Shown piece by piece: positions 1 through 64,000 of a stretch of 64,000 nt of DNA. This stretch comes from Rhodococcoides kroppenstedtii (GTDB lineage: Bacteria; Actinomycetota; Actinomycetes; Mycobacteriales; Mycobacteriaceae): NCBI RefSeq assembly GCF_900111805.1, contig NZ_FOJN01000009.1, positions 1 to 64,000 of the forward strand, read 5' to 3'. The position numbers and the translations under genes were made by a program. The notes under the pieces were generated by a model, which saw only the letters and a program-made list of their open reading frames with translations, had not been told where the DNA came from and made no database searches. How positions within the stretch are numbered: the stretch's first letter is position 1; each line of letters opens with the position of its first letter.

Positions 1-26
1 GGAACTCCTCTGGATGTGCAGCGGGC

Positions 27-1019
27 ATGGCTCGGACTCCTCTCCTGCAGCAGCAACGCTACAGATCAGGTGTCCGGAGAACCGGGTCAAGCTCCTTCGA
101 CGGGGGCGGTGCCAGCATCGAAGGCTTGACATCCGCCGACGAAAGCCTGAACACACCGATCCACCAGGAGGTCCCGGACCAACCCGCCAAGACCCCGCAG
201 CCGGTCGACAAGTACGCGCGCACTCTTCTCGCCCTCGTCGGCATCCCGACTCTCGTGGTCTTCGTCGGTCAGTGGATACCGGAATTGGGGCGCTGGTCCT
301 TCTTCCAGACCATCTCGGATCAGGTGGCACCCGTCGTCGGCGGCGGGCCGATCATGCCGGAAAGCGCCTTCGGGTGGCCCGGTGACCACAGTGGCTTCCT
401 GCCCACGATCGGACTTCTGTCCGTGGTCGTCCTCCGACTGAGCCTGCAGATCAAGAGCGACATCGCGCGCATCGTCGTGGTGCCGGCGGCGGGGTCGGCG
501 GCGGTGTCGTTTGCGCTCGGTGCTGTCGTCGCGCTGTTCACCGGAGGCATTCCTGACGGCACCGTGGGCGTCCTTCTGAGCGGTCTCGCTGCAGCAGTCG
601 CCGGACGCATTGCGTACCAAGTGATGTCGACACCCGTCGACGCTCCCGTTCCGCCGCGAGGCCTGGCCTCGGTCGCGGCGATTGCCACCGGGGTGACCGT
701 GCTACCGGCGATCGCGCTGGGTCGATGGGCCACAGCGGAGCCACTCGTGGATGTCGCCTCGAGCCTGCCGCGGGAGAACTCCGACGTCTTCCTCTGGCTC
801 TTCACGGACGTCGCGACCCTGTTGCAATGGGTCACCGGCGTGGCGCTCGCCGCATTTGTCGCCGCACTCGTCGAGACGGCGTCCAGTGTGGGTCGGCATT
901 CCTTGGTGCGGCCGATCGTCGTCGCGGTCGTGGCCCTCGGCGTGCTGATCGTCGCCGGCGGCGCAGCCGCCGACGCGAACACCGACGTCGTCTCGCGCTT
1001 CTTCGCCACGTACTACTGA
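27..1019 (+). CDS. Hypothetical multi-pass membrane protein, start uncertain
   Basis: I recognise no family. The first 60 or so residues are polar. After that come about six hydrophobic segments, beginning near residue 66 (LLALVGIPTLVVF) and ending near residue 315, with a short polar C-terminus. The reading frame is open to the left edge of the window, so the true start may lie outside it; the ATG at 27 has no obvious ribosome binding site. A strong hairpin follows the stop codon and separates this gene from the convergent gene on its right. The protein is probably in the cytoplasmic membrane; its role is unknown. Confidence 0.6.
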   Translation: MARTPLLQQQRYRSGVRRTGSSSFDGGGASIEGLTSADESLNTPIHQEVPDQPAKTPQPVDKYARTLLALVGIPTLVVFVGQWIPELGRWSFFQTISDQVAPVVGGGPIMPESAFGWPGDHSGFLPTIGLLSVVVLRLSLQIKSDIARIVVVPAAGSAAVSFALGAVVALFTGGIPDGTVGVLLSGLAAAVAGRIAYQVMSTPVDAPVPPRGLASVAAIATGVTVLPAIALGRWATAEPLVDVASSLPRENSDVFLWLFTDVATLLQWVTGVALAAFVAALVETASSVGRHSLVRPIVVAVVALGVLIVAGGAAADANTDVVSRFFATYY

Positions 1020-1049
1020 GCGATCGACACCCGACAGGCTCCGACAGAC

Positions 1050-1083
1050 GAGGCCCGGCGCGCCGTGTGACGCGCCGGGCCTC
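1050..1083. terminator. Bidirectional terminator hairpin
   Basis: A perfect 13-bp inverted repeat (GAGGCCCGGCGCG at 1050-1062 and its complement at 1071-1083) with an 8-nt loop lies between two convergent stop codons at 1019 and 1098. Such GC-rich hairpins with little T tract are usual terminators in actinobacteria. It could serve both genes. Confidence 0.75.
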
Positions 1084-1097
1084 GTTCTGAACTCGGG

Positions 1098-1586
1098 TCA
1101 GACAGGTGTCGAGGCGTCACCGCTGACGGGCAGTGCCGCCAGCGCTCGACGGATTCGCCACCGATGCGCCATGATTCGATCGACTCCGATGACCATCCCC
1201 CCTTGATTGATCCAATGCGAGGTCCACACGCTGACCTGAACGCCTTCGGGAAATTGTTCCGCGTCGATCGACATAGTCGGTTGCACTCCGAAGGACCGGA
1301 CGCCCAAACCCATTCCACGGGCCTTGTAGTTCAACTGCCCGGGGCCGTCGACCTGCTTCCACAACGGCCCGAAGAGAGATGCCACCGCCCGGAGGACGAC
1401 CTCGTCGGTCGACGCGACGAGGAAATCCTCCTGGTTCCGCGCGCGAGCCGAGAACACCAGCGCAGCAACCCATGTCGCGAACACGAAAGCCAGGAAGAGG
1501 ACGAAGACGGTGCCAGGACTCTCGGTGACGAACCAACCGGACAACAGAACGACCGCACCCAGCACGGACCAAGCGAGCATGACCAT
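1098..1586 (-). CDS. Hypothetical membrane protein with cytoplasmic C-terminal domain
   Basis: A protein of 162 residues with two hydrophobic helices at about 4-19 and 28-46, followed by a soluble region of about 110 residues with no motif I recognise. The layout (hairpin anchor plus soluble domain) resembles small bacterial PH-like or signalling domains, but this is only a structural impression. The ATG at 1586 follows a purine-rich stretch (AGGAGATC) that is a good ribosome binding site. It converges on the gene to its left across the hairpin at 1050-1083. Function unknown. Confidence 0.65.
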   Translation of the reverse strand: MVMLAWSVLGAVVLLSGWFVTESPGTVFVLFLAFVFATWVAALVFSARARNQEDFLVASTDEVVLRAVASLFGPLWKQVDGPGQLNYKARGMGLGVRSFGVQPTMSIDAEQFPEGVQVSVWTSHWINQGGMVIGVDRIMAHRWRIRRALAALPVSGDASTPV

Positions 1587-1632
1587 GAGATCTCCTTACA
1601 AGAGTGTGGGAAGGGCAGTCACGCGAGCGCTG

Positions 1633-1773
1633 TCATCGGTGCTGTGAGCACGGCGCGCCCCCGTGTCCTCGGCAGGACGTGCAGTGACCGAACATCCCCC
1701 ACACTTTGCCCTCACCCTTGCAGGTACTGCATCGGCGCTCGCGGCATCGCGAGCAGCGGTCGTCGTAAGCCAT
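1633..1773 (-). CDS. Small zinc-ribbon protein with DnaJ-like CxxC motifs
   Basis: A 46-residue protein carrying three CxxC knuckles: CSRC, CSTCKGEG and CTSCRGHG. Two of them follow the CxxCxGxG pattern of the DnaJ cysteine-rich domain, so binding of one or two zinc ions is likely. The frame continues upstream, but the ATG at 1773 is preceded by a near-perfect AAGGAGG and is the better start. No J domain is present and no DnaJ gene is near, so this is a stand-alone zinc ribbon of unknown role. Confidence 0.7.
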   Translation of the reverse strand: MAYDDRCSRCRERRCSTCKGEGKVWGMFGHCTSCRGHGGAPCSQHR

Positions 1774-1876
1774 GTTGCCTCCTTGCAGAATGCGCTGACT
1801 GCGCACTCCGGAGACTAGGACGCTCGAACCTGTTGCAGGAGAGTCCGTTCGAACGACAGCGACATGGCAGAACCCC

Positions 1877-2758
1877 CTACCCCACCAACCCCCGCCCGTT
1901 CTCACGCACCACGTCCCGCGCCCAGTCGTCACCGAGCCCGAGTTCCATGACGGCCCGGAGGGCGTCGGCGTAGGGGTACGGGATGTTGGGGAAGTCGCTG
2001 CCGAACAGGATGCGCTTCTGCAGGTCGAGCAGCCTCGGGCGCAGGTCCACCGGGAAGGGCGCGAGCCGCTCGGTGAACGCGGTGAACACCATGGTGGTGT
2101 CCAGCCGCACCCTCTCGTACCGGTCGGCGAGGTCCAGGAACTGCGCGTACTCCGGCATGCCCATGTGCGCGATCACCAACGGCAGGCGGGGGTAACGACG
2201 CATCAGGGTCTCGACGGGGTCGGGACCGGTGTAGCGACCCGGCTCGGGACCGGACCCGCAATGGATCACCACCGGGACGCCGGCGTCCTGGATCGCGCCC
2301 CACACGTCGTCGAGAAGCGGGTCGTGGACGTCGTAATCCCCCACCTGCACATGGCATTTGAAGACGCCCACGCCGTCGTCGATCGCCGTCCGGACGTACG
2401 ACGCCGCCTCGGCCTCCGGATAGAACGTGCCGGTGCGGACGCAGTCCGGCGTTCGATCCGCGAACTCCCCGGCCCACCCGTTCAGCCACTGCGCCATGCC
2501 CGGCTTGTGGGGGTAGAGCAGGGAGGTGAACCGCTCGACGCCGTAGGCACGGAGCCGCTGGGTCCGCGCGTCCTCCTCGGTGCGGTACTCGATGGGCCAG
2601 GGCTGACCCAGCCGCGGCTCGACCGCGTCGAAGTAGCCCCACACCTTGGCCAGCACGTTGTGCGGCATGAAGTGGGTGTGGATGTCCACCATCGAGTCCA
2701 GCCCCAGGTCGGCGAGGAGCGCGCGAACGCGGGCGACGTCGTGATCGAGTTCCGGCAC
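1877..2758 (-). CDS. Amidohydrolase family 2 metal-dependent hydrolase
   Basis: A 293-residue protein of the amidohydrolase-related (TIM-barrel) superfamily. The metal-binding HxH is seen as DIHTHFMPH near residue 26. A conserved histidine follows in VVIHCGSGPEPG, then IAHMGMPEY, and the late aspartate lies in LFGSDFPNIPY. Members hydrolyse or decarboxylate aromatic and cyclic substrates; the substrate here cannot be read from sequence. I chose the GTG at 2758 because longer versions run into the divergent alcohol dehydrogenase promoter. The gene may share its 74-bp upstream region with that dehydrogenase. Confidence 0.85.
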   Translation of the reverse strand: MPELDHDVARVRALLADLGLDSMVDIHTHFMPHNVLAKVWGYFDAVEPRLGQPWPIEYRTEEDARTQRLRAYGVERFTSLLYPHKPGMAQWLNGWAGEFADRTPDCVRTGTFYPEAEAASYVRTAIDDGVGVFKCHVQVGDYDVHDPLLDDVWGAIQDAGVPVVIHCGSGPEPGRYTGPDPVETLMRRYPRLPLVIAHMGMPEYAQFLDLADRYERVRLDTTMVFTAFTERLAPFPVDLRPRLLDLQKRILFGSDFPNIPYPYADALRAVMELGLGDDWARDVVRENGRGLVG

Positions 2759-2832
2759 GCCCTCACTATGGCACCGCGACCGGACCGACCCCAGGGGTGC
2801 TCCGATGGCCTCGGAGGAGTAGAGACATACGC

Positions 2833-3876
2833 ATGAAAGCAACGTTCATGTACGCCGCCGGGGACGTCCGTGTCGAGACCGTGCCCGACCCGCGGATCCT
2901 CGAACCGACCGACGCCATCGTCCGCGTGGTCCGCGCGTGCGTGTGCGGCTCCGACCTGCACCCCTACCACTCGCTGAAGCCCCGCAGCGAGGGCCGGCCC
3001 ATGGGGCACGAGCTGATCGGCGTGATCGAGGACCTCGGCGCCGAGGTGACGGGTCTGCGCAAGGGCGACTTCGTCATCACCCCGTTCACGTACTCCGACA
3101 ACACCTGCGCGTTCTGCCGGGAAGGGCTGCACACCTCGTGCGTCCACGGCGGCGGCTGGGGCAGCGCCGAGACCGGCGGACTGCAGGCCGAGTACGCCCG
3201 CATCCCGCAGGCATCCGGAACGTTGGTGGCGGTGCCGGGTGTCGACGAGCACTCGGACCTGCTGCCGTCGCTGCTCACGCTCTCCGACGTCTACCTCACC
3301 GGCTACCACGCCGCGGTGATGGGCCGCGTCGAGCAGGGCAAGACCGTCACGGTCATCGGCGACGGCGCGGTGGGCCTCTCGGCGGTGCTGGCCTCCCGGC
3401 AGCTCGGCGCCGAGCGCATCATCCTCATGGGCCGGCACACCTCCCGCACCGACCTCGGCCGCGAGTTCGGCGCCACCGACGTGGTGGCCGAGCGTGGCGA
3501 CGAGGGCATCGAGAAGGTCAAGGAGCTCACCGGCGGCGAGGGCAGCCACGTGGTGCTCGAAGCCGTCGGGCACATGCCGGCGTACGAGCAGGCCTACGGC
3601 ATCGTCCGTCCCGGCGGCGTCATCTCACGCGTGGGTGTGCCGCAGTACCAGGACGCGCCCGTGGGGTGGGCCTCGCTGTTCGGCCACAACGTGACGCTGA
3701 CGGGCGGCGTCGCTCCCGTCCGCGCCTACCTCGAGCATGCCATCCCGCAGGTGCTCGACGGGACCATCGCGCCGGGCAAGGTGTTCGACCGGTCCGTGCG
3801 TATCGACGACGTCCCGGACGCGTACCGCGCCATGGACGACCGTGAGGCTCTGAAGGTGATGATCGACTTCGGGTGA
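2833..3876 (+). CDS. Zinc-dependent alcohol dehydrogenase (MDR family)
   Basis: A 347-residue medium-chain dehydrogenase/reductase. Catalytic zinc ligands are seen in CGSD (Cys38) and GHE (His59, Glu60). The NAD(P)-binding glycine motif GDGAVG is at about 176-181. The structural zinc lobe has only three of the usual four cysteines (Cys92, Cys95, Cys103); the first is replaced by Asp89, a variant I recall in other actinobacterial members. The ATG at 2833 follows GGAGGAG at a slightly long distance. It is divergent from the amidohydrolase and resembles the second dehydrogenase at 40252, with nearly the same VETVPDPRI start. Substrate unknown. Confidence 0.9.
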   Translation: MKATFMYAAGDVRVETVPDPRILEPTDAIVRVVRACVCGSDLHPYHSLKPRSEGRPMGHELIGVIEDLGAEVTGLRKGDFVITPFTYSDNTCAFCREGLHTSCVHGGGWGSAETGGLQAEYARIPQASGTLVAVPGVDEHSDLLPSLLTLSDVYLTGYHAAVMGRVEQGKTVTVIGDGAVGLSAVLASRQLGAERIILMGRHTSRTDLGREFGATDVVAERGDEGIEKVKELTGGEGSHVVLEAVGHMPAYEQAYGIVRPGGVISRVGVPQYQDAPVGWASLFGHNVTLTGGVAPVRAYLEHAIPQVLDGTIAPGKVFDRSVRIDDVPDAYRAMDDREALKVMIDFG

Positions 3877-3972
3877 ACCGGCCATTCCGGGTCAATCCCC
3901 CGTGTCATTCGTTCGGAGGACACCGATTCCCCTGTTCTTGCGGCGGAAACCGGGATACGGGACACTCGCGGT

Positions 3973-4101
3973 ATGGCGAAGAGGACGTCCACCGTTCGTG
4001 ACCCCCGGAAACCGCGACCGCTCGAGGCCGCGCTGCTCGGTGTGAGCGGCGTGGTCCTCGCCGGCCTGCTCGCGCTCTGCGCCGCGAAGGGCCTGCTGTA
4101 A
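3973..4101 (+). CDS. Small single-helix membrane protein
   Basis: A 42-residue reading frame starting at ATG 3973: a basic N-terminus (MAKRTSTVRDPRKPRP) followed by one hydrophobic helix (LLGVSGVVLAGLLALCAA). The positive-inside rule would place the N-terminus in the cytoplasm. It is too short for most gene finders. The codon use is GC-rich like its neighbours, but no ribosome binding site is clear, so coding is probable rather than certain. A hairpin overlaps the gene end. Confidence 0.45.
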   Translation: MAKRTSTVRDPRKPRPLEAALLGVSGVVLAGLLALCAAKGLL

Positions 4102-4102
4102 C

Positions 4103-4123
4103 CACGCGCGCTACACGCGCGTG
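4103..4123. terminator. Short hairpin between convergent small genes
   Basis: An 8-bp perfect stem (CACGCGCG and CGCGCGTG) with a 5-nt loop sits exactly at the meeting point of the stop codons of two convergent small membrane-protein genes. It probably acts as a terminator in both directions, though there is no T tract. Confidence 0.45.
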
Positions 4124-4308
4124 AGCAGCGTGTTCTTCGTCTTGGACTCGAACCACACCAGCTCGAGGTAAGCGCCGGCGCGATCGGTCTCGGACCGCTC
4201 GTCGGCCCGGCGAATGGCGTAGCCCATCTTGACGCCGAGCACGACGGCCCCGACGGTCCACACCGCGAGAACGGCCACCGCGACGATCAGCCACATCATG
4301 TGACCCAT
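4111..4308 (-). CDS. Small membrane protein
   Basis: A 65-residue protein with one N-terminal hydrophobic helix (about residues 5-27) and a charged C-terminal half rich in Arg, Glu and Lys. No family recognised. The start could also be the internal ATG pair at codons 4-5. The stop codon lies inside a hairpin shared with the convergent gene. Its role is unknown. Confidence 0.5.
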   Translation of the reverse strand: MGHMMWLIVAVAVLAVWTVGAVVLGVKMGYAIRRADERSETDRAGAYLELVWFESKTKNTLLTRV

Positions 4309-4351
4309 TCGACACCGGTGCGGGAATGGATCGCCCGGCCCGGAATTCGGA

Positions 4352-4549
4352 TCACGTGCGCCGCGCCGCGGGTCCCCACAGCTGGTACGCCGACCCGACG
4401 GCCACGATCGGCCAGCACACGATCGCGATCCACACGCTCGCGGCCCGCTCGCCGATCGACAGGTCGTAGATCGCGAGAATGGTGAGCGCGGCTCCCACCA
4501 CGAACGTGAAGACGTTCAGCTTTCTACGGTTTTCCGCCGAAATAGCCAT
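4352..4549 (-). CDS. Small two-helix membrane protein
   Basis: A 65-residue protein. After a basic start (MAISAENRRKLN) there are two hydrophobic segments at about residues 13-28 and 37-57, ending in a short basic tail. No family recognised. It is on the same strand as the reductase-like gene to its right (4616-5179) but 66 bp away, so co-transcription is possible. Confidence 0.55.
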   Translation of the reverse strand: MAISAENRRKLNVFTFVVGAALTILAIYDLSIGERAASVWIAIVCWPIVAVGSAYQLWGPAARRT

Positions 4550-4615
4550 GACCGGGAAACTACGACACCCCTGCGGTGCCTGCTACTCGAGTTTTCCCCG
4601 CATTGTTGGATTTCG

Positions 4616-5179
4616 TCACCGCTGGACGTCGAAAACCTGCTTCTGAATTCCGTTCGAATACACCTCGTGCTCGACCAGAGTCAGCTTCTGCAGATCCTTG
4701 TCCGTCTCGCTGAACAGCCGCCGGCCCGCACCGAGCAACACCGGGAAGACCAACAGGTGGTACCGATCCACCAGTCCCGCGTCGGCGAGCGACTTGCCGA
4801 GCGTCGCGCTGCCGTGGACCGCGATCGGCCCGCCGTCGGTCTCCTTGAGCGCGGCCACGTCGTCGACGGAGCGGAGCACGGTGGCCGGCCACCGCTCGTC
4901 GTCACGCTCCAGAGTCGTCGACACCACGTATCGCGGCATCGCGTTGTACTCGGCGAAGTCCGCCATGGTCGGCCAAACCGGCGCGAACGCCTCGTACGAC
5001 GTGCGACCCAGCAGCAGGGCCGTCGTCTCCGACTGCTCCCGGCCCTTGATCTCGTACGCGGCCTCGTCGAACTCCACGGCCTGGAACGTCCACCCGGAGT
5101 TGCGGTAGCCGGGCTCGCCGCCCGGCGCCTCCATCACTCCGTCGACGGACACGAACGCGGTGACGATCAACTGGCGCAT
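4616..5179 (-). CDS. Dihydrofolate reductase family protein (RibD C-terminal domain)
   Basis: A 187-residue single-domain protein of the RibD_C / bacterial dihydrofolate-reductase-like family. The start VTAFVSVDGVMEAPGG, the central LLLGRTSYEAF, and the late GSATLGKSL and FPVLLGAGRRLF are family hallmarks of an NADPH-binding reductase fold. Members reduce pteridine or pyrimidine-like compounds, but most stand-alone members have no known substrate. The ATG at 5179 follows GGAGGAG at good spacing. It lies downstream of modA on the same strand, with a 71-bp gap. Confidence 0.85.
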   Translation of the reverse strand: MRQLIVTAFVSVDGVMEAPGGEPGYRNSGWTFQAVEFDEAAYEIKGREQSETTALLLGRTSYEAFAPVWPTMADFAEYNAMPRYVVSTTLERDDERWPATVLRSVDDVAALKETDGGPIAVHGSATLGKSLADAGLVDRYHLLVFPVLLGAGRRLFSETDKDLQKLTLVEHEVYSNGIQKQVFDVQR

Positions 5180-5250
5180 GACTTCTCCTCCACTGACGGA
5201 CTCTTACGTCTTCCGACTCGCGTCGTCACGAAAACTCACCGCGGCGCGCG

Positions 5251-6039
5251 TCAGGGCGCGGCGAACCCGGCGTTCTCCAGCACCGCACGACCCTCCGGGC
5301 CGGTCAGCAACTCCTCGAATGCCCGTGCCGCCGCAGCGTTTCGCGACTCCCCGAGCACCGCGACGGGGTAGGTGTTGACGGCCTGCGCCGACTCCGGGAA
5401 CGGGACGGTCGCGACGGCCTCCCCCGCGCCCGACGCGTCCGTGACGTACACCAGACCGGCGTCCGCTTCGCCGGCGGTGACCTTGCCCAGCACGTCGGTG
5501 ACGGCCGATTCCTCGCTGACCGGGGTGATGTCGACCCCCGTGGCCGACTCGAGCGTCGCGGTCGCGGACCCGCACGGCACCTGCGGCGCGCAGACGACGA
5601 CCTTGGCGCCGGGGGTCGCGAGATCGGCGAACGACGTGATGCCCGCCGGGTTGTCCGGCGGGGTGACGATGGTGAGGGTGTTGGTGGCGAAGTTCGTCGG
5701 CTCGCCGGCGATCAGCCCGGCGTCGACCGCCTTCGTCATGTTGGCGGTATCCGCGGACGCGAACACGTCGCCCGGTGCGCCCTGGGTCAGCTGGGTGACC
5801 AGGTCCGACGACCCGGCGAACGTGAAGGTGACCGTGGTGCCGGGGTGCGCGGCCTCGAACTGCGCCCCCAGCTCGGTGAACGTCGCCTTCAGCGACGCCG
5901 CCGCGAACACCGTGATTTCGCCGGTGATCGCACCGTCCGCACCTCCGGTGGCGTCGTCGGTGTCCGACGACGAACATCCGGCCAGGACGAGGGACGCGGC
6001 GGACAGCGACGCCGCGGCGACGCGGAACGTGGTGGTCAC
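5251..6039 (-). CDS. modA: Molybdate ABC transporter substrate-binding lipoprotein
   Basis: A 262-residue ModA-type binding protein. A signal sequence ends in the lipobox LVLAGC near residue 22, so the mature protein should be lipid-anchored outside the membrane. The mature domain starts with EITVFAAASLKATFTEL and contains FAGSSDLVTQL and GDVFASAD, the motifs that hold molybdate or tungstate. The GTG at 6039 gives a normal signal peptide; the longer frame upstream is not credible. The permease (modB) and ATPase (modC) that normally follow are absent: the next gene is a reductase and the upstream gene is divergent. Confidence 0.9.
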   Translation of the reverse strand: MTTTFRVAAASLSAASLVLAGCSSSDTDDATGGADGAITGEITVFAAASLKATFTELGAQFEAAHPGTTVTFTFAGSSDLVTQLTQGAPGDVFASADTANMTKAVDAGLIAGEPTNFATNTLTIVTPPDNPAGITSFADLATPGAKVVVCAPQVPCGSATATLESATGVDITPVSEESAVTDVLGKVTAGEADAGLVYVTDASGAGEAVATVPFPESAQAVNTYPVAVLGESRNAAAARAFEELLTGPEGRAVLENAGFAAP

Positions 6040-6171
6040 GGCAAGAGGGCCTTTCGGGTGAGGAGCGGGCTCTCCCGCCGTCGGGGACGATACGGGGCGC
6101 CGAGTCACGTCGGCATCGACACGCCCCGCCTTTCCGCACTTCGGCGTCCGTACCGACCGGAACGACGACGC

Positions 6172-6225
6172 TATTCGGACCCCATATCCACCACGGGCTC
6201 TGGTAAACGTTTTGCCGTCCGAATA
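6172..6225. repeat. Inverted repeat in the modA / GGDEF-EAL divergent spacer
   Basis: A 9-bp perfect inverted repeat (TATTCGGAC at 6172-6180 and GTCCGAATA at 6217-6225) flanks 36 nt of comparatively AT-rich DNA in the 270-bp spacer between modA and the divergent GGDEF-EAL gene. It may be an operator or may frame the two promoters. I see no other gene in this spacer. Confidence 0.35.
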
Positions 6226-6309
6226 TGCTTGCGTCAACGAATCTGTCATCACCTGTTGGATGTCATCCGGGGTCGGGCCGGGTGGCCCCGGCGATGGAGC
6301 GTGGAATCG

Positions 6310-8031
6310 ATGTTGCGCACCCCGGCAGCCGTGCCGACCCGCGATCGTATCGCCCGGTCGTCGCGTCGCGCCGTCGTGATGCTCATCGTCGTCGTGGGAT
6401 CCGCCGGAACCTTCTCCGCTCTGTCCGGCGAACTGCGCCCCGGCGGGCTCTGGGTCGTCGCCGCGGCATCCGCGACCACCATTCCCGTCGCGTACGCCTG
6501 GCGGCGGTGGTTCCGACGGTGGGACGCCATGGCACCCCTCTTCATCCTGTACTCCGACATCGGCATCACCGCGGTGCTGTTCAGCTTCGAGTCCTCCTGG
6601 GACGCCCTGCCCGGAGCCGTGCTGCTGATCCTCGTCTCGCTGTTCGGCGTGGTGTTCACCACCAGCCGGGTCCTCCGGATGCACATCGTGTTCTCCGTGG
6701 TGGTCACCCTGGTCCTGGCCGCCATGGCCGCCGACGAGGCCGACCCCATGCTGCTCGCCGCCCGCACCGTCACCATCCTGGGCGCCAGCACCACCCCGTT
6801 CCTGGTGCAGCTCTACGTCGCGTACCTGCGCGACCAGGTGTCGACCTCACGCCGCGACACCACGACCGGTCTGCTGAACCGCCGCGGCCTCGAAGCCGCC
6901 ATCGGCCAGGTCCAACAGTTGCGGACCGCCGACCTCACCATGGGCGTCGCCCTGATCCACGTCGCCCTCGAGGACATCGACGCCCGTCACGGGCGCACCA
7001 CCGCCAAGGAAGTGGTCGCCGAACTGACCGGGGCCTTGCGCGAGAGCGCCCCCGGCGCGCTGATCGCCCGCATTCGGCACGCCGAGTTCGCCTGCGTTCT
7101 GCTGGGCGGCGCCGACCGCGTGGCCGAGGACCTCGATGCCCTGCGTGACGACGTCGAATCCCTCCGGCTGCGCAGCGCGCCCACTCCGCTGACGTGCACG
7201 ACGTCCCGCGCGCACCTCGGCGACGGCACCTCGCGCCTGGTGGTGCTGGGCCGACTGATCGCCTCGGCCTCGCTGGCGCGGTACTCCGGCACGCTCGAAG
7301 GCGACGAACGACGCCCGGAGCACGACCACCTCGTCGACCTCCTCGCCGACGGCGGCCCGACCATCGTGTTCCAACCCGTCGTCCGCGTGGGGGACGGAAC
7401 CGTGGCCGGATACGAGGCCCTCTCCCGCTTCCCGGCCGGCCACGGCACCCCGCAGACGTGGTTCGCCGACGCCGCCGCGGCCGGCCTGCAGACTCCCCTC
7501 GAGCTGGCGGCCGTGCAGCGCGCCGTGCTCGCCTCTCACCACCTCGAGCCGGACGCGTTCCTCGCCATCAACGTCTCCGCCGGCACCATCATGGCGGCGG
7601 ACCTCACTCGGCTGCTGCTGCCCCTGGCCACGCAGCGGCGGGTGATCGTCGAGATCACCGAACACGACCTGGTGCGCGACTACCACCAGCTCACCCTCGC
7701 CCTCGACGACCTGCGCGCCGCGGGCCTGTCCATTTCCGTCGACGACGTCGGCGCCGGCCACTCGGGCCTGCGTCAGCTGGTCGAGATCAAGCCGGACGTG
7801 GTCAAACTCGACGCCTCCATCGTCCGCGGCCTCGACCACGACCCCATGCGCCGCGCCGCCGCGAAGGCCCTCACCTCCTTCGCCGGTGACATCGGTGCGG
7901 AGTGCATCTACGAGGGCATCGAGACCGAGGACGAACTCGAGGCGGCCCGGGCCCTCGGCGCCGGCCTCGTCCAGGGCTTCCTCCTCGGCCGACCCACCGC
8001 CGTGCCCCTGTCCGTCGAACACACCGCCTGA
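6310..8031 (+). CDS. Membrane-anchored GGDEF-EAL protein, likely c-di-GMP phosphodiesterase
   Basis: A 573-residue protein: about six hydrophobic segments (residues 21-173), a GGDEF domain (about 180-330) and an EAL domain (about 340-565). The GGDEF active site is degenerate: the expected GGDEF position reads RHAEF (256-260), so cyclase activity is unlikely, although the DTTTGLLNRR entry motif remains. The EAL side is intact: Glu369 in YEAL, Asn421, Glu448, Asp478-Asp479, Lys499, Glu535 and Gln555. It should therefore hydrolyse cyclic di-GMP in response to a membrane signal. The ATG at 6310 follows GGAG at a long spacing; GTG 6301 is the alternative. Confidence 0.9.
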   Translation: MLRTPAAVPTRDRIARSSRRAVVMLIVVVGSAGTFSALSGELRPGGLWVVAAASATTIPVAYAWRRWFRRWDAMAPLFILYSDIGITAVLFSFESSWDALPGAVLLILVSLFGVVFTTSRVLRMHIVFSVVVTLVLAAMAADEADPMLLAARTVTILGASTTPFLVQLYVAYLRDQVSTSRRDTTTGLLNRRGLEAAIGQVQQLRTADLTMGVALIHVALEDIDARHGRTTAKEVVAELTGALRESAPGALIARIRHAEFACVLLGGADRVAEDLDALRDDVESLRLRSAPTPLTCTTSRAHLGDGTSRLVVLGRLIASASLARYSGTLEGDERRPEHDHLVDLLADGGPTIVFQPVVRVGDGTVAGYEALSRFPAGHGTPQTWFADAAAAGLQTPLELAAVQRAVLASHHLEPDAFLAINVSAGTIMAADLTRLLLPLATQRRVIVEITEHDLVRDYHQLTLALDDLRAAGLSISVDDVGAGHSGLRQLVEIKPDVVKLDASIVRGLDHDPMRRAAAKALTSFAGDIGAECIYEGIETEDELEAARALGAGLVQGFLLGRPTAVPLSVEHTA

Positions 8032-8052
8032 CCCGCACCTACGCTGACCGTC

Positions 8053-8700
8053 GTGACCTCCCGAGTGGCCGCGCAGTACGACGCCATCGCCCACGACTAC
8101 GCCGCCGCCTTCCCCACCCTCGCGCCGTTCGATCGCGGGGTGCTCGCGTCGTTCGCCCGCTCGGTGACCGCGGCCGGCGGCCGGACGGTGCTCGACGTCG
8201 GCTGCGGCCCGGGCACCGCGGCGCGGGAGCTGGCGGCTGCGGGGCTCTCGCCGGTGGGGCTGGACCGGTCGGCGGCGATGGTGCGGCTGGCCTCGCTGGA
8301 GCGCGTGGTGATCGGGGATCTGGGGGCGCTGCCCGTGCGGGACGGAGCCGTGGACGCCGTCTGTGCCTGGTACTCGCTGGTGCACACCCCGACGGCCGAG
8401 TTGCCCGCCGTGCTCACCGAGTTCCGCCGGGTGCTGCGCGACGACGGGTGGCTGCTCCTGGCGTTCCAGACCGCCGCGCCGACGCTCGAAGTGCGCGAGG
8501 CGTGGGGGCACGAGGTGTCGCTGGACTTCCTGCGCCACGACGTCGGCGAGGTGCAGGAGATGCTCATGGACACCGGCTACGTGCTGCACCGGGACGCCCT
8601 GCGCTCCGCCGACAAGCGGGCCGGGGAGAGCGCTGCGCAGGCGTTCGTGGTGGCGCGGTCGCGGGATCACCTGGAGCTGCGGCCGGGGCGGGGGTGTTGA
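8053..8700 (+). CDS. Class I SAM-dependent methyltransferase
   Basis: A 215-residue protein with a Methyltransf_11-type Rossmann core. The SAM-binding motif I is VLDVGCGPGTAAREL (about 46-60), followed by GLDRSAAMV with the acidic residue at the end of strand 2, then GDLGALPVRDGAVDAV and the motif LTEFRRVLRDDGWLLLAF. The GTG at 8053 is 22 bp after the GGDEF-EAL stop, so the two may share a transcript. The methyl acceptor cannot be inferred. Confidence 0.85.
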   Translation: MTSRVAAQYDAIAHDYAAAFPTLAPFDRGVLASFARSVTAAGGRTVLDVGCGPGTAARELAAAGLSPVGLDRSAAMVRLASLERVVIGDLGALPVRDGAVDAVCAWYSLVHTPTAELPAVLTEFRRVLRDDGWLLLAFQTAAPTLEVREAWGHEVSLDFLRHDVGEVQEMLMDTGYVLHRDALRSADKRAGESAAQAFVVARSRDHLELRPGRGC

Positions 8701-8722
8701 GCGGGCGCCAGTGCACACAGGT

Positions 8723-8756
8723 CGCCGGATTCGGCGGGATCCCGTCGAATCCGGCG
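8723..8756. terminator. Bidirectional terminator-like inverted repeat
   Basis: An 11-bp perfect inverted repeat (CGCCGGATTCG at 8723-8733, complement at 8746-8756), with further partial pairing inside the loop, lies between the convergent stops of the methyltransferase and the permease gene. Its position and symmetry fit a shared terminator. It might also be a member of a dispersed repeat family, which cannot be tested from one copy. Confidence 0.6.
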
Positions 8757-8779
8757 AGTTGTGGGCAACCAGGCCCGGT

Positions 8780-9826
8780 CTACCGCGCCGCCACCAGTCG
8801 AGGGGCGCTGCGCACCCGACGGCCCCACCGTTGACCGCGCAGCAGGATCGCGGCGAAGGCGGGGACGCCCACGAGCGCGGTGACCACCCCCACGGGGATC
8901 TCCTGCGGGCTGAAGATGCTGCGCGCCAACGTGTCCGCCCACACCATGAACACCGCACCCATCGCCATGGTGGTGGGCAGCAGGCGGCTGTGCCGGGGCC
9001 CCACCAGCAGCCGCGCGGCGTGCGGGAGGACCAGCCCGACGAAGCCGATGGCCCCCGCCGCGGCGACGATGGTGGCGGTCATCAGCGCCGTCACCCCCAG
9101 CAGGATCACCTTCAGCCGCAGAATGGGCACGCCGAGGGCGGTGGCGGCGTCGGACCCCAGGGTCATCGCGTCGAGGGAGGGCGCCGCGATCACGCACACC
9201 ACCATGCCGAGTCCCACGGCCCCGGCGCAGGCCCACACGTCGGCCCAGTCCGCGCCGGCGAGGGAGCCGAGCAACCAGAACAGCACTCCCCTGGTCTGCT
9301 CCGCGTCCGCCGAGGACAGCACGATGAACGACGTGAGCGCCGAGAACAGTTGCGTCCCGGCCACTCCCGCGAGGATGACCGGTCCGGTGCCGCCGCCCGC
9401 ACCGGTCGCCAGCATCATCACCAACACGAAGGACACCAACGCCCCGACGAACGCTCCGGACGACAGGGACAGCACGCCGGCGCCGATCCCCAGCACCGCC
9501 ACCGTGACCGCACCCGTCGAGGCCCCGGACGAGATGCCGAGCACGAACGGATCCGCCAGCCGGTTGCGCAGCATCGACTGCATCACCGCCCCGCACAGGG
9601 CCAGGCCCGTCCCGCACAGTGCCGCGAGAACCGCACGGGGCAAGCGCATCTCCCACACGATGCCGTCCTGGATGCGGCTCACCTCGGCGGCCGGGCCCCC
9701 GAGGTGAGCAACGACGACGGCCACCACGTCGGCGGTGGTGAGGTTCGCCGGGCCCACCGTGATCGACACCGCGATCGACGCGAGGACGGCCCCCAGCACG
9801 CCGAGAACGACTGCGGCGTGCTTCAC
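8780..9826 (-). CDS. FecCD/BtuC-type ABC transporter permease, likely for corrinoids
   Basis: A 348-residue permease of the FecCD family with about ten hydrophobic segments. Family motifs are MRLPRAVLAALCGTGLALCG near the N-terminus, LADPFVLGISSGA, and the late GFVGLVLPHAARLLVGP loop that contacts the ATPase. The GTG start overlaps the stop of the upstream binding-protein gene (GTGA), which suggests translational coupling. The cobalamin riboswitch before that gene points to vitamin B12 or another corrinoid rather than a siderophore. No ATPase gene follows, so the complex must borrow one from elsewhere. Confidence 0.85.
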   Translation of the reverse strand: MKHAAVVLGVLGAVLASIAVSITVGPANLTTADVVAVVVAHLGGPAAEVSRIQDGIVWEMRLPRAVLAALCGTGLALCGAVMQSMLRNRLADPFVLGISSGASTGAVTVAVLGIGAGVLSLSSGAFVGALVSFVLVMMLATGAGGGTGPVILAGVAGTQLFSALTSFIVLSSADAEQTRGVLFWLLGSLAGADWADVWACAGAVGLGMVVCVIAAPSLDAMTLGSDAATALGVPILRLKVILLGVTALMTATIVAAAGAIGFVGLVLPHAARLLVGPRHSRLLPTTMAMGAVFMVWADTLARSIFSPQEIPVGVVTALVGVPAFAAILLRGQRWGRRVRSAPRLVAAR

Positions 9827-10842
9827 GCCGTGCCCCACTCCTTCAGTGCCGCAGCCACTTTCTCGATCCCGTCGACGGTGCGGATCGACGGGTTCAGATC
9901 CGCCCCGTTGACGACGACGTAGCGACGGTCGATCACCGCCCGCATCCGGCTGGTGACGGGGTTGGATTCGAGGAACGCGATCTTGCTCTCCAGCGCGTCG
10001 CCGTCGATGGTGCGGCGGGACAGGTCGGCGAGGACCAGCACGTCGGGATTGCGGTCGGCGACGGCCTCCCACCCGATCTGCGGCCACTCGTCGGTGGTGT
10101 CGGCGAAGACGTTCCGCGCCCCCACCGCCGACGAGATGACGCCCGACGCCCCGCAGCACCCCGCCATGTACGGGGCCGCGACGTCGGAGAACCAATACGC
10201 GACGGTGGGGTCGCCGGGCGGGACGCCGTCCGCGGCGCGCTGCGCACGCTCGGTGAGGTCGGCGACCAGCTGCTCCCCGCGCTCCGTCACGTCGAAGATG
10301 GCAGCCAGGTCTCGGATCTCCTGGTACACCGTCTCGAGACGCAGCGGCTCGGCGCGGGCGCCGTCGGCGTTGACGCTCGTGGCCGCCATGCCGACGCAAT
10401 CCGTCGGCGACAGGTAGGAGGGAATGCCGAACTGCTCGAACCGATCTCGATCCGCCACTCCGCCCGGGCCGAGAGTGCCGCCGAAGGAGGCGCTGACGAA
10501 ATCGGGGTCGGCGTCGGAGACCACCTCGAGGGAGGGCTTGTCGTCGGCGAGCCGGGGAACCCGGGCGTTGTCCTCGGCGAGGTTCTCGCGGACGGGGTCG
10601 GTCCACGTGGCGGTGCCCACCAGCCGGTCGGCCAGTCCGAGCGACAACAGGATCTCGGTCGAGCCCTGGTTCAGCGACACCGCGCGTTGCGGCGGGGCGT
10701 CGACGGTGACCGTGCGGCCACAGTTCTCGAGGGTGAGGGGAAAGCCGTCCACGGTGGGAGCGGCGGCGTCGGAGGTCGACGCAGAGCAGCCTGCGGCCAG
10801 CACCAGGGCTGCCGCAGCGGTGAGTGCGGTGAGTCGTGACAT
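9823..10842 (-). CDS. BtuF-like ABC transporter substrate-binding lipoprotein
   Basis: A 339-residue periplasmic-binding-type protein (FecB/BtuF fold). The signal peptide ends in a lipobox, LVLAAGC, near residue 19. The N-terminal lobe opens with RTVTVDAPPQRAVSLNQGST and SLGLADRLVGTATW; the C-terminal lobe includes VFADTTDEWPQIGWEAVADRNPD. It should capture a metal chelate outside the membrane and pass it to the coupled permease at 8780-9826. Two adjacent cysteines in MAGCCGASG are unusual. The ATG at 10842 was chosen because the upstream 150 nt are riboswitch sequence rather than coding. Confidence 0.87.
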   Translation of the reverse strand: MSRLTALTAAAALVLAAGCSASTSDAAAPTVDGFPLTLENCGRTVTVDAPPQRAVSLNQGSTEILLSLGLADRLVGTATWTDPVRENLAEDNARVPRLADDKPSLEVVSDADPDFVSASFGGTLGPGGVADRDRFEQFGIPSYLSPTDCVGMAATSVNADGARAEPLRLETVYQEIRDLAAIFDVTERGEQLVADLTERAQRAADGVPPGDPTVAYWFSDVAAPYMAGCCGASGVISSAVGARNVFADTTDEWPQIGWEAVADRNPDVLVLADLSRRTIDGDALESKIAFLESNPVTSRMRAVIDRRYVVVNGADLNPSIRTVDGIEKVAAALKEWGTA

Positions 10843-10867
10843 GTTCTGTTGTGCCGTCCTGCTACGG

Positions 10868-11016
10868 GCCCGTGCGCGGAGCCCCGAGGGTGGTGTCGGC
10901 CGGCGAGCGATCGGACTTCGGACCCCCACCCGGGGTCCGTCACCGTTGCGCGCCAGTCCCGGATTCCCACCGGGTTCCCTCGCCGGACGACGCGTGCCCG
11001 GTCACCCTAACCCGGA
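10868..11016 (-). promoter_or_regulatory. Cobalamin riboswitch upstream of btuFC-like genes
   Basis: On the minus strand the conserved core of the adenosylcobalamin riboswitch is readable in order: GGGAACCCGGTGGGAATCC, then GGGACTGGCGCGCAACGGT, then a GC-rich hairpin, then GAAGTCCGAT. It ends about 25 nt before the binding-protein start codon, the usual place for a switch that blocks translation when B12 is plentiful. Boundaries are approximate. It begins just after the stop codon of the CocE-type hydrolase, so the promoter may lie inside or upstream of that gene. Confidence 0.85.
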
Positions 11017-11020
11017 CACC

Positions 11021-13042
11021 TCAGTTCACGAACGGCACGTTCACGAAGCTCGGCCGGGTCGGGTCCAGCTGGATGTGCTGCGGCGCGAGACCTGAGTCGG
11101 CGAGCATCGGCCCCAGCGGGAGGTAGCGGGGGACGGACGCTGCCATGACGTCGAGACGCAGCCGGTGGCCGGGTTGGATCACGGCGTCGGTGGGCAGCAG
11201 GCCAATGTCGACGGTGGTGGGCTCGCCCGGCACGACGGTGCGGCGGGTCTCCAGTGTGAGCGCGGGCGTCGCGTCGACGTAGTCACCGTTGGCGCTGCGC
11301 GTACTCCGTGCGTCGTCGATCGCGCGCAGCGATGCGGTGATCGCACCGTGCGTGAGCGGGGTGGACGTGCCGTCGGGGGCGACGTCGTTCAGCGTGGCCA
11401 CCCAGAACCCGTCCGGGCGATCGAGGACGGTGTTCAGCCGGACGTTGGTGGCCCCCGAGATCTGCGTCGGCGCGGTCACCGGTGCCCCGGTGAACGTCAA
11501 CGCCTCGGCCTCGGCGAACCGTGAGTCGCGGGTACATACCGACCCCAGAATGGCGGCGGCTCCGGCGGTTCCGAGCGCGGCGTCGCGGGAGCACAGCCCA
11601 CGCAGACCCGGCGCGACGGTGAGTCGGGCGGTGTCCGGCACCGGCGCCTCGGTAAGGCTGCCGTCGTACCGCGCGTGACCGGCGGTGCCGCTGGGCGCGG
11701 CCGAGAGGTACATGCGCTGAGACTCCGCGCCCGCCCGCGGGAACTGCGAGGTGGTGGTCCAGCCGCCGCCCTGCTGGAAGAGCGTGACGGGGCCGTAGTT
11801 CTCGATTCCGTTGTCGATTCCCTTGAGCCAGCGGTCGAACCACGCGCGCTGCAGGGCGTCGAGCCGCGGCGGGTTGCCCGGGCGACCGAAGCCGGCACCG
11901 GGGTTCACGTGGTAGCCGTCGCCCATGATCAGTTGCTTGCTGCCCGGCTGAAGCGGGATGTCGTCGTAGATCCGCGGAACCGAGCCGGTGAAGATGTCGT
12001 GCCAGCCGCCGTAGAGCAGGGTGGGGACGGTGACGGCCGTCGCGTCGGCGCTGCGGTCCGCGTAGAACTGCCCGTCCTGCGCCACGGACAACGTCTCGGG
12101 CCGGACCTGGTCGATGGTCGGCGCGGTCAGCGCGTTGATCAGCTCCGGCACGAGGATGGCGGGATCGTCCAGCCGGGACTGCAACCAGGCCGGATCGAAC
12201 CGGCCCTGCAGGATGGACTGCACGTCCGGCACGAACTTCAGCGCGTTGACGAGCACCAGCCAGAGCGGCATGAACCCCACGCCGAGCGCACCGCCGGTGC
12301 CGACGATGTCACGCAGCAGGTCGGTACTGGGCTCGACGGGGAAGATCGCCTTCAGGGCCGGCGGTTGCAGCGCGGCGGCCTGCACGGAGTTGATGGCGGA
12401 GTAGGAGATTCCGCTCATCCCGACAGCGCCGTCGGACCACGGCTGCCGGGAGATCCAGTCGATGATCTCCACCGAGTCCTGCTGCTCGCGCGGGCCGAGG
12501 ACGTCCCACGTGCCCTGCGAGAAGCCCGTCCCGCGGGCGTCGACCACCACCTGCGCGTAGCCGTTCTGCACCAGGTTGCGGTTCACGCCGAAGATGCGCA
12601 GGCCGCCGCCGTCGACGGCCTGCGTGAGCTCGGTGATGCCGTCGAAGGGCGTGCCGGCGAAGTTCAGCCCGGCCAGAAAGTCGAGCACCGGCTCACTGAC
12701 CCCGGGGATCTGCTGGATCGAGTCGATCAAATTGCCGGCGAGCTTGGTGTAGGGCGTGATGTTGAGAACCGTCGGCAGATCCGTCTCCACCGGCCGGCCC
12801 TGCGCGTCGGCCGGGCGATAGACGTTGGCCTTCAACACCGTTCCGTCGCTCATGGTGACGGGGACGTCCCAGTCGATGGCCACCTGCGGATACTGCGGCG
12901 GCGCGTCGGCGGCGGCCGTCCACGCGGCGGCGGCCGCTCCACCCGTGGGATCGGCGGCGACGGGGGTGGCCGCCGCTCCGATCAGGACCGTGAGCGCGGT
13001 GCCGAGCACAGCGGCGGACCGAACGACACGCGAGAACCCCAC
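11021..13042 (-). CDS. Secreted CocE/NonD family alpha/beta hydrolase (S15-like)
   Basis: A 673-residue protein of the X-Pro dipeptidyl-peptidase (S15) / CocE esterase family. A signal peptide covers about residues 1-29 and ends in PVAAD, so export is likely. The nucleophile elbow is GMSGISYS with Ser213. The acid and histidine are seen in LLYGGWHDIF and MGDGYHVNPG. The C-terminal third is the jelly-roll-like domain of the family. These enzymes cleave esters or amides; the physiological substrate is unknown. The GTG at 13042 is preceded by AGGGGG, better than the start 13 codons upstream. Confidence 0.87.
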   Translation of the reverse strand: MGFSRVVRSAAVLGTALTVLIGAAATPVAADPTGGAAAAAWTAAADAPPQYPQVAIDWDVPVTMSDGTVLKANVYRPADAQGRPVETDLPTVLNITPYTKLAGNLIDSIQQIPGVSEPVLDFLAGLNFAGTPFDGITELTQAVDGGGLRIFGVNRNLVQNGYAQVVVDARGTGFSQGTWDVLGPREQQDSVEIIDWISRQPWSDGAVGMSGISYSAINSVQAAALQPPALKAIFPVEPSTDLLRDIVGTGGALGVGFMPLWLVLVNALKFVPDVQSILQGRFDPAWLQSRLDDPAILVPELINALTAPTIDQVRPETLSVAQDGQFYADRSADATAVTVPTLLYGGWHDIFTGSVPRIYDDIPLQPGSKQLIMGDGYHVNPGAGFGRPGNPPRLDALQRAWFDRWLKGIDNGIENYGPVTLFQQGGGWTTTSQFPRAGAESQRMYLSAAPSGTAGHARYDGSLTEAPVPDTARLTVAPGLRGLCSRDAALGTAGAAAILGSVCTRDSRFAEAEALTFTGAPVTAPTQISGATNVRLNTVLDRPDGFWVATLNDVAPDGTSTPLTHGAITASLRAIDDARSTRSANGDYVDATPALTLETRRTVVPGEPTTVDIGLLPTDAVIQPGHRLRLDVMAASVPRYLPLGPMLADSGLAPQHIQLDPTRPSFVNVPFVN

Positions 13043-13128
13043 CGAAAACCCCCTGATGGTCCGTGCCCGACCCCCGAGCACCCGCCGGCGAGAGCGGTGC
13101 CCGGGAGCCTAGCCGAGCGGTCCGACAG

Positions 13129-14457
13129 TCACGCTCCGAACAGCAGATACAGCCCGAGGAAGGTGTAGAGCACCATCACCATCATCAGCGCCAGCTCGCC
13201 CGTCAGCACGTGGCGCTTCGGCAGGATGCGCAGCGACGCATCGTGCGCCAAGGTGACGCCGACGATGTGGCCGATCACCACCGCGAGCACCGTGACGCTC
13301 GCGAGGACCGACGGGTGCGAGGACAGCGTGTAGTTCACCGACGCGTCGGCGATGCCGAGGGGATTCCAGCCGCGGTCGAACGGGTCGAACAGCGTGAAGA
13401 CGCTCTGCTGCCCCTTCTCGACCAGATAGGTCAGGTAGTGCGCCACGAAGTAGCCCACGACGATCGGGATCAGCGAATGGGCCAGCAGCCCCGGTAGTGT
13501 CGCGCGTTCGGCGCGGGTGACCCCGCCGGTGGTGCGTGCCGCGAGCCAGAACGCCGTGCCGACGATCGCGATGCAGGCGAGTAGGCCCAGCGTGCGGGCG
13601 ACTACCGGGTCACCGGCTCCGCGGGCCAGGTCCTTCCAGAACGGTGTCTGCGCCAGGGAATCGAACGCCGTCGACCCCAGCAGCGTCGCGATCACGGCGA
13701 CGGTGCCGCGACGGATCGGCAGCGACGAGGCGTTGTCCAGCGGGCTCACCGCCGCGAGCTGCCCCGACTCCCGGTCACGACGCAGCCAGGACAGGCGGGC
13801 CACGACGCCGGAGAACACCTCGAACGGATCGGCCGCGGCGAACCACCGGTCCCCGAACACCAGCGCGCCGACCAGCAGCACCGCCACGTAGACCAGGCAC
13901 CAGAGTCGCACCGCCGCAACCGAACCCGGATCCGACGACGCCAGTTCGAGCCACACGAAGGCGAACAACCCCACGACCGCGGGCACCACCCCGACGGCGG
14001 GCAGCGTCGTCACCCCACGAGAAGGGTTGCGGCGCAGCAGAACACACACCCCGCGGTGCAGAGCGCGCACCGGCGAGACCACCCGCCACACCGGGCCGGC
14101 GATCAGCGAGGCCGGCACCAACCCCACCCAGACGAGGACGTAGAACACCCCCATCAGGGCGTTCGACGAATCCTGCGGACCGAGCAGCGACGCCGCGCCG
14201 ACCCAGGCGGCGAGGGCGACCGACAGGACGCCGACGACGCCCCGGACCACCGGGGAGTCGACCACCCGCGTGAGACCCGGCAGCACGCGACGGACCCGAC
14301 TCGCGTCGAGACGCGGAGTCTTCCACGCCACCAACAGAATCGCGAAGGATGCGGCGAGCGCCCACGCCCCGCCGATGAGGGCGTAGGTGACGGGGATCGG
14401 TAAGTCGGTGGACCCGCCGAGGCCGTGCGCGAGGAGGTCGGTGTGGCCGAACGTCAC
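13129..14457 (-). CDS. Polytopic membrane protein, last gene of a coupled four-gene operon
   Basis: A 442-residue protein with about 11-12 hydrophobic segments spread over the whole length. It resembles a family of actinobacterial membrane proteins often labelled fenitrothion hydrolase in databases; that label comes from a distant enzyme and I would not trust it for function. Histidines occur within or beside helices (for example AHYLTYLV, SHPSV, IGHIVGVTLAHD). The GTG start overlaps the stop of the lipoprotein gene (GTGA). The partners suggest a membrane complex that handles a metal or electron carrier, but this is inference. Confidence 0.75.
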   Translation of the reverse strand: MTFGHTDLLAHGLGGSTDLPIPVTYALIGGAWALAASFAILLVAWKTPRLDASRVRRVLPGLTRVVDSPVVRGVVGVLSVALAAWVGAASLLGPQDSSNALMGVFYVLVWVGLVPASLIAGPVWRVVSPVRALHRGVCVLLRRNPSRGVTTLPAVGVVPAVVGLFAFVWLELASSDPGSVAAVRLWCLVYVAVLLVGALVFGDRWFAAADPFEVFSGVVARLSWLRRDRESGQLAAVSPLDNASSLPIRRGTVAVIATLLGSTAFDSLAQTPFWKDLARGAGDPVVARTLGLLACIAIVGTAFWLAARTTGGVTRAERATLPGLLAHSLIPIVVGYFVAHYLTYLVEKGQQSVFTLFDPFDRGWNPLGIADASVNYTLSSHPSVLASVTVLAVVIGHIVGVTLAHDASLRILPKRHVLTGELALMMVMVLYTFLGLYLLFGA

Positions 14458-14888
14458 GGCCGGACGAGCACCGTGGCGACGGTGACGCCTGCGTCGTGCA
14501 GTTCGATGTCCACCGAGCCGGGAACGTCGACGGTGAAGCGGAACTCCTGGTCCTCACCGACCGCGACGGGGAAGGTGTACTCGGGCACGGAATGCACGTG
14601 CAGCTCGTCGACCGCGTCGCTGTCGACGGTCAGCACGATCTCCCGGCCCACGGTGCCCTCGATCCGCTCGTCGGTGGGCGTGACCTCCCCACCGGCGATG
14701 CTGACGTCGATGTCGGTGGAGTCCGTGTCGGTGGCCTGCTCACTGTCGCTCTGGACGACGGTGGTGTCCACGGTGGACGAGACGTCGTTCGGTGCGCTCG
14801 GCGTCTCGCTCTCCGCACCGCAGCCCGCCACCACCAGTCCCACGGCGGCCAGCGTCGTCACCAGTCGGCGCGTTCTCGGCGTCGTCAC
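14454..14888 (-). CDS. Lipoprotein with cupredoxin-like domain
   Basis: A 144-residue protein. The signal sequence ends in the lipobox LVVAGC, followed by a Ser/Thr/Asp-rich linker to about residue 60. The C-terminal 85 residues form a beta-rich domain like the cupredoxin-like fold (GTVGREIVLTVDSDAVDELH, then FRFTVDVPGSVDIELHDAG). Two histidines of the HVHS motif and one in ELHD could bind copper, but the usual Cys and Met ligands are not visible, so this may be a copper-free member. Its start overlaps the stop of the 80-residue gene upstream, and its stop overlaps the next start. Confidence 0.75.
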   Translation of the reverse strand: MTTPRTRRLVTTLAAVGLVVAGCGAESETPSAPNDVSSTVDTTVVQSDSEQATDTDSTDIDVSIAGGEVTPTDERIEGTVGREIVLTVDSDAVDELHVHSVPEYTFPVAVGEDQEFRFTVDVPGSVDIELHDAGVTVATVLVRP

Positions 14889-15127
14889 GAATCCCCCTCG
14901 TCGGGCTTCCCGGGCCGTCCCCGGCCCTCTTCTCGGTCGTTGGCGGCGGCGAGGTCGTCCTGCGCCGCGGCCTCCTCGTTCTCGGCACGCTCCGCACGTC
15001 GGTCGCGCACCACGATGAATCCCACGACCCCCGCGATGATCAACGCGGGGACGAACGCCGGCACCGCCAGGATCAGCGGGTGGTCCGCCATCCAGACGGT
15101 GCCGGGCGGTGGTCCTGTGACCGTCAT
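14885..15127 (-). CDS. Small single-helix membrane protein of the same operon
   Basis: An 80-residue protein. One hydrophobic helix lies at about residues 18-41 (LILAVPAFVPALIIAGVVGF) and is followed by a highly charged tail rich in Glu, Asp, Arg and Ala. The start codon ATG 15127 overlaps the stop of the upstream membrane gene (ATGA), and its own stop overlaps the lipoprotein start (GTGA). This tight coupling is the best evidence that it is real. It could be a small accessory subunit of a membrane complex. I do not recognise its family. Confidence 0.75.
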   Translation of the reverse strand: MTVTGPPPGTVWMADHPLILAVPAFVPALIIAGVVGFIVVRDRRAERAENEEAAAQDDLAAANDREEGRGRPGKPDEGDS

Positions 15128-17043
15128 ACGCGCGTCCGGGGCCGCTCGTCGGTGCTCGCGGTGTTGCCGGGCGAGCGCAGGCTGATGCGCGCCGCACCCC
15201 AGGCCAGCGCCCACAGCAGGGCGGGGGAGCAGGCGAGCACCACCAGCGAGGCCGCGGTGAACAGCCAGGCCGGGTGATCGAAACTGCGCTCGCGCTGGAG
15301 CAGCTTGGTCTCGTACTCGAGGGGGCGGGTGAACTCCGCGAGCGCGGGCACCTCCTCGGCACCGATGCCCTCGTCGGCGGCCATGAAGATGGGCGCGCCG
15401 GCCATGGTGCGGCCGTCCTGCACGCGCAGGAAGGTCTTCCACGTGCCGTCGACGGGCATCGGGCGGGTGGAGCGGTAGTCGCCCGGTCCGGTGCGTTCGA
15501 GGTTGTCGACGACCAGTCCGTTCAGCGTGTCGCCCGCGCCCTGCCACGCGAGGAGCGAGACCCACTCGGGGTCGTCGGAGATCAGGTCGGACGGGCTGAT
15601 CTGCACGGTGGCGTTCACCATGCGAAAGCCGTCCTCCCGCGGGGCGTCGGTGAGCTGCACGGTGGCCTGCGCGTTCTGCGGCACGTCGATCATGAGTCCG
15701 TTGGCGACGCTCGCCGAGCAGACCACCACCATGCCGAGCACGATGGAGCGGCGAATCGCGGGGCGGGGCAGTCCGTCTCCGCTGAGGGCCTGCGCGAACA
15801 GTCCGCCGGTGAGGCCGACCAGCACGCCCGTCGGGATCGTGGTGGCGAGGGCCTCGAGCCACATGCTCGTCGGCCACGGGTAGAGGTACATGGCCTCGAC
15901 CCACAGCGATTCGAGGTAGACGCCGACGGTGCCGACGGCGAGACCCGCGACGGCGCCGAAGAGCAGACGGCGCTTGGTGAGGGCGGTCAGGCCCAGGATC
16001 TCGACCACGAGGGCCATGCCGAGGTAGAGCGCGAACGTGCTGTGCGGCTCGCCGAGCACGGGCCCGACGATCAGCGCGGTGATCCAGCGGACGACCGCGG
16101 CGAACGCGACGGCGAACAGCGCGGCGCCCCGGCCGACCATGAGCACGGCGGCGATCAGGGCGAACGCACCGGCGGCCGTGATGAGCAGTGGCTGGAACAC
16201 GAGGCGGAACTGTTCGACCCCGAAGTCGTACTCGATCTGGAACACCGACAGGCCGATGACGAGGCCGCCGAACGCCGACGCCCGCATGAACCAGGTGATG
16301 ACCGCCCGTCGACCGGATTCGACGCCGACGGCGGGACGGGTCTCGGTGTCGCCGGTGGGATCGCCGGCGGACTCGGGATCGGTGGCGACGTTGCCGGCCA
16401 TCGCGACCCGGCCCTCGTGCTCGAGCAGCAGCACGCCGACGAGGGAGAGCCCGGCACCGCCGATGAGCATGAGGTGCGTCGGGCCCCAGAGGGTGACGTC
16501 CTGCCCGAAGATGCGGTGCCAGATGTCGTCGAGCGGGAAACCGATCAGCGCGTACAGGCCCGCACCGGCGATGAGCAGACCGCCGGTGGGGGCGTACCAG
16601 GTGCGCGTGATCTTCACGGCCGACGGGCCGGGCTTCTCGTCGATCGGCAGGATGATCGCAAGGCAGCCGGCGATGAAGAGGAAGAACAGCCCGACGAGGA
16701 TGAAGTAGTGGGCCGGGTTCGCCAGCGGGCCCTCGTCGCGGCCGCGGCCGATGTGCAGGCTGACGTCCCAGATGAAGCCGAAGAACGCCGTGAGGATGGT
16801 CGAGACGAACATGACCATCGGCAGCGCCACCCAGCCGGGCCGGTTGGTCTTCTCCCCCGCGAAGTCCGCGAGCCGCTGCAACCACGTGATGCGGCGGGTG
16901 CGATGCATGACCGCCAGATACAGCAGGAAGAGCGAGATCACGCCGGCCGCGGCACTCATGCCGATGACCTGATCCAGCGCGGCCCCGCCGCCCTGTGGTG
17001 CGGCAGCGATCAGGTTACTCGAGGTAACACCTACATCGTTCAC
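15124..17043 (-). CDS. Large polytopic membrane protein, first gene of coupled operon
   Basis: A 639-residue protein with an estimated 13 membrane helices. Two features stand out: a motif with WDVSLHIGRGRDEG and PAHYFIL near residues 85-105, rich in conserved-looking His and Asp, and an extracytoplasmic stretch of about 150 residues before the last helix (from about 455) that looks beta-rich. Helix-borne histidines plus a lipoprotein partner would fit a metal or heme-linked membrane complex, but no oxidase or CopD signature is convincing. The GTG at 17043 is the most upstream plausible start. It leads three further genes through ATGA/GTGA overlaps. Confidence 0.75.
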   Translation of the reverse strand: MNDVGVTSSNLIAAAPQGGGAALDQVIGMSAAAGVISLFLLYLAVMHRTRRITWLQRLADFAGEKTNRPGWVALPMVMFVSTILTAFFGFIWDVSLHIGRGRDEGPLANPAHYFILVGLFFLFIAGCLAIILPIDEKPGPSAVKITRTWYAPTGGLLIAGAGLYALIGFPLDDIWHRIFGQDVTLWGPTHLMLIGGAGLSLVGVLLLEHEGRVAMAGNVATDPESAGDPTGDTETRPAVGVESGRRAVITWFMRASAFGGLVIGLSVFQIEYDFGVEQFRLVFQPLLITAAGAFALIAAVLMVGRGAALFAVAFAAVVRWITALIVGPVLGEPHSTFALYLGMALVVEILGLTALTKRRLLFGAVAGLAVGTVGVYLESLWVEAMYLYPWPTSMWLEALATTIPTGVLVGLTGGLFAQALSGDGLPRPAIRRSIVLGMVVVCSASVANGLMIDVPQNAQATVQLTDAPREDGFRMVNATVQISPSDLISDDPEWVSLLAWQGAGDTLNGLVVDNLERTGPGDYRSTRPMPVDGTWKTFLRVQDGRTMAGAPIFMAADEGIGAEEVPALAEFTRPLEYETKLLQRERSFDHPAWLFTAASLVVLACSPALLWALAWGAARISLRSPGNTASTDERPRTRV

Positions 17044-17100
17044 GACACGGATTATGTCGGCAACCGGCCCCGAGCACCAGACCCTTCGTCGATTCCACGG

Positions 17101-17142
17101 CACGAGAACGCCGGCCTCGTGGCCGACCAACGGGTTCTCGTG
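17101..17142. promoter_or_regulatory. Inverted repeat upstream of the MFS/ArsR pair
   Basis: A 9-bp perfect inverted repeat (CACGAGAAC at 17101-17109, GTTCTCGTG at 17134-17142) lies 36 bp before the MFS start. Immediately after it is a second, imperfect dyad (ACACGT gcga ACATGT at 17145-17160) of the size ArsR-family repressors bind. One of these is a candidate operator for the ArsR regulator encoded downstream. Confidence 0.4.
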
Positions 17143-17177
17143 TGCACACGTGCGAACATGTTGGTACTGTCGCGTCC

Positions 17178-18398
17178 ATGTGGACCGTCCTCGGCAACCC
17201 GCGATTCCGCCCGCTCTTCGCCGCTCAGGTGGTGGCCCTCGTCGGCACCGGGCTGCTCACCGTCGCCCTCGGCCTGCTCGCCTACGACCTCGCGGGCACC
17301 GACGCCGGAGTCGTCCTCGGCCTCGCACTCGCCATCAAGATGGTCGCGTACGTCGTCGTCGCGCCGATCATGTCCGCTGCGGCGCACCGGGTTCCGCGAC
17401 GCACCCTCATGGTGAGCGCGGACGCGGTGCGCGCCGCCGTCGCTCTCGCCCTCCCGTTCGTCGACCAGGTCTGGCAGATCTACGTCCTGATCGCCGTCCT
17501 GCAGTCCGCCTCCGCGACCTTCACGCCCGCGTTCCAGGCCGTCATCCCCACCGTCCTGCCCGACGAGCGTGACTACACCCGCGCCCTGTCCCTCTCCCGG
17601 CTCGCCTACGACCTGGAATCCGTCCTCAGCCCCGTCCTCGCCGCGGCCGCGCTCCTGGTGACGAGTTACCACTCGCTGTTCGTCGGCACGCTCGTGGGAT
17701 TCCTCGGATCGGGACTGCTGGTGTGGCGTGGTCTCGCCCGACGGGCCGACGCACCCACCGACCACGCCGACGCCCCGAACCGCCGCGCCCGCGTCACCGC
17801 GGGAGCCCGCCTCATGCTGGCCGACCCCGTGCTCCGCGGGCTGCTCTGGCTGAACGCCGTGGTGGCGTCGGGAACCGCCGTGGTCCTCGTCGCCACCGTC
17901 ACGATCGTCCGCGACGAGCTCGGCGGCGGCGAGACCGCCGTCGCGCTCGCCCTGGCCTGCTTCGGTGCGGGCTCGATGGTCACGGCCCTCGCCCTCCCGC
18001 GCCTGCTCGATCGGGTGCACGACGTCCGGCCGGTCATGATCGTCGGCGCCGCCGCGGTGGCGACCGTTCTCGCGCTCGTCGCGGTCGGTTTCACCGTCGG
18101 CGGCGGCTGGGCCGTCCTGGCGACCGGCTGGACGCTGCTCGGCGCCGCGACGTCGGCGATCTCCACCCCGACCGGCCGCGTCCTGCGCGATCGCACCGCC
18201 GAGGCCGACCGGCCCCTCGTCTTCGCCGCCCAGTTCTCCCTTTCGCACGCCTGCTTCCTCGTCACCTATCCCCTGGCGGGCGTGCTCGCGTCGACACCCG
18301 TCGCTGCCCCGGCCACGGCGGCGGTGCTCGCTACACTCACCGCAGCAGCAGCGGCGCGGACCTGGCCGCGCACGGTGGCCGAGCCGGTCCCCGTGTGA
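17178..18398 (+). CDS. MFS transporter, probable efflux pump
   Basis: A 406-residue major facilitator with about 11-12 membrane helices. The family loop between helices 2 and 3 appears as AHRVPRRTLMVSADAVRA, and the sequence overall is closest to the MFS_3 / multidrug type. The ATG at 17178 starts directly with WTVLGNPRFRPLFAAQ, a typical beginning. The downstream ArsR gene starts at or within 30 bp of its stop, an arrangement typical of a pump made together with its own repressor. Substrate (drug or metal) unknown. Confidence 0.87.
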   Translation: MWTVLGNPRFRPLFAAQVVALVGTGLLTVALGLLAYDLAGTDAGVVLGLALAIKMVAYVVVAPIMSAAAHRVPRRTLMVSADAVRAAVALALPFVDQVWQIYVLIAVLQSASATFTPAFQAVIPTVLPDERDYTRALSLSRLAYDLESVLSPVLAAAALLVTSYHSLFVGTLVGFLGSGLLVWRGLARRADAPTDHADAPNRRARVTAGARLMLADPVLRGLLWLNAVVASGTAVVLVATVTIVRDELGGGETAVALALACFGAGSMVTALALPRLLDRVHDVRPVMIVGAAAVATVLALVAVGFTVGGGWAVLATGWTLLGAATSAISTPTGRVLRDRTAEADRPLVFAAQFSLSHACFLVTYPLAGVLASTPVAAPATAAVLATLTAAAAARTWPRTVAEPVPV

Positions 18399-18424
18399 CT
18401 CCGACGAGCAGGGTGGTGACGGCG

Positions 18425-18787
18425 ATGGCCGGCGAGCAGGACCGCACCCGTCCACCGTCGCTCGTTCATCCCGTCGACCCCGACACCGCGCGACTCGACG
18501 CCGCCACCAACACCTTTCGCATGCTGGCCGACCCCACCCGTCTGCACATCCTGTGGACCCTCACCGACGGCGAGGCGGACGTGACCGCCCTCGTCGACGC
18601 ATGCGGCGCCTCCCGCACCGCCGTGAGTCAACACCTGGCGAAGCTGCGCTTCACCGGACTGGTGGACACGCGTCGAGAGGGGCGACGCGTGGTCTACCGC
18701 ATCCGCGACGGGCACCTCGCACGGTTGGTGCGGGAAGGCATCAACCACGCCGACCACGTCGTCACCGGCGAGCCGCCGCACGAGTGA
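18425..18787 (+). CDS. ArsR family transcriptional regulator
   Basis: A 120-residue winged-helix repressor. The HTH is seen in FRMLADPTRLHILWTL, CGASRTAVSQHLAKLR and GLVDTRREGRRVVYRI. The C-terminus GHLARLVREGINHADH has two histidines in the position where sensors such as CzrA or NmtR bind zinc or nickel, but Cys ligands are few (one, in the HTH). A GTG at 18395 overlaps the MFS stop as GTGA and is an alternative, translationally coupled start. It probably represses the MFS operon upstream. Confidence 0.88.
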   Translation: MAGEQDRTRPPSLVHPVDPDTARLDAATNTFRMLADPTRLHILWTLTDGEADVTALVDACGASRTAVSQHLAKLRFTGLVDTRREGRRVVYRIRDGHLARLVREGINHADHVVTGEPPHE

Positions 18788-18817
18788 CCGGCGGGCCGCC
18801 GCACGAACGACACTGCG

Positions 18818-19432
18818 TCACCAGCGTTCCCAGTGCACCGCGTCTGTCAACGGTCGCCGGGGCCGCCAGCCGAACCGCTCGAGATCGGGCACGTCCTGCA
18901 GCGTCTCGACGGGCCCGACGCACAGCCACGCGACCGGACGCGACGCCCCGCCGACACCGATCAAATCCCGCAGGAACGGCTCGTCGTAGAACGACACCCA
19001 CCCGACCCCGATCCCCTCGGCCGTCGCCGCGAGCCACAGGTTCTCGACCGCCAGCGCCACCGACAGCAAGCCGGTCTCCCGCACCGTCGCTCGGCCGAGC
19101 ACGTGCTCACCGCCGCGCGCGTCGTCGTAGGTGACGACGACGCCCGTCCCGCTCGTCTCGATGCCCTCGATGCGGATCGGGTCGAACGTCGCGGCCCGCT
19201 CCGGCGGCAACGACGCCGCGAAGTCCGCCCGACGCGCGGCGACGTGCTCGGCGAACCGGCGCAACGTGGCCCGCTCCCGCACGACGACGAAGTCCCACGG
19301 TTGGGTGTTGCCGACGCTCGGCGCCCGGTGGGCGGCCTCCAGAACACGCCACAGCACGTCGTCGGGAACGACGTCGCCGGTGAATTCGCGACGCACGTCA
19401 CGTCGTCGGGCGATCGCCTCGAACACGTCCAT
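18818..19432 (-). CDS. bluB: 5,6-dimethylbenzimidazole synthase (BluB)
   Basis: A 204-residue nitroreductase-fold flavoenzyme that matches BluB closely. BluB cuts reduced FMN with oxygen to make 5,6-dimethylbenzimidazole, the lower ligand of B12. Diagnostic motifs are RRDVRREF (10-17), APSVGNTQPWDF (37-48), DDARGGEHVLGR (103-114), NLWLAATAEGIGVGWVSFYD (131-150) and the end PDLERFGWRPRRPL. The ATG at 19432 fits the family start; GTG 19441 is possible. It is convergent with arsR and divergent from a TetR gene. It is separated from the other cobalamin genes in this window but fits their theme. Confidence 0.9.
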   Translation of the reverse strand: MDVFEAIARRRDVRREFTGDVVPDDVLWRVLEAAHRAPSVGNTQPWDFVVVRERATLRRFAEHVAARRADFAASLPPERAATFDPIRIEGIETSGTGVVVTYDDARGGEHVLGRATVRETGLLSVALAVENLWLAATAEGIGVGWVSFYDEPFLRDLIGVGGASRPVAWLCVGPVETLQDVPDLERFGWRPRRPLTDAVHWERW

Positions 19433-19493
19433 GTCCGAGACGGTGCCAGACGGGGCATACAGTGTCGGCAATCGTCTCGAGAAAAGGGGCAAG

Positions 19494-20180
19494 GTGGTGT
19501 CTTCGGCGACGCCCGGACGCGGTCAGCTGACCCGTACGGTCATTCTCCGCGCCGGTATCGACTTCATCGATCGCCACGGTGCACGCGATCTGACCATGCG
19601 CCGATTGGGGTCCAGCCTCGGCGTCGAGGCCATGGCGCTCTATCACTACTTCGCCGGCAAGGACGATCTGCTGGACGGCATCGTCGAGCAGGTCATCGAC
19701 GATCTGGACAGCGATCCGCAGGTGCTCGCCGAGGGCGCGGACGGGTGGCGGGACTACCTGACCCGACTCGCCCACGGGGTCCGCCGCATGGCTCTGGCTC
19801 ACCCGCAGGTCTTTCCGCTCATCGCCACGCGCCCGTCCGCGGCGCCGTGGGTGCGTCCGCCGCTACGCAGCGTGCGGTGGCTCGAGAACTTTCTCGCCAG
19901 TCTGATGGACTTCGGGTTCGACGCTCCGGCGGCGGCAGCGGCCTACCGCTCGTACACCAGCTTCCTGCTCGGTCATCTGCTGCTCGAGGTCGCCGGGACC
20001 GACGACGCCGATTCGGCGGGGTCGGACTCCCTCGACCCGACCGACTACCCCACCGTGGTGGCTCTGCGGGACGACCTCTCGCGCGATCCCGGCGACGCGG
20101 ACTTCGAGGCGGGACTACAGGACCTGCTGACGCGGCTCGATCCGGCCGACGCAGTCGGTCGCGAGCCCCGAGGGGGGTAG
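19494..20180 (+). CDS. TetR family transcriptional regulator
   Basis: A 228-residue regulator. The N-terminal HTH covers about residues 10-56: ILRAGIDFIDRHGARDLTMR, then SSLGVEAMALYHYFAGKDDL. The C-terminal ligand domain resembles the TetR_C_1 class, with HPQVFPLIATRP and SLMDFGFDAPAAAAAYRSY. GTG 19494 follows AAAAGGGG at good distance; GTG 19497 is the alternative. It is divergent from bluB with only 61 bp between, so it could control bluB, itself or both. No ligand can be inferred. Confidence 0.87.
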   Translation: MVSSATPGRGQLTRTVILRAGIDFIDRHGARDLTMRRLGSSLGVEAMALYHYFAGKDDLLDGIVEQVIDDLDSDPQVLAEGADGWRDYLTRLAHGVRRMALAHPQVFPLIATRPSAAPWVRPPLRSVRWLENFLASLMDFGFDAPAAAAAYRSYTSFLLGHLLLEVAGTDDADSAGSDSLDPTDYPTVVALRDDLSRDPGDADFEAGLQDLLTRLDPADAVGREPRGG

Positions 20181-20254
20181 CGTCACCGACGCACGGCCGT
20201 GCACGGACCCGATCCCCGTTGCGGTGCTCGTTCTCCGCCGACGAAGGGCTCACC

Positions 20255-21079
20255 ATGACCACCGGTACGAACGCGGACGACCCACTTTCCACACCGTCCA
20301 CGGACGAGGTTCTGGCCACCCTCGCCGAAGCGCTGAAGGACCTCGACTCCGTCGTTCGCTCCTTCGAGCACGCCGACGCCGAGCTGGCGTCCATCTGCGC
20401 CCGCGTGGTCACGGCGGTGCCGGGAGCGGACGCGGCGGGGGTGACCGTGCTGCGGGACGGCACCGCCGTCACCGCCGCCAGCACCGAGGCCTTCGTCCTG
20501 GCCATCGACGCCGCACAGTACGAGCAGCAGGAGGGTCCCTGCGTCGACGCGGCAGTCACACGCGACATCGTGCGCGCCGACCGCGCACAGGCCGCCGAGC
20601 GGTGGCCGTCGTTCGCCCGCGCCATCGAGCGGGTCGACGTCACGAGCTTCCTGTCCGCTCCCATCACCGCCGGCGAGGACTACGTGGGCGCCCTCAATCT
20701 CTACGGTCACCACGGGCACGATTTCGACACCGTCGACGAACAGGCCCTGCGCGTCTACGTCCGGGCCGCGCAGTCCGTTCTGTCGGCCGACGAGCGCGCC
20801 CAGCAGGCCGCCCGGCGCGTCGAGGGGTATGCCGCCGCCATGGAGTCTCGCGCCGCGATCGAGCAGGCCAAGGGTGCGTTGATGATCGCTCTCGGCGTCA
20901 CCGCGGACAAGGCGTTCGATCTGCTGCTCTGGCGGTCTCAGACCACCAACGTCAAGGTTCGCGATCTCGCGGAACAGTTCGTCACCGACCTGGCGACGCT
21001 GGACACGGCGCCCGGCGCGTTCGCCGACGAACTCGGCAAGGTGCTCATGACGGTCCACCAGCGCGTGCTCGAGCAGTAG
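20255..21079 (+). CDS. GAF and ANTAR domain RNA-binding antiterminator
   Basis: A 274-residue protein with a GAF sensory domain (about 35-190) and a C-terminal ANTAR domain (about 195-255). The GAF shows VPGADAAGVTVLRDG and QEGPCVDAAVTRDIVRADR, the usual actinobacterial arrangement. The ANTAR begins SRAAIEQAKGALMIALGV, the conserved start that binds paired RNA hairpins to prevent termination. The ATG at 20255 follows GAAGGGC. It converges with a second GAF-ANTAR gene only 25 bp away. The regulated RNA is unknown. Confidence 0.88.
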   Translation: MTTGTNADDPLSTPSTDEVLATLAEALKDLDSVVRSFEHADAELASICARVVTAVPGADAAGVTVLRDGTAVTAASTEAFVLAIDAAQYEQQEGPCVDAAVTRDIVRADRAQAAERWPSFARAIERVDVTSFLSAPITAGEDYVGALNLYGHHGHDFDTVDEQALRVYVRAAQSVLSADERAQQAARRVEGYAAAMESRAAIEQAKGALMIALGVTADKAFDLLLWRSQTTNVKVRDLAEQFVTDLATLDTAPGAFADELGKVLMTVHQRVLEQ

Positions 21080-21104
21080 ACGGGTCCTCGCCGCGTCGGA
21101 GCAC

Positions 21105-21785
21105 TCAACCGCCGGTGGAGTCCGAGGTGTCCTGCCCCCGGTGGAAGCGCGCCCGCCGCTCGGTGACGTCGACGGCCAGGTCCTCGACGGGCCGCCGCGC
21201 CGCGTAGGCGGCCGCGCGCAGACGGGAGAGGGCCTCGTCCGGCGACACCGACAACTGCACCATGATCATGCCCACGGCCATGTCGACGTGCGGTCGCAGC
21301 CGGGGGAAGCCCGGATCGCCGGACTCGCTGCGGGCCACCATCTCGAGCAGGGTTCGGGCGATCTCGGCGGCACAATGGTCCACCGCGTCGAGCTGGCGCG
21401 CCGTCAACGCCCCCGCCCCTCCGCGGTGCAGCTCCAGCACCCCGATGGGCGCCCGGGCGGCCGACAGCGGCACGGCGACGATGCTTCCCACGCCGATGCG
21501 CTTCGCGTCTCCGGAGAATCCCGGCCAGCGGCTGTCCGCCTCGCGCGCGACGTCGTCGACGAGGACGGGCGACCCGGTGCGCAGCGCGTCGAAACACGGG
21601 CCGTGGCCGGTGGCGAACTGCAGATCGTCGAGGGCCAGCGCGACTTCGTCCGTGGCATAGAGGACGTCGTGAGCAGCATTGCTGATCAGAGCGACCGACG
21701 CGCCGTCACAGGCGGTGTAGCGCACCAACGGCCGACAGAGATCGGCGAGCGCACGGACCGCGTGGGCCCCGTCTGTGCGCCACAT
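21105..21785 (-). CDS. Second GAF and ANTAR domain protein
   Basis: A 226-residue protein with a GAF domain (about 10-145) and ANTAR domain (about 160-215). The GAF contains VRYTACDGASVALI and ATGHGPCFDALRTGSPVLVDD. The ANTAR reads RPHVDMAVGMIMVQLSVSPD, where the usual IxQAKG is replaced by VDMAVG, a common ANTAR variant. It is shorter than its convergent neighbour and only distantly related to it. It should act as an RNA antiterminator triggered by a small ligand or redox state. Confidence 0.85.
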   Translation of the reverse strand: MWRTDGAHAVRALADLCRPLVRYTACDGASVALISNAAHDVLYATDEVALALDDLQFATGHGPCFDALRTGSPVLVDDVAREADSRWPGFSGDAKRIGVGSIVAVPLSAARAPIGVLELHRGGAGALTARQLDAVDHCAAEIARTLLEMVARSESGDPGFPRLRPHVDMAVGMIMVQLSVSPDEALSRLRAAAYAARRPVEDLAVDVTERRARFHRGQDTSDSTGG

Positions 21786-21893
21786 AACCGTGCTCCCAGT
21801 CCTCGACCGCCTCGTCGACCATCGAGTGCCCCCACGACGACCTTCTCAACCGGGACGACGGCATCCGATCGACCGGCGGTCGACGACGCCGGG

Positions 21894-23420
21894 TCAGTAG
21901 GCGCCGTCGCTGGACGCGACCGCCTTGATGGTCTTGAGCACGATGAGCATGTCGCCGGTCATCGACCAGTTCTCGACGTAGCTCAGGTCGAGGCGGACCG
22001 CTTCCTCCCAGGACAGGTCGGACCGGCCACTGACCTGCCAGAGACCGGTGAGGCCCGGCTTGACCAGCAGGCGTCGACGCACGTCACCGTCGTACGTCTC
22101 CACCTCGCGGCGCAGCGGCGGACGGGGACCGACGATCGACATCTCGCGACGCAGGACGTTGAACAGCTGCGGCAGCTCGTCGATGCTCAGCCGACGCAGG
22201 ACGCGTCCGACCGCGGTGACCCGCGGGTCCTCCCGCATCTTGAACAGCACGCCGCCGTCGCTGTCGTTGAGGGCGAGCAAGTCCTCGATCCGCGCGTCCG
22301 CGTCCTGCACCATCGAGCGGAACTTGATCATCTGGAACGGCGTGCCGTCGAGACCCATACGCTCGGACCGGTAGAAGACCGGACCGCGGCTGGTGACCTT
22401 GATCAGCACCGCGACCACCAGGAACAACGGCAGGACCGCCAGCAGTGCGGCACAGGCGAAGACCAGGTCGAACGCCGTCTTTCCGAACCGGCTGGCGCCG
22501 TTGTACTGCGGCTTCTCGACATGGATCAGCGGCAGGCCGGCCACGGGCCGCATGTGCAGTCGTGGGCCCGCCACGTCGACCACGCCGGGCGCGACCACCA
22601 GGTCGACGTTCTTCTTCTCGAGGTCCCACACCATGCGGCGGATGCCCTCGTGACCGATGTGATCGGTCGCGGTGACGGCGACGGTGTCCGCGCCCGACGC
22701 CTCGATGGCCGCCAGCACGTCGTTCTCGTCACCGAGAATCGGCAGCGACAGCCCGTCCACCGACAGTTGCTCGTCCGCCACCTGCTGGGTGCGCGGGAGG
22801 CAGACGCCGACCACGGCGTATCCGGCCGACGCGTCGCGGGCGAAGGACCGGGCCATCGCGTGCGCGGACGCGTGACTGCCGACGATGACCACCGACGTCG
22901 TGAACCGGCCCTCGCGCCGCTGCCGGGCGAGGTGGCGGCGGAACAGCCAGCGGGAGACCAGCAGACCGGCCAGGCCGAAGGGCAGCGCGATCGCGAGATA
23001 CCCGCGGGCGAACTCGATGCGCAGGAGCAGCGAGACGATGGCGACGAGGCCGAACAGGCGGAACGTGGCCGAGAGGATGCGCCGGTACTCCTCGGCGCCG
23101 CTGCCGAGAACACGCGGCGATCGCGTCCGGAAGATGGACAGGAACGCGAGCCACGTTCCGGCGAGCAGGACCGACACCACCGTGTAGTCGACGGACGCGA
23201 TGGACGCGAGGTGGGGTGCGCCGAACCGCACCACCTGCGCGCAGACGACGGCGGCGATCACCACCACGGTGTCGGCCAGTCGCACGCGGTCGATCAGACC
23301 GCGTTCCCACTCACGGCGCGACGCCACCCGGCGGGGGCGACGAATTCGCCCGGAGGACGACGAATTCTCGCCCGATGCGTCACCGAGCGACACACTTTCC
23401 GCGAAGTTGGGTGCAGACAC
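21894..23420 (-). CDS. Polyprenyl-phosphate sugar-1-phosphate transferase (WbaP/ExoY type)
   Basis: A 508-residue exopolysaccharide initiating enzyme. An N-terminal block of about four helices (40-165) and a Rossmann-like CoA_binding_3 region (170-290) precede the catalytic C-terminus. That part holds the family motifs FDLVFACAALLAVLPLFLVV, KVTSRGPVFYRSERMG, FQMIKFRSMVQDA, RRLSIDELPQLFNVL, GPRPPL and KPGLTGLWQVSGRS. It moves a sugar phosphate onto undecaprenyl phosphate. GTG 23420 follows GAAAGG and is better placed than GTG 23450. No other polysaccharide genes lie nearby, which is unusual for this enzyme. Confidence 0.9.
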   Translation of the reverse strand: MSAPNFAESVSLGDASGENSSSSGRIRRPRRVASRREWERGLIDRVRLADTVVVIAAVVCAQVVRFGAPHLASIASVDYTVVSVLLAGTWLAFLSIFRTRSPRVLGSGAEEYRRILSATFRLFGLVAIVSLLLRIEFARGYLAIALPFGLAGLLVSRWLFRRHLARQRREGRFTTSVVIVGSHASAHAMARSFARDASAGYAVVGVCLPRTQQVADEQLSVDGLSLPILGDENDVLAAIEASGADTVAVTATDHIGHEGIRRMVWDLEKKNVDLVVAPGVVDVAGPRLHMRPVAGLPLIHVEKPQYNGASRFGKTAFDLVFACAALLAVLPLFLVVAVLIKVTSRGPVFYRSERMGLDGTPFQMIKFRSMVQDADARIEDLLALNDSDGGVLFKMREDPRVTAVGRVLRRLSIDELPQLFNVLRREMSIVGPRPPLRREVETYDGDVRRRLLVKPGLTGLWQVSGRSDLSWEEAVRLDLSYVENWSMTGDMLIVLKTIKAVASSDGAY

Positions 23421-23587
23421 GCGCGAACCTTTCAAGCCGAGAGCGGGCACGGCCGGTTCATCGATCCGACTCGTCAGTCCGTTACCTTATTGCCTGTTCG
23501 CAGGACCTGCACAGTGGAGCACAGTGGCCGCGCTCACATAGTTGGATCTCACGAAAAGCAACCGATCGAACGACGCGATCGCCCAAT

Positions 23588-24226
23588 TCAATTCTTTCGC
23601 CCACTGACGAAGAAAACGATTCTGGACGCGACATCCACGATTTGATCGGCATACCGCTCGAAATACCGTCCCAGCAACGCCACGTCGACCGCATTGACGA
23701 CATCCGGTCCGTCCTCGGCCACCACCCGGCCCACAACGACCGACTTGAGTTCGTCCACCCGATCGTCCATTCGATCGAGGTCCTCGACGTGCTCGAGCTC
23801 GCTCGACCGCAATGCCGCCACGATGCGCTCGCACATCTCCAGGCACAGTCGCGCCATTTCCTCGAACGGCTCGATCAGATCGGTGGGAACGATCGGCTCG
23901 GGAAAGCGGCGCCGCGCCGCCTCCGCGATGTGAACGGACAGACCGACCATTCTCGCGAGGTCGCTGCTGATCCGCACGGCGGAGAAGACCCGGCGGAGAT
24001 CCGCGGCCACCGGCGCCTGGAGGGCCAGCACCTTGACGGCCTCGTCCTCGCAACGGGTGCCGAGTTCGGCCAGCGCCTCTCCGCGCGCGATGACCTCCTC
24101 CGCGGCCCGGAGATCGGCGTCGAGCAGCGCCCGACTGGCCCGCCGCATCGCCTCCTCGGCGCCGGTGGCCAGCTCGCACAGATCGGCGTTCAGATCGCCC
24201 AGCTGGGCGGTGTAAGCATTTCTCAT
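23588..24226 (-). CDS. phoU: Phosphate signalling complex protein PhoU
   Basis: A 212-residue all-helical protein with the two PhoU repeats. The N-terminal repeat includes MRNAYTAQLGDLNADL and ADLRRVFSAVRISSDLARMV; the C-terminal one includes EDLDRMDDRVDELKS and VALLGRYFERYADQIVDVAS with the acidic E-R-Y-D metal-binding pattern. PhoU represses the phosphate regulon with PstB and PhoR. No pst, phoR or phoP gene is in this window, so it is an isolated copy, as in the phoY genes of mycobacteria. The 167-bp region to its left is relatively AT-rich and contains the promoter of the sugar transferase. Confidence 0.9.
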   Translation of the reverse strand: MRNAYTAQLGDLNADLCELATGAEEAMRRASRALLDADLRAAEEVIARGEALAELGTRCEDEAVKVLALQAPVAADLRRVFSAVRISSDLARMVGLSVHIAEAARRRFPEPIVPTDLIEPFEEMARLCLEMCERIVAALRSSELEHVEDLDRMDDRVDELKSVVVGRVVAEDGPDVVNAVDVALLGRYFERYADQIVDVASRIVFFVSGRKN

Positions 24227-24370
24227 CGTCGACTCCCGACTCCCGACACCACGACCCCTCGCCGGACGTGGGATACGCCCGGCTCCGGTCCGCGGTGCCC
24301 GTTCACGCGGCAGCCACGTTTCCTCGAGCCGCTGACGTCTGTCCGTTCCGCACGCCGAGACGCGCTCCGA

Positions 24371-25636
24371 TCACACGAGACCGAGAGCGCGCACGTCGGC
24401 CGCGGGCACAGCGCGAGAGTAGAGGAAACCCTGGACCAGCGTGCACCCATTGTGCCGCGCCGACCTCGCCTGTTCCTCCGTCTCGATCCCCTCGACCACC
24501 ACGCTGCGCTCGGTCACCGAGGCGAAGCCCGTCAACGCGCCCACCAAAGTGTCGCCGTCCGGCGAGCCCATGCGGTGGCTCAGGGCCTTGTCCACCTTGA
24601 ATCCGTCGACGGGCAGCTCCATCAGACGTTCGAGGCTCGAATGACCGGTCCCCAGATCGTCCAACACCACGCGATAACCCCGCAGTCGGAGATCCCGCAC
24701 GAAGGCCACCGCCCGCGGCGAGTCCGTATAGGACCGGGTCTCGGTCAATTCGAAGACGACGCGCTGCGGCGGCACCGCCGACGCGGCGACGATCTCGTCG
24801 AGCTGCTCGACGGACCTGGCCACCCCGAGATGCCGAGCGCAGAGGTTGACGTGGAGATCGAGCGTCGGCACGTCGGTCAGCCATTCAGCGAACGCCGCCA
24901 GCGCGCCGGCGAGCACCGTGTGATCGACGTCGATCTCGAGGTCGGTGTCGGCGACGGCGGAGAAGAAATCCTCCGGCGGCACCACGTCGACACCGGTACG
25001 CGTCGGCCGCAGCAGACGCGCCAGCGCCTCGAACGCGACGACGTCTCCGGAGTCGAGATCGACGATGGGCTGGAACCACGGGACGATCTCGCCCTCGCCC
25101 AGGACCGCGCCGGGACCGCGGGGCGCCCACGTCGACCGACCGTGCCCGCGGATCGCGTCGAGGTGCGACTCCACCAGGCGCGCGAAGTCGGACAACGTCG
25201 ACAGGACGTAGTCACCGGCGGGATGCGGCTCGGTGTCGACGACGCACAGCGTCCCGATCACCAACCCCTCCCGCCCCACGAGCGGTACGGCGACGTAGGA
25301 CCGGTACTCGAGTCGCACCAGGTTGGCCGCCGCGGCGGCGACCAACGGGTCCGTCGACCGCGCCTCCCGACGGCTGTCGCTGATCGCGACGGGCCGACCC
25401 GCGTCGACGACGAGGGCGCAGGTGGCGTCGTCGCGGGGCATCACGGTCGGACCTCGATCGCCGTGCTTGGCGACGGTGTACTGCCGGTCCTCGTCGATGA
25501 TGTTCACCATGGCGGTGGCGAAGCCCAGGGTGGTGGCCGCCAGCGACAGCAGGGTGTCGAGCGACGGGTCCTCGACGGAGAAGTCGACGTAGTTTCGTGC
25601 CGACTCGCTGCGACGGCGCTGCGCCGTTCTGAACAT
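24371..25636 (-). CDS. GAF-EAL protein, likely cytosolic c-di-GMP phosphodiesterase
   Basis: A 421-residue soluble protein: a GAF sensor domain at about 20-160 and an EAL domain at about 180-415. Catalytic residues look complete: Glu203 (FEAL), Asn264 (HVNLC), Glu296 (FELTET), Asp326-Asp327 (LDDLGTG), Lys347, Glu382 (EGIETE) and Gln402 (VQGF). The GAF could sense a small ligand or light-independent redox state; it has DRQYTVAKHGDRG, often seen in free-standing bacterial GAFs. It is divergent from the RsbW-like gene. This is the second EAL protein of the window, with no cyclase partner nearby. Confidence 0.9.
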   Translation of the reverse strand: MFRTAQRRRSESARNYVDFSVEDPSLDTLLSLAATTLGFATAMVNIIDEDRQYTVAKHGDRGPTVMPRDDATCALVVDAGRPVAISDSRREARSTDPLVAAAAANLVRLEYRSYVAVPLVGREGLVIGTLCVVDTEPHPAGDYVLSTLSDFARLVESHLDAIRGHGRSTWAPRGPGAVLGEGEIVPWFQPIVDLDSGDVVAFEALARLLRPTRTGVDVVPPEDFFSAVADTDLEIDVDHTVLAGALAAFAEWLTDVPTLDLHVNLCARHLGVARSVEQLDEIVAASAVPPQRVVFELTETRSYTDSPRAVAFVRDLRLRGYRVVLDDLGTGHSSLERLMELPVDGFKVDKALSHRMGSPDGDTLVGALTGFASVTERSVVVEGIETEEQARSARHNGCTLVQGFLYSRAVPAADVRALGLV

Positions 25637-25899
25637 CGGCCGCTCCGTTCCGTCGAGTCGATCCCACTGCCTGCCGCACCGGTCACGCGCGCCGATGCGA
25701 CGTGACCGGGATCACGAGTTCCCTCGTGCATGGATTCGGTACCACTGATGCGAGGTATCGGTGCGGAGAAGAAAAAAGTTTCAACTTCTCCGTCGTCGGT
25801 CCAATTTACCTGGTCGTAAACCGTCGTCGTGACCGGTCTGTGACGAACTTCCCGTGGCGGCCGTGTGAGAGAGGGCCCTGCAGTGGGTACAGACGGCGC
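25637..25899. other. Divergent spacer between GAF-EAL and RsbW-like genes
   Basis: This 263-bp spacer has the lowest GC content of the neighbourhood, with an A-rich run around 25770. Just before the RsbW-like ATG there is GGGTAC (25885-25890), preceded 18 bp earlier by GTGT, loosely like the GTTT...GGGTA pattern of actinobacterial SigB/SigF promoters. I saw no convincing small gene. The promoter reading is weak. Confidence 0.3.
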
Positions 25900-26340
25900 A
25901 TGACGGCAGGGCTCGCGCAGCACACGGACACCGCGGAGGCGATGCCCGCCCCCGAATTCGCCCTGGTCGACATCCCGGCCGAACCCCGGCGGCTGTCGTC
26001 CGTGCGTACCGACGTCCAGCGCTGGCTCGAGACCCACGGGATCGACGACGAGCGATGTCAGGACATCACGCTGGCGACCTACGAGGCGCTGGCCAACAGC
26101 GTCGAGCACGCGTATTGCAGCGACGCCGCCCGTGACGACGCCTGCACCGTGACGCTGCACGCCGTGGTGACCGACAGCCGCACCGTTGCCGTCGACGTCG
26201 CCGATCACGGCCGGTGGATGGACCACGAGGACGATCCGCGACGGGGGCGAGGACTTCCGCTCATCCACGCGCTGGCCGACCACGCCACCGTCGACACCTC
26301 GTCGGAGGGGACCGTCGTGACGATGCGCTGGCACCTGTAG
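25900..26340 (+). CDS. RsbW-like anti-sigma factor kinase (HATPase domain)
   Basis: A 146-residue single GHKL ATPase domain. The N box is ITLATYEALANSVEHAY, the G1 box is VAVDVADHGRWMD and the G2 box is RRGRGLPLIHALADH. This is the serine-kinase fold that binds sigma-B/F-type factors and phosphorylates STAS antagonists. The ATG at 25900 was chosen because the long N-terminal extension crosses the promoter region. Neither a sigma factor nor a STAS gene is adjacent; a STAS protein is encoded 15 kb away at 41535. Confidence 0.87.
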   Translation: MTAGLAQHTDTAEAMPAPEFALVDIPAEPRRLSSVRTDVQRWLETHGIDDERCQDITLATYEALANSVEHAYCSDAARDDACTVTLHAVVTDSRTVAVDVADHGRWMDHEDDPRRGRGLPLIHALADHATVDTSSEGTVVTMRWHL

Positions 26341-26427
26341 CTGCCGCGCGAGTTCTGCCACACGATCGAGATCGAATCCGCGGATCCGCTGATGCCGGCG
26401 AGACAATGCGGGAAAACTCGCACGGGC

Positions 26428-27312
26428 CTACGACGCGGACGCGAACCGGTGCTGCGCCGAGACGGTCCGCGCCGCCAGTACCGCCGCTCCCCGCGCCGCC
26501 AGTGACTGCGGCTCCGCGGGCATGACCAGCGCTTCGCCCCACTGCTGCGCGAACACGCCCCGCACGAGCGGCAGGTTGGCCGGCCCACCCACCAGCACCA
26601 CCGTGTCCACGCGGCGTCGGCCGCGAGCCACCACGTCGTACACCCACGACGACACCGCGGTCACCGCATCGAGCACCAGGCGATCGACCGTCGTCCGGAA
26701 CACCGTCACCGATCCGCCGAGGAACGGGCCACCCACCTGCACCGCACGGTGCACCGCAAGCATCTCCAGAGCCCATTCGACTCCGTCGTCGAGAGTGGCG
26801 TCGGCGCTCGGGGTGCGCGGGGCGGACGTGCCGTAGGCCGAGAGCAGGTGTTCGCGAACGGCTGCGGCCACCGTGGCTCCGCGGAACGCGTCCGACCACT
26901 CGGCGTCGTGCACGATCCCGCTGCCGACGTCGACCACGGACACCGACGTCCCGGACTTCCCGATGTCGACCACCGCGATCGTGGACTGAGGTTCCACCAA
27001 CCCGCGCAGAGTCAGGTAGGTCAGCTGGGCGCCGAGCTCCGACGCGACCCGCACGCACCCACCCTCGTGCAGAACGGTCGCGGCGGACCCGACCCGGCAG
27101 CGCGGATCGTCCGGGACGACCAGGACAGCGCTCTCGCGGTTGCCGGCGTGACGTGCGCAGACCGAATCGACGATCTCCACCGCGGCCTCGAGCCGGTCAC
27201 GCCCCCGAGGAACCGTGACCGACTCGGTGCCGAGCAGCGCACGACCCATCGGGTCCATGATCGCCGCACGAACTGCGGATGCACCGAGAGAGACCCCCAC
27301 CACTGCTCGCAT
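26428..27312 (-). CDS. Hsp70-fold ATPase-like protein without substrate-binding domain
   Basis: A 294-residue protein with the actin/Hsp70 nucleotide-binding fold: phosphate-1 strand VVGVSLGASAVRAAIMD, phosphate-2 motif VVDIGKSGTSVSVVD (about 114-128, like the DLGGGT of Hsp70) and adenosine motif VVLVGGPANLP (about 238-248). It stops there, so it lacks the peptide-binding domain of DnaK. It is last in a same-strand row with the two tail-bearing proteins at 27421 and 28558 and has no transmembrane helix itself. Most likely a cytosolic partner of the anchored pair; function unknown. Confidence 0.75.
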   Translation of the reverse strand: MRAVVGVSLGASAVRAAIMDPMGRALLGTESVTVPRGRDRLEAAVEIVDSVCARHAGNRESAVLVVPDDPRCRVGSAATVLHEGGCVRVASELGAQLTYLTLRGLVEPQSTIAVVDIGKSGTSVSVVDVGSGIVHDAEWSDAFRGATVAAAVREHLLSAYGTSAPRTPSADATLDDGVEWALEMLAVHRAVQVGGPFLGGSVTVFRTTVDRLVLDAVTAVSSWVYDVVARGRRRVDTVVLVGGPANLPLVRGVFAQQWGEALVMPAEPQSLAARGAAVLAARTVSAQHRFASAS

Positions 27313-27420
27313 CTGCCCGCCCCGTGTCGTCGCCCTGCGCCGTCGGGACGAGCTTAAACCTGCACGGCGGATGCACCGTGCCCAATTTGTGGAGTTTTGG
27401 TTTGTTTCACTACCCGGCGT

Positions 27421-28518
27421 TCACTCGCCGTCGGTGGACTCGTCGTTCGGCCCCGGGTCGGGCTCGGGCTCGTTCGGGGTGGAAGGCTCGGTGTCAGAGG
27501 GCTCGGCCGTCACGACGGGCGGGTCGACCGTCGTGCTGCCACCGCCGGTGCTGGGCGTCCCGCCGCCGGTACCGGGCGAGCCGGTGCCGGGGGTTCCGGT
27601 GCTCCCGCCGCCTCCCCCGGTTCCACCGCCGGACGTGCCACCGCCCGAGGCGCCGCCACCGCCCGACGTGCCCCCGCTCGACGAGCCTCCGCCCGACGAG
27701 GTGCCACCACCCGACGAGGGCGACCCGCCGGCGGACTGTGGGCGCGGCACGGACGGCGCATCGGGACGCGCCGCCTGCGACCCCGGGGGCGCGGGCACGG
27801 CGAGGCGAGGCTCGACCGCTCCGGCAACCCCACCGACTCCGGACTCCGCGTTCTCGCTCCCGGGGGCCGACGACGGTGCCGGCGCGCTCGACGGCGGCGT
27901 CGCGACGCCGGGGGTCGACGGGGCGTCGGTGCCGGCCGTTCCGTCCGATCCGTCGGACGTCGCGGACTCGACCGCACCGGGCGCCGGCTCCGACACCACA
28001 CGGGGTGCGGTGGTGGCGGCCCACACCGTGACGGACGCCGCGATCAGCGCGGCGGCGACGCCCGCTCCGACGACCGCCATGCCGCGCCGCCGCGGCGAGG
28101 CGGGCGGCGGCGCATCGGGCGCGTCGGGAATCAGCACGGGGGCGGCCACGGTCGCGCCACGATCAGCCCACAGCGCCGCGTCCACCGGTGCGCCGTACCG
28201 ACCGTCGGGGTCGACGCTCGACAGACTGTCGAGATCGACGAGCGCGACATCGGCGAGCAGGTGGTGCTCGAGTGCGCGAGACACGCTGTGCCACAGGGAC
28301 GGATCGCCGAGCGCGACGGCGGTGCGATGCACGCCGAGGTCGGCACGCTTGGCCCGCAACGACATGACGCCGATCGCGGCGGCGACCGCGTCGCCGACGT
28401 CCCCGTCGCCGAGACGGGTGGTCCGCTCGTCCACCGGGCCGAGCTGCGGCAGGTCCACGTCGACGAGGGCGGCCGTGACGGAGTCCTCGTCGACGACGAC
28501 CCCTAGGGCGATGTGCAT
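27421..28518 (-). CDS. Membrane-anchored protein with DUF7159-like domain and Gly/Ser/Pro-rich tail
   Basis: A 365-residue protein. Residues 1-130 form a compact domain starting ALGVVVDEDSVTAALVDVD, similar in style to the ATPase-fold start of its neighbours and, as I recall, to DUF7159 proteins of mycobacteria. A membrane helix is at about 147-169. The remainder is a low-complexity tail rich in Pro, Ser, Gly and Ala, including a long SSGGG/SGGGT array, ending in acidic residues. With the positive RRR before the helix, the tail should face outward. Its job is unknown; a cell-wall-spanning tether is possible. Confidence 0.7.
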   Translation of the reverse strand: MHIALGVVVDEDSVTAALVDVDLPQLGPVDERTTRLGDGDVGDAVAAAIGVMSLRAKRADLGVHRTAVALGDPSLWHSVSRALEHHLLADVALVDLDSLSSVDPDGRYGAPVDAALWADRGATVAAPVLIPDAPDAPPPASPRRRGMAVVGAGVAAALIAASVTVWAATTAPRVVSEPAPGAVESATSDGSDGTAGTDAPSTPGVATPPSSAPAPSSAPGSENAESGVGGVAGAVEPRLAVPAPPGSQAARPDAPSVPRPQSAGGSPSSGGGTSSGGGSSSGGTSGGGGASGGGTSGGGTGGGGGSTGTPGTGSPGTGGGTPSTGGGSTTVDPPVVTAEPSDTEPSTPNEPEPDPGPNDESTDGE

Positions 28519-28557
28519 GCGCGCAGCCTTCCGTGACCGCTGGTGACGATGTCCATG

Positions 28558-30075
28558 TCAGTGAGTGGGGGTGGTGGTGGGCTTCGGGGGAGCCGACGAC
28601 GTGCTGGGGCGAACGGTCGTGGTCGCCGCCGGCGGGGATGTGGTCGCCGATGTGCCGGGCGCCGAGGTCGAGGCCGGGGGACGCGGCGTCGGGTCGTCGT
28701 CACGGTCGCGGGTGGGCGTGGTGTCCCGGCCACCGCCCCCGTTCGCCGCCGAGGACCGTCCGGGCCCGCTGGGGCCGCCCGCGGCGGGCGCAGTGTCCGG
28801 TCGCGCCGACGACGGCGCCGAAGCGGACGGCTGCCGCGGATCGGTCGACGTGGTCACCGACGGGGGCGAGGTGACGGTGCCGGCGACGTCCGTCAGGGGG
28901 AGGGTGGGGGCCGTCGTGGCCGTCGTGGTGTCGGTCGACGTCGGTGCCGGCGCGGCGCCTTGCGGGCGGGTCTGCGCGGGGGTGGCGTCGGGCGTCGACA
29001 CACCCGAGGTGGCCACGACGCGATCCGTCGCACGGACGTCGACCGGTACGCGCTCCGACGCCCCCGCCGCCGCGCCCAGGGTGGCGACGGCCACCAGGGC
29101 CGCGGTTCCGGCGACGGCGGCGACCCGCGGGGATCGGCGTCGCTCGGCCGCAGCGTGGGCGCCGATCGGCGCCGGACCGGTCTCCACCGCTTCTGCAGCG
29201 GGGCGCTCGACCACCGGAACCCGTTGTGCGGGAATGCTTCGCGGCGCCGCGAAGAGCCGGGCCGACGGGATCACGGTGGACAGGTTGGCGGCGCCCATTG
29301 CCGAGAACGCAGCGGGGTGCCGCGGCGCGCGGACCGGGGCGGCGGTGCGGTGGGCGATGACGTCGACCACCGACGTCGACTCCGCGCACCCACCGACCAG
29401 CAGCACGACCTGCGCGCCGAGGCGCACCGCGTCGTCGATCAGGGGTTGGACGCGCACCGCACAGTCGGCCACGATGGCGTCGAACTCGCTGCGGCGCAGG
29501 CGAACCGGGTCGGTCACGAACGGTCCGGACAGATCGACGGCCCGCTCGGTCCCCAGCATGCGCACGGCCCGATCGGCGGCCGCGGCGAGGCCGGCCATCT
29601 CGGCGGACCCGCCGCGCTCGGCAGCACCGTAGGTGGACCAGAGGTACGAGGTGACGGCCATGGTGAGGGCGTCGCCGGAGAATTCGTCGGTGCCGACACT
29701 GGAGATCAGACGCCCGGTCAGCGTGTCCAGCAGGTGGATTCGCGTGCCCACGCGGCCGACGTCGACCACCGCGATCACCCGCGCGTCGTCGACGCATCCC
29801 TCGACTCGGGCCGCCGCGAGGAACGCGTCGCACTCCCCGACCAGGCGCACTCCGCCGCGGCCGACCCAGTCCTCGGGATCGCCGCCGATCGCCATGACCG
29901 GCGCGTCGTGACCCGCGGCCGCAGCCAACTCCAGGGCGGCGTCGCACGCGTTGTCCAATGCCCGGTCCATGGACACGGGGCGTTCGGTCACCGCGAGCAA
30001 CTCGCCGGTCTCGGACACCGTCGCGCCGCGGACGACGCCGGTGCTCATCGTGACACCGAACAATTGGGCTGGCAT
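28558..30075 (-). CDS. Hsp70-fold membrane protein with Pro/Thr-rich tail (Rv0312-like)
   Basis: A 505-residue protein. Residues 1-275 follow the Hsp70/actin plan: LFGVTMSTGVVRGATV, phosphate-2 IAVVDVGRVGTRIHLLD (101-117) and adenosine-site VVLLVGGCAEST. A basic ERRRSPR precedes a single helix at about 317-338. The last 165 residues are Thr, Ser, Pro and Ala rich and should be outside the cell. The layout resembles mycobacterial proline/threonine-rich Rv0312 as I remember it. It is probably the first gene of a three-gene unit, 95 bp downstream of dcd. The Asp and Gly of the phosphate loops are kept, so ATP binding is plausible. Confidence 0.75.
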   Translation of the reverse strand: MPAQLFGVTMSTGVVRGATVSETGELLAVTERPVSMDRALDNACDAALELAAAAGHDAPVMAIGGDPEDWVGRGGVRLVGECDAFLAAARVEGCVDDARVIAVVDVGRVGTRIHLLDTLTGRLISSVGTDEFSGDALTMAVTSYLWSTYGAAERGGSAEMAGLAAAADRAVRMLGTERAVDLSGPFVTDPVRLRRSEFDAIVADCAVRVQPLIDDAVRLGAQVVLLVGGCAESTSVVDVIAHRTAAPVRAPRHPAAFSAMGAANLSTVIPSARLFAAPRSIPAQRVPVVERPAAEAVETGPAPIGAHAAAERRRSPRVAAVAGTAALVAVATLGAAAGASERVPVDVRATDRVVATSGVSTPDATPAQTRPQGAAPAPTSTDTTTATTAPTLPLTDVAGTVTSPPSVTTSTDPRQPSASAPSSARPDTAPAAGGPSGPGRSSAANGGGGRDTTPTRDRDDDPTPRPPASTSAPGTSATTSPPAATTTVRPSTSSAPPKPTTTPTH

Positions 30076-30170
30076 GAGTCACCACCATCGGTCGTGAATA
30101 CGGACAGACCGATAGTACGGGCTCAAACCGGGCGTATCAACGTAATGTCCGGATGAAACCGACCGAAAGT

Positions 30171-30737
30171 CTAGGTTCGGAAGTTCAAGTAGGCCTTCGA
30201 GGGCGTCGGGCCGCGTTGTCCCTGGTACTTCGATCCGAGCGTCGACGAACCGTACGGCCGCTCGGCCGGGCTGGACAGCCTGAACAGGCACAACTGGCCG
30301 ATCTTCATGCCCGGCCAGAGGGTGATCGGCAGGTTGGCCACGTTGGACAGCTCCAACGTGATGTGGCCACTGAAACCGGGGTCGATGAACCCCGCCGTCG
30401 AATGTGTGAGGAGTCCCAGACGTCCCAGGCTCGACTTGCCTTCGAGGCGACCCGCGAGATCGTCCGGCAGGGTGATCGCCTCCAGCGTCGACCCCAGCAC
30501 GAACTCGCCCGGATGCAGCACGAAGGGCTCGCCCTCGCCCGGCTCCACCAGCGTCGTCAGATCGTCCTGCTGCTGCTTCGGATCGATGTGGGTGTACTTC
30601 GAGTTGACGAACACCCGGAACAGCGAATCCAGCCGCACGTCCACGCTCGACGGCTGCACCATCGACTCGTCGAACGGGTCGACACCCAGTCGCCCGGCCG
30701 TCACCTCGGCCCTGATGTCACGATCGGAAAGCAGCAC
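30171..30737 (-). CDS. dcd: dCTP deaminase, probably bifunctional with dUTPase activity
   Basis: A 188-residue homotrimeric enzyme of the Dcd/Dut superfamily. It deaminates dCTP to dUTP and, in the actinobacterial bifunctional form, goes on to dUMP for thymidylate synthesis. Motifs: MLLSDRDI start, [10 protein letters not shown] (28-37), [12 protein letters not shown] (99-110), [16 protein letters not shown] (115-130) with catalytic Glu129, and MKIGQLCLF. The C-terminal [19 protein letters not shown] loop closes over the nucleotide. GTG 30737 matches the family start. It is divergent from the tRNA-Gly gene. Confidence 0.95.
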
Positions 30738-30807
30738 GCGGCCAGGCTACTGACCCGCCGCGACCTCCTGATAGCCTGGGCGCTGCACGGCCCCACCGGT
30801 CGCGCGC

Positions 30808-30881
30808 GCCGATGTAGTTCAATGGCAGAACATCAGCTTCCCAAGCTGAATACGCGGGTTCGATTCCCGTCATCGGCTCCA
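30808..30881 (+). tRNA. tRNA-Gly (anticodon CCC)
   Basis: A full cloverleaf can be folded: acceptor stem GCCGATG with CATCGGC, D arm GTTC...GAAC, anticodon stem TCAGC with GCTGA around loop TTCCCAA, and T arm CGGGTTCGATTCCCG. The anticodon is CCC (30840-30842), reading GGG glycine codons. The 3' CCA is encoded in the DNA (30879-30881). Confidence 0.95.
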
Positions 30882-30931
30882 CCGGCCCCTCTCATCCGGC
30901 CCCGTTCCCGCCGCGCCCGTACGCTGCGCGC

Positions 30932-31738
30932 ATGACCGAACGCGTCGTCTCCGCCCGCCTCGATCTCGAGGTCACCGATCCCACCACGCTCGAACTGCAG
31001 ATCGCGGTGGCTCCACTGCCGGGTGCGGACGTCGTCGACACGCTGTCGATCACCGTCGACGGCGAGCCCGCCGAGGTGACCGAGTTCGCCGGATCCCACG
31101 GCACGCGGGTGCACCGACTGCCCGTGAAGAGCGGGAAGGTTCTGGTGCAGTACGACGCCACCGTCACCGGACTCGCCGATCCCGCCCCGACCACCGAGCT
31201 CGAACGCGCCATCTACCTGCGGCCGAGCCGCTACGCCGAGGCGGACAAGTTCTTCGGGTTCGCCGCCACCGAGTTCGGCAGCATCGAGGACGACGCGGAC
31301 GTGGTGACCGCCGTCGCCGACTGGGTGGGTGCCCGGCTCAGCTACGTGCCCGGCAGCAGCGACCCCATCGACGGGGCCGCGGACACACTCCTGGCCGGGG
31401 CCGGCGTCTGCCGCGACTACGCCCACCTGGTCGTGGCGATGCTCCGCGCGCTGAACGTGCCGGCCCGACTGGTCGCCGTTTACGCCCCCGGGTGCGATCC
31501 GATGGACTTCCACGCCGTCGTCGAGGCGATGGTGGGTGACCGGTGGCTGGTGGTCGACTCGACGGCGCTGGCCCCGCGGCAGACGCTGGTGCGGATCGCC
31601 ACGGGACGGGACGCCGCCGACACGGCCTTCCTGACCAACTACCGCGGCGCGATGACGCTGAACTCCTCCGAAGTGACCGCCGTGGTGACGGAGGGACTGC
31701 CCGTCGACGACGGCAGGGAGGCCGTGGTCCTGCGCTGA
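30932..31738 (+). CDS. Transglutaminase-like cysteine protease family protein
   Basis: A 268-residue protein with an N-terminal beta-rich region (1-90, the Bact_transglu_N type) and a transglutaminase core. The catalytic triad is visible as Cys160 in GAGVCRDYAH, His194 in DFHAVVEA and Asp209 in WLVVDST. No signal peptide, so probably cytosolic. Members act as peptidases or crosslinkers with unknown substrates in most bacteria. It lies between tRNA-Gly and a lipase on the same strand, 83 bp before the latter. Confidence 0.88.
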   Translation: MTERVVSARLDLEVTDPTTLELQIAVAPLPGADVVDTLSITVDGEPAEVTEFAGSHGTRVHRLPVKSGKVLVQYDATVTGLADPAPTTELERAIYLRPSRYAEADKFFGFAATEFGSIEDDADVVTAVADWVGARLSYVPGSSDPIDGAADTLLAGAGVCRDYAHLVVAMLRALNVPARLVAVYAPGCDPMDFHAVVEAMVGDRWLVVDSTALAPRQTLVRIATGRDAADTAFLTNYRGAMTLNSSEVTAVVTEGLPVDDGREAVVLR

Positions 31739-31821
31739 CGGGGCGTCTCGGACGCGGGGTTACTGTTACCCGAGGGACCGAACCCGTCCCTGCCACTCGG
31801 GGCCGAGGGAAGCGGAGCGAC

Positions 31822-33120
31822 ATGAGCGTCCAGCACGAGGCGGCGGAGCCGAGCACCCCGGACGAGGTGCCGTTCTCCCCGCGGCCGGTGGGCCTGCCGT
31901 CGACCGATCCCTTCTACCGCGTGCCGAAGGGGTTCGAGAGCGCGGAGCCCGGTGACGTGCTGCGGGCGCGACGGGTGGAGGTCGGGCTGTTCTCACTGGT
32001 CCCCCAGCGCATCGACGCGTGGCAGCTGCTGTACCGCACGTCGGACCTGCACGGCGATCCGTCCACCGCGGTGACCACCGTGTTGCTGCCCGCGGGAGCG
32101 CGACCGGACGAGACCAGGCCGGTGGTGTCCTATCAGTGCGCCATCGACGCCGTGAGCGACCGCTGCTTCCCGTCCTACGCGTTGCGACGTGGCGCCCATG
32201 CGCTGGGTTCGCTGCCGCAGGTGGAGATGGTGGTGGTGCGCTACGCGTTGCGACGCGGGTGGGCCATCACCCTGCCCGACCACGAGGGTGCCGACGGGCG
32301 GTGGGGTGCGCCGGTGGAACCGGGCTACATCACGCTCGACGGCGTGCGCGCCACCCTGTCCTTCGAGCCGGCCGGACTCGGCCCGAGCAATCCCGTTGCG
32401 TTGTGGGGCTACTCCGGCGGCGGACTCGCGACGTCCTGGGCCGTCGAGGCCGCGGGCACCTACGCCCCCGAACTGAACATCGTCGCGGGTGCGCTCGGCT
32501 CACCGGTGGGCGATCCCGCCTCGGCGTTCACACGCCTGAACGGCGGGCTCTTCGCCGCGCTGCCGACGATGGTGGTCGAGGGACTGCGCCGGACCTACCC
32601 GGACCTCGCGCGGATCATCGACGAGACGGTGGCCGAACCGGGTCAGGACATCCTGCGCCGCTTGCAGAGTCGGACCACGGTGCACGCGACCCTCGCGCTG
32701 ATGATGCACGATCTCGATCGCTACACCCGAATTCCCCTGGCGGACATCATGGCTCGGCCAGAACTCGTGCAGATCTTCCAGGACATCCAGCCGGGCAAGT
32801 CGGCGCCGAGGTTCCCGCTGATGATCAATCAGGCGGCCTACGACTGGATCATCGCCTGCGACGACGTCGACGGTCAGGTGCAGCGCTACCGCAAGGCCGG
32901 AGCCCACGTGCGCTACGACCGCGACCGGCTGGCCGACCACATCTCGCTGCACCCGCTGACCGCATCGGTGGTCATGGAGTGGCTGGCGGATCGATTCGCC
33001 GGGCGGCCGTTGGACGCGCCGTCGGACACCACCCGCTGGTCCACCGCGCTGACTCCGCGGGGGCTGCGCGGACTGCTCGGCCTGGGCGTGTCGACGGGAC
33101 TGGCCGCGCTGGGCCGCTGA
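31822..33120 (+). CDS. LIP-type lipase (secretory lipase family, no signal peptide)
   Basis: A 432-residue alpha/beta hydrolase of the fungal/actinobacterial LIP family. Motifs: DPFYRVPKGFESAEPGDVLR near the start, LPDHEGADGRW as the oxyanion/lid region, the nucleophile elbow GYSGGG with Ser198, and a late HISLHPLTASVVMEWLADRF with the probable catalytic His. These enzymes hydrolyse triacylglycerols and other esters. Unlike most members it has no signal peptide or lipobox from ATG 31822, and no better upstream start is seen, so it may act inside the cell on storage lipid. Confidence 0.87.
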   Translation: MSVQHEAAEPSTPDEVPFSPRPVGLPSTDPFYRVPKGFESAEPGDVLRARRVEVGLFSLVPQRIDAWQLLYRTSDLHGDPSTAVTTVLLPAGARPDETRPVVSYQCAIDAVSDRCFPSYALRRGAHALGSLPQVEMVVVRYALRRGWAITLPDHEGADGRWGAPVEPGYITLDGVRATLSFEPAGLGPSNPVALWGYSGGGLATSWAVEAAGTYAPELNIVAGALGSPVGDPASAFTRLNGGLFAALPTMVVEGLRRTYPDLARIIDETVAEPGQDILRRLQSRTTVHATLALMMHDLDRYTRIPLADIMARPELVQIFQDIQPGKSAPRFPLMINQAAYDWIIACDDVDGQVQRYRKAGAHVRYDRDRLADHISLHPLTASVVMEWLADRFAGRPLDAPSDTTRWSTALTPRGLRGLLGLGVSTGLAALGR

Positions 33121-33150
33121 CCTCTGCCCTGGCCGACGGGCCGACGCGAC

Positions 33151-33330
33151 TCAGCCGGCGTCGTCGGTCTCGGCCGGCGGCACGGAGTACCCGGGGATGT
33201 CGTCCGACTCGGTCCCCGACTCGTCCGGCTCGGCCGCTCCGGACTGCTCCCCCGAGTGCGGGGTGCCGAAGTCCGGTGGGCCCATGGCCTCGCCGTATCC
33301 CGACAGGTCCGGTGTCGTGCTCTCGCTCAT
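33151..33330 (-). CDS. Small acidic protein
   Basis: A 59-residue reading frame, MSESTTPDLSGYGEAMGPPD at the start, very rich in Asp, Glu, Ser, Gly and Pro and lacking hydrophobic segments, so probably disordered. The ATG at 33330 follows a fair purine-rich site (GAGAGGACTGCC). It lies 22 bp downstream of the fur-led operon on the same strand and may be its last gene. Function unknown. Confidence 0.55.
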   Translation of the reverse strand: MSESTTPDLSGYGEAMGPPDFGTPHSGEQSGAAEPDESGTESDDIPGYSVPPAETDDAG

Positions 33331-33352
33331 GGCAGTCCTCTCGATCCGGTGG

Positions 33353-33607
33353 TCACGCGCCGAGCTTGGCGACGACGTCGGTCAGGGCGGCGGCCGCGCG
33401 GGCGACGGCCTCGGAATCGGGCCGGTCGCCGAGCTCGCGAACCAAGGCTGCGCGCGTGGTCACCAGCAGGTCCTCCCCCTCGTCCTCGGTCACGACCACC
33501 TCGGGCACCCCTCCGGAATCCCCACCGGAACCACGCAGCACCAGGACGGCACCCTCCGCCCCGCCGAGCAGGTCGTCGACGTCCTCGGGGCGCACCTGCG
33601 GCGTCAC
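33353..33607 (-). CDS. Hypothetical protein, third gene of fur operon
   Basis: An 84-residue acidic protein (start VTPQVRPEDVDDLLGG) with no membrane helix and no family I recognise. Its GTG start overlaps the stop of the 145-residue gene upstream (GTGA), strong evidence for a coupled operon. A mixed alpha/beta small domain is likely from the pattern of hydrophobic residues (GAVLVLRGS, PEVVVTEDEG). Confidence 0.65.
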   Translation of the reverse strand: MTPQVRPEDVDDLLGGAEGAVLVLRGSGGDSGGVPEVVVTEDEGEDLLVTTRAALVRELGDRPDSEAVARAAAALTDVVAKLGA

Positions 33608-34041
33608 GGCCGTGCCTCGTGCCCACGACGCCCGTGGGTGCGCCGGTCCTCTTTCATCTCGGCCTCGAACACGTGCCGCCGACCGTCCATCAGGCGTTCC
33701 CGGATCCGCCGCTCGTGGTCGCGCACGGTGGTCCAGTAGCCGTCGTCGAAGTCCTCGACGATCTGGAAGGTCCACCGGCCCTCGAGCACGTTGCGCCCCA
33801 CCACGTTCCGCTCGAGTTCGTCGGCCTCGTCGGGGTGGCCCGCGTCGCGCAACGCGTCGGCGGCCTCGCCGAGAGTGAGGTCCGCCCGGCCCATCATCTG
33901 GTGGAAGTCGTAGAGAGCACCGCGAGCGCGCTCCACCCATTCCAGCGCCTCGGACACCGACCCCACGGCCTCGACGGTCTCGTCCGAGACCCCCTCCGGC
34001 CGTCGATGATCGGCCAGCATCTTCTCGCGATCGTCACTCAT
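33604..34041 (-). CDS. Hypothetical helical protein, second gene of fur operon
   Basis: A 145-residue soluble protein rich in charged residues and probably mostly helical. The stretch ALEWVERARGALYDFHQMMGRADLTLGEAAD, of which only parts are notable, suggests an amphipathic bundle; WTFQIVEDFDDGYW follows. I do not recognise it with certainty. Its ATG overlaps the stop of the Fur gene (ATGA), and its own stop overlaps the next start, so all three are translated together. A role in metal or peroxide stress would follow from the Fur partner, but is inference. Confidence 0.65.
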   Translation of the reverse strand: MSDDREKMLADHRRPEGVSDETVEAVGSVSEALEWVERARGALYDFHQMMGRADLTLGEAADALRDAGHPDEADELERNVVGRNVLEGRWTFQIVEDFDDGYWTTVRDHERRIRERLMDGRRHVFEAEMKEDRRTHGRRGHEARP

Positions 34042-34538
34042 GACGGCCGTGTACCCCCGGCCGAAGCGGTCAAGCCCCGCTGCGCTGCGCAATCTCCGCA
34101 GACGCCCCAGAAGAAGACGTCGACCCCGTCCACTCGGAAATCGGGCACGTCCGATCCGGTCGGCGCGAGGTCCACTCCCGGCACGATCGCGGTGTCGAAC
34201 AGACGACGGCAGTGCCGGCACATCAGGTGATGGTGATCGTCGCCCTCGATCCGAAGCTCGTACAGGGCAGCGGAATCGGCCGGCTCGACCCGGCGCAACA
34301 GTCCGACGGCCACCAGCGCGTCGAGGTTGCCGTAGACGGTCTGCCGGGACAGGCCCCGGTGACGCAGGGTGCGCGCGACGAAGCCGGCGTCGACGTGGGG
34401 ATGCGAGGCGATGACGCCGAGGACCAGCAGGCGTGGCACCGTCACGCGAAGACCGCGCTGGTGCAACACGTCCCGCCACTCGGCGTCGGTCGGCCCCGGA
34501 CGGGGAGCCTGATCTGGTGTAGTCGGATGAACGTCCAC
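34038..34538 (-). CDS. Fur family transcriptional regulator
   Basis: A 166-residue Fur/FurA-type regulator. The winged helix spans about 20-90: LHQRGLRVTVPRLLVL and GLSRQTVYGNLDALVAVGLL. The metal-binding half shows ELRIEGDDHHHLMCRHC (95-110), and two CxxC pairs (CRHC 107-110, CGDC 147-150) for structural zinc. It could sense iron, zinc or peroxide. I chose GTG 34538; GTG 34574 would add 12 residues. Unlike mycobacterial FurA it is not followed by katG but by two unknown genes joined by ATGA and GTGA overlaps. Confidence 0.85.
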   Translation of the reverse strand: MDVHPTTPDQAPRPGPTDAEWRDVLHQRGLRVTVPRLLVLGVIASHPHVDAGFVARTLRHRGLSRQTVYGNLDALVAVGLLRRVEPADSAALYELRIEGDDHHHLMCRHCRRLFDTAIVPGVDLAPTGSDVPDFRVDGVDVFFWGVCGDCAAQRGLTASAGGTRPS

Positions 34539-34581
34539 GGGCGCCGAATAACCCCGACGAACGCGACCAAACACCCGTCGG

Positions 34582-34803
34582 TCAGGTGTTCTCGCGCGTC
34601 GCCCGAACCTTGCGTCGATGGCTCGTGTCGCAGAACGGGTAGTTCTTGCTTCGCCGACACGCGCAGAGCGCCACCATGAATCGATCCGACCGGACCGAGG
34701 TGCCGTCCTCGAGTTCGACGTCGACCGGGCCCTCGACCATCACCGGACCACCGGGCACCACCCGCACCCGGCGTACCTCGCGCCCGTCGGACCCGTCAGG
34801 CAC
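34582..34803 (-). CDS. CDGSH-type iron-sulfur protein
   Basis: A 73-residue protein with one CDGSH motif: Cys47, Cys49, Cys58 and His62 in CACRRSKNYPFCDTSH, the three-Cys one-His set that holds a [2Fe-2S] cluster. The core Gly-Ser is changed to Thr-Ser, which is common. GTG 34803 lies 8 bp inside the end of the methyltransferase gene, so the two genes overlap and are probably co-translated. Role likely in electron or cluster transfer; the partner is unknown. Confidence 0.82.
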   Translation of the reverse strand: MPDGSDGREVRRVRVVPGGPVMVEGPVDVELEDGTSVRSDRFMVALCACRRSKNYPFCDTSHRRKVRATRENT

Positions 34804-35473
34804 GGCGAGCTCGCACGACCACCAATTCCTCCGAACGGCGGCCCGGCTCCAGCTTGCCCGACGCCTCCAACCAGGCGGCGCGAGAATGCATGACGGGGCC
34901 GAACGCGATGCGACGGCGGGCCGCGACGTCCGCGACGGCACCCGCCGCGGTGAGACGGCGCAGCGTCTCCGGTACGCCGGAGAACTCGGAATGGACGATC
35001 AGCATGGTTCCGTCCGGCGTGAGCAGCTCACGGACGGCGTCGCACAGCGGGTCGAGGACCACGCGGCCGTCGTCACCGGCGTCCCAGGCGCGGTGAATCC
35101 CGACGCCTTCGGGCCGGTTCGGCGACGGCACGTACGGAGGATTGGAGACCACCAGATCGAACGGCCGCTCGGCGAGCGCGTCGGTCAGGGTGCCGCGCCG
35201 GGCGTCCACCTCGGCACCGATCCGTCGGGCGTTGTCGGCGACGCAGGCCACGGCACGGGGGTTGATGTCGTAGGCGAGAACCTCGCGTGCGCCGAGCAGT
35301 GCGGCCTGGATTCCCAGGACGCCGGTGCCAGTGCACAAATCGAGAACACGGGCGTCGAGCGGCGCCGAGGCCACCGCCATGACGTCGCAGAGGAAACGCG
35401 AATCGTCCTGCGGTGCATACACACCGGGGTGGGCACGGACAAGGTCCATCGCATCGTGGCGAACTGTGGTCAC
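34796..35473 (-). CDS. HemK/PrmC-type class I methyltransferase
   Basis: A 225-residue SAM methyltransferase. Motif I is VLDLCTGTGVLGIQAA (43-58), followed by AYDINPRAV and the active-site NPPYVPSPNRP (111-121), the NPPY signature of glutamine and adenine-N6 methylases. It is shorter than PrmC and lacks its N-terminal domain, so it is nearer to the Mtq2/HemK2-like branch. GTG 35473 is the first credible start; ATG 35449 is later. It overlaps the CDGSH gene downstream. Confidence 0.85.
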   Translation of the reverse strand: MTTVRHDAMDLVRAHPGVYAPQDDSRFLCDVMAVASAPLDARVLDLCTGTGVLGIQAALLGAREVLAYDINPRAVACVADNARRIGAEVDARRGTLTDALAERPFDLVVSNPPYVPSPNRPEGVGIHRAWDAGDDGRVVLDPLCDAVRELLTPDGTMLIVHSEFSGVPETLRRLTAAGAVADVAARRRIAFGPVMHSRAAWLEASGKLEPGRRSEELVVVRARRA

Positions 35474-35590
35474 AGAGCTGCCTCTCGTCGGTCTCGCCCG
35501 GCGACCGTCCGCTCGGCGGCTCGCTCCACCGCCCGCTCCCGGTCCGCACCCTTTGCTCGAGTCCGTTGATGGGCATGTCCACCCGTGGGC

Positions 35591-35631
35591 CCGGGTGGGT
35601 CACCCACGGCGACACCGTGGGTCACCCACGG
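35591..35631. repeat. Two palindromes in a 336-bp non-coding divergent region
   Basis: Between the methyltransferase start (35473) and hsp20 (35810) I see no gene. The region holds two near-identical palindromes, CCGGGTGGGTCACCCACGG at 35591-35609 and CCGTGGGTCACCCACGG at 35615-35631, with the shared core GTGGGTCACCCAC about 23 bp apart. A third half-site (CCCGTGGG) precedes them. Two dyads spaced about two helix turns apart look like operator sites for a dimeric repressor or activator. Confidence 0.55.
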
Positions 35632-35711
35632 GATCCCCCCTGGGCGTCACACGCATGCCCCGACCCCGGGGGCTCGAAACCGACGACGCCGGAAAATGCG
35701 CCGACACGGAT

Positions 35712-35738
35712 CTGGCACTCTCCACCCGAGAGTGCTAA
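35712..35738 (+). promoter_or_regulatory. CIRCE element (HrcA operator) upstream of hsp20
   Basis: The sequence CTGGCACTC, nine spacer bases, then GAGTGCTAA matches the CIRCE inverted repeat (TTAGCACTC-N9-GAGTGCTAA); the right half is perfect and the left half differs at two positions. It ends 71 bp before the hsp20 start. HrcA should repress the gene at low temperature through this site. Confidence 0.85.
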
Positions 35739-35809
35739 TCTCGGTGCTGCACAGCTGGTAGGAGCCTCCACGCGGGGTGGAGGCCGCTGATGTGATGGAG
35801 GTGAGTGCT

Positions 35810-36274
35810 GTGCTTCGCTTCGATCCCTTCTCCGACATCGACTCGGTGGCCAAGCAGCTGCTCGGTGCGTCCGCAGGATCGCCGCGCGTGCCCCGGTTCA
35901 TGCCGATCGATCTCTACAAGTCGGGAGACCACTACGTCCTCAAGGCCGATCTGCCGGGCGTCGACCCGGGTTCGGTGGACGTCGACGTCGACAACGGCAT
36001 CCTGACGCTGCGGGCGGAGCGCACCGCACCGAGCGATCAGGGCGTGCAGTGGATCACCTCGGAGCGGTTCTCGGGCAAGTACATGCGTCAGCTGAGCCTG
36101 GGCGAGGGCATCGACACCGAGGGCATCGCGGCGACGTACGACAACGGCGTGCTCACCGTGACCATCCCCGTCGCGGAGAAGGCCAAGCCGCGTCGCATCG
36201 AGATCGGACGCAGTTCCGACGGGCCGCAGCAGGTGGAGACCGGCGGCCGCACCGAGGTCACCTCGGGGCAGTGA
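35810..36274 (+). CDS. Small heat shock protein Hsp20 family
   Basis: A 154-residue alpha-crystallin-type chaperone. It begins VLRFDPFSDIDSVAKQLLG, the common actinobacterial Hsp20 start. The crystallin domain (about 30-130) holds PIDLYKSGDHYVLKADLPGV and the late hallmark AATYDNGVLTVTIPVAE (A-x-x-x-n-G-v-L). GTG 35810 follows GGAGG at 8 bp; ATG 35795 overlaps that site and is less likely. The CIRCE element upstream predicts heat induction through HrcA. A terminator hairpin follows. Confidence 0.92.
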   Translation: MLRFDPFSDIDSVAKQLLGASAGSPRVPRFMPIDLYKSGDHYVLKADLPGVDPGSVDVDVDNGILTLRAERTAPSDQGVQWITSERFSGKYMRQLSLGEGIDTEGIAATYDNGVLTVTIPVAEKAKPRRIEIGRSSDGPQQVETGGRTEVTSGQ

Positions 36275-36284
36275 GGTCGAGGCG

Positions 36285-36311
36285 CGCCGGGGCGGGTCGC
36301 CCGCCCCGGCG
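36285..36311. terminator. Strong bidirectional terminator hairpin
   Basis: A 12-bp perfect GC stem (CGCCGGGGCGGG and CCCGCCCCGGCG) with a 3-nt loop lies between the convergent stops of hsp20 (36274) and a TetR gene (36315). Confidence 0.75.
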
Positions 36312-36314
36312 GGC

Positions 36315-36878
36315 CTACCACCTCCTGGCGATGAGGGTGGCGATGCGCGGAATCTCCTCCGGCGGTAGGGGTTCGAGCCCCACCACCACCTGTCGGGTCA
36401 GCAGCCCGTCCACCGACATGGCGAACAGTTCCGCCGACGCGGTGGTGGCCGGGTAGCCCGCCTCGGTCATCTTGTCGACGATCAGTGCGACGAAGGCGGC
36501 GAGTTGGCGGTCGAAGACCGCCTTGATCTCCGGCCGCACCAGCCCTTCGCCCAGGAGATGATGCCGGGCGATCACGCGCGCGCGGTGGTCGTCGCTGCAC
36601 ATGTCGGTGACGAATCCGACGATCGCGTCGACCACGGCGTCGAGGTCCCAGCGGTCGAGGGCGAAGTGCGCCGCGGCCACCGCCATGTCGCGACGGAACA
36701 CTTCCTCGAGGGCGAGGGACAGCAGCGTGGCGCGGTCCGGAGCGTGATAGTTCACAGCACCGGCGCCGAGGCCGGTGGCCTGATCGACGGCGCGATGGGT
36801 GAATCCGCGTGGCCCGCGCTCGGCCAGAACGGCGACGGCGGCCCGGGCGATCAGCGCGCGACGGTCCGGTTTGGACAC
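36315..36878 (-). CDS. TetR family transcriptional regulator
   Basis: A 187-residue regulator with the HTH at about 8-52: LIARAAVAVLAERGPRGFTH and ATGLGAGAVNYHAPDRATLL. The C-terminal domain is a TetR_C_6-like helical bundle with HHLLGEGLVRPEIK. GTG 36878 follows GAGGG; GTG 36914 would add 12 residues. It is divergent from the DAPG-hydrolase-like gene, with a small dyad in between, so control of that gene is likely. Confidence 0.83.
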   Translation of the reverse strand: MSKPDRRALIARAAVAVLAERGPRGFTHRAVDQATGLGAGAVNYHAPDRATLLSLALEEVFRRDMAVAAAHFALDRWDLDAVVDAIVGFVTDMCSDDHRARVIARHHLLGEGLVRPEIKAVFDRQLAAFVALIVDKMTEAGYPATTASAELFAMSVDGLLTRQVVVGLEPLPPEEIPRIATLIARRW

Positions 36879-37116
36879 GGCCGTCGCACCCTCGTCTCGG
36901 CCCCGCGTGATCACGGCCGTGACTCTACGGTCCTGCACGGTGATGCGGGCGCGCACGTCGCATCTGCAACCCGAGTGTGACCCGCAGCGACGGGGACGAC
37001 CCACCGGCCGTCACCGCCGCTCCCCCGACTGCGACCGCCCGCCCCCGGTCCCGAAGAACGACACGGACCGGGGCCGTCGGCAAACCCCCATTACCGACCG
37101 GCGAACCGGCCGACCA

Positions 37117-37138
37117 GGTGAATCGACCCAAATTCACC
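37117..37138. promoter_or_regulatory. Candidate TetR operator
   Basis: A 7-bp inverted repeat (GGTGAAT at 37117-37123, ATTCACC at 37132-37138) with an 8-nt spacer lies 45 bp before the DAPG-hydrolase-like gene and in the divergent spacer with the TetR gene. Size and place fit a TetR operator. TTGACA at 37147-37152 could be the -35 box. Confidence 0.45.
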
Positions 37139-37182
37139 GCGGGGGTTTGACAGGGCGAAACCCTACGCCGTCTTCTTGACAG

Positions 37183-38118
37183 ATGTTGAGAAACTGCGTC
37201 ATCGGCCGCCGCGCCGCACTGGGTCTGGCCGCCGCGGCGGGCCTCGGCGTCGCGTCCACCACCGTCCCCGGCGGCCGTGCCGCCGCCGCACCGCTGCTGC
37301 CTCCTACGTGCGCCCCGCGCTATCCCGGATACCGGGACGCCGACTTCGCGAAGCCCTACGCCAAGTACTTCGAGCCGCGGACGGCGCCGCCGCAGACCGT
37401 CGTCCAGCAGGCCTACGCCGGACCGGCGCTCACGCCGACGGCCGTACCCCGGTTCGAGAGCCTGACGCGCGACCTCGGCCCGACCGGCCTGTCCCCCATC
37501 GAGACCGGCTACGGCCGCTCGCCCGACGGCGTGGTGTTCGTCGCCGTCCGCACCGAGATGCCGCGCGTCACCGCGGCCATGTGGGACTGGTGGTTCGGCT
37601 GGCACTCCACCGAGGCGGCCCGCTACAAGCTGTGGCACCCCGACGCCCACCAGTTCGCGGCGCTCGCCGAGGACCGCACTGGCCGGCCGATCCCGGACAA
37701 GCAGAAGTACATCGGCAACACCACGTTCGTCGACGAGTACGTGGGACCGAAGCTGCAGCAGCTGGCCATCAACTTTCGCGATCCGGTGGCGCACGGGTTC
37801 ACCGTTCCCGCCGATCAGACGATCGTGTTCGGCCGCGTGGGAAGCAGTATCGCTCCGGTCGACCTGGGCTGGCTGGCGCACCAGGTGCGTCCGATACCCG
37901 GCGGCGCAGAGATGCGCAGCCGGTTCTTTCTCAACATCCGCGGCCTGAAGGTGCCCGACGTGGTGCAGGCCGCGTGCGCCGTCGCCCGCGGGCCGGCCGT
38001 CGATCCGAGCGACCTGGACCTCTCCCTCGAGCTGGGCCGGGATCTGCTCTTCCACTGCGGCTCGGAGATGAACCACCTGGCGCGGTTCCTGCCCGAGCTT
38101 CACGCCGAATTCTCCTGA
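37183..38118 (+). CDS. DAPG hydrolase (PhlG) family protein with Tat-like signal
   Basis: A 311-residue protein of the 2,4-diacetylphloroglucinol / phloretin hydrolase family, which cleaves carbon-carbon bonds of acylated phenols using zinc. The motif MWDWWFGWHSTEAARYKLWH (133-152) and the late FHCGSEMNHLARFLPEL carry the metal ligands, by family comparison His141, probably Glu185, His291 and Glu295. The N-terminus (GRRAALGLAAAAGLG, then AAAAP) looks like a twin-arginine signal, so export is likely, whereas classic PhlG is cytosolic. A TetR gene is divergent. Possible role: breaking down plant or bacterial phenolics. Confidence 0.8.
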   Translation: MLRNCVIGRRAALGLAAAAGLGVASTTVPGGRAAAAPLLPPTCAPRYPGYRDADFAKPYAKYFEPRTAPPQTVVQQAYAGPALTPTAVPRFESLTRDLGPTGLSPIETGYGRSPDGVVFVAVRTEMPRVTAAMWDWWFGWHSTEAARYKLWHPDAHQFAALAEDRTGRPIPDKQKYIGNTTFVDEYVGPKLQQLAINFRDPVAHGFTVPADQTIVFGRVGSSIAPVDLGWLAHQVRPIPGGAEMRSRFFLNIRGLKVPDVVQAACAVARGPAVDPSDLDLSLELGRDLLFHCGSEMNHLARFLPELHAEFS

Positions 38119-38177
38119 CCACCGCTTGAGCCGGTGACGAGCGGGTATTCCGCAGGTTCCTCTCGAAAGGCATCTGC

Positions 38178-39230
38178 GTGCGCATTCTCGTCACCGGCTC
38201 CACCGGGTACATCGGGTCCCGGCTCGTTCCGATCCTCCTCGCCGACGGCCACGACGTACTCGCCGCGATGCGCGACGACGGCAAGGCCGACTCCTTCAGC
38301 TGGGGTGACCGCGTCACACCGGTCCACTTCGACATCACCGACACCGACTCGATCGACGCGGCCCTGCGCACCGCCGACGCCGTCGTCTACCTCGTGCACT
38401 CGATGGACGACGGCGATTTCGTCCGGAAGGACCGCGAGGCCGCCGAGGCCGTGGCCCGCGCCGCCGAGAAGCACGGCGTCGACCGGATCGTCTACCTCTC
38501 CGGCCACGTGCCCGACGATCACACGGAACTCTCCGATCACATCCGCTCGCGCCTGCAGGTGGAGGAGGTCTTCACCGAGTCCTCGGTCACGTCGACCGTG
38601 CTGCGTGCGGCCATCGTGCTCGGCTCGGGTTCGACGTCGTTCGAGCTGGTACGACGCATGGTGGAGCGGCTCCCCGCGACCCCGGTGCCGTCGTGGATGG
38701 TGAACAAGGTCCAGCCCATCGCCACGGCCGACGTGCTCCAGGTCATCGCAGCCGCGCTCGGCGAGCGGCCGATGCCCGGCTCCTTCGACATCGGCGGCAC
38801 CGAGGTGATGACGTATCCCGAACTGCTGCAGCGGTATGCCGCGGTGGCCGATCTCGCCCGGCCGCAGTTCCGCGTGCCGTTCGTGCCCACCCCGGTGGTC
38901 GGGCGCGCCGTCGCCGCCATCACCGGTATGCCGCGCGGAACGGTGATCTCCCTGGTGGACAGCCTCCACCACGACATGGTCGCGCGGCGCGGCAACGCCG
39001 TGACCAGTGACTTCGCCGACGCCGTGGGGGACCCGATCGGCGTCGACGACGCCATCCGTCGCGCGCTGACGGTGACCGCGCACGACGGCACCGACGCCGA
39101 AGGCACCACGGATCCGCAGGCCGCCGCCGATTCGGACCCGTCCTGGGCGGGCGGGTTCGTGTCCATCGAGGACGGTCGGGTCCGGCACGACGCGTCGGGA
39201 CTCGCGGCGGTACTCGCGCGAAGGCGCTGA
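38178..39230 (+). CDS. Atypical SDR / NAD(P)H-binding epimerase-like protein
   Basis: A 350-residue extended or atypical SDR. The nucleotide-binding motif is VTGSTGYIGSRLVPILL (5-21), followed by DITDTDSIDAAL and YLVHSMDDGDFVRKDREAA, as in the YbjT / DUF2867-linked family. Tyr-x-x-x-Lys catalysis is not evident, typical for NmrA-like or ybjT-like proteins. GTG 38178 follows GAAAGG at 8 bp. It starts a same-strand set of three oxidoreductase genes ending at 41433. Confidence 0.83.
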   Translation: MRILVTGSTGYIGSRLVPILLADGHDVLAAMRDDGKADSFSWGDRVTPVHFDITDTDSIDAALRTADAVVYLVHSMDDGDFVRKDREAAEAVARAAEKHGVDRIVYLSGHVPDDHTELSDHIRSRLQVEEVFTESSVTSTVLRAAIVLGSGSTSFELVRRMVERLPATPVPSWMVNKVQPIATADVLQVIAAALGERPMPGSFDIGGTEVMTYPELLQRYAAVADLARPQFRVPFVPTPVVGRAVAAITGMPRGTVISLVDSLHHDMVARRGNAVTSDFADAVGDPIGVDDAIRRALTVTAHDGTDAEGTTDPQAAADSDPSWAGGFVSIEDGRVRHDASGLAAVLARRR

Positions 39231-39278
39231 CCCGGGCGATCGCGGTTCCCGGGCCGATCCGCGGGTACTCGGCCCGGC

Positions 39279-40190
39279 ATGACCGACGACGCCACCGCAT
39301 CCTCTCGCCCCCTCCGCGACCCCGTCCACGCCTACCCGGCACCGGACCGCGCTGCGCAACAACCGATTCCGCATCCCGGCCTCACCCGTGACCTGGTCAC
39401 CACGCCGGACCACGGCGAGTCGTCGTACCGCGGGTCCGGTCGACTGACCGGCCGACGCGCCCTGATCACCGGGGCCGACTCCGGCATCGGCCGCGCCGTC
39501 GCTCTCGCGTTCGCCCGCGAGGGCGCCGACGTGGTGCTGAGCTACCTCGCGGACGAGGAGGAGGACGCGCAGGAGACGGCCCGTCTGGTGGAGGAGGCCG
39601 GCCGCAAGGCCGTCCGTGCGCCGGGCGACATCCGGTCGGAAGACTTCTGCGCCGAGCTGATCGACACCACCGTCCGCGACCTCGGCGGCATCGACATCCT
39701 GGTGAACAACGCGGCGTATCAGATGGCGCAGAGCGGCGGCATCGCCGACATCACCACCGAGCAATTCGACCGCGTGCTGAAGACCAACCTGTACGCGCTG
39801 TTCTGGCTGTCCAAGAAGGCCGTCGCCGTCATGGAGCCGGGGTCGACGATCGTCAACACCTCGTCGGTGCAGGGGGTCAGTCCCTCCCCCGAACTGCTCG
39901 ACTACGCCACCACCAAGGCGGGCATCATCAACTTCTCCAAGGGCCTGGCGCAGGACGTCGCGTCCCGCGGCATTCGCGTCAACGTGGTGGCGCCCGGCCC
40001 CATCTGGACCCCGCTGATTCCCGCCACGATGCCGCCGGACAGCGTCGAGGGATTCGGCGACCAGGCCCCGTTGGGCCGCGCCGGACACCCCGCCGAGCTC
40101 GCCCCCGCCTACGTCTATCTCGCATCCGACGACAGCACCTACGTCACCGGCCAGGTCATCGGCGTGACCGGTGGGTCGCCGATTCTCTGA
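39279..40190 (+). CDS. SDR family oxidoreductase (general stress YhdG/YghA-type)
   Basis: A 303-residue classical SDR with an N-terminal extension of about 55 residues, as in the E. coli YghA and B. subtilis YhxC/YhdF group. Cofactor motif TGADSGIGRAVALAFAREGA (61-80), NNAAYQMA, catalytic Ser in NTSSVQG, YATTKAGI (Tyr-x-x-x-Lys) and PGPIWTPLIPATMP. NADP or NAD-linked aldehyde reductase activity is likely; related proteins are general-stress proteins. It lies between the atypical SDR and a zinc dehydrogenase on the same strand. Confidence 0.88.
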   Translation: MTDDATASSRPLRDPVHAYPAPDRAAQQPIPHPGLTRDLVTTPDHGESSYRGSGRLTGRRALITGADSGIGRAVALAFAREGADVVLSYLADEEEDAQETARLVEEAGRKAVRAPGDIRSEDFCAELIDTTVRDLGGIDILVNNAAYQMAQSGGIADITTEQFDRVLKTNLYALFWLSKKAVAVMEPGSTIVNTSSVQGVSPSPELLDYATTKAGIINFSKGLAQDVASRGIRVNVVAPGPIWTPLIPATMPPDSVEGFGDQAPLGRAGHPAELAPAYVYLASDDSTYVTGQVIGVTGGSPIL

Positions 40191-40251
40191 CCGCATCCGC
40201 ATCGCAGCGGACCACCACCGCACCGGACCACGAACCCGAGGAGCCGATCCC

Positions 40252-41433
40252 ATGAAGGCAGTCACCTGGCACGGCAAGCGCGACGTCCGCGTCGACACCG
40301 TGCCCGATCCCCGCATCGAACACCCCACCGACGCGATCATCGAGGTCACGTCCACCAACATCTGCGGATCCGACCTGCACCTCTACGAGGTGCTGGGCCC
40401 GTTCATGAATCCCGGCGACATCCTCGGGCACGAGCCCATGGGCATCGTGCGGGAGGTCGGCAGCGAGGTCACCGAGCTGTCGCCCGGCGACCGCGTCGTG
40501 ATCCCGTTCCAGATCTCCTGCGGCAGCTGTCACATGTGCGACAAGCTCCTCTACACCCAGTGCGAGACCACGCAGGTCCGCGACACCGGTATGGGCGCAG
40601 CGCTGTTCGGCTACTCCGAGCTCTACGGCTCGGTGCCCGGCGGCCAGGCGCAGTACCTCCGCGTTCCGCACGCGAACTTCACCCACATCAAGGTCCCGGA
40701 AGGACCGGCCGACCAGCGCTTCGTCTACCTCTCCGATGTGCTGCCGACGGCGTGGCAGGCCGTGCAGTACGCCGACGTGCCCGACGGCGGCACGCTGGCC
40801 GTGCTGGGTCTCGGTCCGATCGGTGACATGGCCGCGCGCATCGGAACCCACCTGGGGTACCGCGTGATCGCTGTCGACCTCGTGCCGGAACGCCTCGCCC
40901 GGGCGACCGCGCGGGGCATCGAGACCGTCGATCTGCGCGACGCCAAGGGCCGGGTCGGCGACGCGATCCGCGACCTGACGGACGGTCGCGGCACCGATTC
41001 GGTGGTGGACGCCGTCGGCATGGAAGCCCACGGATCGCCGGTGGCGAAGGTGACGCAACAGCTCGCCGGGCTGCTTCCCGACGCGCTGAGCAAGCCGATG
41101 ATGCAACGCGCCGGAGTGGACCGGCTCGACGCGCTGTACTCGGCGATCGACATCGCCCGGCGCGGCGGGACCATCTCCCTGTCGGGCGTGTACGGCGGCG
41201 CCGCGGACCCGATGCCGATGCTGACCATGTTCGACAAGCAGCTCCGGCTCCACATGGGCCAGGCCAACGTCAAGCGGTGGGTCGACGACATCCTGCCGCT
41301 GCTGACCGACGACGATCCGTTGGGCGTGGACGACTTCGCCACCCACACCGTCCCGCTCGACGACGCGCCGCGCATGTACGAGGTCTTCCAGAAGAAACAG
41401 GACGGCGCGGTCAAGGTCGTGCTCACCCCGTAG
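40252..41433 (+). CDS. Zinc-dependent alcohol dehydrogenase (FdhA-like)
   Basis: A 393-residue MDR enzyme of the formaldehyde-dehydrogenase-like branch. Catalytic zinc: Cys38 (ICGSD), His60 and Glu61 (GHE). Structural zinc: Cys90, Cys93, Cys96 and Cys104, all four present, unlike the shorter paralogue at 2833. Cofactor motif LGLGPIGDMAAR. The longer C-terminal part with PKPM-like insert is typical of the glutathione-independent formaldehyde dehydrogenase group. ATG 40252 follows GAGGAG. A strong terminator follows the gene. Confidence 0.88.
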   Translation: MKAVTWHGKRDVRVDTVPDPRIEHPTDAIIEVTSTNICGSDLHLYEVLGPFMNPGDILGHEPMGIVREVGSEVTELSPGDRVVIPFQISCGSCHMCDKLLYTQCETTQVRDTGMGAALFGYSELYGSVPGGQAQYLRVPHANFTHIKVPEGPADQRFVYLSDVLPTAWQAVQYADVPDGGTLAVLGLGPIGDMAARIGTHLGYRVIAVDLVPERLARATARGIETVDLRDAKGRVGDAIRDLTDGRGTDSVVDAVGMEAHGSPVAKVTQQLAGLLPDALSKPMMQRAGVDRLDALYSAIDIARRGGTISLSGVYGGAADPMPMLTMFDKQLRLHMGQANVKRWVDDILPLLTDDDPLGVDDFATHTVPLDDAPRMYEVFQKKQDGAVKVVLTP

Positions 41434-41467
41434 CAGCCGCGGTCGCCGACCCGGCCACGCACACAGC

Positions 41468-41495
41468 GACGCCCCCGCCGTTCGGCGGGGGCGTC
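41468..41495 (+). terminator. Strong rho-independent-like terminator
   Basis: A 13-bp perfect hairpin (GACGCCCCCGCCG, complement CGGCGGGGGCGTC) with a 2-nt loop closes the SDR/dehydrogenase unit, followed by GTGGTTTCGT. It can also serve the convergent STAS gene. Confidence 0.8.
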
Positions 41496-41534
41496 GTGGT
41501 TTCGTCCGTCAGCGCAGGCGCGGGGCGCACGGCG

Positions 41535-41903
41535 TCAGCGCGGTGCCAATTCCGCCGCGTCGGTGACGACCGGAACGCTGCGGTCCAGGCCGAGGATGGT
41601 CAGCGTCCGCATCACGCGAAGTGACGGCGCGATAACGGCCTCGATACCACCGGGCAGGTCACGCAGCACGTTCTCCAGGGCGGTGACGCCGGCGCTGGAG
41701 AAGAACTCGACCCCGGAGAGATCGAGACGAACGGTGGTCGAGGCTGCCACCGCACCGCGGACGGTGTTTTCCAGCCGCGGTGCGGTGACAAGATCGATGT
41801 CGCCGGACACGTGGACGATTGCGTCGGAAACGTGCAGGTCGAACGGGGTGTCCACCGGGTCGGCGAGCAGGGTGGCGAGAGAAGCGGGAGAGTCCTGGGT
41901 CAT
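41535..41903 (-). CDS. STAS domain anti-sigma factor antagonist
   Basis: A 122-residue STAS protein. The core VRLDLSGVEFFSSAGVTALE (59-78) is the antagonist signature, with the serine pair where an RsbW-type kinase adds phosphate. The N-terminal beta strands IVHVSGDIDLVTAPRLE fit the RsbV/SpoIIAA fold. ATG 41903 is preceded by AGAGA. There is no kinase or sigma gene next to it; the only RsbW-like kinase in the window is at 25900. It may relay stress signals to a sigma-B/F type factor. Confidence 0.87.
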   Translation of the reverse strand: MTQDSPASLATLLADPVDTPFDLHVSDAIVHVSGDIDLVTAPRLENTVRGAVAASTTVRLDLSGVEFFSSAGVTALENVLRDLPGGIEAVIAPSLRVMRTLTILGLDRSVPVVTDAAELAPR

Positions 41904-42024
41904 GTCGAGTCTCTCTTCTTGCACCCGGCGGCGGCGCTGCCGGGCGTGACGCGTCCGGCCCGTCTCTGGACCGCTTTGCATGCAATCCTGATCGACCGGA
42001 GTCTCGTCCCGACCGCCCTGGATG

Positions 42025-42061
42025 TCACGAAAAGGTCACGACAGATCACGAAAAGGTCACG
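42025..42061 (+). repeat. Perfect 16-bp direct repeat upstream of acetoacetate-CoA ligase
   Basis: TCACGAAAAGGTCACG occurs at 42025-42040 and again at 42046-42061, a 21-bp period equal to two helical turns, just before the acetoacetate-CoA ligase start. Such same-face repeats are typical binding sites for an activator or repressor. Each copy has CACG at both ends in the same orientation. The rest of the 164-bp divergent spacer to the STAS gene shows nothing else. Confidence 0.6.
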
Positions 42062-42067
42062 GTGGTG

Positions 42068-44068
42068 ATGGGGCCGAAGCGACCGGAGATGATGTGGAGC
42101 ATGTCACGAACGAGCGTTCTCGAAACCTTCCTGGCCGAGCACCCGGCGTCCACAGCCGACCGGGCCGTCACCGACTACGCCGGCCTGCAGGCGTGGTCCG
42201 TCGCCGACCCGGCAGCGTTCTGGGAGTCGGTGCGGTCGTTCTTCGACATTCGACTGGGCGGCGACCTCGAGGACGCCGTGATCACTCCGTCCGACGATCC
42301 CCGAGTCTTCTCCGGCCGGCAGTTCTACCGCGGCACCACCCTCAACTACGTCGAGACGGTCCTGCGCCACGCCGACGCGCGGCCGGACGCCGTCGCGATC
42401 GTCGACGACGCCGAACCGGGTGGCCCCGACACCCGCACCGTGACCTGGCGCGAGCTGGTCCACGAGGTGTCGGTGATCGCCGACGCTCTGCGCTCGCTCG
42501 GCGTCGGACGCGGTGACCGCGTCGCCGGCTACGTCCCCAACACCGCCGAGGCCGCGATCGCGTTCCTCGCCACCGCGTCCCTCGGCGCCGTGTGGACCTC
42601 GTGCGGGCAGGACTACTCCCCGGCCGCCGCCGCGGACCGTCTCGGTCAGACCGAACCGGTGGTCCTCGTCACCGCCGACGGGTACCGCTTCGCCGGCAAG
42701 GACCGCGACCGCCGCGACGCCGCGGCGGAACTGCGCGACGCCGTCCCGAGCCTGCGCCACGTCATCGCGTTCTCCCGTCTCGGCACGGCCGTGCCCGGGG
42801 CCACGTCCTGGACCGACCTGATGCGCGACGGCGACGACGTCTCCACCGTGGTTCCCGAGCCGGTGCCGTTCGACCACCCACTCTGGATCCTGTTCTCCTC
42901 CGGCACCACCGGCAAGCCGAAGGGCATCGTCCACGGACACGGCGGGGTGGTGCTCGAACACGTCAAATCCGCTGCGCTGCAATCGGACATCGGACCCGAG
43001 GACGTGTTCTTCTGGTACACCTCGCCGAGCTGGATGATGTGGAACTACCTCCTCGCCGGGCTGCTGTGCGGAGCCACCGTGGTCTGTTACGACGGCAGTC
43101 CCGCCTCGCCCGCGACGGGCACGCTGTGGGAGCTCGCGGCCCGGCACCGGGTGACCGTGCTGGGCACGAGTCCCGCCTACCTCGCGCAATGCGAGACCGC
43201 CGGACTCGAACCGGGACGCGACCACGATCTCCGCCTCGTCCGCATGCTGGGCGTGACCGGATCGGTGATGCCCGCGTCGGCCCACACCTGGGTGGAACAG
43301 CACGTCGGCGACCACGTCCACGTCGCGTCCATCTCCGGCGGCACCGACGTGGTGAGCGCGTTCGTCTGCGCGCCCACCGACGTGCCGGTCCGACCGGGCG
43401 AGATTCCCGCCGTCGCCCTCGGCGTTGCTCTGGAGGCGTGGAACGACCACGGCGAGAGCGTGATCGGCGAATCCGGCGAGATGGTGATCACGGCGCCGAT
43501 GCCGTCGATGCCCGTGGGGTTCTGGAACGACGAGACCGGGGACCGCTACGCCGACGCCTATTTCTCCACCTTCCCCGGGGTGTGGCGGCACGGCGATTCC
43601 ATCACCGTCACCGAGCGTGGCGGCGTGATCATCCACGGCCGGTCCGATGCGACGCTGAACCGCAACGGTATTCGCATGGGCAGCGCCGACATCTACTCCG
43701 TGGTCGAGCATCTGCCCGACGTCGAGGAAGCCCTCGTGGTGGGAGTCGAGCGCGCCGACGGCTCGTACTGGATGCCGCTGTTCGTCGTCCCCGCACCGGG
43801 CCGCGAAGTCGACGACACGCTGCGCGAGACCATCGCGACGGCGCTGCGGACCGAGGCCTCGCCCCGCCACGTTCCCGACGACATCGTCGCCATCCCGGCC
43901 GTCCCGCACACCCGCACCGGCAAGAAGCTCGAGATCCCCGTCAAGAAGGTGCTGCTGGGCGCGGACCCCGCCGTCGTCGCGGACCCCGAATCGATCGACG
44001 ACCCCGACGCTCTGCGGTGGTTCGGCGAGTACGCCGCACGGACGCCGGCGGGGTCGGGCGGCGCCTGA
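42068..44068 (+). CDS. Acetoacetate-CoA ligase
   Basis: A 666-residue acyl-adenylate-forming enzyme closest to acetoacetyl-CoA synthetase (AacS). It activates acetoacetate with ATP and CoA, feeding ketone bodies into acetyl-CoA or polymer synthesis. Motifs: ACS N-terminal cap with FWESVRSFFDIRLGGD, P-loop FSSGTTGKPKGIVHGHGG, GTSPAYLAQCE, SISGGTDVVSAFV, HGRSDATLNRNGIRMGSADI, and the adenylation lysine in RTGKKLEIPVKK. The length fits the family. ATG 42068 overlaps no site; ATGs at 42089, 42092 and 42101 are in frame, and 42092 has GGAG at short range. Start is therefore uncertain by up to 11 codons. Confidence 0.9.
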   Translation: MGPKRPEMMWSMSRTSVLETFLAEHPASTADRAVTDYAGLQAWSVADPAAFWESVRSFFDIRLGGDLEDAVITPSDDPRVFSGRQFYRGTTLNYVETVLRHADARPDAVAIVDDAEPGGPDTRTVTWRELVHEVSVIADALRSLGVGRGDRVAGYVPNTAEAAIAFLATASLGAVWTSCGQDYSPAAAADRLGQTEPVVLVTADGYRFAGKDRDRRDAAAELRDAVPSLRHVIAFSRLGTAVPGATSWTDLMRDGDDVSTVVPEPVPFDHPLWILFSSGTTGKPKGIVHGHGGVVLEHVKSAALQSDIGPEDVFFWYTSPSWMMWNYLLAGLLCGATVVCYDGSPASPATGTLWELAARHRVTVLGTSPAYLAQCETAGLEPGRDHDLRLVRMLGVTGSVMPASAHTWVEQHVGDHVHVASISGGTDVVSAFVCAPTDVPVRPGEIPAVALGVALEAWNDHGESVIGESGEMVITAPMPSMPVGFWNDETGDRYADAYFSTFPGVWRHGDSITVTERGGVIIHGRSDATLNRNGIRMGSADIYSVVEHLPDVEEALVVGVERADGSYWMPLFVVPAPGREVDDTLRETIATALRTEASPRHVPDDIVAIPAVPHTRTGKKLEIPVKKVLLGADPAVVADPESIDDPDALRWFGEYAARTPAGSGGA

Positions 44069-44111
44069 CCGGCGGATCGGGCGGCGTTCGACCGACGGGG
44101 CCCGGCGGCGG

Positions 44112-44984
44112 TCAGCCGACGGCGGCCTGCAGGGCTTCCGCCGCGGTCAGGGGCGCGCGGCCCAGCACCCGCGCGAGATCGTCCGAGTCCGAGAACAGGT
44201 CGCCGCGGGCGATACCGGCGTCGGCGTTCAAGAGCAGGTCCACCACCGGCGCCGGCAGTCCGGCGCCGGTGAGCACCTCGGCGTGCTCGGACGAGGTGAC
44301 GTTGCGGTACGCGACCTCGGCGCCCGACACCCGAGCGATGGCATCGGCCAGCTCGGAGTAGGTCACGGCCGGTCCGGCGAGTTCGAGCATGGTGCCGTCC
44401 TTCACGTCCGCCGAGCCGTCCGGTGCGCTGATCACCAAGGCCGCGGCCTCGGCCAGGTCGGCGCGCGCCGCCCCCGCGATACGGCCGTCATCGCCGCTGC
44501 CCAGCAGCACCCCGCTCTGTGCGGCGGACTCGATCGAGGACGCGTAGTTCTCCCAGTACCAGGTGTTGCGCAGGACGACCGCCGCGACGGGCGAGTCCGC
44601 GAGCATGCGCTCGGTGGCGACGTGCTCGGGCGCCAGTCCGATGGTGCTGGTGTCCGCCTTCAGCAGGCTGGTGTAGGCGATCAGCGACACGCCGGCGGCC
44701 TCGGCGGCCGCGATGACGTTGCGGTGCTGAGCTTCTCGCTGTCCGACCTCGGATCCGGAGACCAGCAGGAGACGGTTCACTCCGTCCAGTGCCGTGCGCA
44801 GCGCGCCGGGATCGGTGTAGTCGGCCACCCGCACGGTGACACCCTGCGCGGCGAGGTCCGCTGCCCTGTCCGCGTTCCGGACGACGGCGACAACGCTGTC
44901 CGCCGCGACACCGCGTGCGAGCAGCGTGCGCACCGCCGCCGCGCCGAACTGTCCCGTTGCTCCGGTGACCGCAATGACCGTCAT
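44112..44984 (-). CDS. NmrA-like NAD(P)H:quinone oxidoreductase (QorB/YtfG type)
   Basis: A 290-residue atypical SDR. Cofactor motif VTGATGQFGAAAVRTLLARG (6-25), then ADYTDPGALRTALDGVNRLLLVSGSE and the YTSLLKADTS loop, as in YtfG/QorB quinone reductases. Such enzymes reduce quinones with NADPH and protect against redox cycling. ATG 44984 follows AGGGAGCG. It is divergent from an HxlR regulator, the same arrangement as ytfG-ytfH in enterobacteria and qor2/qorR pairs in actinobacteria. Confidence 0.86.
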   Translation of the reverse strand: MTVIAVTGATGQFGAAAVRTLLARGVAADSVVAVVRNADRAADLAAQGVTVRVADYTDPGALRTALDGVNRLLLVSGSEVGQREAQHRNVIAAAEAAGVSLIAYTSLLKADTSTIGLAPEHVATERMLADSPVAAVVLRNTWYWENYASSIESAAQSGVLLGSGDDGRIAGAARADLAEAAALVISAPDGSADVKDGTMLELAGPAVTYSELADAIARVSGAEVAYRNVTSSEHAEVLTGAGLPAPVVDLLLNADAGIARGDLFSDSDDLARVLGRAPLTAAEALQAAVG

Positions 44985-45113
44985 GATCGCTCCCTGTTCG
45001 TGGCGGCAGGGCCGAGCGCCCTGCCGGCGACCACTATGCACTTACTTTTCGTGTGGTGCAAGCGCAAACGTCAGTACACGTGAAGACGTCAGCGGCGGGC
45101 GTAGACTGGCGCG

Positions 45114-45500
45114 GTGACCGACCCCCAGTACGCCGTCGACGTGTTCTCGCGTCGATGTCCCTCGCGCGAGACGATGCAGGACATCACCAGCCGGTGGGGC
45201 GTGCTCGCCCTGGCCGCGCTGCACGACGGCCCACACCGCTTCGGTGAACTGCGCCGCCGGGTGGACGGAGTCAGTGAACGCATGCTGGCGCAGACGCTGC
45301 AGCGCCTCGAGCGCGACGGGTTGGTCGCCCGCACCGTGCTGACGCAGATCCCCCCGGCCGTGGAGTACACCCTGACCGATCTGGGGCGAGCCACCGCCGC
45401 ACCTCTGGTCGCCCTCATCGGCGTGGTCGAGCACCGCATCGACGAGGTGATGACCGCCCGCGCGGAGTACGACCGGCGCACCGCCGGCGCAGGTGGCTGA
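45114..45500 (+). CDS. HxlR family transcriptional regulator (QorR/YtfH-like)
   Basis: A 128-residue winged-helix regulator. It starts near a conserved cysteine (SRRCPSRETMQDITSRWGVL), the redox switch of QorR-type HxlR proteins. The DNA-binding core is FGELRRRVDGVSERMLAQTLQRL and VARTVLTQIPPAVEYTLTDLG. It probably represses the divergent quinone reductase and is released when the single cysteine is oxidised. The 129-bp spacer has the AT-richer stretch CACTTACTTTTCG and a TGCAC...GTGCA dyad as possible operator. GTG 45114 is the best start. Confidence 0.87.
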   Translation: MTDPQYAVDVFSRRCPSRETMQDITSRWGVLALAALHDGPHRFGELRRRVDGVSERMLAQTLQRLERDGLVARTVLTQIPPAVEYTLTDLGRATAAPLVALIGVVEHRIDEVMTARAEYDRRTAGAGG

Positions 45501-45574
45501 TCGCACCGCCGGAGCCGGCTGATCAGGACCGCCGGCGGGGCGGCTGATCGCGACCGCCCGCGCGGGCGGGGTGG

Positions 45575-45799
45575 TCAGGACTGTCCGCGTCCGGTCTCGT
45601 TCTGGAGCTCGTCGATCTTCTGCGACGCCTCCGCTTTGGTCAGCCCGTCCGGCACCGTCTCTCCGGCCTCCTGCGCGAGCGTCTCGAGGTAGCTGCGCTG
45701 CGCCCCGGTAATGGGCTCGTCTCCGGTAACCCAGTCCGACGGGTCCTTCTCCGCGTTCTGCTCGACCGGCGTGGTGTCGTTCTGCGTGTTCTCGCTCAT
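45575..45799 (-). CDS. DUF3072 domain protein
   Basis: A 74-residue hydrophilic protein matching DUF3072: PITGAQRSYLETLAQEAGE followed by LTKAEASQKIDELQNETGRG. The N-terminal third is acidic and probably disordered. The family is small, actinobacterial and uncharacterised; its SAP-like helix-turn pattern is sometimes read as nucleic-acid binding, which I cannot confirm. ATG 45799 was chosen for the usual MSENT start. Single-gene unit. Confidence 0.8.
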   Translation of the reverse strand: MSENTQNDTTPVEQNAEKDPSDWVTGDEPITGAQRSYLETLAQEAGETVPDGLTKAEASQKIDELQNETGRGQS

Positions 45800-45980
45800 A
45801 CGTTCGACGTACCCGTCGTCGCTACCGGGCAAACACCGGCAGGATGGCGACCGTGTGGTATGGAAATGCGTCCACGCCGTTCTCCTTTCGAGACAAAAGG
45901 TGAATCGAGGCGCCGAATTCGAAACGAACGCGCGCATTGTCAGCATTTATTCAGCAAGCGGTGCTAGAAACGATCCTGTG

Positions 45981-46139
45981 ATGGTCCTTCTGATAGTCCT
46001 CGGTGCCTGGGTGGTGCTGGGCGCGGCCGTCGCCGCCGTGGTCGGGCGCTCCGTGCGGCGCGCGGACCAGGAAGAACTGGGCTCGGATCGACATTGGGAC
46101 ATCACGGCCATCGAGGACATTCGGCACCGTTCCGCCTGA
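45981..46139 (+). CDS. Small single-helix membrane protein
   Basis: A 52-residue reading frame: one N-terminal helix (MVLLIVLGAWVVLGAAVAAVV) then a charged tail rich in Arg, Asp and Glu ending IEDIRHRSA. GTG 45978 is one codon upstream. The hydrophobic-then-charged layout is like other small actinobacterial membrane proteins in this window (4111, 14885). Coding is likely; the role is unknown. The 180-bp spacer to the left has no other gene. Confidence 0.5.
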   Translation: MVLLIVLGAWVVLGAAVAAVVGRSVRRADQEELGSDRHWDITAIEDIRHRSA

Positions 46140-46167
46140 CCCGCACGCCGCTACAGGAACGGCGCGG

Positions 46168-47664
46168 TCACAGCACCATGCGCGGCGATCCCGCCGCCGG
46201 ATCGAGCGTCCGATAGGCCGACGCCAGTCGACGTACCGCCTCCGTAATGCGGTCGCTGCTCTGGGTGAACGGCAGTCGCACGTAGTGCTCGAACGCCCCT
46301 TCCACCCCGAACCGCGGTCCCGCCGCCACCACCACGCCGTGCGCAGGAGCCACCGCCGCGAGCGCCGTCGACACCGGTGCCGGCATCCGCAGCCACATCG
46401 ACAGACCGCCCGGGGGCGAATCGACCCGCCAGTCCGGCAATTCCTCGCCCACCGCGTCGAGCAACGCACCACGACGACGCCGCAGGACGTCGCGGCGCGG
46501 CGTCAGGACGTCGTCGTGACGCGCGATCAGTTCCCCGCACGCCAGTTGATCCATGATGGGCGTGCCGATGTCCTCTGCCGCACGGGACGTCGCGAGTCGG
46601 GAGACGAGCGTCGGCGACGCCCTGATCCACCCGACGCGCAATCCGCCCCAGTACGACTTGGACGCCGAACCCACCGTCACGACACCGTGGCCGTGGGTCG
46701 CCGCGGCCACCGGCGGCGGCGGTGGCGCGTCGAGCCACAGGTCGGCCATGGACTCGTCGACCACCAACGTCGCGCCCGTGCGGCGCGTCATGCTCACCAG
46801 CTCGCCGCGGTCCTCGCGGCTCATCACCGCACCCGTCGGGTTGTGAAAGTCCGGGAGCACGTAGACGAGCGACGCGCCGGTCTGCCGGATCGCGTCGTGC
46901 ATCGACCCCAGATCCCACCGGCCGGGAGACGCGTCCGCCGGCAGGAGCGGAACCGGCACCGCACGGGCCGCGGTGCGCCGAATCGCTTCCAGCGCATTGG
47001 GATACGTCGGATGGTCCACGACCACCCGATCTCCCGGTGACCCCAGGACCTCGAGCAGCAGGCGCCAGGCCTGCTGCGCACCCGAGGTCACCATGATCTG
47101 GTCGACCTCGGTGGGCACCCCGCGCTCCTCGTAGCGGCGCGCGATGGCGCGGCGGAGCACCGTCAGACCCACGGGGTCGATCCCGTGGCCCGAGTAGTAC
47201 GCCGGAAGTGCCTGCAGCGCAGCCTGATACGCCGCGGTCACCGCCTCGGGCGGGGCCGTGACGGCAGCGTGGGTCATGTCGATCGCGGCCGCACGGGTCG
47301 TGCCGGTGAGCGTGGAGGTCGGGCCGAACGATGCAGCTCCGGCGCTCGGCGGAACCGACGCCCACCCCTCCGGCCGCGGCGGCAGCGCCACCGTGCTGCG
47401 CGACCCCTGGCGGGACTGCAGGTAGCCCTCCTCGCGCAACGCGGCGTAGGTGTTGGTGACCGTCGTCCGCGACAACGCGAGCACACCGGCCAGGTCCCGC
47501 TCACTGGGCAGGGCCACACCCAGCGGGATGCGGCCGTCGTTCACCAGGAGGCGGATACCGTCGGCGAGGGCACGGTAGACGGGACGATTGCGCGACGTCG
47601 GGCGCCACTGACCCAGGTCACGAGCGAGCGTCGACGCTCCCAACACACGGGCCACCGACCCCAC
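46168..47664 (-). CDS. MocR/PdxR family regulator (GntR HTH fused to aminotransferase domain)
   Basis: A 498-residue fusion. The GntR winged helix (about 25-95) contains VYRALADGIRLLVNDGRIP and LSRTTVTNTYAALREEGYL. The fold-type I aminotransferase-like domain (about 125-485) contains DFHNPTGAVMS, VVDESMAD and the PLP lysine in VGSASKSYWGGLRVGW. MocR proteins bind pyridoxal phosphate and control B6, taurine or GABA genes, usually with a divergent target. Here the target is not obvious: neighbours are an LGFP protein and a tiny membrane protein. GTG 47664 or GTG 47655 starts it. Confidence 0.9.
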   Translation of the reverse strand: MGSVARVLGASTLARDLGQWRPTSRNRPVYRALADGIRLLVNDGRIPLGVALPSERDLAGVLALSRTTVTNTYAALREEGYLQSRQGSRSTVALPPRPEGWASVPPSAGAASFGPTSTLTGTTRAAAIDMTHAAVTAPPEAVTAAYQAALQALPAYYSGHGIDPVGLTVLRRAIARRYEERGVPTEVDQIMVTSGAQQAWRLLLEVLGSPGDRVVVDHPTYPNALEAIRRTAARAVPVPLLPADASPGRWDLGSMHDAIRQTGASLVYVLPDFHNPTGAVMSREDRGELVSMTRRTGATLVVDESMADLWLDAPPPPPVAAATHGHGVVTVGSASKSYWGGLRVGWIRASPTLVSRLATSRAAEDIGTPIMDQLACGELIARHDDVLTPRRDVLRRRRGALLDAVGEELPDWRVDSPPGGLSMWLRMPAPVSTALAAVAPAHGVVVAAGPRFGVEGAFEHYVRLPFTQSSDRITEAVRRLASAYRTLDPAAGSPRMVL

Positions 47665-47683
47665 CGTAGTGGGACGCGGCCGC

Positions 47684-48055
47684 TCAGCCCATCAGGAAGG
47701 CGCCCACACCGGGGAGCCAGCCCACGGTTCCGCCCTCGAACGAGTTGTAGCGACCGTGACCGGTGGGGGTGCGCTTCTCGTTGCTGAGGGGGTAACCGAG
47801 CGTGCCACTGGGTCCGCCGTGGGCCAGATACCAGGCCAGGATCTCCCCGTGCACCTCGTGGGCGCCGCCGTCGGGCAGCGCGAACACCGTGGCGTGTTGA
47901 AACTCGAGCAGGCCGCCGCCGCGCGGGGCCAGCATGAGGTCACCCGTCCGCCGACCGATCCAGGGGTGTTCCAGGGCGAACCGCTCGAACTGGCACTCGA
48001 AGACCTCGAGACCCGCATAGGTCTCGGACGAGTTGACGGCGCCTTCAACGCTCAC
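47684..48055 (-). CDS. LGFP repeat-containing protein
   Basis: A 123-residue protein with one LGFP unit at the C-terminus: GTLGYPLSNEKRTPTGHGRY then NSFEGGTVGWLPGVGAF. LGFP motifs occur in cell-wall-linked proteins of mycolic-acid bacteria, where they may bind wall sugars or mycolates. The rest has a conserved WIGRRTGDLMLAP but no known domain. There is no signal peptide with GTG 48055, which has a perfect GGAGG five bases before it, so this single-repeat form may be cytosolic or use another route. It lies upstream of the MocR gene on the same strand, 19 bp away. Confidence 0.78.
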   Translation of the reverse strand: MSVEGAVNSSETYAGLEVFECQFERFALEHPWIGRRTGDLMLAPRGGGLLEFQHATVFALPDGGAHEVHGEILAWYLAHGGPSGTLGYPLSNEKRTPTGHGRYNSFEGGTVGWLPGVGAFLMG

Positions 48056-48160
48056 GGTGGCCTCCAGTGACCCCGGTCCCGACCAGGCCGAACCCGACAG
48101 GGTGGTCTCTTCGGGACTCTGGGCCACAGTATGCGCGCTGCCGTGAGATTTCACAGCCGG

Positions 48161-48188
48161 AACGCGACAAGTCGGACCGTGTCGCGTT
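48161..48188 (-). terminator. Terminator hairpin downstream of purA
   Basis: A 9-bp perfect inverted repeat (AACGCGACA at 48161-48169, TGTCGCGTT at 48180-48188) with a 10-nt loop lies 26 bp past the purA stop in the 158-bp spacer before the LGFP gene. Likely purA terminator; the spacer also holds the promoter of the LGFP gene. Confidence 0.6.
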
Positions 48189-48213
48189 TCGGTGCGCAGC
48201 GCAGCGGGGGGGC

Positions 48214-50434
<2,221 letters not shown>

Positions 50435-50467
50435 CGATTCTGTGCAGAAATCCGCGCTGGGCGCGGA

Positions 50468-51304
50468 CTACTGCACACGATCGGCGGTGAGGGCGCGCCG
50501 CAGCTCGGCGGCGTTGCGCGGCCGGACGTCCGGGGGCAGCACCCCGTCCGCCGCCAGCTCGGCCGCCAACGCCAGCGGCCACGGCACGTGCAACCGGGCC
50601 CGGGCGAGCAGTTCGGCGTCGGACAGGACCGTCACCGGATCGCCCTGCACCACCGTGCCGTCCACCACCACGGCTACCGAGTGCGCCCAGTCCAGGGCGA
50701 GTGCCACGTCGTGCGTCGAGAGGACGACGGTGGTGTGCGCGCTCTCGAGCCGGGCGACGGCGTCGAACATCTCGACCTCGGCGCGCGGATCGAGCCCCGC
50801 CGTCGGTTCGTCCAGCAGCAACACGCACGGACGCATGGCCACGGCCCCGGCCGTCGCGACGCGCTTGCGCTCGCCGTAGGAGAGCTGGTGCACCGGGCGG
50901 CGACTCAACCCGTCGATACCCAGCAGCGTCAGGGCCGACTCGACGCGCTCGCGCACCTCCGCGGCGGGCAGGCCCAGATTGGCCGGCCCGTATGCGACGT
51001 CGCGGTAGACGTCCGCGGAGAACAGCTGATCGTCCGGGTCCTGCAGTACCAACTGGACTTCCTGCCGGTGCGCGCGCAGCCCGGACCTGGTGTGCCGCAA
51101 CGCCTCTCCGTCCAGTTCCACCGCACCCGACGCCGGCTTCACGGCCCCGGCGAGGCACCGCAGCAGCGTGGTCTTGCCGGACCCGTTGGCGCCGAGGATC
51201 GCCGTCCGCCGCCCGGCGGGGACGTCGAGGCTCGCGCCGCGCAGGACATCACGACCGTCGTAGCCGACCGTGATCGCCCGCGCCGCGAGAGAGCGATGAC
51301 TCAC
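50468..51304 (-). CDS. cbiO: Cobalt ECF transporter ATPase
   Basis: A 278-residue ABC ATPase of the energy-coupling-factor type. Walker [10 protein letters not shown] (38-46), Q-loop [13 protein letters not shown], signature [15 protein letters not shown], Walker [13 protein letters not shown] and switch His in STHDVAL. The DPDDQLF box after the Q-loop is typical of CbiO/EcfA. The GTG start overlaps the CbiQ stop (GTGA). It powers the CbiMNQO cobalt uptake complex encoded by this operon; it might also serve the ATPase-less btuFC-like pair, though that is unlikely. Confidence 0.92.
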
Positions 51305-52050
51305 GAGACCCCCAGGGACACCACGACGACGACCACCATCACCGCGACCGCCGCGGTCAGGAACCGCGGCGAGCTGCGCGGCGGCGGAACGGCATCCACG
51401 GGATCGGCCACCCCGAACTCTCGGCCCGCGAGGCCGTCCTCGAGCCGGGACGCCCGGTCCCACGCCGAGGTCAGTACTGCGGCGGTGAGCAGCGCGGCGG
51501 ACTGCATCGAGCGGCGCGGGGTGGAGTACCCCAGCCGGGCGACCTGGGATCGGCGGACCGACCGCAGCGAGGTCAGAAGCACGAACAGCAGCCGGTAGAC
51601 CAACCCCGCGACGTCGACGCACGCCTGCGGGACGCGGGCGCGCCGCAGGCCGGCCAGGAGATCCACCATCGGGGTGGTCACTGCGAGCAGGATCATCGCC
51701 GACGTGCCCGCGACGGCGTGCGCGGTCACCTCGAGCGCCCGACGCACGCTCTCGTCGGTGACGCCGACGCCCCAATCCGGCGCGCCGCGCACCGTGATCG
51801 CCACCGAGACGCCCCCGATCACGACGAAGGCGGCCGGCGCCGCGAGAGTGCGCAGCAACAGCGGCCACGGAGTGCGGGCCAGTGCCGTGGCGGCGGTCAG
51901 CGCGACCACGGTCACCAGCACCGAACCCGGCCAGGCGGGCAGCACCGCCGCACACAGGACCAACCCGAGCGCGAGCACCGCCTTGTCGACCACCGCGCGT
52001 CCGCGCCACGCACTGGCCCAGGCGGCGTCGTCGACGGCGAGACCCTGCAC
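51301..52050 (-). CDS. cbiQ: Cobalt ECF transporter transmembrane protein
   Basis: A 249-residue membrane coupling protein with about five to six helices. The region [30 protein letters not shown] holds the first EcfT coupling motif, and [12 protein letters not shown] has the AxRxRG-like position in degenerate form. It joins CbiM to the CbiO ATPase. GTG 52050 starts one base after the cbiN stop. The last residues [13 protein letters not shown] form a terminal helix. Confidence 0.88.
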
Positions 52051-52051
52051 G

Positions 52052-52423
52052 TCAGGAACCGTCCGGCGGCGCCTGCACCCGCTCCACCGCGCGACGGGCC
52101 TTCAGGGTGGCGATCACGTACCCGAGCACGATGCCGCCGAGGGCCGCCTGCAGCGCGAACAGACCCGACTCGACCTCGCCCGACGTGGGCGCGAACACCG
52201 ACTCGAACCACGGCTCGTAGTCCGGATGGTCGGCCTCTATCCGTTCCGTGGCCGCGGTGTCGGTCCCGACGAAACGTTCGCCGTCCACGCTGCGGCCCGA
52301 GTCGATCGCCAGCGCGATCCCGACGATCGCCACGATGGCCGCGACCAGAGCCAGGTTCACCCACCGGCTGCGGCGAGCATCGCGCCCACGGCCGGATTCA
52401 CCGGGCTGGATCTCACCGGACAT
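52052..52423 (-). CDS. cbiN: Cobalt transporter small subunit
   Basis: A 123-residue protein with two membrane helices (about 22-40 and 86-107) and an extracytoplasmic loop between them containing [22 protein letters not shown], the CbiN-type loop that assists metal loading of CbiM. It has a longer cytosolic N-terminus than enteric CbiN. It overlaps the end of cbiM by 11 bp. Confidence 0.85.
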
Positions 52424-53105
52424 CGACGGCCTCCTTCCGAGCGAAGAACCGGAACACGCCGAGGTCCCGCAGTTCCGGCGTCGCCACCGACCGCAGGACG
52501 CGGAACACCAGGACGCCCAGCAAACCCTCCGCGATCGCGAGCGGAATCTGGGTGATCGCGAAGATCGACAGGAACTTCACCACCGCACCGGCGATGCCGC
52601 TCTGCGGATCGGGGAACGCCAGGGCGATCTGCACGCTCGTCGTGCAGTAGGTGGCCAGGTCGGCGAGGGTCATCGCACAGAACACGGCCAGCGAGATGCC
52701 GCCACCGAGCCGCCCGACCAGGACGAACGCGCCGTAGCCCACCCAGGGGCCGACCACCGCCATGGAGAACGCGTTGGCGCCGAGCGTCGTCAGACCCCCG
52801 TGCGCCAGCAACAACGCCTGGAAGAGCAGCACCACCGTGCCGAGGAAGGCCATGACCGGAGGTCGGAACAGCACCGCGCCCAGCCCGGTGCCGGTGGGGT
52901 GGGACGAGCTGCCGGTGACCGACGGCATCTTGATCGCGGACAGGACGAACGTGAACGCCCCGGCGGCGCCGAGGAGGAGCCGGCTGCGGGGGTTCTCCCG
53001 CACTTGATGGACGACGGCGCGGGCGCCGTGGACGACGAACGGTGCAGCGGCGCAGGTCCAGACCGCGGCGTGCACCGGCGGCAGAAAGCCTTCGGCGATA
53101 TGCAT
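52413..53105 (-). CDS. cbiM: Cobalt ECF transporter substrate-binding membrane protein
   Basis: A 230-residue membrane protein with about seven helices. It begins [10 protein letters not shown]; in CbiM/NikM proteins the amino group and His2 form part of the metal site, so ATG 53105 must be the true start. Other motifs are [19 protein letters not shown] with His ligands, and [20 protein letters not shown]. It binds cobalt outside and delivers it for B12 synthesis. The cobalamin riboswitch upstream is the expected control. Confidence 0.94.
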
Positions 53106-53159
53106 GGAGACGGACAACCCTTCTCGGATGACGCGTCCGAGGTCGACGGGACACGTGCC

Positions 53160-53300
53160 GGGACGGCGATCCGACTCACGACCGGCGCCCGCGGAGAAGG
53201 GCCCGTTCGCTCACGGTGGCGCGACCGTCCCGGAGTTCCACCGGGTTTCCCGCACCAGCACGGCGCAGGGCCGGGGCTCGGTCCTGCGCGGTCATCGTGG
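53160..53300 (-). promoter_or_regulatory. Cobalamin riboswitch upstream of cbiMNQO
   Basis: On the minus strand, GGTGCGGGAAACCCGGTGG, AACTCCGGGACGGTCGCGCC, ACCGTGAGCG and then GAGTCGGATCGCC follow the order of the cobalamin riboswitch core, with the variation common upstream of actinobacterial cobalt transporters. It lies about 55 nt before cbiM and just after the stop of the CDF exporter. Boundaries are approximate. It should shut off cobalt uptake when B12 is sufficient. Confidence 0.8.
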
Positions 53301-53322
53301 CACAGAACGTCGCGCGGCAGAA

Positions 53323-54237
53323 CTACCAGGTCATCTCGTCACGGCACACCGCACCGTGCGCCGCCGGCTCGATCTGCACGGTGGCGTGGTCCAGGCCGTA
53401 GGTGGAGAGCAGGTCCTTGCTCCGGGCGAGGAGCACGGAACTCGACCCGTTCGAGGTCAGGTGGACCGTGGCGACGTCCATGCCCGTGGTGAGAGTCCAG
53501 ACGTGCAGATCGTGGACGTCCTCCACACCGGGCAGGGCACGCAGGTCGGCCTCGAGGGTGACGACGTCGACGGACGACGGGCTGGCCTGGGTGAGGATGC
53601 GCAGCGACGCCCCGGCGAGGCGGACCGCGCGCGGGACCACCCAGAGCGAGATGGCGACACCGACGACGATGTCCGCCCACGACCAGCCGATCAGCGTGAG
53701 GGCGCCTGCGATCAGCACCCCGACACTGCCGACGGTGTCGGCGAGGACCTCGAGGTACGCGCCCCGGACCGCGAGAGAGTCCTTCGCGTCGGCGCGGATG
53801 AGGAGCATGACGACGACGTTCGCGGCGAGTCCGGCGGCAGCCGTCGCCATCATGATGCCGCCGGGTAGATCGGGCTGATCCCCGATGCGCCGGATCGCCT
53901 CGACGAAGACGAACACGGCCACCCCGAGCAGCAGCACGGCGTTGACGACGGCGGTGAGCACCTCGGCGCGATGCCATCCGAACGTGCGGGCGGCGGACGA
54001 CGAGCCCCGCTGGGCGAGGGTCAGCGCGGCCAGACCCAGCGTCATGCCGACGATGTCGGTGAGCATGTGGCCCGCGTCGGCGATCAGGCCGAGGGACCCG
54101 ATGGCCAGGCCGACGGACAGTTCGAGGGCGAAGAACGCGACCAGGACGACCCAGGCGATGCCCATGCGTCGCAGGCGCCCGCGCGTCGGCGTCTCTCCTC
54201 CGGTGTGCACCTGACCGTGCCCGTGCCCCGCTCCCAT
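53323..54237 (-). CDS. Cation diffusion facilitator (CzcD-type metal exporter)
   Basis: A 304-residue CDF protein with six membrane helices. The binding site is typical of zinc/cobalt types: HMLTD in helix 2 (His-x3-Asp) and LADTVGS-like LEVLADTVG in helix 5. A His-rich start (MGAGHGHGQVH) and the C-terminal ferredoxin-like domain with DVHDLHVWTL are family features. ATG 54237 leaves a palindromic operator upstream intact; earlier ATGs lie within that operator. It pumps out excess Zn, Co or Cd and lies next to the cobalt uptake operon, so export and import of related metals are adjacent. Confidence 0.9.
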   Translation of the reverse strand: MGAGHGHGQVHTGGETPTRGRLRRMGIAWVVLVAFFALELSVGLAIGSLGLIADAGHMLTDIVGMTLGLAALTLAQRGSSSAARTFGWHRAEVLTAVVNAVLLLGVAVFVFVEAIRRIGDQPDLPGGIMMATAAAGLAANVVVMLLIRADAKDSLAVRGAYLEVLADTVGSVGVLIAGALTLIGWSWADIVVGVAISLWVVPRAVRLAGASLRILTQASPSSVDVVTLEADLRALPGVEDVHDLHVWTLTTGMDVATVHLTSNGSSSVLLARSKDLLSTYGLDHATVQIEPAAHGAVCRDEMTW

Positions 54238-54249
54238 GCCGACGACCAT

Positions 54250-54269
54250 ACATGCACAGTTCTGCATGT
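54250..54269 (-). promoter_or_regulatory. Palindromic operator for an ArsR/SmtB-type metal sensor
   Basis: A perfect 7-bp dyad (ACATGCA, six bases, TGCATGT) lies 13 bp before the CDF start codon. The half-site length and 6-bp spacing are like sites of ArsR/SmtB sensors. An ArsR protein is encoded in this window at 18425, but not next to this gene, so the cognate sensor is uncertain. Confidence 0.55.
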
Positions 54270-54285
54270 GTGTAGTCGACGAAGC

Positions 54286-55464
54286 CTAGTCGTGCCGCTC
54301 CGGGGGTACCGCCGGGTTCGGCACCGTGGGCGGCAACGTCGCCATCGCCGAGATGCGCGAGAGCCCGGCGACCTGCAGCAGATCCACCACGATCGACCGG
54401 ATCTGCGCCAGGACCACCGTCGCCGACAGACCGGCGTCGCGCATCAGCTCGGCCTTCGCGCCCACCGCGACGTGCCGGAGCACGCGCGCGGCCTCGGCCT
54501 GATCCGGTTGCTCGCCCGGATCGGCCAGCATCATCTTCCGCAGCACCTCGGTGGATTCGGCGAGTTGCTCGACCAGCTTCACCAGCCGCGGGTCCAGGAT
54601 CTCGTCGTCGCGCACCAGGGACAACGACCGCCGGGCCAGAACGCGGATGTTGCGCACCGCGTTGTCCAACGGGTCCGCCGTCGCGGCCAGCCGCGCGAGC
54701 CGCTGGCGCGAGTTCCAGTACAGCGGCGAGATCCGGCTGATCTCCCGGCCGCCCTTGAGGTCGGTGCGCAGCATGTCGATCGCCGGCTGCGTCGCCCGCG
54801 CCGCCTTCAGCGCCTTCTCGATGGACTTGGGGTCCTGCGCGGAGAGCCCCTCGGCGACCAGCCCGAGCACCCGTCCCGCCGTTTCGATCACCGTCGCCGC
54901 GTCGCCGCGAGCGCGCCGGACCGGATGGGTCGGCACGACCGCCACCACGGCCAGACCCACCAGACCGCCCACCAACGCGTCGACCATGCGGTTGTATCCA
55001 CCGGCGTCCCCGGGCGGGATGAGCGTCGCCACCAGCACCGCCGACGACCCGGCCTGCATCGCGATGATCGCGCCGCTGTCCAGGAACACCGCGGTACCCA
55101 TCGCCAGGGCGACCACCAGCGCGATCTGCAGCGGGCCCGTCCCGATGAGCGCGATCAGCGCGTCGCCCACCCCGATGCCCACGGTCACGCCGGCGACCAG
55201 CTCGAAGGACCGCCGCATCCGGGCGCCGAGGGAGACACCCAGGGACACCACGGCTGCGATCGGCGCGAAGAACGGCGTGACGTGCCCGACGATCTCCGTC
55301 GCCACGAACCACGCGATGCCCGCCGCCAGCGCGCACTGGACCACCGGCAGGCCGGAGAGTTTCAGCCGGTCGACGGACGCCTCGAACCGCGACCGGCCAC
55401 GACGACGCAGCCGCGCCGCCTCGAACGGCGACCGCTCGCCCCGGCGCAGGCCGAGTGGACTCAC
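54286..55464 (-). CDS. FUSC family membrane protein (aromatic acid exporter-like)
   Basis: A 392-residue protein with an N-terminal block of six or so helices (about 40-195) and a cytosolic helical C-terminal half (about 200-380). The membrane part (FFAPIAAVVSLGVSLGARMR, ELVAGVTVGIGVGDALIAL, GYNRMVDALVGGLVGLAVV) is the FUSC/ArAE_1 fold of efflux-type proteins. GTG 55464 is used because the frame further left is another gene. It is 32 bp downstream of the DUF3151 gene on the same strand. Confidence 0.82.
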   Translation of the reverse strand: MSPLGLRRGERSPFEAARLRRRGRSRFEASVDRLKLSGLPVVQCALAAGIAWFVATEIVGHVTPFFAPIAAVVSLGVSLGARMRRSFELVAGVTVGIGVGDALIALIGTGPLQIALVVALAMGTAVFLDSGAIIAMQAGSSAVLVATLIPPGDAGGYNRMVDALVGGLVGLAVVAVVPTHPVRRARGDAATVIETAGRVLGLVAEGLSAQDPKSIEKALKAARATQPAIDMLRTDLKGGREISRISPLYWNSRQRLARLAATADPLDNAVRNIRVLARRSLSLVRDDEILDPRLVKLVEQLAESTEVLRKMMLADPGEQPDQAEAARVLRHVAVGAKAELMRDAGLSATVVLAQIRSIVVDLLQVAGLSRISAMATLPPTVPNPAVPPERHD

Positions 55465-55496
55465 GGCAATGACCGTCTCATGTGCGCCGGCGCGAC

Positions 55497-55913
55497 CTAG
55501 CCGACGCCGAGCTCGTCCGCGGCGCGCGGATCGCAGTCCTCGAGCAGGTCGAGGCAGCGGGCGTACTCGTCGGTCTCCCCGATGGCCTGCGCGGCGCGGG
55601 CGAGAACGGCGACGCAGCGCAGGAACCCACGGTTGGGCTCGTGGCTGTAGGGCACCGGACCGAAGCCCTTCCACCCGTTGCGGCGCAGCTGGTCCAGGCC
55701 GCGGTGGTACCCGGTGCGGGCGTAGGCGTAGGCGGTGATCGTGCGCTCGTCGGCGAGCGCGGCCTCGGCGAGGTACGCCCACGCGATCGACGCCGTCGGG
55801 TGGGCGGCCGCCACCGCCTCGGGGGCGGTGTGGTTCAGCAACAGCGACTCGGCTTCGTCGTCGCCGGGGAGCAAGGTGGGCTGCGGTCCGAGCAGGTCTC
55901 CGAAGGACGTCAT
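55497..55913 (-). CDS. DUF3151 domain protein (Rv0360c-like)
   Basis: A 138-residue soluble helical protein matching DUF3151: LLPGDDEAE, AHPTASIAWAYLAEAAL, AYAYARTGYHRGLDQLRRNG, WKGFGPVPYSHEPNRGFLRC. The family is nearly restricted to actinobacteria and, as I recall, sits next to fba in mycobacteria (Rv0360c). Function unknown; the repeat of helices is TPR-like. ATG 55913 was chosen over an ATG seven codons upstream. Confidence 0.87.
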   Translation of the reverse strand: MTSFGDLLGPQPTLLPGDDEAESLLLNHTAPEAVAAAHPTASIAWAYLAEAALADERTITAYAYARTGYHRGLDQLRRNGWKGFGPVPYSHEPNRGFLRCVAVLARAAQAIGETDEYARCLDLLEDCDPRAADELGVG

Positions 55914-55993
55914 GGGTGCAGTCTTCCACGACACCCGTCGGCGACGAGCGCGCGTGCACGGCCGTCGGCACCGTGAAAGTTAAGCTGCGGGGC

Positions 55994-56539
55994 GTGTCGC
56001 CCAGCACCCCGCCACCGGCCCGGCCGCAGTACATCCCGCCGCGCGAACCCGCACGCGAGCCGCGGGCGGGCCGCCCAATCGAGCCACGAACGCGACGGCC
56101 GATCGGCCGATGGGTTGCGGCGCTGGTGATCGCCGCGCTCGTCGTCGGCGGCGTCGTCGCGTTCGCGCTGCTGCGCGGCGGGACCACCGCGACCGGAGCG
56201 TCCGACGAGGACCGCATCCGCGTGGCGATCGACGACTTCACGACGGCGCTGCGTGACGGCGATCTCGCCGGCCTGCGGGCCGGCACCTGCGGACCGCTGG
56301 CGTCGTTCTACGGCGGCATCTCCGACGAGGACTTCGCCGCCACACACGACGCCGCGGTGGCGTCGGGCTCGATCCCCGAGATCCTGAGCGTCGACACCAT
56401 CCAGATCACGCCGGCCGAAGCGCCCGACGTCACCACCGCCATCGCGCAGGTGACGGCCCGCGGGGGGAACGAGACCGCTCCCTCACCGCGGACCTTCGAC
56501 CTGGCACTCGAGGACGAGACCTGGAAGGTCTGCGCCTGA
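55994..56539 (+). CDS. Membrane-anchored protein with NTF2-like outer domain (Rv0361-like)
   Basis: A 181-residue protein. A Pro/Arg-rich cytosolic N-terminus (1-42) precedes one helix (about 43-63, WVAALVIAALVVGGVVAFAL), then an outer domain of about 110 residues with DFTTALRDGDLAGLRAGTCG and FDLALEDETWKVCA, similar to the DUF4878/NTF2-like lumazine-binding type. Two cysteines may form a disulfide. Position and layout match M. tuberculosis Rv0361. Divergent from DUF3151, convergent with fba. Confidence 0.75.
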   Translation: MSPSTPPPARPQYIPPREPAREPRAGRPIEPRTRRPIGRWVAALVIAALVVGGVVAFALLRGGTTATGASDEDRIRVAIDDFTTALRDGDLAGLRAGTCGPLASFYGGISDEDFAATHDAAVASGSIPEILSVDTIQITPAEAPDVTTAIAQVTARGGNETAPSPRTFDLALEDETWKVCA

Positions 56540-56540
56540 C

Positions 56541-56584
56541 CCGTGCGCCTTTTGCACATCCAGGGATGCGCAAAAGGCGCACGG
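56541..56584. terminator. 15-bp perfect terminator hairpin between convergent genes
   Basis: CCGTGCGCCTTTTGC at 56541-56555 pairs perfectly with 56570-56584, leaving a 14-nt loop. It starts directly after the stop codon at 56539 and lies 12 bp from the fba stop, so it should end transcription from both sides. Confidence 0.8.
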
Positions 56585-56596
56585 GCGCGAAGCGCA

Positions 56597-57634
56597 CTAC
56601 GCGGAGACGCTGCGTCCGGCCGACTTCAGGTCGTTGCACGCCTCGACGACACGCGCCGACATACCGGCCTCGGCCTTCTTGAGGTAGCTGCGCGGATCGT
56701 AGGTCTTCTTGTTGCCCACTTCGCCGTCGACCTTGAGGACGCCGTCGTAGTTGGTGAAGAAGTGCCCGGCGATGGGGCGCGAGAACGCGTACTGGGTGTC
56801 GGTGTCGACGTTCATCTTCACCACGCCGTACTCGAGGGCCTCCTCGATCTCGCTCTTGGCCGAGCCCGATCCGCCGTGGAAGACGAAGTCGAACGGCTTG
56901 GAGCCGGCGGGCAGACCGAGCTTGTCGGTGGCGACCTTCTGGCCGTCGGCCAGCACGGACGGCTTCAGCTTCACGTTGCCCGGCTTGTACACACCGTGGA
57001 CGTTGCCGAAGGTGGCGGCCAGCAGGTAGCGCGACCCGGCGTCGCCCGCACCGAGGGCCTCGACCGTCTTGAGGAAGTCCTCGTTGGAGGTGTAGAGCTT
57101 GTCGTTGATTTCCGCCTCGACGCCGTCCTCCTCGCCGCCGACCACGCCGATCTCGATCTCGAGGATGATGCGCGCGGCCGCGGCCTTGGCCAGCAGGTCC
57201 TTGGCGATCTCGAGGTTCTCGTCGATCGGGACCGCCGAGCCGTCCCACATGTGCGACTGGAACAGCGGGTTCTTGCCGGCGTCGACACGCTCCTGCGAGA
57301 TCGCGATGAGCGGACGCACGTAGGTGTCCAGCTTGTCCTTGGGGCAGTGGTCGGTGTGCAGCGCGATGGTGACGTCGTACTTCGCCGCGACGACGTGCGC
57401 GAACTCGGCCAGCGCCACCGCGCCCGTCACCATGTCCTTCACCCCGAGTCCCGACCCGAACTCCGCGCCACCGGTGGAGAACTGGATGATGCCGTCGCTG
57501 CCGGCGTCGGCGAAGCCCTTGATGGCGGCGTTGATCGACTCGGATCCCACGCAGTTGATGGCGGGGAAGGCGAACGAATGTTCCTTGGCGCGGCCGAGCA
57601 TCTCGGCGTAGACCTCGGGAGTGGCGATCGGCAC
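56597..57634 (-). CDS. fba: Class II fructose-bisphosphate aldolase
   Basis: A 345-residue zinc aldolase of glycolysis and gluconeogenesis, cleaving fructose 1,6-bisphosphate to dihydroxyacetone phosphate and glyceraldehyde 3-phosphate. Motifs: AFPAINCVGSESINAAIKGF, ALHTDHCPKDK (zinc His and catalytic Asp), EIEIGVVGGEEDGVEAE, HGVYKPGNVKL and FHGGSGSAKSEIEEAL. Length equals the mycobacterial enzyme. GTG 57634 has GGAGG seven bases upstream; the ORF extends further left in frame without a ribosome site. Confidence 0.97.
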   Translation of the reverse strand: MPIATPEVYAEMLGRAKEHSFAFPAINCVGSESINAAIKGFADAGSDGIIQFSTGGAEFGSGLGVKDMVTGAVALAEFAHVVAAKYDVTIALHTDHCPKDKLDTYVRPLIAISQERVDAGKNPLFQSHMWDGSAVPIDENLEIAKDLLAKAAAARIILEIEIGVVGGEEDGVEAEINDKLYTSNEDFLKTVEALGAGDAGSRYLLAATFGNVHGVYKPGNVKLKPSVLADGQKVATDKLGLPAGSKPFDFVFHGGSGSAKSEIEEALEYGVVKMNVDTDTQYAFSRPIAGHFFTNYDGVLKVDGEVGNKKTYDPRSYLKKAEAGMSARVVEACNDLKSAGRSVSA

Positions 57635-57772
57635 GGAAGAAACCTCCACGGTGAGCGGGAGCACCTCGGGTCGGGTGCCTCGGTAGCAGTATGGCAAGAC
57701 CGGACGACGCGGGTTCGCCCTGCGCCCGACCTACCCGCCGGTAGAGCACGCGAGGGTGCCGGGAGCCGCGCC

Positions 57773-57849
57773 GAGAGTCCGGGCGCGCAGCGCTGAGAGT
57801 CCGGGCGCGCAGCGCTGAGAGTCCAGGCGCGCAGCGCTGAGAGTCCGCT
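57773..57849. repeat. Tandem 22-bp repeat, three full copies plus a partial
   Basis: The unit GAGAGTCCGGGCGCGCAGCGCT occurs at 57773-57794 and 57795-57816, with one change at 57817-57838 (A for G), and a truncated copy from 57839. It lies in the 268-bp divergent spacer between fba and dedA. Inside each unit GCGCGCAGCGC is self-complementary in part. It may vary in copy number between strains; function unknown. Confidence 0.85.
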
Positions 57850-57902
57850 GTGAGTCCACACGCGGGGCGCTGCCGACCGCACACGCCGGTAGGGTTGTCG
57901 CC

Positions 57903-58694
57903 GTGCATACCCTGGCCGCCTCCACGACCGACCTCGCCCTGCTGCCGAGGTTCCTCGACCCGGTCAACCTGCTGAACTCGTTCGGCACCTGGGTGTTGGT
58001 GGGCCTGCTGCTGGTGGTCTTCATCGAGTCGGGACTGCTGTTCCCCCTGCTCCCGGGCGATTCGCTGCTGTTCACGGCCGGTCTGATCGCGGCGTCGAAG
58101 TCCACGGAGGTGGCGCCGTTCGCACCTCTGTGGGTGCTGATGGTGACCATCCCCATCGCCGCGATCCTCGGCGACCAGGCCGGCTACTTCATCGGCAAGA
58201 AGGCGGGCACCGGCCTGTTCCACGACGACGCCCGTTTTCTCAAGAAGAAGTACATCGACGAGTCGCACGCGTTCTTCGAGAAGCACGGCCCGATCACCAT
58301 CTTCCTGGCCCGCTTCGTCCCGATCGTGCGCACCTTCGCCCCGGTGGTCGCCGGCGCGTCCGCCATGCGCTACCGGGTCTTCATCACCTACAACATCGTC
58401 GGCGGCATCGTGTGGGGCGCGGGCGTCACGCTCCTGGGCTACTTGCTGGGGCAGATCGCGTTCATCCGCGACAACGTCGACATCATCTTCCTGCTCATCG
58501 TGGCCGTCTCGGTGCTGCCCATCGCGTGGGAGGTGGGCAAGCGCATGATCTCGTCGCGCCGCACCCCGCTCGGTGAGGCCGTCGACGCGTTCGACGGGCA
58601 GCTCGACGGCAAGGTCGAGCCGTCCAAGTGGTCGTCCACCGAGACGACACGGCCGCAGTCGCAGTCGCCGGCCCGTCCCGACGGCGCGAGCTGA
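57903..58694 (+). CDS. DedA family membrane protein (first of two)
   Basis: A 263-residue VTT/DedA-domain protein with about five helices. Hallmarks: FIESGLLFPLLPGDSLLFTAG (39-59), GDQAGYFIGKKAG, FFEKHGPITIFLARFVPIVRTFAPVVAGAS (the F/Y-x-R-x-x-P-x-x-R-x-x-x-P-x-x-A-G motif) and GGIVWGAGVTLLGYLLG. DedA proteins act as lipid flippases or scramblases for undecaprenyl phosphate and related lipids. The C-terminus is a polar tail of about 60 residues. GTG 57903 is used. In M. tuberculosis the homologue Rv0364 follows fba too. Confidence 0.92.
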   Translation: MHTLAASTTDLALLPRFLDPVNLLNSFGTWVLVGLLLVVFIESGLLFPLLPGDSLLFTAGLIAASKSTEVAPFAPLWVLMVTIPIAAILGDQAGYFIGKKAGTGLFHDDARFLKKKYIDESHAFFEKHGPITIFLARFVPIVRTFAPVVAGASAMRYRVFITYNIVGGIVWGAGVTLLGYLLGQIAFIRDNVDIIFLLIVAVSVLPIAWEVGKRMISSRRTPLGEAVDAFDGQLDGKVEPSKWSSTETTRPQSQSPARPDGAS

Positions 58695-58702
58695 CCGACT
58701 CG

Positions 58703-59374
58703 ATGACGCACGACGTTCTCGCCTCGGGCGGGCTCGGATTCCTCGAGTCGGCCGGACCGGCCCTGGTCTGGCTGATCGTGGTGTCCTTCGTCTTCCTCGA
58801 ATGCGCCGTGATCCTCGGACTGTTCCTGCCGGGCGACTCGCTGCTCATCACCGCCGGAATCGGGCTGGCCGGGCACGCCTCGGGGGTCTCGCACGTGTGG
58901 GCGCTGTCGCTGGGCGCCTTCCTCGCCGCCATCGTGGGCAACCAGGTGGGCTACGTGATCGGCAAACGCACCGGACATCGCCTGGTCGCGCGCAAGAACG
59001 GCAAGTACATCAACGTCGAGAACCTCGAGAAGGTCAACCGCCTGCTCGAGAGGCACGGATTCTGGGCCGTCCTGGTGGCCCGGTGGATTCCGTGGGTCCG
59101 CACGCTGTGCCCGATGGTGGCCGGCGCCGGCAACATGAACCACCGCCGCTACACGATCGCCAGCACGCTCGGCGCGCTCATCTGGGCGCCCGTCCTGCTG
59201 CTGCTCGGGTTCTACTTCGGGTCCTGGCTGGACCGGGTGCCGTGGCTGTTCCCGACGGTGCTCACCCTGATGATCGTGTCGATCGTGTTGGGCACGGCGT
59301 TCGGCATCTACCAGTACCGCAAGGAGATGCGACGGCCGGCGGTGACGACCGAGGTCCACGACATCGACGCGTGA
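58703..59374 (+). CDS. DedA family membrane protein (second of two)
   Basis: A 223-residue DedA protein with the same motifs as its neighbour: FLECAVILGLFLPGDSLLITAG, GNQVGYVIGKRTG, LLERHGFWAVLVARWIPWVR, TLCPMVAGAGNMNHRRY and LIWAPVLLLLGFYFG. It differs in sequence, has a Cys at TLCP and lacks the long tail, so it is an old duplicate rather than a recent one. ATG 58703 is eight bases after the first dedA stop; the two are surely co-transcribed. Confidence 0.9.
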   Translation: MTHDVLASGGLGFLESAGPALVWLIVVSFVFLECAVILGLFLPGDSLLITAGIGLAGHASGVSHVWALSLGAFLAAIVGNQVGYVIGKRTGHRLVARKNGKYINVENLEKVNRLLERHGFWAVLVARWIPWVRTLCPMVAGAGNMNHRRYTIASTLGALIWAPVLLLLGFYFGSWLDRVPWLFPTVLTLMIVSIVLGTAFGIYQYRKEMRRPAVTTEVHDIDA

Positions 59375-59381
59375 GGGGTTC

Positions 59382-60482
59382 TCAGGGATCCACGCGGGCC
59401 GCGGCCTCGAGCACCATCCATCCGCCGAGTTGCACGGACAGGTCGCGTTCGGGAACACCTGACGACAGCACGGTGCCGCCGGCGAACCGCGCGATCGGTG
59501 CGCCGTAGGACGGCAGCGTCGCCACCGACGTCCAATCGTGCCCGAAGAGCGGTAGTCCCTCGATGGAGAGGCAGTTCTGCCACGCGGCGTCCGCGGAGGC
59601 GAGCACGATGTCGCGGGCGGTGGCGCGGGCCCGCTCGTCGTCGTCGGTGTCGCCCGGCAGCGACGTCGCCACGAGGGACAGGTAGCGGGCGAGGATGCCG
59701 TTGAACAGGCCACCGTCTCCGCCGCCACCGCCGGTGATCACACCGCGCTCGGTGAGATGGTCGGCGACCGCGTCGACCAGCCGGTGCACGCGCTCGCGGT
59801 GGCGATCGTCGCCGACGCGCACGGCCAGTTCCGTCTCGGCACCGAGGACGACGCCCTGGCAGTAGCTGTAGACAGGTGTCTCGAGGCGCCCGTCGGCGTG
59901 GATGCCGTCGAGAATCAGGTGGGTGTCGGGGTCGACGAGGGTGGCGTCGATCCAGTCGGCCATCGCCTGCGCGCGCCACGGTTTCCCGGTGCGGGCGAGG
60001 AAGATCGCCGCCGGGCCGTTGGCGGGCACGTTGTAGAAGTCGCTCTTCTTCGCCCAGCGGATGCCGCCGCCGTGGGCGGGGTCCCAGGCCTCGAACAGTT
60101 CGGTCTCGAGGTCGGCGATGGCGCGGCGGTTGTCCACCAGGTGGAGCCGCTGCGCACGTTCGAGCGCGAGACCGAGCCACGCCATGTCGTCGTAGTAGGA
60201 GTTGGTCCAGCCGGTGAGGTTGCGGACGCGGTGCGCCCGCGCGACCCGGGTGAGACGACGACGGCGCCGCGCGGTGGGCGCGCGCTCCTCGGCGTCGACA
60301 AGGTTGTCGATCAGGTGCGCCTGCCACCAGTAGTGCCACCGGGCGAAGACGCGTTCCCGACGGACGGGCGGCCAGGCCACCACCCCCAGCGCGGTGCCCG
60401 GCAGTCCCCACAGCCGACGGACGTGGCGGGAGATCACGGCCTCCTCGGCGGCGTCCGCGCGGAGGGACCAACTGTCGTGCAT
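59382..60482 (-). CDS. Glycoside hydrolase family 76 protein (alpha-1,6-mannanase-like)
   Basis: A 366-residue protein with the (alpha/alpha)6 barrel of GH76. The catalytic Asp pair is seen in NSYYDDMAWLGLALER; other conserved parts are GGIRWAKKSDFYNVPANGPAAI, VYSYCQGVVLGAETEL and DGGLFNGILARYL. There is no signal peptide, so the enzyme appears cytosolic, as for mycobacterial Rv0365c, its positional homologue. Possible role in turnover of mannose-containing lipids or polymers; activity unproven. Confidence 0.85.
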   Translation of the reverse strand: MHDSWSLRADAAEEAVISRHVRRLWGLPGTALGVVAWPPVRRERVFARWHYWWQAHLIDNLVDAEERAPTARRRRRLTRVARAHRVRNLTGWTNSYYDDMAWLGLALERAQRLHLVDNRRAIADLETELFEAWDPAHGGGIRWAKKSDFYNVPANGPAAIFLARTGKPWRAQAMADWIDATLVDPDTHLILDGIHADGRLETPVYSYCQGVVLGAETELAVRVGDDRHRERVHRLVDAVADHLTERGVITGGGGGDGGLFNGILARYLSLVATSLPGDTDDDERARATARDIVLASADAAWQNCLSIEGLPLFGHDWTSVATLPSYGAPIARFAGGTVLSSGVPERDLSVQLGGWMVLEAAARVDP

Positions 60483-60518
60483 GCCGTCGATCTTGCCAGC
60501 CCCGCCGGAGTCGGTCGG

Positions 60519-61190
60519 CTACCAGGCGCGGCCGAGGTCGGCGTGCTGCCCGACCCAGGCGTGCATCGCGATTCCCGCGGCGACACCCGCGTTGATGCTG
60601 CGGGTCGAGCCGAACTGCGCGATGGACACCGTCAGACGCGCACCCGCGCGGGCGGCGTCGGTGACCCCGGGGCCCTCCTGCCCGAAGAGCAACAGGCACC
60701 GCCGCGGCAGCTCCGTCGTCTCCAGCGGAACCGCCCCCGGCACGTTGTCGACGGCCACCACCTCGAGGTCGTGCTCCGCGGCGTACGCGACGACGCCGGC
60801 CACGTCGTCGTGGTGACGGAGGTGCTGGTAGCGGTCGGTGACCATCGCGCCGCGACGGTTCCACCGTCGTCGTCCGACGATGTGGACGGCCGCGGCGCCG
60901 AACGCGTTGGCCGTGCGCACCACCGTGCCGATGTTGGCGTCGTTCTCGAAGTTCTCGATGGCCACCTCGAACGGGTGCCGGCGCGCATCCAGGTCGGCCA
61001 CGATGGCGTCGCGACGCCAGTAGCGGTAGGCGTCGACGACGTTGCGACGATCACCGTCGTCGAGCAACTCGGGGTCGAACCGCGGATCGGTGGGACGAGG
61101 GCCGTCGCGCGCCTCGTCCCAGGGCGGCGCGCCGCGCGGGTGCTCGCCCCACTCGGTGGCGCCGGGAGCGTCGGGAGGGGTGTCCGGCAC
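60519..61190 (-). CDS. SpoU/TrmH family RNA 2'-O-methyltransferase
   Basis: A 223-residue protein with an acidic, Pro-rich N-terminus (1-50) and a SPOUT methyltransferase domain (60-215). Motif 1 is IENFENDANIGTVVRTANAFGA, motif 2 LLLFGQEGPGVTDAARAGA and motif 3 SIAQFGSTRSINAGVAAGIAMHAW. It binds SAM in the knot and methylates ribose in tRNA or rRNA. GTG 61190 starts 3 bp after the SDR gene stop (61194), so the two are likely co-transcribed. Confidence 0.9.
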   Translation of the reverse strand: MPDTPPDAPGATEWGEHPRGAPPWDEARDGPRPTDPRFDPELLDDGDRRNVVDAYRYWRRDAIVADLDARRHPFEVAIENFENDANIGTVVRTANAFGAAAVHIVGRRRWNRRGAMVTDRYQHLRHHDDVAGVVAYAAEHDLEVVAVDNVPGAVPLETTELPRRCLLLFGQEGPGVTDAARAGARLTVSIAQFGSTRSINAGVAAGIAMHAWVGQHADLGRAW

Positions 61191-61193
61191 CGA

Positions 61194-61982
61194 TCAGGTG
61201 TGCGACAGGCGGCGGTTGACCTCGCGGGTGAGCCAGACGGGCGAGAAGCGAGACCCCATGGACAGGGCCTTCGACGGCAGACCCACCGGGAAGTGCACCT
61301 TGTGGTAGATCCGCTTGGCCGGCTGCGTCGACTTGTAGATGGCGTCGGCCACGTCCTGCGCGGTGAGCTTCACACCCAGCGAACCCGTGGTGCCCGTGCT
61401 CACGCCCTCGGTCATCGCCGTCTGCACGAACAGCGGCCACATGGCCTTCACCGAAATATCGTGCTTGTGCCACTCGAGGTCGAGGGCCTCGGTGAGACCG
61501 CGCACGGCGAACTTGGTGGCGCCGTAGGTGGCGAGCTCCGGCTGGCCGTAGATGGCCGACGCCGAGCAGAGGTTGACCACCTGCGCGCCGCGCGTCTTCT
61601 TCAGGTACGGAAACGCCTCGTGCAGACCGTGGATCACGCCCATGACGTTGATCTCCACCTGCTGCCGATGGATCTTCAGGTCCTGATCGGCGAACTCACC
61701 CGCGCGCAGGATGCCCGCGTTGTTGATCAGAACGTCCAGCCGGCCGCCCGACGCCTCGTCGAACTCCTGCAGCCGCGCCGCGAACTGCTCCGGATCGGTC
61801 ACGTCCAGCGACCCCGTGGTGGAGGTCGAGCCCTTCGCGGCGATCTCCTTGGCCAGCGAGGCGAGGCCCGTCTCGTCGATGTCGTACGCCCCGACGTGGA
61901 AGCCTCCGGCGGCGTACGTCAGCGCGGTGGCACGGCCGATTCCGGCAGCGGCGCCGGTGATGAAGACAGTAGGTTGGGACAT
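61194..61982 (-). CDS. SDR family oxidoreductase
   Basis: A 262-residue classical SDR. Cofactor motif TGAAAGIGRATALTYAAGGF (10-29), acidic DIDE at the end of strand 2 (NAD preferred), NNAGI, Ser in LCSASAIYG, and YGATKFAVRGL (Tyr-x-x-x-Lys). The C-terminal extension with KRIYHKVHFPVGLPSKALS could be membrane-associated, as in similar fatty-aldehyde or steroid type enzymes. ATG 61982 was chosen over an in-frame GTG-rich extension. Confidence 0.88.
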   Translation of the reverse strand: MSQPTVFITGAAAGIGRATALTYAAGGFHVGAYDIDETGLASLAKEIAAKGSTSTTGSLDVTDPEQFAARLQEFDEASGGRLDVLINNAGILRAGEFADQDLKIHRQQVEINVMGVIHGLHEAFPYLKKTRGAQVVNLCSASAIYGQPELATYGATKFAVRGLTEALDLEWHKHDISVKAMWPLFVQTAMTEGVSTGTTGSLGVKLTAQDVADAIYKSTQPAKRIYHKVHFPVGLPSKALSMGSRFSPVWLTREVNRRLSHT

Positions 61983-62077
61983 GGTTCCGAACAATAGAGG
62001 GTGCGCGGCACGGGCGACAGAGCTCCGCCCGAGAAACCTACTGCCGAGTAGCACCGGTCATCACCGGGAGGGGACGA

Positions 62078-62560
62078 GTGCCGGTCCACACCATCGTCGA
62101 GTCTCCGATCGGTCCGCTCACCGCCGTCCGTGACGGCGCCGCGATCACCGGGCTCTACTTCCCCGCGCATGCTCCCGCCCCGGCGCCCGCCCGGCTGGGC
62201 GAGCGTGACGACGCCGGGTTCGACGACCTCCGCGACCAGCTCGCCGAGTACTTCGCCGGAACGCGCCACGCGTTCGATCTCGAGCTCGCGCCGTCGGGAA
62301 CCGACTTCCAGGTCGACGTCTGGGGCGCGCTGCGCACCATCCCCTACGGGACGACGTGGACCTACACCGAGGTGGCGACGGCCGTCGGTCGGCCGGGGTC
62401 GGTCCGCGCCGTCGCCGCGGCCAACGGTCGCAATCCGCTGTCGATCGTGGTGCCGTGCCACCGGGTGATCGGGGCGTCGGGCTCCCTCACCGGCTTCGCC
62501 GGCGGTCTCGAGCGGAAGCGGTTCCTCCTCGACCTCGAGAGCGGCGACCGGTTGTTCTGA
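62078..62560 (+). CDS. ogt: Methylated-DNA-protein-cysteine S-methyltransferase
   Basis: A 160-residue DNA repair protein that moves a methyl group from O6-methylguanine to its own cysteine. The active site is VVPCHRVIGASGSLTGFAGG, with RAVAAANGRNPL before it and the HTH part WGALRTIPYGTTWTYTEVAT. The N-terminal Methyltransf_1N domain is short. GTG 62078 follows GGGAGGGG. The last 74 bp overlap the end of the convergent gene. Confidence 0.95.
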   Translation: MPVHTIVESPIGPLTAVRDGAAITGLYFPAHAPAPAPARLGERDDAGFDDLRDQLAEYFAGTRHAFDLELAPSGTDFQVDVWGALRTIPYGTTWTYTEVATAVGRPGSVRAVAAANGRNPLSIVVPCHRVIGASGSLTGFAGGLERKRFLLDLESGDRLF

Positions 62561-63167
62561 GGGGCTCCGACAGGCCCCGCACCAGCCGCCATTGCGCCGC
62601 CGCGTAGGTGACGAGCACCGCGGCTTCCAGGGCGTCGGCGTACCGGGGCGAGCCGGCCCGGCGGGCGAGCACCAGGGCGTCGGAGATCAGGAACAGGGTC
62701 GAGCCCACGGCCGCGTCGCGAGAGCCGTCGGCCCCCAGCGTGGCCGTCGTCGCCACCAGCCCGCCGTACGTGGCGGTGACGGGCAGCATTCCGGGAGCCC
62801 GTCGTCGGGCGATCGCGACACCGCCGGCCCACCCGGCCGCACGGGTCGCCGCGACGACCGGCCGAACCCGAGAACCGGTGCGCCACAACCTTCTCGACCA
62901 CGTCGACTGCATCACGGCGAAACAGGCGGCGCCGAGACGGACCCGACGGTCGTCGTCGGGCTCGATCATCGCGACGTCGCCCAGCGTGGCCGCGGCGAGC
63001 CCGAGCGCGAGAGTCGGATCGCCGGTCGCCCGTGTCCGGAAGGCGAGGATCGGCATCATCGCCGGCTTGGCGACGTACTGCAGTCCAGGTCGGTGCGTGA
63101 CGGCGCCGACCACGGTCGCGGCGGTCGCGGCGACGTACGCGAGGGCGTTGCGGTCCCGATCCGACAT
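62487..63167 (-). CDS. YhhN family (lysoplasmalogenase-like) membrane protein
   Basis: A 226-residue protein with about seven to eight helices matching the YhhN/TMEM86 family: KPAMMPILAF, GLAAATLGDVAM and LFLISDALVLARR carry the conserved K-P, G-D and S-D residues of the active site. TMEM86B hydrolyses lysoplasmalogens; bacterial function is mostly unknown. The C-terminal 25 residues, Arg-rich, overlap ogt on the other strand by 74 bp. This tail may be non-essential, or the real stop could differ if a frameshift exists. Confidence 0.8.
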   Translation of the reverse strand: MSDRDRNALAYVAATAATVVGAVTHRPGLQYVAKPAMMPILAFRTRATGDPTLALGLAAATLGDVAMIEPDDDRRVRLGAACFAVMQSTWSRRLWRTGSRVRPVVAATRAAGWAGGVAIARRRAPGMLPVTATYGGLVATTATLGADGSRDAAVGSTLFLISDALVLARRAGSPRYADALEAAVLVTYAAAQWRLVRGLSEPLRTTGRRSRGRGGTASARDRRRSR

Positions 63168-63250
63168 GGCGTCACCGTACGCGGAGGAATATCATTAGCA
63201 TCGGTAACGTTATGCCGTCTCGTCCCGTCGATCGAGGAGAGGAAGCCGTC

Positions 63251-64000
63251 GTGCACGGATCGGTGAACCAGGAGCAACAGGGCAGCCTGCTGCAGCAGCC
63301 GCGGGCGGTCTGGGCCGTCGCCTTCGCGAGCGTCATCGCCTTCATGGGCATCGGGCTCGTGGATCCGATCCTCAAGCCCATCGGCGAACAGCTCGACGCC
63401 ACGCCCAGCCAGGTGTCACTGCTCTTCACCTCGTACATGCTGGTCACGGGCATCGCCATGCTCATCACGGGCGTCGTGTCCTCGCGCTTCGGGCCCAAGC
63501 GGACGCTCATCGCGGGGCTCGCGATCATCATCGTGTTCGCCGCCCTCGCGGGATCGTCGTCCACCATCGGGCAGATCGTCGGCTACCGCGCCGGCTGGGG
63601 CCTGGGCAACGCCCTGTTCATCGCGACCGCCCTCGCCGCCATCGTCGGCGCCGCGAGCGGCGGAGTCGCCCGCGCCATCATCCTCTACGAGGCCGCCCTC
63701 GGCATCGGCATCGCCACCGGTCCGCTGGTCGGCGGACTGCTCGGCAGCATCTCCTGGCGCGGACCGTTCTTCGGCGTCGCGGTTCTCATGGCCGTCGCGG
63801 TGATCCTGCTCGTCGTCATGCTGCCCGATACGCCCGCACCCGCCCACCGCACCTCGCTGGCCGATCCGTTCCGTGCCCTGCGGCACCGCGGTCTGCTCAC
63901 CGTCGGCATCACCGCGCTGCTCTACAACTACGGCTTCTTCACCCTGCTCGCCTACACGCCGTTCCCGTTGGACCTCGGCACCTACGCGGTCGGGTTCATC
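63251..64000 (+). CDS. MFS transporter, cut by window end
   Basis: The first 250 residues of a major facilitator with seven or so helices so far. Family loop SSRFGPKRTLIAG lies between helices 2 and 3, and a GPLVGGLLG motif (motif C, typical of drug-proton antiporters) lies in helix 5. GTG 63251 follows GAGGAGAGGAA at good distance; ATG 63212 is in frame but lacks a site. The frame stays open to base 64000. Efflux of a small molecule is likely. Confidence 0.87.
   Translation, partial: MHGSVNQEQQGSLLQQPRAVWAVAFASVIAFMGIGLVDPILKPIGEQLDATPSQVSLLFTSYMLVTGIAMLITGVVSSRFGPKRTLIAGLAIIIVFAALAGSSSTIGQIVGYRAGWGLGNALFIATALAAIVGAASGGVARAIILYEAALGIGIATGPLVGGLLGSISWRGPFFGVAVLMAVAVILLVVMLPDTPAPAHRTSLADPFRALRHRGLLTVGITALLYNYGFFTLLAYTPFPLDLGTYAVGFI

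Follow-up and report, generated by a model that had tools for sequence, protein, structure and literature searches.

A conserved trio of Hsp70-derived, probably pseudo-ATPase proteins in Rhodococcoides

Genomes of the genus Rhodococcoides carry several Hsp70-like genes besides dnaK, and we found no report of a role for them. Was the Hsp70 fold reused as a non-catalytic scaffold of the cell envelope? This can be asked of a compact and genetically tractable trio, with adjacent genes and a clean half-domain, in Rhodococcoides kroppenstedtii (GCF_900111805.1, contig NZ_FOJN01000009.1, positions 1–64,000; hereafter the window, i.e. the whole stretch of 64,000 nt that we analysed). A sequence-only reading had described three same-strand genes for Hsp70/actin-fold proteins, two of them with a membrane helix and a long outer tail. 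The genes are indeed where it had placed them, on the minus strand (table 1), and the ORF coordinates give gaps of 39 and 108 nt within A-B-C and of 95 nt between dcd and A. To judge from their sequences, the products look more like a scaffold for a waxy cell envelope than like chaperones.

Table 1. Genes of the trio and features immediately upstream, in window coordinates.
Feature	Position	Strand	Description
gene A	28558..30075	-	505 aa; degenerate nucleotide-binding domain of the Hsp70 type (~1-285), predicted helix at 318-336, then a 169-aa tail rich in P/T/S
gene B	27421..28518	-	365 aa; lobe-I-only half-domain (~1-130), predicted helix at 147-165, then a 200-aa tail rich in G/S/P/T
gene C	26428..27312	-	294 aa; degenerate nucleotide-binding domain of the Hsp70 type, with neither a predicted helix nor a tail
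dcd, dCTP deaminase	30171..30737	-	Pfam DCD, E 2.5e-46; conserved neighbour upstream of A-B-C
candidate promoter TTGATA-17-TACTAT	30112..30140	-	between dcd and gene A

Conservation of the locus and selection

Profile searches found B in all 37 genomes of the genus. C lies within 4 kb downstream of B in 36 of them and A upstream of B in at least 31. Genes unlinked in all relatives, which would have refuted the earlier reading, are thus not what we see. The trio also occurs in a second genus. Each of the 18 genus loci examined has dcd upstream of the module in the same orientation, and A is absent from two. The candidate promoter was observed once against 0.1 expected from shuffled sequence, and a −35 TTG with a −10 TA[CG]TRT is present in 6/6 aligned loci, the window among them. 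When compared with two relatives, C has a dN/dS of 0.07, the domains of A and B have values of 0.15–0.22 and 0.16–0.20, and the tails of 0.29–0.47. The trio is a real module under purifying selection. The degenerate catalytic positions described below and the two loci without A might suggest decaying paralogs devoid of function. We reject this very improbable explanation because dN/dS is low in the domains (0.07–0.22) and because the genes are retained across genomes (B in all, the B-C pair in 36 of 37); the conserved promoter-like site also argues against it.

In a tree of the 60 rows (out of 64) left after dropping those with more than 40% gaps, A (19 sequences) and C (20) form sister clades, with supports of 0.65 and 0.90, and of 0.98 jointly. 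On this tree, A and C are sister paralogs retained together.

Descent and state of the domains

Gene C matches the Pfam HSP70 model (PF00012) over residues 109–281 (E 1.5e-7, 30.5 bits for a cut-off of 20.6), and P0009, a relative of A with 51% identity, does so at 4.9e-13. Gene A of the window is below threshold on its own, with no HSP70 match in Pfam and DnaK in NCBIfam only at E 0.027. When the PDB was searched with a 16-row profile of A/C-type domains, DnaK structures ranked first (best E 1.1e-23). Among the best 60 of its 133 matches, 59 are named Hsp70-family, one is an unnamed protein, and PilM and GspL are absent. Single-sequence PDB searches were weak or empty (at best 0.036 for C, no match for the domain of A), and the Hsp70 assignment hence rests on the Pfam match of C and on the family profile, both of which show homology to the nucleotide-binding domain of the Hsp70 superfamily. 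By these matches, this domain is the ancestor of A and C. We set aside an origin of the MreB/FtsA type because of the same 59 Hsp70-family names among the best 60 of the 133 matches. Separately, relatives show weak matches to MreB, PilM and FGGY, all below cut-off.

As the sequence-only reading had proposed, A and C have no recognizable peptide-binding domain. The Hsp70 matches end around profile position 375, ahead of the peptide-binding region; what follows in A is a helix and a low-complexity tail, and C stops after the domain. That reading had also seen Hsp70-type phosphate and adenosine motifs in A and C and had called the domain an ATPase. The Hsp70-derived domain stands, but its phosphate motifs are degenerate. 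We counted DnaK-numbered positions in 39 A/C sequences (19 A and 20 C). Within the catalytic set D8, K70, E171, D194 and T199, the position of T199 is Gly in 39/39, and that of D8 is S, T, A or V in 39/39 and never D, an equivalence resting on a weak first aligned segment; the genome's own DnaK is gapped at this column. Significant DnaK alignments of the A/C-type profile begin past residue 80 and leave the K70 region unaligned, so subdomain IB, which carries K70, appears to be missing. The set retains D194 in all 39 sequences and E171 as E or D in 37. Outside it, all 39 sequences keep G196 and G342, and a single one keeps D201. A column first labelled R345 was left out of the count, since the genome's own DnaK has T there. 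Such degeneracy makes the label of ATPase unlikely, and A-B-C are probably three paralogous Hsp70-derived pseudo-ATPases.

Adenine contacts are better preserved. K270 is kept in 14/19 A, in none of the 20 C (R in 13) and in 20/24 other paralogs; S274 is kept in 14/19 A, 13/20 C and 19/24 other paralogs. Since most A and, in part, C keep these contacts, nucleotide binding may persist in those members of the genus. The window's own genes have V/G (A) and L/A (C) at the two positions. In sum, the trio shares with the DnaK nucleotide-binding domain the lobe II sequence, the phosphate-2 D-x-G, the adenosine-motif Gly and, in most paralogs, K270/S274; it differs by lacking D8, T199, the peptide-binding domain and apparently IB, and A adds a helix and a tail. 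The retained residues leave room for a nucleotide-dependent switch, in which A and C would bind ATP, perhaps with slow hydrolysis, and report the nucleotide state to a partner in the cytosol or across the membrane. The invariant D194, G196 and G342, the acidic residue at E171 and the adenine contacts of most A and other paralogs are in line with it, as is the term 'ATP binding' listed for MSMEG_0692, which is an annotation and not an assay result (PMC11898655). We nevertheless consider such a switch unlikely, given the invariant T199 to Gly change, a D8 position that is never D, the apparent loss of IB and the adenine-contact residues of the window's own A and C.

Gene B is a different case. 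At a Pfam threshold of E 0.1, 17 B sequences gave no match. Searched against the PDB, the B profile returned four matches (best E 0.084), none of them Hsp70-like. In a first comparison of B with A/C, over the full length of the rows, the alignment covered just 27 columns, at a probability of 30%. When the B profile was trimmed to the N-domain (17 rows plus 32 homologs) and compared by hhalign with profiles of the two A/C lobes (58 and 59 of 63 rows, after removing those with more than 35% gaps), it matched lobe I over 91 columns with a probability of 92.4 and an E of 5e-7. The probability was 0.2% for lobe II, at most 1.2% for 30 column-shuffled controls and 0.6% for the reversed one. B matches lobe I only and is therefore not a whole two-lobed Hsp70/actin fold; the idea of three full proteins of this type is not supported. 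From its profile matches, B is lobe I alone, followed by a hydrophobic segment and a tail of its own. A further family touches B: a dcd-adjacent ORF of 586 aa from another genus (L079) matches DUF7159 (PF23717) at 3.2e-22 and also the B half-domain profile at 7.4e-7. Precomputed annotation assigns PF23717 to P0019–P0021, and P0020 has no such match in the Pfam copy that we used. A, B and C themselves give no PF23717 match in Pfam and are not assigned to this family.

Membrane segments, tails and neighbouring genes

Hydropathy and basic flanks, from which the topology is predicted, agree with the single helix that had been proposed for each of A and B. B has one hydrophobic window, preceded by PRRRG, and A has two: one follows RRRSPR and is the predicted membrane helix; the other, weaker one (223–241) is at the adenosine motif within the domain and we read it as core. 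C has no hydrophobic window. For both A and B, the prediction is thus an N-in membrane helix with a low-complexity tail beyond. The tails, P/T/S-rich in A and G/S/P-rich in B, have the composition announced by the first reading, at measured lengths of 169 and 200 residues, against the 165–195 given there. A tail follows the helix in 19/19 A and 20/20 B, with wide variation in length and composition among relatives. Since the A tail ranges from 27 to 220 residues, the notion of a wall-reaching tail is weakened as a requirement on length.

The tails themselves might be what matters, as anchors, spacers or adhesins of surface or wall proteins that the inner domains merely tether. Their constant presence fits this, P/T/S-rich stretches are candidate O-mannosylation targets, and the wider family has a recurrent outer-end motif (17/25 versus 3.8 expected by shuffling, for a pattern picked after inspection of the sequences). 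This motif is largely missing from the trio (A 1/19, C 0/20), selection is stronger on the domains than on the tails, C has no tail, and tail length and composition vary widely. We thus give this explanation little credence.

The neighbourhood bears on the proposed link to the mycolate envelope. HadA/HadB act in mycolic-acid synthesis, and a fused HadA/HadB gene (E 2.2e-146) follows C at about 160 nt or less in 13/18 genus loci. This supports the link, but the gene is not after C in the window or in L023–L027, i.e. in the window's own clade, nor in L062; the window genome has HadA/HadB on other contigs.

GspL and PilM, of type II secretion and type IV pili, combine one helix and an outer part with a cytoplasmic actin-like domain on the inner side of the membrane. 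A and B resemble them in this general architecture, and the trio could by analogy be an accessory of an export machine, like GspL/PilM or a type VII secretion-associated protein. Weak PilM_2 matches in Pfam go in the same direction (C 0.062, P0009 5e-4, below cut-off). The profile instead favours Hsp70, with neither PilM nor GspL among its best 60 of 133 matches, the outer parts are of low complexity instead of being folded, and the seven window neighbours scanned with Pfam include no secretion or pilus gene. We regard an export role as improbable.

A possible envelope scaffold and its relatives

The best explanation, to which we give a little less than an even chance, is that A-B-C is a co-inherited operon-like module forming a non-hydrolysing scaffold for polar envelope building in mycolate-bearing bacteria. 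The domains of A and B would be on the inner membrane face and, with soluble C, could form a mixed, non-hydrolysing protein-binding platform comparable to the actin-like parts of GspL/PilM. The tails would reach into the wall and keep this platform in place or position it, and the platform would most likely serve the polar envelope-building machinery. A more specific version, rather doubtful at this stage, is a composite scaffold in which the lobe-I-only B pairs with or caps A/C, and a dead chaperone fold would form the base, on the inner side, of a complex that penetrates the wall of mycolate-bearing bacteria and organizes polar envelope growth.

Proteins of the Rv0312/MSMEG_0692 type are known as products of a single gene, versus a trio here. 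They resemble the trio in their description: Table 1 of PMC11898655 gives a membrane protein with one TM helix, rich in proline and threonine. The same source places MSMEG_0692/Rv0312 in the FhaA polar-growth interactome of M. smegmatis, obtained with overexpressed FhaA and formaldehyde crosslinking (PMC11898655). This would favour an envelope link for the trio if the proteins are homologous. The trio would turn this entry into a family-wide testable idea. Rv0312 is also given as one of six hypothetical proteins that are essential and match drug targets (PMC6528289). Among the open-licence papers searched by related names, we found no report of such a trio and none naming DUF7159.

The wider family is largely confined to the window's GTDB family: in a class sample of 60 genomes, matches occurred in 4/4 genomes of that family and in 3/56 others, a distribution in line with an envelope link. 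Its members are often near dcd, in a distance count from which matches judged to be DnaK and matches on other contigs were excluded by hand. The C profile has 4 to 10 matches per genome across the 37 genus genomes, and a broad profile, DnaK included, has 8 to 11 in each of the four genomes searched. The window genome also encodes separate Hsp70-like proteins with a helix and a tail at C7:41311 and C7:86626.

Layout and conservation of the locus

Genes A, B and C follow dcd, the dCTP deaminase gene, on one strand of a 4.08 Mb genome whose closest named relatives, judged from the trio-region proteins, are Rhodococcoides corynebacterioides and R. kroppenstedtii. A promoter-like site ahead of A (one observed, 0.1 expected) retains its core in all six aligned loci, and a search of window positions 26000-31000 gave no terminator-like site. 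Against two close relatives, dN/dS was 0.07 for C, 0.15-0.22 for the A domain, 0.16-0.20 for the B domain and 0.29-0.47 for the tails.

Features of the locus and of its relatives (window positions unless a contig, C7, or a relative's locus, L055, is named)
Feature	Position	Strand	Remark
dcd	30171-30737	minus	upstream neighbour of A
Promoter-like site	30140-30112	minus	end 36 nt ahead of A
A	28558-30075	minus	95-nt gap from dcd
B	27421-28518	minus	39-nt gap from A
C	26428-27312	minus	108-nt gap from B
tRNA-Gly(CCC), second copy	30808-30881		
DnaK of the window's genome	C7:100446		
CYTH-CHAD ORF	L055:7966-9432		Pfam run on this copy only
Fused HadA/HadB dehydratase gene	L055:12181-13296		

B is present in 37/37 genomes of the genus, with C at most 4 kb downstream in 36 (the only genome without a nearby C, G017, is an assembly in 690 contigs) and A at most 6 kb upstream in at least 31. 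Close reading of 18 genus loci showed dcd-A-B-C in this order on one strand in 16; A is absent from two (L051, L053). C lies downstream of B but is not always adjacent, e.g. an ANTAR ORF separates them in L055. In L055, L049 and L061, the three fascians-type loci inspected one gene at a time, a CYTH-CHAD-like ORF separates A from B; CHAD domains have been connected with polyphosphate. Just after C, at no more than about 160 nt, 13/18 genus loci carry a fused HadA/HadB gene, identified by model in L055 and by tblastn in the others. The window's own clade has no such neighbour after C, and HadA/HadB of the window's genome lie on other contigs. The trio also occurs in a second genus (G063, L062), where another copy of A lies on the far side of dcd. 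In the tree, the 19 A sequences and the 20 C sequences form two sister clades (support 0.65 for A, 0.90 for C and 0.98 for the two joined), whose internal branching runs largely in parallel. The arrangement is real and conserved, and the kind of protein is known but uncharacterised; no account of such a trio was found in the literature searched under related names.

The window also holds a PhoU gene (23588-24226). ARAGORN called a minus-strand tRNA-Gly(CCC) at 25055-25141, within a GAF-EAL gene (24371-25636), which is probably false because a second tRNA-Gly(CCC) is present.

Whole and half Hsp70-type domains

Pfam HSP70 matches C (30.5 bits, cut-off 20.6, residues 109-281) and P0009, a relative of A (48.6 bits); window A gave no match to it. 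Single-sequence searches of the PDB reached 0.036 at best with C and gave no match with the A domain. The 16-domain family profile ranks DnaK structures first (best E 1.1e-23), and the best 60 of its 133 matches include 59 named as Hsp70-family and one unnamed. Subdomain IB, where K70 of DnaK is located, appears to be absent from A/C family domains, since significant DnaK alignments start only after residue 80, mostly near 120, facing profile positions 22-62.

The functions of the scored DnaK residues are general knowledge. Across the 39 A and C sequences, D194, G196 and G342 are each retained throughout and the E171 position is acidic (E or D) in 37, while D8 is never Asp, T199 is always Gly and D201 is retained once. 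K270 and S274 are each retained in 14/19 A sequences; among the 20 C sequences K270 is never retained (R in 13) and S274 is in 13. Window A has V and G at these two positions, window C L and A. Such degeneracy makes ATP hydrolysis by A/C-type domains unlikely and nucleotide binding by the window's own A and C proteins doubtful.

B is the most unusual member of the arrangement. Seventeen B sequences had no Pfam match at E 0.1. In profile comparison the N-terminal domain of B aligned over 91 columns with A/C-family lobe I (probability 92.4, E 5e-7) and gave no match to lobe II (0.2%); controls stayed at or below 1.2% for 30 column-shuffled profiles and at 0.6% for the reversed profile. With lobe I matched and lobe II not, B looks like a half-domain carried on a predicted membrane helix. 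An ORF adjoining dcd in another genus (L079) matches both the B profile and DUF7159.

Helices, tails and a possible scaffold

Hydropathy gives one candidate helix in B, one outside the domain in A (plus a weaker window within it, 223-241) and none in C. A window of mean hydropathy at least 1.6 occurs at the helix place in 20/20 B and 18/19 A sequences, the exception being L058 (1.48). Tails span 27-220 residues in the 19 A sequences (median 150) and 123-213 in the 20 B sequences (median 165), so tail length is not under tight conservation. The gene with the 27-residue tail (L061:6781-7878) overlaps at its end the start of the CYTH-CHAD-like ORF.

The reading we favour is that the trio forms a membrane-attached, non-hydrolysing scaffold built from whole and half Hsp70-type domains, whose tails would be located in the cell wall. 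We consider this anatomy (domains, membrane attachment and tails) highly probable; function as a non-hydrolysing scaffold is a tentative proposal, slightly short of an even chance.

The wider family and the mycolate envelope

The C profile matches 29 of 41 family genomes; a broad profile matches 61/61 genomes and also picks up apparent DnaK genes. In the class sample, matches at E 1e-24 or better occur in 4/4 genomes of the window's family, GTDB Mycobacteriaceae, the mycolate-bearing group, versus 3/56 others. The frames in these three are 654-1080 aa long and may be other Hsp70s. Leaving out matches judged DnaK, the nearest family gene lies within 10 kb of dcd in 13/41 genomes (three of them of the window's own genus), a count that rises to 16 at 20 kb and to 22 at 40 kb; in Nocardia farcinica, for example, a family member of 470 aa is found 5 kb away from dcd.

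Rv0312 is a presumed member of this wider Hsp70-like family. One source lists MSMEG_0692/Rv0312 as a 'conserved hypothetical proline and threonine-rich protein' (membrane, 1 TMH, 'ATP binding'), and places MSMEG_0692 among 25 proteins, FhaA included, found only in FhaA complexes, obtained by formaldehyde crosslinking from M. smegmatis overexpressing FhaA (PMC11898655). This entry, the HadA/HadB neighbour and the near confinement of the family to mycolate-bearing bacteria together favour a role of the trio in envelope biogenesis.

The window's genome carries further Hsp70-like genes with helix and tail, measured at C7:86626 and C15:84771 and read by eye at C7:41311 and C7:59481. Within C7:81054-88434 lies a 602-aa gene of this kind, 12 kb from dnaK; beside it, the starts of ORFs 83682-84779 and 82485-83549 resemble lobe I by eye, and neither ORF is matched by the family profiles. 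A PGLPPI-type motif, a pattern picked after the sequences were read, occurs in the last 45 residues of 17/25 other family members, against 3.8 expected from shuffled sequences; these include L046, L063, L065, L073, L084, L089 and L093. In the trio the motif is nearly missing (1/19 A, 0/20 C). An Hsp70-like gene on plasmid pRoPD630_2 of Rhodococcus opacus PD630 (L094) matches the C7:41311 paralog at 51% and adjoins a PAS-ANTAR gene (compare the ANTAR ORF of L055), with gvpO about 3 kb away.
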